8,022 nt of DNA from a candidate division TA06 bacterium DG_78 (GTDB lineage: Bacteria > Hydrothermota > Tepidihabitantia > SM23-42), in contig LJNI01000171.1 in the NCBI GenBank assembly GCA_001303225.1, positions 1 to 8,022 of the forward strand. The letters are read 5' to 3'. Shown in pieces: positions 1 to 8,022 of this stretch. The notes under the pieces were generated by a model. It worked only from the letters and a program-made list of their open reading frames with translations, was not told where the DNA came from and searched no databases. Positions within the stretch are counted from its first letter, which is position 1. Every line of letters begins with the position of its first letter. A program made the position numbers and the translations under genes.

Positions 1-28
1 GCATTAAAAGTATATTCTCGTACGGAAT
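1..28. repeat. Terminal direct repeat, left copy (28 bp)
   Basis: Bases 1-28 are identical to 7995-8022. The repeat covers the -10 element and most of the spacer of the regulator promoter. Read as an overlap, it closes the sequence into a circle or tandem unit of about 7,994 bp and joins the promoter at the left edge to the regulator gene at the right edge. The identity is seen directly; circularity is inferred. Confidence 0.9.
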
Positions 29-36
29 AATGTCAA
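9..36 (-). promoter_or_regulatory. Sigma-70 promoter for the regulator gene, read across the end junction
   Basis: On the minus strand a perfect -35 (TTGACA, 31-36) is followed after 16 bp by TATACT (9-14). Only eight bases separate the -10 from the point where the GTG start codon at 7994 falls when the ends are joined, so the predicted transcript start lies within a base or two of the codon. No Shine-Dalgarno sequence is present. The mRNA would be leaderless or nearly so. The -10 also exists at 8003-8008, but its -35 would lie beyond the right edge. Confidence 0.7.
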
Positions 37-56
37 GAATTGACTATCAGAGGTTT

Positions 57-181
57 ACCCACATTGTAGTTGCTCAATTTATTGAGCAAAAAATATCTGT
101 AAAAATGTTACAATGTTCGATAAATCGGACCACTACAGATGTAAATTTGTTTGTCAAATAGAAAATTTTTAAGATGTGGGT
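57..181. promoter_or_regulatory. Cluster of short inverted repeats upstream of the regulator promoter
   Basis: No gene is seen in 29-223. The stretch holds a 20-bp palindrome at 70-89 (arms TTGCTCAAT/ATTGAGCAA, 2-base centre). A 7-bp pair follows at 95-101/134-140 (ATCTGTA/TACAGAT), and an outer 8-bp pair lies at 57-64/174-181 (ACCCACAT/ATGTGGGT). The palindrome sits about 70-90 bp upstream of the predicted regulator transcript start, a plausible operator position. A structured RNA is an alternative. Function is not established. Confidence 0.35.
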
Positions 182-223
182 GACTATACCGACTTTACTC
201 TTTTGAACAGATCTTGACGCGAG

Positions 224-260
224 AAGATAAATGCCCAGCAAAAAGCTGGGCATTTATCTT
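224..260. terminator. Perfect 16-bp stem-loop after the 53-residue peptide gene
   Basis: Arms 224-239 and 245-260 are perfectly complementary around a 5-base loop, with a GC core GCCCAGC/GCTGGGC. It begins 13 bases past the stop codon of the peptide gene. On the minus strand the base of the stem is U-rich but no proper U-tract follows. It may terminate transcription, protect the mRNA 3' end, or insulate the regulator promoter from upstream reading. Confidence 0.65.
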
Positions 261-273
261 TGTACTTTCTTAT

Positions 274-435
274 CTAGCCCTCTAATATACATATTACCGC
301 CATTACGCAGCCACAATCCCACGGTGGGCAGACAGTTTGCCCCTCGGCTACCTCAGCCCAACAGTTGGGTGGACAGACAGGCTGTTGTTCCGTAGGCACC
401 CAGCCCGCAGCAACAGGATGCATGATGTAATCCAT
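274..435 (-). CDS. Cys/Pro/Trp-rich 53-residue peptide, paralogue of the 47-residue peptide at 4478-4621
   Basis: ATG at 435-433, stop TAG at 276-274. A textbook Shine-Dalgarno sequence (GAGGAGGTGA) ends five bases before the ATG, strong support that this small frame is translated. The product has six cysteines (21, 25, 36, 41, 43, 49), two VCPP blocks (VCPPNCW and VCPPWDCGC) and no signal peptide or obvious membrane helix. It shares the start M[DE]YI and the block CxPWxCGC[VI]M with the second peptide; the middle differs. It has its own promoter with TTAGG direct repeats, and strong hairpins lie on both sides, so it is a single-gene transcript. I do not recognise the family. Candidate roles are a ribosomally made modified peptide precursor, a metal-binding peptide, or a ligand of the neighbouring STAND regulator. 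No maturation enzyme is in the window. Its existence is well supported; its function is unknown. Confidence 0.85.
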   Translation of the reverse strand: MDYIMHPVAAGWVPTEQQPVCPPNCWAEVAEGQTVCPPWDCGCVMAVICILEG

Positions 436-505
436 TTTTCTCACCTCCTCTATATACTTTCAACTGCTGTACTCGATTTCTCTCGTAATACTAGATTGCA
501 GTAAG

Positions 506-537
506 AGTATAGGGATGATACCTAATACAATCCCTAA
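506..537 (-). promoter_or_regulatory. SARP-style promoter of the 53-residue peptide: TTAGG-N7-TTAGG-N9-TATACT
   Basis: On the minus strand TTAGG occurs at 537-533 and again at 525-521 (12-bp period), then nine bases, then TATACT at 511-506. There is no separate -35 hexamer; the repeats cover that region. The 47-residue peptide gene has the same elements with identical spacing. Known SARP activators bind direct heptamer repeats about one helical turn apart just upstream of the -10. The predicted leader is about 65 nt, ending in the strong ribosome site. Binding by the regulator in this window is inferred. Confidence 0.75.
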
Positions 538-576
538 CAACATGCTCTGTATGTATTAAAACGTAGCAAAATGGCA

Positions 577-609
577 AAAAAAAGGAGTGTTGCTAACACT
601 CCTTTTTTT
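577..609. terminator. Rho-independent terminator after the broken VCBS gene
   Basis: Perfect 15-bp inverted repeat (577-591/595-609) with a 3-base loop. A GGAGTGTT core is flanked by seven A and seven T, so it reads as a terminator on either strand. It lies just past the TGA at 625-627 of the degraded VCBS gene and separates that unit from the peptide promoter. Confidence 0.9.
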
Positions 610-624
610 GATAGCAATCATAGT

Positions 625-2247
625 TCAATGTATCAATAAGAACTTTCTTATGACGTTGCCATGGTTTTCAGTTTTCAGATTATAGAAATAGACACCAGCA
701 GAGAGGTTTAGATCAATGTGTAACGTATGGGTTCCAGCACTAAACCTACGAGATACGAGTGCTAAATTTAATATTGCCCTTACCTTTGCTGATTGTAGCA
801 GCACTGAATGTAAATGCTTTGGGTATGACTGAACTTCCTTCGGCAACACCTGGATCATATGTCTCGATGACTTTTTCTAAGGTATCATTGCTCGGATTTT
901 CATCGCCTGCGAGTTGTGTATACACAGTCACGGTATAGGTGCCACTTACAAAGATAAACGCATCGGGAAAGGTAACCTGTGTGCTATCACCTGGTAATAT
1001 ATTGCCGATTGACAGGTAATATCGAAGCTTGCGCTAACTGTGCCCAAGTTTGTCACGGTCGCACGTGGATAAAGTGTGGTGTTTTCAGGAAGAGGTGTTA
1101 GTATATCAATAGAGACAGCTCCCGCATCATGTACGCCAGTTGCCTCTATCACTTTCCCTAAGGTATCATTGTCAGGATAATTATCTCCTGCGAGTTGCGT
1201 ATAGACAGTTACGGTATAGGTGCCACTCTCAAAGGTGAAGTCATCAGGGAACGTGACCCGTATGCTCTCACTTGGCGCTAAATTGCTAACTGTGGTTGAT
1301 GTATATGAACCTGGCTCAATGGTGCAGGTAATGTTGAAGGTCTCGGTATTTATGCCAAAGTTTTTCACGGTTGCATGGGGATTGAGTGTCGTGTCTTCAG
1401 GAAGAGTTGATGGAATGTCAATAGTGACCGTGCCGACGTCATGGGCCCTTATCAAATCACTTTGCCACCAGGCGATGTCATCAGAATTCAAAGCAGCTCC
1501 CAGGACATCGACATCATTATCATCATCCAGGTCAATGGCATAGACAGAATTGGCACCTGGAAAGTTATCGGCGATCGTATGTTCAGTAAAGTTCTCGTTT
1601 CCGTCATTTTCCCACCAGGTAATATCATCGGCATTAGCAGCAGCTCCCAGGACATCGACATCACCGTCATCATCCAGGTCAATGGCATAGACAGAACGGG
1701 GGCCGTCAAAGGTTCCAGCGATCGTATGTTCAGTAAAGTTCTCGTTTCCGTCATTTTCCCACCAGGTAATATCATCGGCATTATAAGCAGCTCCCAGGAC
1801 ATCGACATCACCGTCAGGTTCTATGTCGATGGCATAGACAGAATAGGCATAGTCAAAGGTTCCGTCGATCGTATGTTCGGTAAAGTTTTCATCGCCATCA
1901 TTTTCCCACCAGGTGATATCATCGGCATCATGAGCAGTTCCCAGGACATCGATATCATCGTCATCATCCAGGTCAATGGCATAGACAGAATTGGCACCAT
2001 CAAAGTTATCGGCAATAGTATGTTCAGTAAAATTTTCGTTTCCGTCATTTTCCCACCATGTGATATCGTCGTCATGATAGGCAGCTCCCAGAACATCTAT
2101 ATCACCGTCATCATCCAGGTCGATAGCATAGACAGGAAGTGCGCCGTCAAAGTTATCGGCGATGAAGTGTTCTGTCCAGCCAATTTGGGCGAGTAGACTT
2201 CTGGGTACGATCAATACCAAAACGGTAATCATGATTAAACGATTCAT
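625..2247 (-). pseudogene. Secreted VCBS/FG-GAP-like repeat protein with CARDB and sorting domains, broken by two frameshifting deletions
   Basis: The start ATG at 2247 follows AAGGAGG eight bases upstream. The frame encodes a signal peptide (~1-20, cleavage likely after LLA), five 49-51-residue repeats at ~22-264 (pattern [WF]TEHxIxxxFxxAxxVYAIDLDDDxDxDVLGxAxxxDDIxWW) with Asp-rich Ca-binding-like loops, one CARDB-like domain (~269-375) and the start of a second. Near 1011 the frame is lost and stops at 946. The rest of the second CARDB continues in another frame to 746, then a third frame carries the end of a Por/type IX-like sorting domain down to TGA at 625-627. Against the first CARDB, the first break is a net loss of about 31 bases. 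Against the intact paralogue at 2557-4278, the second break (near 763) is a net loss of 62 bases, removing the middle of the sorting domain. As written it would yield a 433-residue secreted but unanchored protein. Genuine decay and assembly error in a repetitive locus both fit. Confidence 0.85.
1456..2184 (-). repeat. Five tandem ~147-bp coding repeats in the broken VCBS gene
   Basis: The period is 147 bp (49 codons). Stretches of more than 60 bases are identical between neighbouring units, for example those beginning at 1571 and 1718, which implies recent duplication or homogenisation. Each unit encodes one Asp-rich VCBS/FG-GAP-like blade ending in WWEN. Confidence 0.9.
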
Positions 2248-2468
2248 AATTTCAACCTCCTTTTTATTTGGGTCTTAACCCGTAACCAATAAAATATTGG
2301 TGTGAGGGTAAAAACCATTTGTGTGGTAACCTGTCTTCCAGAGAACAGATACGACATATAGTGTATGAGGTTCCTACATTTCTTAATACCACTGTACCCC
2401 TTACATAGTTAAATTTTTTTATTGAGTTATCACCACCTTTCATGTTTTTATCTATCTAAATTGTCGCT
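2248..2468 (-). promoter_or_regulatory. Long 5' leader of the broken VCBS gene
   Basis: If the promoter at 2475-2502 is used, the leader is about 220 nt. It holds a 7-bp hairpin (2285-2291/2295-2301, ACCAATA/TATTGGT) and a small GGGT/ACCC hairpin at 2270-2281 just before the ribosome site. No small gene and no third peptide copy is seen here. A regulatory role is possible but unproven, and the hairpins are modest. Confidence 0.3.
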
Positions 2469-2474
2469 GTCTTA

Positions 2475-2502
2475 ACTATAAGAAAGAAATTAATGTTGTC
2501 AA
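2475..2502 (-). promoter_or_regulatory. Sigma-70 promoter for the broken VCBS gene
   Basis: TTGACA (2502-2497), 16-bp spacer, TATAGT (2480-2475). The expected transcript start is near 2468. No TTAGG repeats are present, so this gene appears to be controlled differently from the peptides. Confidence 0.6.
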
Positions 2503-2514
2503 TGCTTAATTTAA

Positions 2515-2551
2515 AACCAAAAAGGACCGGCATTACCACCCCTTTTTGGTT
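2515..2551 (-). terminator. Terminator after the intact VCBS gene
   Basis: Arms 2515-2525 and 2541-2551 (AACCAAAAAGG/CCTTTTTGGTT) are perfectly complementary around a 15-base loop. On the minus strand the 3' arm and following bases are T-rich. It starts five bases after the TGA at 2557-2559. Confidence 0.75.
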
Positions 2552-2556
2552 ACAGC

Positions 2557-4278
2557 TCATTCTACGCGTAGGAACTTCTTGGTGATTGTACCTGATTCGG
2601 TCTTCAGATTGTAGAAATAGACACCTGCAGAGAGATTCAGATCGATGTGTAACGTATGGGTTCCAGCAGAAAATCTATCAGATATAAGTGTTCGTCTTAA
2701 TCTGCCAATTGCATCATAAACGAGAAGATCAACGTTTGTCGCCTCTGGAAGGGTAAACTCAATTTTAGTTTTACCTGTGCTGATCGTAGGAGTGTGTATT
2801 GTAACGTTGAGAGGTATAATTGGATTCGATTCAGCAATACTTGTTGCCTCTACTACTTCTTCTAATGTGTCGTTGGTTGGGTTTTCATCACCGACAAGCA
2901 CAGTATACGCAGTGATCGTATAAAAACCACTCTCAAAGGTGAAACTGTCAGGAAAGGTAATCTGCATACTGTGTTTTGGTGTTAAATCGTAGACAGAATC
3001 TGTCGAAACATACGCGCCAGGATCGATTTCACACATAACATTAAAGGGTTTGGTAATTGTACCAGGATTTGTCACAGTCACCTGTGGATAGAGGGTAGTA
3101 TCTAAGGGAAGTGTTAAAGGAATATCGATTGACACGATTCCCACGTCATGGATACCCTGCATGTCGCTTTCCCACCAGGTAATACTGTTAGCATACCAGG
3201 CTGCACCAATGATATCCATTACCGCATCTCCATCAATATCTGCTGCGTAGACAGCCCGTGCTCCATTATAGTCACCTTTTATTGTGTGTTCGGTCCAGTT
3301 CGTGCCAGTACCATCAATATTCTCCCACCACGTGATATCATCGGCTTCCAGAGCTGTTCCGAGTACGTCAATATCTCCGTCACCATCAATATCAGCGGCA
3401 TATACTGCCCAGGCACCGTTAAAATCACCGTTAATCGTATGTTCGGTCCAACTGGTGCCTATACTATCAGTATTTTCCCACCAGGTAATATCGTCAGCAG
3501 TATAGGCTGCAGCGACCGCATCCATGTCTCCGTCATCATCGATATCAGCTGCACAAACTGACCTCGGTCCACTAAAACTTCCGATGGTATGCGCAGTCCA
3601 ACTGGTGCCTGCTCCATCAGTGTTTTCCCACCAGGTGACGTTAGCTGACGCACTCACGGCCAGGACATCCGTATACTCGTCACCATTTATATCAGACACA
3701 CAAACTGAAAATGCTCGGCTGAAAGAACCAGTGACAACATGTTCAATCCAATTAGTGCCTGAGCCATCAGTATTTTCCCACCAGGTGATATTATCACCGT
3801 CATCAGCGGCGCCGATTAAATCCATATATCCATCACCATCTACATCAGCTGTATAGACTGAGCTGGCACCGTCAAAAACGGTTTCTACTACGTGTTTAGT
3901 CCAACTCGTGCCTGTGCCATCAAGGTTTTCCCACCAGGCGATGTCGTCGGCCTGTCTAGCAGCACCTAAGATATCTATATCTTCATCGCCATCTATATCA
4001 GCTGCATGTACTGATTTGGCGCCGTCAAAATTGTCATCAACTGTATGCTCGATCCAATTAGTGCCCACGCCATCAGTATTTTCCCACCACGTGATATCAT
4101 CATCGGTAGAGGCTGCACCGATTATATCCATATCTTCATCTCCATCTACATCAGCTGCATCGACTTCGTTGGCATTCGTAAATGTACTGTCAACAGTATG
4201 CTCAGTCCAGTTGATCTGGGCACATAGACTCACAGGCATCACAACTACGAAAACCGTAATCACGATTAAACGATTCAT
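2557..4278 (-). CDS. Secreted VCBS/FG-GAP-like repeat protein with CARDB-like and Por/type IX-like C-terminal sorting domain
   Basis: 573 residues from ATG at 4278; a weak ribosome site (AGGAAAG) lies upstream. Residues 1-20 form a signal peptide with likely cleavage after SLCA; the Cys there does not fit a lipobox. Residues ~22-372 are seven ~51-residue repeats of the type WTEHTI...VYAADIDGDxDxDxxGAA...DDITWWENTDG, whose DxDGDxDxD loops resemble calcium sites of FG-GAP/VCBS beta-propeller blades. Seven blades would suit a closed propeller. Residues ~376-480 match a CARDB-like beta domain (HDVGIVSIDIP...VTVTNPG). The end (~500-573) reads YDAIGRLRR...AGVYFYNLKTESG...KKFLRV, the usual form of the type A sorting domain that directs export and cell-surface attachment through the type IX system. 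Likely a surface or secreted binding or adhesion protein; the ligand is unknown. It is the intact paralogue of the broken gene at 625-2247, with a near-identical signal peptide and tail. Confidence 0.9.
   Translation of the reverse strand: MNRLIVITVFVVVMPVSLCAQINWTEHTVDSTFTNANEVDAADVDGDEDMDIIGAASTDDDITWWENTDGVGTNWIEHTVDDNFDGAKSVHAADIDGDEDIDILGAARQADDIAWWENLDGTGTSWTKHVVETVFDGASSVYTADVDGDGYMDLIGAADDGDNITWWENTDGSGTNWIEHVVTGSFSRAFSVCVSDINGDEYTDVLAVSASANVTWWENTDGAGTSWTAHTIGSFSGPRSVCAADIDDDGDMDAVAAAYTADDITWWENTDSIGTSWTEHTINGDFNGAWAVYAADIDGDGDIDVLGTALEADDITWWENIDGTGTNWTEHTIKGDYNGARAVYAADIDGDAVMDIIGAAWYANSITWWESDMQGIHDVGIVSIDIPLTLPLDTTLYPQVTVTNPGTITKPFNVMCEIDPGAYVSTDSVYDLTPKHSMQITFPDSFTFESGFYTITAYTVLVGDENPTNDTLEEVVEATSIAESNPIIPLNVTIHTPTISTGKTKIEFTLPEATNVDLLVYDAIGRLRRTLISDRFSAGTHTLHIDLNLSAGVYFYNLKTESGTITKKFLRVE
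3163..4215 (-). repeat. Seven tandem ~153-bp coding repeats in the intact VCBS gene
   Basis: Seven units of 50-53 codons, each starting near W[TI]xH and ending near WWENTDGxGT[NS]. They are more diverged from one another than the five units of the neighbouring paralogue, so this array looks older. Confidence 0.9.
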
Positions 4279-4300
4279 GATTTGTCTTTCCTATTATCTC

Positions 4301-4333
4301 ATGCACCATATTTCATATGACTTCATGGTGCAT
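4301..4333 (-). promoter_or_regulatory. Hairpin in the 5' leader of the intact VCBS gene
   Basis: Arms 4301-4309 and 4325-4333 (ATGCACCAT/ATGGTGCAT) pair perfectly over a 15-base loop that itself contains the palindrome TCATATGA (4313-4320). It ends about 10 bases before the ribosome site of the VCBS gene, so it could affect translation or mRNA stability. Function is inferred from position. Confidence 0.4.
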
Positions 4334-4343
4334 GTACAAACAC

Positions 4344-4364
4344 GTTCTGGTAGTATACCAGAAC
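4344..4364 (-). promoter_or_regulatory. Palindrome overlapping an extended -10 element upstream of the intact VCBS gene
   Basis: Perfect 9-bp arms (GTTCTGGTA/TACCAGAAC) flank a 3-base centre. On the minus strand the same bases spell an extended -10, TGGTATACT (4360-4352), without a clear -35. This would start transcription near 4345 and give a leader of about 67 nt. The overlap suggests a repressor or activator site on the promoter. The promoter call is tentative; the palindrome is certain. Confidence 0.4.
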
Positions 4365-4394
4365 TCTACAAAAAACCATTTGAGCACGTGACAG

Positions 4395-4438
4395 CTGGGG
4401 CGTACTGAGAAGAGCTATTTTTCTCGACTACGCCCCAG
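4395..4438. terminator. Large GC-rich stem-loop between the 47-residue peptide and the intact VCBS gene
   Basis: An outer 10-bp perfect stem (4395-4404/4429-4438, CTGGGGCGTA/TACGCCCCAG) and an inner 5-bp stem (GAGAA/TTCTC, 4407-4411/4421-4425) are separated by a small internal loop. A TTTT run follows on the plus strand only. It begins about 40 bases past the peptide stop, as the 16-bp hairpin follows the other peptide, and may end or stabilise the peptide mRNA. Confidence 0.6.
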
Positions 4439-4442
4439 TTTT

Positions 4443-4465
4443 AAAATAATGCGCTCCAGCGCGCA
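4443..4465 (-). terminator. Short terminator-like hairpin directly after the 47-residue peptide
   Basis: TGCGC/GCGCA (4450-4454/4461-4465) with a 6-base loop, followed on the minus strand by TTATTTT. It is a short stem, so a weak candidate; the larger stem-loop just downstream may do the work. Confidence 0.45.
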
Positions 4466-4477
4466 GAGGCATTTACA

Positions 4478-4621
4478 TTATCCATAATTATACACGTTCA
4501 TGATACAGCCGCAACTCCATGGTGAACAAGGTCCGTTCGTCGGACATACAGGGCCGTTCGGTGGACATGCTGGCTGCCATGGACCGGTATCATGGTGTTC
4601 TGGGTTAATAATATACTCCAT
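4478..4621 (-). CDS. Cys/Pro/Gly-rich 47-residue peptide, paralogue of the 53-residue peptide at 274-435
   Basis: ATG at 4621-4619, stop TAA at 4480-4478, with a strong ribosome site (AAAGGAGGTGAG) just upstream. It has five cysteines (19, 26, 32, 37, 39) and a repeated CPxNGP block (CPPNGPVCPTNGP) before the conserved ending CSPWSCGCIM. The start MEYIINP matches MDYIMHP of the other copy. No signal peptide, no membrane helix. It sits directly downstream of the SARP-type regulator and upstream of the intact VCBS gene, with its own TTAGG-repeat promoter. Conservation of both ends, of the ribosome site and of the promoter between two otherwise diverged copies is good evidence of a real gene family. 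I do not recognise the family. A modified-peptide precursor, a thiol/metal-binding peptide or a signal peptide for the regulator are possibilities only. Confidence 0.85.
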   Translation of the reverse strand: MEYIINPEHHDTGPWQPACPPNGPVCPTNGPCSPWSCGCIMNVYNYG

Positions 4622-4700
4622 TCGCTTCTCACCTCCTTTTCTTCATCATCTAAAGACACCAGAAAGTACCTTAGATGTGAATGAGATTTCTCCGCACATC

Positions 4701-4732
4701 ATTATAGTGGAGATACCTAACAAAAATCCTAA
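4701..4732 (-). promoter_or_regulatory. SARP-style promoter of the 47-residue peptide: TTAGG-N7-TTAGG-N9-TATAAT
   Basis: Minus strand: TTAGG at 4732-4728 and 4720-4716, nine bases, consensus -10 TATAAT at 4706-4701. Period and -10 distance equal those of the other peptide promoter, and the flanks also agree (GTTAGG upstream, TTAGGTATC into the spacer). It lies between the regulator gene and the peptide. The predicted leader is about 73 nt. Confidence 0.75.
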
Positions 4733-4814
4733 CACAGACCAGTTGGATATCATGAGTTCAGGAAATTTAATGAAATATAGAGGTTTTACAGTTCGGCGTG
4801 TTTGCGTTGTTTGA

Positions 4815-7800
4815 TTAATGTTTCAAAGAGTGTGACGGTTTCAGACCGCGGTGCAGTCTTGAGACCTTGTGCCAAGACCTCCTTGAGCCGGGAGAAACAG
4901 TCTTGTAAACCACCGAGATCATTGAGTGCTCCATAACACCGCATCGCCACACAGTGCGCCTCCTCATAATACGGATCCTTATCAATGAAGAGCTTACAGA
5001 ATCGGAGCGCCTTATCATAATTACCGAGTTACAGAATCGGAGCGCCTTATCATAATTACCGAGTTCATAATGACCCTGGGCAAGGTTACGTAGAATATAG
5101 AGATACAGTCCCTCAAAATATCGACGACGTTGCTGGCACCACTCACTGTAAAAATCATCCATGAATCCACCGCGGTAGAGTGAGGCAGCTTCTTCATACT
5201 TTATCAACCCCGCGGCACGATTACCATCTTTGACCAATCGATCGGCCTTGTTGATCAAGGTTTCGAATTCTTCGGTGTCAATCCAGTAGCGGTATTTTGG
5301 AGAGAGGGAGTAGGTTTTCTTGTCGAACAGGATGACATCTTTTGCAATGGTCTTCCGTATTGCATTGTAAAAGAGCTGATGTGCTATAGTAGGTCGATGG
5401 TCAGGCCAGAAGGTATTGATAATTTTTTCACGTTTGACTTCGGTCTGTCGATTGTCAGCGAAGAAACTGAAGAGTTCCTGAAATCGTCGTTTTCGCCAGG
5501 ATCGCATTTTTATTTTTCTCCCTCTTTTTAAAATTTGTACTGTGTTGAATAATCGGATGATAAAGTCGTATTTCACTCCTTCGGGTTCGACAAAAATTTC
5601 GGTTGTTTCTGAATAGGGTACCCTTAAAAGAATATGTTGTACATATGAAGTCTTAAAGTTAATCTTTTTCAAAAACCGTATGATTTCTGGACTATGTTTT
5701 AGTTCATATATGAGTAGAAAATCATAGGAATTTTTTTCTGCTATTTTAATTGCCTTCTTAATAAACATTTTTGCTTTTGTTTCTTCTTTCTTTAGCAAGT
5801 ACAATCGTGCGAAATAGACATACGAACTCATGGTAAGATGTTTAGAACCTTTCAAGCTTGCTATGGCTTGATTTAAGGTTTTATGCGCAGCATTGGAGTT
5901 TCCCAGAGCCAGCTCAATCATGATTTTTGTTGTAAGATTGGATTTTTTATAGAGAGCTGGGATGGGTAATTCAAGAGACTTATCACTATATTTTTTTGCC
6001 TCAAAGAAATTGCCTCGATTTATTGCAAGTACAGCCATTCCGTCCCAGGTGATGGATAGTAGCCAATTATTACTGATTTCTAATGCCATTTGTTCAGCTT
6101 TTTTCAATAACTGCTCGGCCTGCACAAATTCGTCCTGTAATATCTTGGAGACCCCAAGGCACTCATAGCTTGAACATAATTTGGTTTTGTCGTTAAAAAG
6201 TCGGGCATATTTCATTGCCTCTTTTAATACTTCTTCTACCTTGGTCAATTTGCCCTGTAAGGTCAAGGCATGTCCTAAGTTGTTCAATGCTAATATTAAG
6301 GTTGGTGAAGGGTTCGACCTTAATTTATTAATCACCTCTTCAAAATATCTCTGGGCACAATCAAAATTGCCCATTTCCATATTAGTTACTGCAAGATTGT
6401 GGAGGATTCTATAAATATGATATGTATCTTTCATTTTTTTTAAAATCTTCAAAATTTCTTCAAAGACTGACACTGACTGTTTAAATTTTCTTTCTAGGTT
6501 GAGTGTTATTGCAAGATAATTCAAAAAATCTATTCTGGTCTTTTTGCTTCTTATTTTTTTTGAATGGAGTATTTTTCTGATTTTCTTTGAGATTCCTTTT
6601 TGTTTACCGAGATCCAAATTCATTTGAAATTGGACAAGAATGGATTTAAGGACTTCTTGGTGCAGTTTACGTTGATGTGCTATTCGTTGTGCTCGCGAAT
6701 AGTACAACCTGGCACGAGTCCAATTACAATCCCAAGCATAGATTCTGCCTTTTATGCGCACGAGTGTTGGGCTGCTGTTAATCAGTGCCTTTGGAAGACT
6801 TTCTACGTAGGGTTTAATACGCTCGGCTTTTCCAAAGGTGATATAATCTTCAGCGAATTTCTCAAGGAGGCGGGCAATCGATGGGTAGTCTTTGGCTTCA
6901 TAACAATGCTTGAGTGCGGATGAAAAAAATCCTTCTTTCTCCAAGTAAGAACCGGCTCTCGTATGGAATTTTTGATGTAAACCTGTTTCTTTTAATTTCC
7001 TCTTGAGAAAATTACGGAAAAGATGATGGTACATGTATTGAGGTTGAGATGTTTGATAAGAAGAGATGAAGAGATGCCTTTTTTCTAACCTCTTTACAAT
7101 TACCTTTGAGTCATTCCTTGATAAAAGGAAGTCACAGGCTTTCGGCGAGAAATAAGAAAAGACTGATGTCGCAGTAAGAAAGAGTTTTAGCTCTTCTTCG
7201 AGTGGAGAAAAGACTTCTCTCTCAAAATAGTCGTAGAGAGACATGAGCAGAGATTTTTTACTTTTTCCAATAACGGCTCTCTGCGTATCTGGTTGGATAA
7301 GAAATTGGAGATAGGTAATCCAACCCTCAGAATTAGATTCGAGCCTTTTTAATTCAGCTAGCCGTGGATCATAACCCTTCATGTGTTTACATAGTATTCT
7401 GATTTCATCTTTAGTGAATTTTAAATCTTGTTGAGTAATATCGAGTGATTCATTTTTGAGGTGAAAGCGATTCAATGAAAACGGTGGACTGCTCCTCGCT
7501 GAAATAAAAATTGAAACATTAGGAGGAATATGATTGAGAAAATATTCAAATCCGGAAATAATTTTCTTGAATTCATAAATTTCTTGTAGATCATCAAAAA
7601 TAAATAGAATTCTTGAATAAAGGAGCTCAGATAATTCATTAATAAACGTACCTATAAGAATCTCCGTTTTTATTTCGCGACGAGAATGTTCGATAATGCT
7701 TAACGTTCTTTTGCCGAATCCAGATGCATATTTTTTCATAGCTTCTATACAATACTGAATGAAAAGGCTGAGGTCTTGATCCGATTTATCAACTTGATAC

Positions 7801-7994
7801 CAGACGTAGGGAATCGTAATTTTTTTGACGAATTGCGCCAGCAGTGTTGTTTTTCCGTAACCAGCATCAGCACAGATTGATATTATCCTCTTGTTGAGAT
7901 TTGCTGTGAGAAGTTTTAATAAACGACCACGATACAAAATATAATCGGCTATTCTTGGTGGTATGATTTTTGTCTTTAAGAGAGGTTCTCTCAC
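4815..7994 (-). CDS. MalT-like STAND ATPase-TPR transcriptional activator with SARP-type winged helix and BTAD (3' end frameshifted)
   Basis: Start GTG at 7994: an in-frame TAA lies two codons upstream (8000-7998), and the N-terminus PLLKTKIIPPRI is the standard opening of MalT/LAL-type STAND regulators. Domains: P-loop ATPase with Walker A AGYGKTT (~44-50), Walker B ILFIFDD (~129-135), an arginine-containing sensor-like ISARSSPP (~164-171) and the family's EGW motif (~223-225); winged-helix linker to ~340; TPR-like helical region ~350-790; OmpR/SARP-type winged helix ~812-900 (RRFQELFSFFADN...INTFWPDHRPTIAHQLFYNAIR); BTAD from ~905. No LuxR-type HTH. The family binds ATP, senses a ligand through the TPR/STAND part and activates transcription. 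Residues 1-988 are native. A 35-bp tandem duplication shifts the remainder, giving 71 unrelated residues. Removing one copy restores a typical BTAD ending (...KEVLAQGLKTAPRSETV...) of 69 residues and a stop at 4788-4786, total 1,057. Probable activator of the two peptide genes (inferred). Confidence 0.85.
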   Translation of the reverse strand: MREPLLKTKIIPPRIADYILYRGRLLKLLTANLNKRIISICADAGYGKTTLLAQFVKKITIPYVWYQVDKSDQDLSLFIQYCIEAMKKYASGFGKRTLSIIEHSRREIKTEILIGTFINELSELLYSRILFIFDDLQEIYEFKKIISGFEYFLNHIPPNVSIFISARSSPPFSLNRFHLKNESLDITQQDLKFTKDEIRILCKHMKGYDPRLAELKRLESNSEGWITYLQFLIQPDTQRAVIGKSKKSLLMSLYDYFEREVFSPLEEELKLFLTATSVFSYFSPKACDFLLSRNDSKVIVKRLEKRHLFISSYQTSQPQYMYHHLFRNFLKRKLKETGLHQKFHTRAGSYLEKEGFFSSALKHCYEAKDYPSIARLLEKFAEDYITFGKAERIKPYVESLPKALINSSPTLVRIKGRIYAWDCNWTRARLYYSRAQRIAHQRKLHQEVLKSILVQFQMNLDLGKQKGISKKIRKILHSKKIRSKKTRIDFLNYLAITLNLERKFKQSVSVFEEILKILKKMKDTYHIYRILHNLAVTNMEMGNFDCAQRYFEEVINKLRSNPSPTLILALNNLGHALTLQGKLTKVEEVLKEAMKYARLFNDKTKLCSSYECLGVSKILQDEFVQAEQLLKKAEQMALEISNNWLLSITWDGMAVLAINRGNFFEAKKYSDKSLELPIPALYKKSNLTTKIMIELALGNSNAAHKTLNQAIASLKGSKHLTMSSYVYFARLYLLKKEETKAKMFIKKAIKIAEKNSYDFLLIYELKHSPEIIRFLKKINFKTSYVQHILLRVPYSETTEIFVEPEGVKYDFIIRLFNTVQILKRGRKIKMRSWRKRRFQELFSFFADNRQTEVKREKIINTFWPDHRPTIAHQLFYNAIRKTIAKDVILFDKKTYSLSPKYRYWIDTEEFETLINKADRLVKDGNRAAGLIKYEEAASLYRGGFMDDFYSEWCQQRRRYFEGLYLYILRNLAQGHYELGNYDKALRFCNSVIMIRRSDSVSSSLIRIRIMRRRTVWRCGVMEHSMISVVYKTVSPGSRRSWHKVSRLHRGLKPSHSLKH
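4994..5065. repeat. Perfect 35-bp tandem duplication inside the BTAD coding region
   Basis: The unit starting at 4994 is repeated exactly at 5029, and the identity runs two bases further (to 5065). 35 is not a multiple of three, so the reading frame changes after residue 988 (FC). The downstream native frame is fully open and BTAD-like, which shows the duplication is recent or an assembly error. Confidence 0.95.
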
Positions 7995-8022
7995 GCATTA
8001 AAAGTATATTCTCGTACGGAAT
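7995..8022. repeat. Terminal direct repeat, right copy (28 bp)
   Basis: Identical to bases 1-28. It abuts the GTG start of the regulator gene and contains its -10 (8003-8008). The matching -35 is found only at 31-36, as expected if the sequence continues from here into the left end. Confidence 0.9.

Follow-up and report, generated by a model that had tools for sequence, protein, structure and literature searches.

Several described systems resemble parts of the locus analyzed here. In CteA/CteB, a SCIFF ranthipeptide system, the maturase CteB installs a thioether and binds the leader through its RRE, according to the part of the report drawn on here (PMC8326336). PimR, a SARP-LAL regulator, joins a DNA-binding/BTAD part to a large ATPase and has an operator of heptamer direct repeats (PMC5930380, in excerpt), and spacers of 4 to 15 nt are given for SARPs in the available sections of a further source (PMC10972967). 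In streptococcal Rgg/SHP RaS-RiPPs, a peptide, a radical SAM enzyme and a TPR-type regulator belong to one circuit, as outlined in the accessible portion of PMC13361665. The 8,022-nt window (the whole stretch of DNA analyzed) contains two small genes, mp1 and mp2, which we propose encode RiPP precursors with an M[DE]YIxxP leader and a CxPWxCGC[VI]M core. The core would receive its cross-links from a radical SAM/SPASM maturase whose gene lies on a different contig of this genome, C55. We give this reading a probability of roughly 0.8.

A sequence-only reading of this DNA had described the two frames, with near-perfect ribosome sites and matching promoters, and all three features are present on the minus strand. 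mp1 lies at 274..435 (frame 435-274, MDYIMHPVAAGWVPTEQQPVCPPNCWAEVAEGQTVCPPWDCGCVMAVICILEG) and encodes a precursor-like peptide of 53 aa with a leader-like MDYIMHP, a core-like CPPWDCGCVM and the tail ICILEG. mp2 lies at 4478..4621 (frame 4621-4478, MEYIINPEHHDTGPWQPACPPNGPVCPTNGPCSPWSCGCIMNVYNYG) and encodes 47 aa, likewise precursor-like, with MEYIINP, CSPWSCGCIM and the tail NVYNYG in the corresponding places. The ribosome site GGAGGTGA precedes both genes, at 441..448 (-) for mp1 and 4629..4636 (-) for mp2. Upstream of mp1 is the direct repeat TGTTAGG-N5-TATTAGG (521..539, minus strand), followed after 9 nt by a −10-like TATACT (506-511), and upstream of mp2 is TGTTAGG-N5-TGTTAGG (4716..4734, minus strand), with a −10-like TATAAT at the same distance (4701-4706). 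Terminator-like 3' hairpins follow at 224..259 (-) for mp1 (−27 kcal/mol, z −8.8) and 4395..4438 (-) for mp2 (−25.4 kcal/mol, z −5.0). Sequence alignable to the mp2 hairpin is also found after the peptide gene next to the maturase on C55 (the C55 peptide).

Both frames are shorter than 60 codons, as chance open frames might be. However, a whole-genome search with mp2 recovered mp1 at an E value of 8.8e-4 and a third copy at 9.6e-7, and in codon tests among three copies (mp1, mp2 and the C55 peptide) synonymous differences far exceeded nonsynonymous ones (pS 0.82 to 0.89 versus pN 0.27 to 0.41; pairwise p of 2.4e-5, 6.4e-7 and 3.8e-6). The C-terminal block alone gave p values of 0.0035 (mp2/mp1) and 0.0004 (mp2/C55 peptide). 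The likeness of mp1 and mp2 thus goes beyond chance; they are real paralogues under purifying selection, and chance frames, to which we attach next to no credence, can be dismissed on the strength of the homologues and the codon test. The paralogy proposed earlier therefore stood up, but "pair" was too few, since the genome holds at least four family genes: mp1, mp2 and two further ones on C55. The start pattern GGTGA-N2-9-ATGGANNNNHTNNNNNNNCC matched the genome exactly four times, at the four peptide genes, compared to one match for the control. The fourth peptide, pep4, has PPW and lacks PWxCGC.

Among 5.8 billion proteins, six further homologues were found at E values of 9e-8 or better, plus one weak one. 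All six candidates from word sharing matched, one being identical to mp1 and five others having E values of 2e-18 to 2e-10, and 8 of 213 candidates matched in an iterated homologue search. Across nine aligned rows, M..I..P and PW.CGC.M are invariant, and mp1-type and mp2-type homologues occur separately elsewhere. A search for the end block in other genomes of the phylum came back empty: CxPWxCGCxM occurs in one of 147 genomes of the phylum, its own, and with no CxPWxCGC in the other 146, no independent cluster with the same exact core was seen. Weak matches in 25 other genomes (E of 0.017 to 1), many with stops or half query coverage, were taken as chance, and a scan of one contig among them (G024:C74) returned nothing. 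NCBIfam gave no model for the four peptides at E ≤ 0.1, Pfam no family (for mp1 only a sub-threshold CFEM match, 13.4 bits against a cut-off of 22), and PADLOC no model for mp1 or mp2, the two peptides compared with it. The family is uncatalogued in these three libraries. The earlier claim of a selected, undescribed peptide product is thereby borne out by synonymous bias, homologues and the lack of a name in these libraries; a lack of homologues or of synonymous bias, which had been named as counting against it, was not what we observed.

The radical SAM, transport and BTAD/STAND genes that had been suggested as neighbors exist on C55, whose cluster comprises the two further peptides, the radical SAM/SPASM maturase, an MsbA-like ABC exporter and a STAND-TPR-BTAD regulator. 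The ATG of the C55 peptide lies 21 nt after the maturase stop. The maturase matches radical SAM PF04055 (51.3 bits, cut-off 29.5) and SPASM TIGR04085 (52.6 bits, cut-off 27), and for none of the listed maturase families does its score reach the cut-off. Its top NCBIfam model is Clo7bot/TIGR04334 (352.7 bits; cut-off 600), followed by TIGR04463 (283.6 bits; cut-off 525), which we take to belong together with TigE. TigE (PDB 8vpo) is also its closest fold (Foldseek E 3e-15), at 16% identity, in a comparison of folds. The other nearest solved structure is 5wgg, presumably CteB, which is the top solved chain by sequence (E 1.4e-29). Like CteB, the C55 maturase combines radical SAM and SPASM domains. 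Its N terminus is predicted as β-β-β-α-α-α and may be RRE-like, with full-length matches to 8vpo and 5wgg in a weak model (pLDDT 67). For the SCIFF family itself (TIGR03974), the score is 58.9 bits against a cut-off of 425, and the peptides here depart from SCIFF in their short MxYIxxP leader and in a core that contains both Trp and Pro. PapB/freyrasin (NF047865) gave 92 bits against a cut-off of 340. Its substrate is also Cys-rich, and the C-x-x-x-D spacing of freyrasin is found in mp1 and the C55 peptide (CPPWD), whereas the D position is S in mp2 and N in P0006. Two PADLOC viperin models match the C55 maturase within the radical SAM core.

A short precursor beside a maturase is found for the C55 peptide and among relatives; mp1 and mp2 are linked to the enzyme by paralogy and operator only. 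The window holds no maturase, so modification of mp1 and mp2 would have to occur in trans. An alternative hypothesis is that they are RiPP precursors matured by another enzyme, for instance one in the missing fifth of an assembly that is 79.5% complete, and the core-like blocks of mp2 (CSPWS) and pep4 are indeed unlike that of the C55 peptide. Yet the maturase-adjacent C55 peptide shares both the leader type and PW.CGC.M with mp1 and mp2, the two loci have the promoter repeat in common, and the genome contains one maturase of this clade at E ≤ 1e-40, making a different enzyme unlikely.

The start of the peptides recurs beside related maturases. Relatives of the enzyme in six other genomes adjoin small Cys-rich peptides with the same start type, and in four other genera the leader motif accompanies related maturases. 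The full motif occurs at 7 of 13 maturase loci; four have no fitting peptide, and at two more the peptide is without the Pro. Among Cys-rich small ORFs preceded by a Shine-Dalgarno (SD) sequence, 12 of 17 at 14 focal loci carry the motif, compared to a background of 22 in 5,876 ATG frames, counts made with an expression composed after most peptides had been seen. A profile search of named genomes with the maturase alignment gave at least 80 loci, and none of the 31 such ORFs in the best 80 among the maturase matches listed carried the motif, nor did the single one in 13 other loci of the own genome. The best named-genome maturase among the matches listed is 36% identical (Oscillospiraceae, L084), and some of the 21 best named loci (L084-L104) encode Cys-rich peptides of different types; among these, MKFLSLGIIVP..., which follows the L084 maturase, comes closest in its start. 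Of seven class relatives of the exporter at 40% identity or more, C55 included, four have both a radical SAM maturase-like gene and a Cys-rich peptide in their vicinity, and for the other three the stretch examined showed no peptide maturase of this kind. The peptides have a conserved start and a distinct C-terminal block, M[DE]YIxxP being the putative leader and CxPWxCGC[VI]M the putative core. It could be argued that mp1 and mp2 are unmodified secreted or metal-binding Cys-rich micropeptides whose linkage to the C55 maturase is incidental, because metal binding or disulfide formation would be conceivable for the CxPWxCGC block and modification is invisible in sequence. We regard this as quite improbable: the full motif tracks the maturase clade across genera, peptides and maturase have an operator in common, and neither N terminus shows by eye a hydrophobic signal-peptide stretch.

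TRTTAGG-N5-TRTTAGG has five exact copies in the 2.09-Mb genome, where 0.05 are expected, and all five lie upstream of mp1, mp2, pep4, the maturase or a C25-family protease; with one mismatch allowed, the total of nine equals that of the reversed-pattern control. The 5-nt spacer falls within the SARP range of 4 to 15 nt as given in the source excerpt, and PimR spacers are 4 and 3 nt in the part of its report drawn on here. The repeat is probably a SARP-like operator read by the STAND-BTAD regulators, and as a common promoter element it probably places the peptides, the maturase and the predicted secreted protease under one switch. The window regulator (4815..7994, minus strand), a STAND ATPase/TPR/BTAD protein, is 49% identical to that of C55. 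BTAD PF03704 scores 60 bits in the C55 regulator (cut-off 22.1), with Trans_reg_C at 19.4 bits, below its cut-off of 26.2, and 34.3 bits in the window regulator, with no Trans_reg_C listed. Compared to PimR, these regulators have a C-terminal BTAD and a MalT-like ATPase part, and their host phylum would not be that of Streptomyces. The operator is absent from 126 kb (16 loci) around the clusters and exporters of relatives, and no such peptide was found in the stretches around seven of the genome's other regulator-like genes (25 to 27% identity). An operator-like match was observed on C120. The maturase in G024 is preceded by a different candidate repeat, GTGGGGT with a 12-bp spacing.

Downstream of mp2 lies an FG-GAP repeat protein with a type IX secretion sorting tail (2557..4278, minus strand), and a similar gene also follows the C55 peptide. 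A second FG-GAP/CARDB protein (946..2247, minus strand) has lost its frame near the 3' end; neither FG-GAP gene has an exact operator of its own. An exact tandem duplication of 35 nt (4994-5063), which probably reflects an assembly join, shifts the last ~75 residues of the window regulator out of frame; the same 35 nt start contig C158, which bears the end of a third close regulator. The contig begins and ends with the same 28 nt (1-28 = 7995-8022), which could indicate a circular element, but a collapsed tandem array is no less likely because the 35-nt duplication also starts C158. A defense system was considered and rejected: in PADLOC, mp1 and mp2 matched no model, and neither did the window regulator or the first FG-GAP protein. 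The window has the C55 gene order minus the maturase, and with a lost FG-GAP frame and an interrupted regulator, mp1 and mp2 might be decaying orphan copies from a segmental duplication of the C55 cluster whose product is no longer made. The strong purifying signal, the operator, SD and terminator at both genes and the distinct mp1-type and mp2-type homologues elsewhere make such decay very improbable.

If mp1 and mp2 are precursors for the C55 maturase, as we propose, the STAND-TPR-BTAD regulator would bind TRTTAGG-N5-TRTTAGG and jointly activate the genes of the peptides and the maturase along with that of at least one secreted cysteine peptidase. The RRE-like N-terminal domain of the maturase would hold the leader while the enzyme forms Cys-based cross-links in the C-terminal block, most likely ranthipeptide-type thioethers. 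The ABC exporter would then move the product out; a separate peptidase would remove the leader, since Pfam gives the exporter no peptidase domain. The product may work extracellularly, as a signal or an antagonist.

The combination of peptide, radical SAM enzyme and TPR-type regulator is like that of the Rgg/SHP RaS-RiPPs as far as the consulted portion of that work describes them, with a regulator here of the STAND/BTAD class and no separate pheromone gene noticed. More tentatively, and with considerable doubt, we speculate that the matured peptides are autoinducers sensed through the TPR part of their own locus' STAND-TPR-BTAD regulator, which via the TRTTAGG repeat would drive more peptide, maturase and type-IX-secreted cysteine peptidases (C25 gingipain-like and C39-like). 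This would be a RiPP quorum circuit that has been duplicated within the genome, with its peptide-receptor sets diverging.

The peptides add an uncatalogued family of putative RiPP precursors from a phylum represented here by 147 species genomes, and they predict a specific operator and regulon. They also suggest a mining rule, namely an SD, MxYIxxP and a Cys-rich tail next to either a TIGR04334-like maturase or, in the trans case, a STAND/BTAD gene, as precursors far from their maturase are easily overlooked by mining restricted to maturase neighborhoods. We know of no STAND-TPR-BTAD receptors for peptide signals, and if the autoinducer reading is true, this organism would have a RiPP quorum circuit that uses receptors of this class.

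The window is one entire contig (8,022 bases) of a 2.09-Mb genome in 173 contigs, 79.5% complete, and its main genes all lie on the minus strand. They are, in order, a regulator of STAND/TPR/BTAD type (7994-4815), mp2 (4621-4478), two FG-GAP proteins (4278-2557 and 2247-946) and mp1 (435-274); the first FG-GAP protein carries a type IX sorting tail (TIGR04183, 35.5 bits, cut-off 23). Both peptide genes have a ribosome site (GGAGGTGA) and a strong hairpin 3' of the gene. With mp2 as query, a whole-genome search recovered mp1 at E 8.8e-4 and, on contig C55, a third copy at E 9.6e-7. When the codons of all three are aligned, synonymous sites approach saturation and replacement sites do not (mp2 and C55 peptide, pS 0.82, pN 0.27, p 6.4e-7; mp2 and mp1, 0.83, 0.41, 2.4e-5; mp1 and C55 peptide, 0.89, 0.37, 3.8e-6). 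The sequence-only reading had proposed selection for a peptide product, and by their sequences mp1 and mp2 are real genes. A three-peptide profile searched against 5.8 billion proteins matched all six candidates: P0002, identical to mp1, and five homologues (E 2e-18 to 2e-10) of mp1 type (P0004, P0005), mp2 type (P0003) and C55 type (P0006, P0007), so the three types stay separate outside this genome too. A second round, with these five added, yielded eight matches at E≤1 among 213 candidates; the new ones were P0008 (E 9e-8), with the leader proline and one cysteine altered, and P0009, weak at E 0.19 yet carrying MEYIVDP...CSPWSCGCIM. By sequence, an ICIL tail is common to mp1 and pep4, a fourth peptide on C55, and an NVYN tail to mp2 and the C55 peptide. 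None of the four has a Pfam or NCBIfam match over cut-off; mp1 has a sub-threshold CFEM match in Pfam only.

On the minus strand, C55 carries an ABC exporter (9970-8231), pep4 (8026-7907; MDYLIEPENEGSGITGRIPPWGVCPLVYPDPICILNGNG), a STAND/TPR/BTAD regulator (7740-4477; BTAD 60 bits), a TPR protein (4410-3127), a radical SAM/SPASM protein, here the maturase (2942-1647), the third peptide (1625-1500; MEWISHPSQDQCPVQPMCPPISNPGCPPWDCGCIMNVYNNG) and then an FG-GAP-like frame. The C55 and window regulators share 49% identity over 1,003 residues, and identity to the former falls to 25 to 27% in seven further regulator-like genes of this genome. With these seven (on C131, C127, C92, C84, C40, C1 and C100), the family is large for a genome of 2 Mb, and the stretches examined around them hold no leader-motif peptide. 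The non-coding DNA behind mp2 aligns with that behind the C55 peptide. It thus appears that the window is a duplicated, since diverged version of the C55 locus without the maturase and the TPR protein. An exact 28-nt direct repeat at both window ends (1-28 and 7995-8022) directly precedes the GTG start of the regulator, so mp1 may stand upstream of a regulator copy, in a tandem array or a circle. Nearly regular 147- and 153-nt repeats (1457-2191 and 3281-4192) encode the FG-GAP units of the two neighboring proteins. An exact 35-nt tandem duplication (4994-5063) shifts the reading frame of the regulator; the duplicated sequence also begins contig C158, where the end of a third close regulator is encoded (212 identical bases in 230 aligned).

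Among the best 25 of 66 matching NCBIfam models, the maturase stays under the cut-off of every maturase family: 352.7 bits for the top family, TIGR04334 (cut-off 600), 283.6 for TIGR04463 (525), 235.5 for CefB (600) and 92 for PapB (340). Since these best models are RiPP maturases and the SPASM domain model TIGR04085 is passed (52.6 bits, cut-off 27), sequence comparison places the protein with the RiPP maturases of the superfamily, without its reaching the listed family cut-offs. Its closest solved chain by sequence is 5wgg (CteB; E 1.4e-29); by predicted fold the closest are 8vpo (TigE) and 5wgg. Model quality is moderate (pLDDT 67, pTM 0.67), and the first ~90 residues (beta-beta-beta-alpha-alpha-alpha; block means 67 to 85) are predicted to be shaped as an RRE would be. 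In CteB, the leader is reported to be bound by the RRE (PMC8326336).

Relatives of the maturase (E≤1e-40) occur in 13 of 147 phylum genomes. A small, SD-preceded, Cys-rich frame with the leader motif M-x-[YFWIL]-[ILMVT]-x-x-P, an expression written after most of the peptides had been seen, adjoins the maturase in seven of the 13 loci: MEWISHP in this genome, MEILIQP in G023, MTYLMQP in G024, MDITKQP in G017, MKFLHEP in G026, MKYIYRP in G110, and MDYILQP, MDFILKP and MDFILKP consecutively in G067. Two further loci have a similar peptide without the proline (MRYINRS, G089; MKIIETE, G128), and the flanks examined in G131, G145, G111 and G113 held no fitting peptide. Counted regardless of position among SD-preceded ATG frames of 25 to 60 aa with at least two cysteines, the motif occurs in 12/17 frames of 14 focal loci (105 kb: the window, C55 and twelve loci of relatives), 0/31 frames of 80 named-genome loci among the matches listed (900 kb) and 0/1 frames of 13 other loci of this genome (115 kb); the background is 22/5,876 ATG frames. 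Minus the four peptides of this genome and that of G017, it is still 7/12, far over background (p 8e-15).

Relatives of the C55 exporter (E≤1e-100) were found in 9 of 65 class genomes, with seven places, C55 itself counted, at 40% identity or more. Four of these (C55, G024:C75, whose exporter is 73% identical, G024:C8 and G017:C217) lie near a Cys-rich peptide and a radical SAM gene that is peptide-maturase-like by its best NCBIfam models. No such maturase was present in the stretch examined at G023:C23 and G016:C210, and at G010:C86 the sole radical SAM gene is ~6 kb off (best model ApyD, 163.5 bits, cut-off 750). The G017:C217 cluster (L188:3720-7196) is of another kind, in which the exporter is accompanied by a longer Cys-rich peptide and a CcpM-like radical SAM maturase (262 bits against a cut-off of 500). 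G024:C75 has a second radical SAM maturase-like gene, then a 30-aa peptide with a Cys-rich tail (MIIVRESTKPEVPIASPGNCGAGCGFCCVH) and without MxYIxxP (L040:8243-9683). By Pfam, the C55 exporter lacks a peptidase domain.

Upstream of mp1, mp2, pep4 and the maturase stands the direct repeat TRTTAGG-N5-TRTTAGG, followed after 9 nt by a -10-like box. Five exact copies occur genome-wide, against 0.05 expected under a first-order Markov model built on 123 kb of the genome (p 2e-9). The fifth, with 8 nt to the box, precedes a 1,231-aa C25 peptidase of gingipain type on C158 (L083:4120-7815; PF01364 E 1e-47, C25 propeptide, sub-threshold sorting tail). One mismatch adds four matches, and the total of nine equals the reversed control, so just the exact set is safe. 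The form that includes the -10 box has seven matches against three in the control, namely four of the five exact copies, mp1 escaping because its -10 is TATACT, and sites on C13, C60 and C120. The C13 site, which deviates from the operator at one position and has a correctly spaced TATAAT, precedes a protein of 671 aa (L171:1800-3815) that combines a C39-like peptidase domain with a type IX sorting tail, and the C60 site a 226-aa protein with no Pfam match. SARP regulators are described as binding heptamer direct repeats with 4- to 15-nt spacers that overlap the -35 region (PMC10972967; for PimR, PMC5930380). The STAND-BTAD proteins are the obvious candidate readers of the operator; the HTH of the C55 regulator scores 19.4 bits, under the Pfam cut-off of 26.2. 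The operator was not found in 126 kb around clusters and exporters of relatives.

What the sequences show directly are the genes, the repeat in the promoters and both conserved blocks; we infer which block serves as leader and which as core, as well as the chemistry, the action of the maturase in trans, export and the function of the product. The regulator would drive precursor expression, the RRE of the maturase would hold the leader, the CxPWxCGC block would receive Cys-based cross-links, the ABC protein would export the product and a separate peptidase would take off the leader. By analogy with the most similar enzymes, the likeliest cross-link is a thioether bond to a carbon of a side chain, as in ranthipeptides; the main alternative is a Trp cyclophane in its place. 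A signaling role would have precedent: according to a review, work on clostridial ranthipeptides found cell events to be affected and the Agr locus upregulated (PMC8102284), and for radical-SAM peptides of streptococci a link to TPR-type regulators is reported (PMC13361665). Radical-SAM RiPPs are an already known kind. In a search mostly outside subscription journals, titles and abstract openings gave no paper on this precursor family, and no literature was found on Clo7bot or on TigE with radical SAM. New here, as far as sequence comparison goes, would be the precursor family, orphan precursors split from their maturase, and predicted control by STAND-BTAD proteins through a direct repeat.
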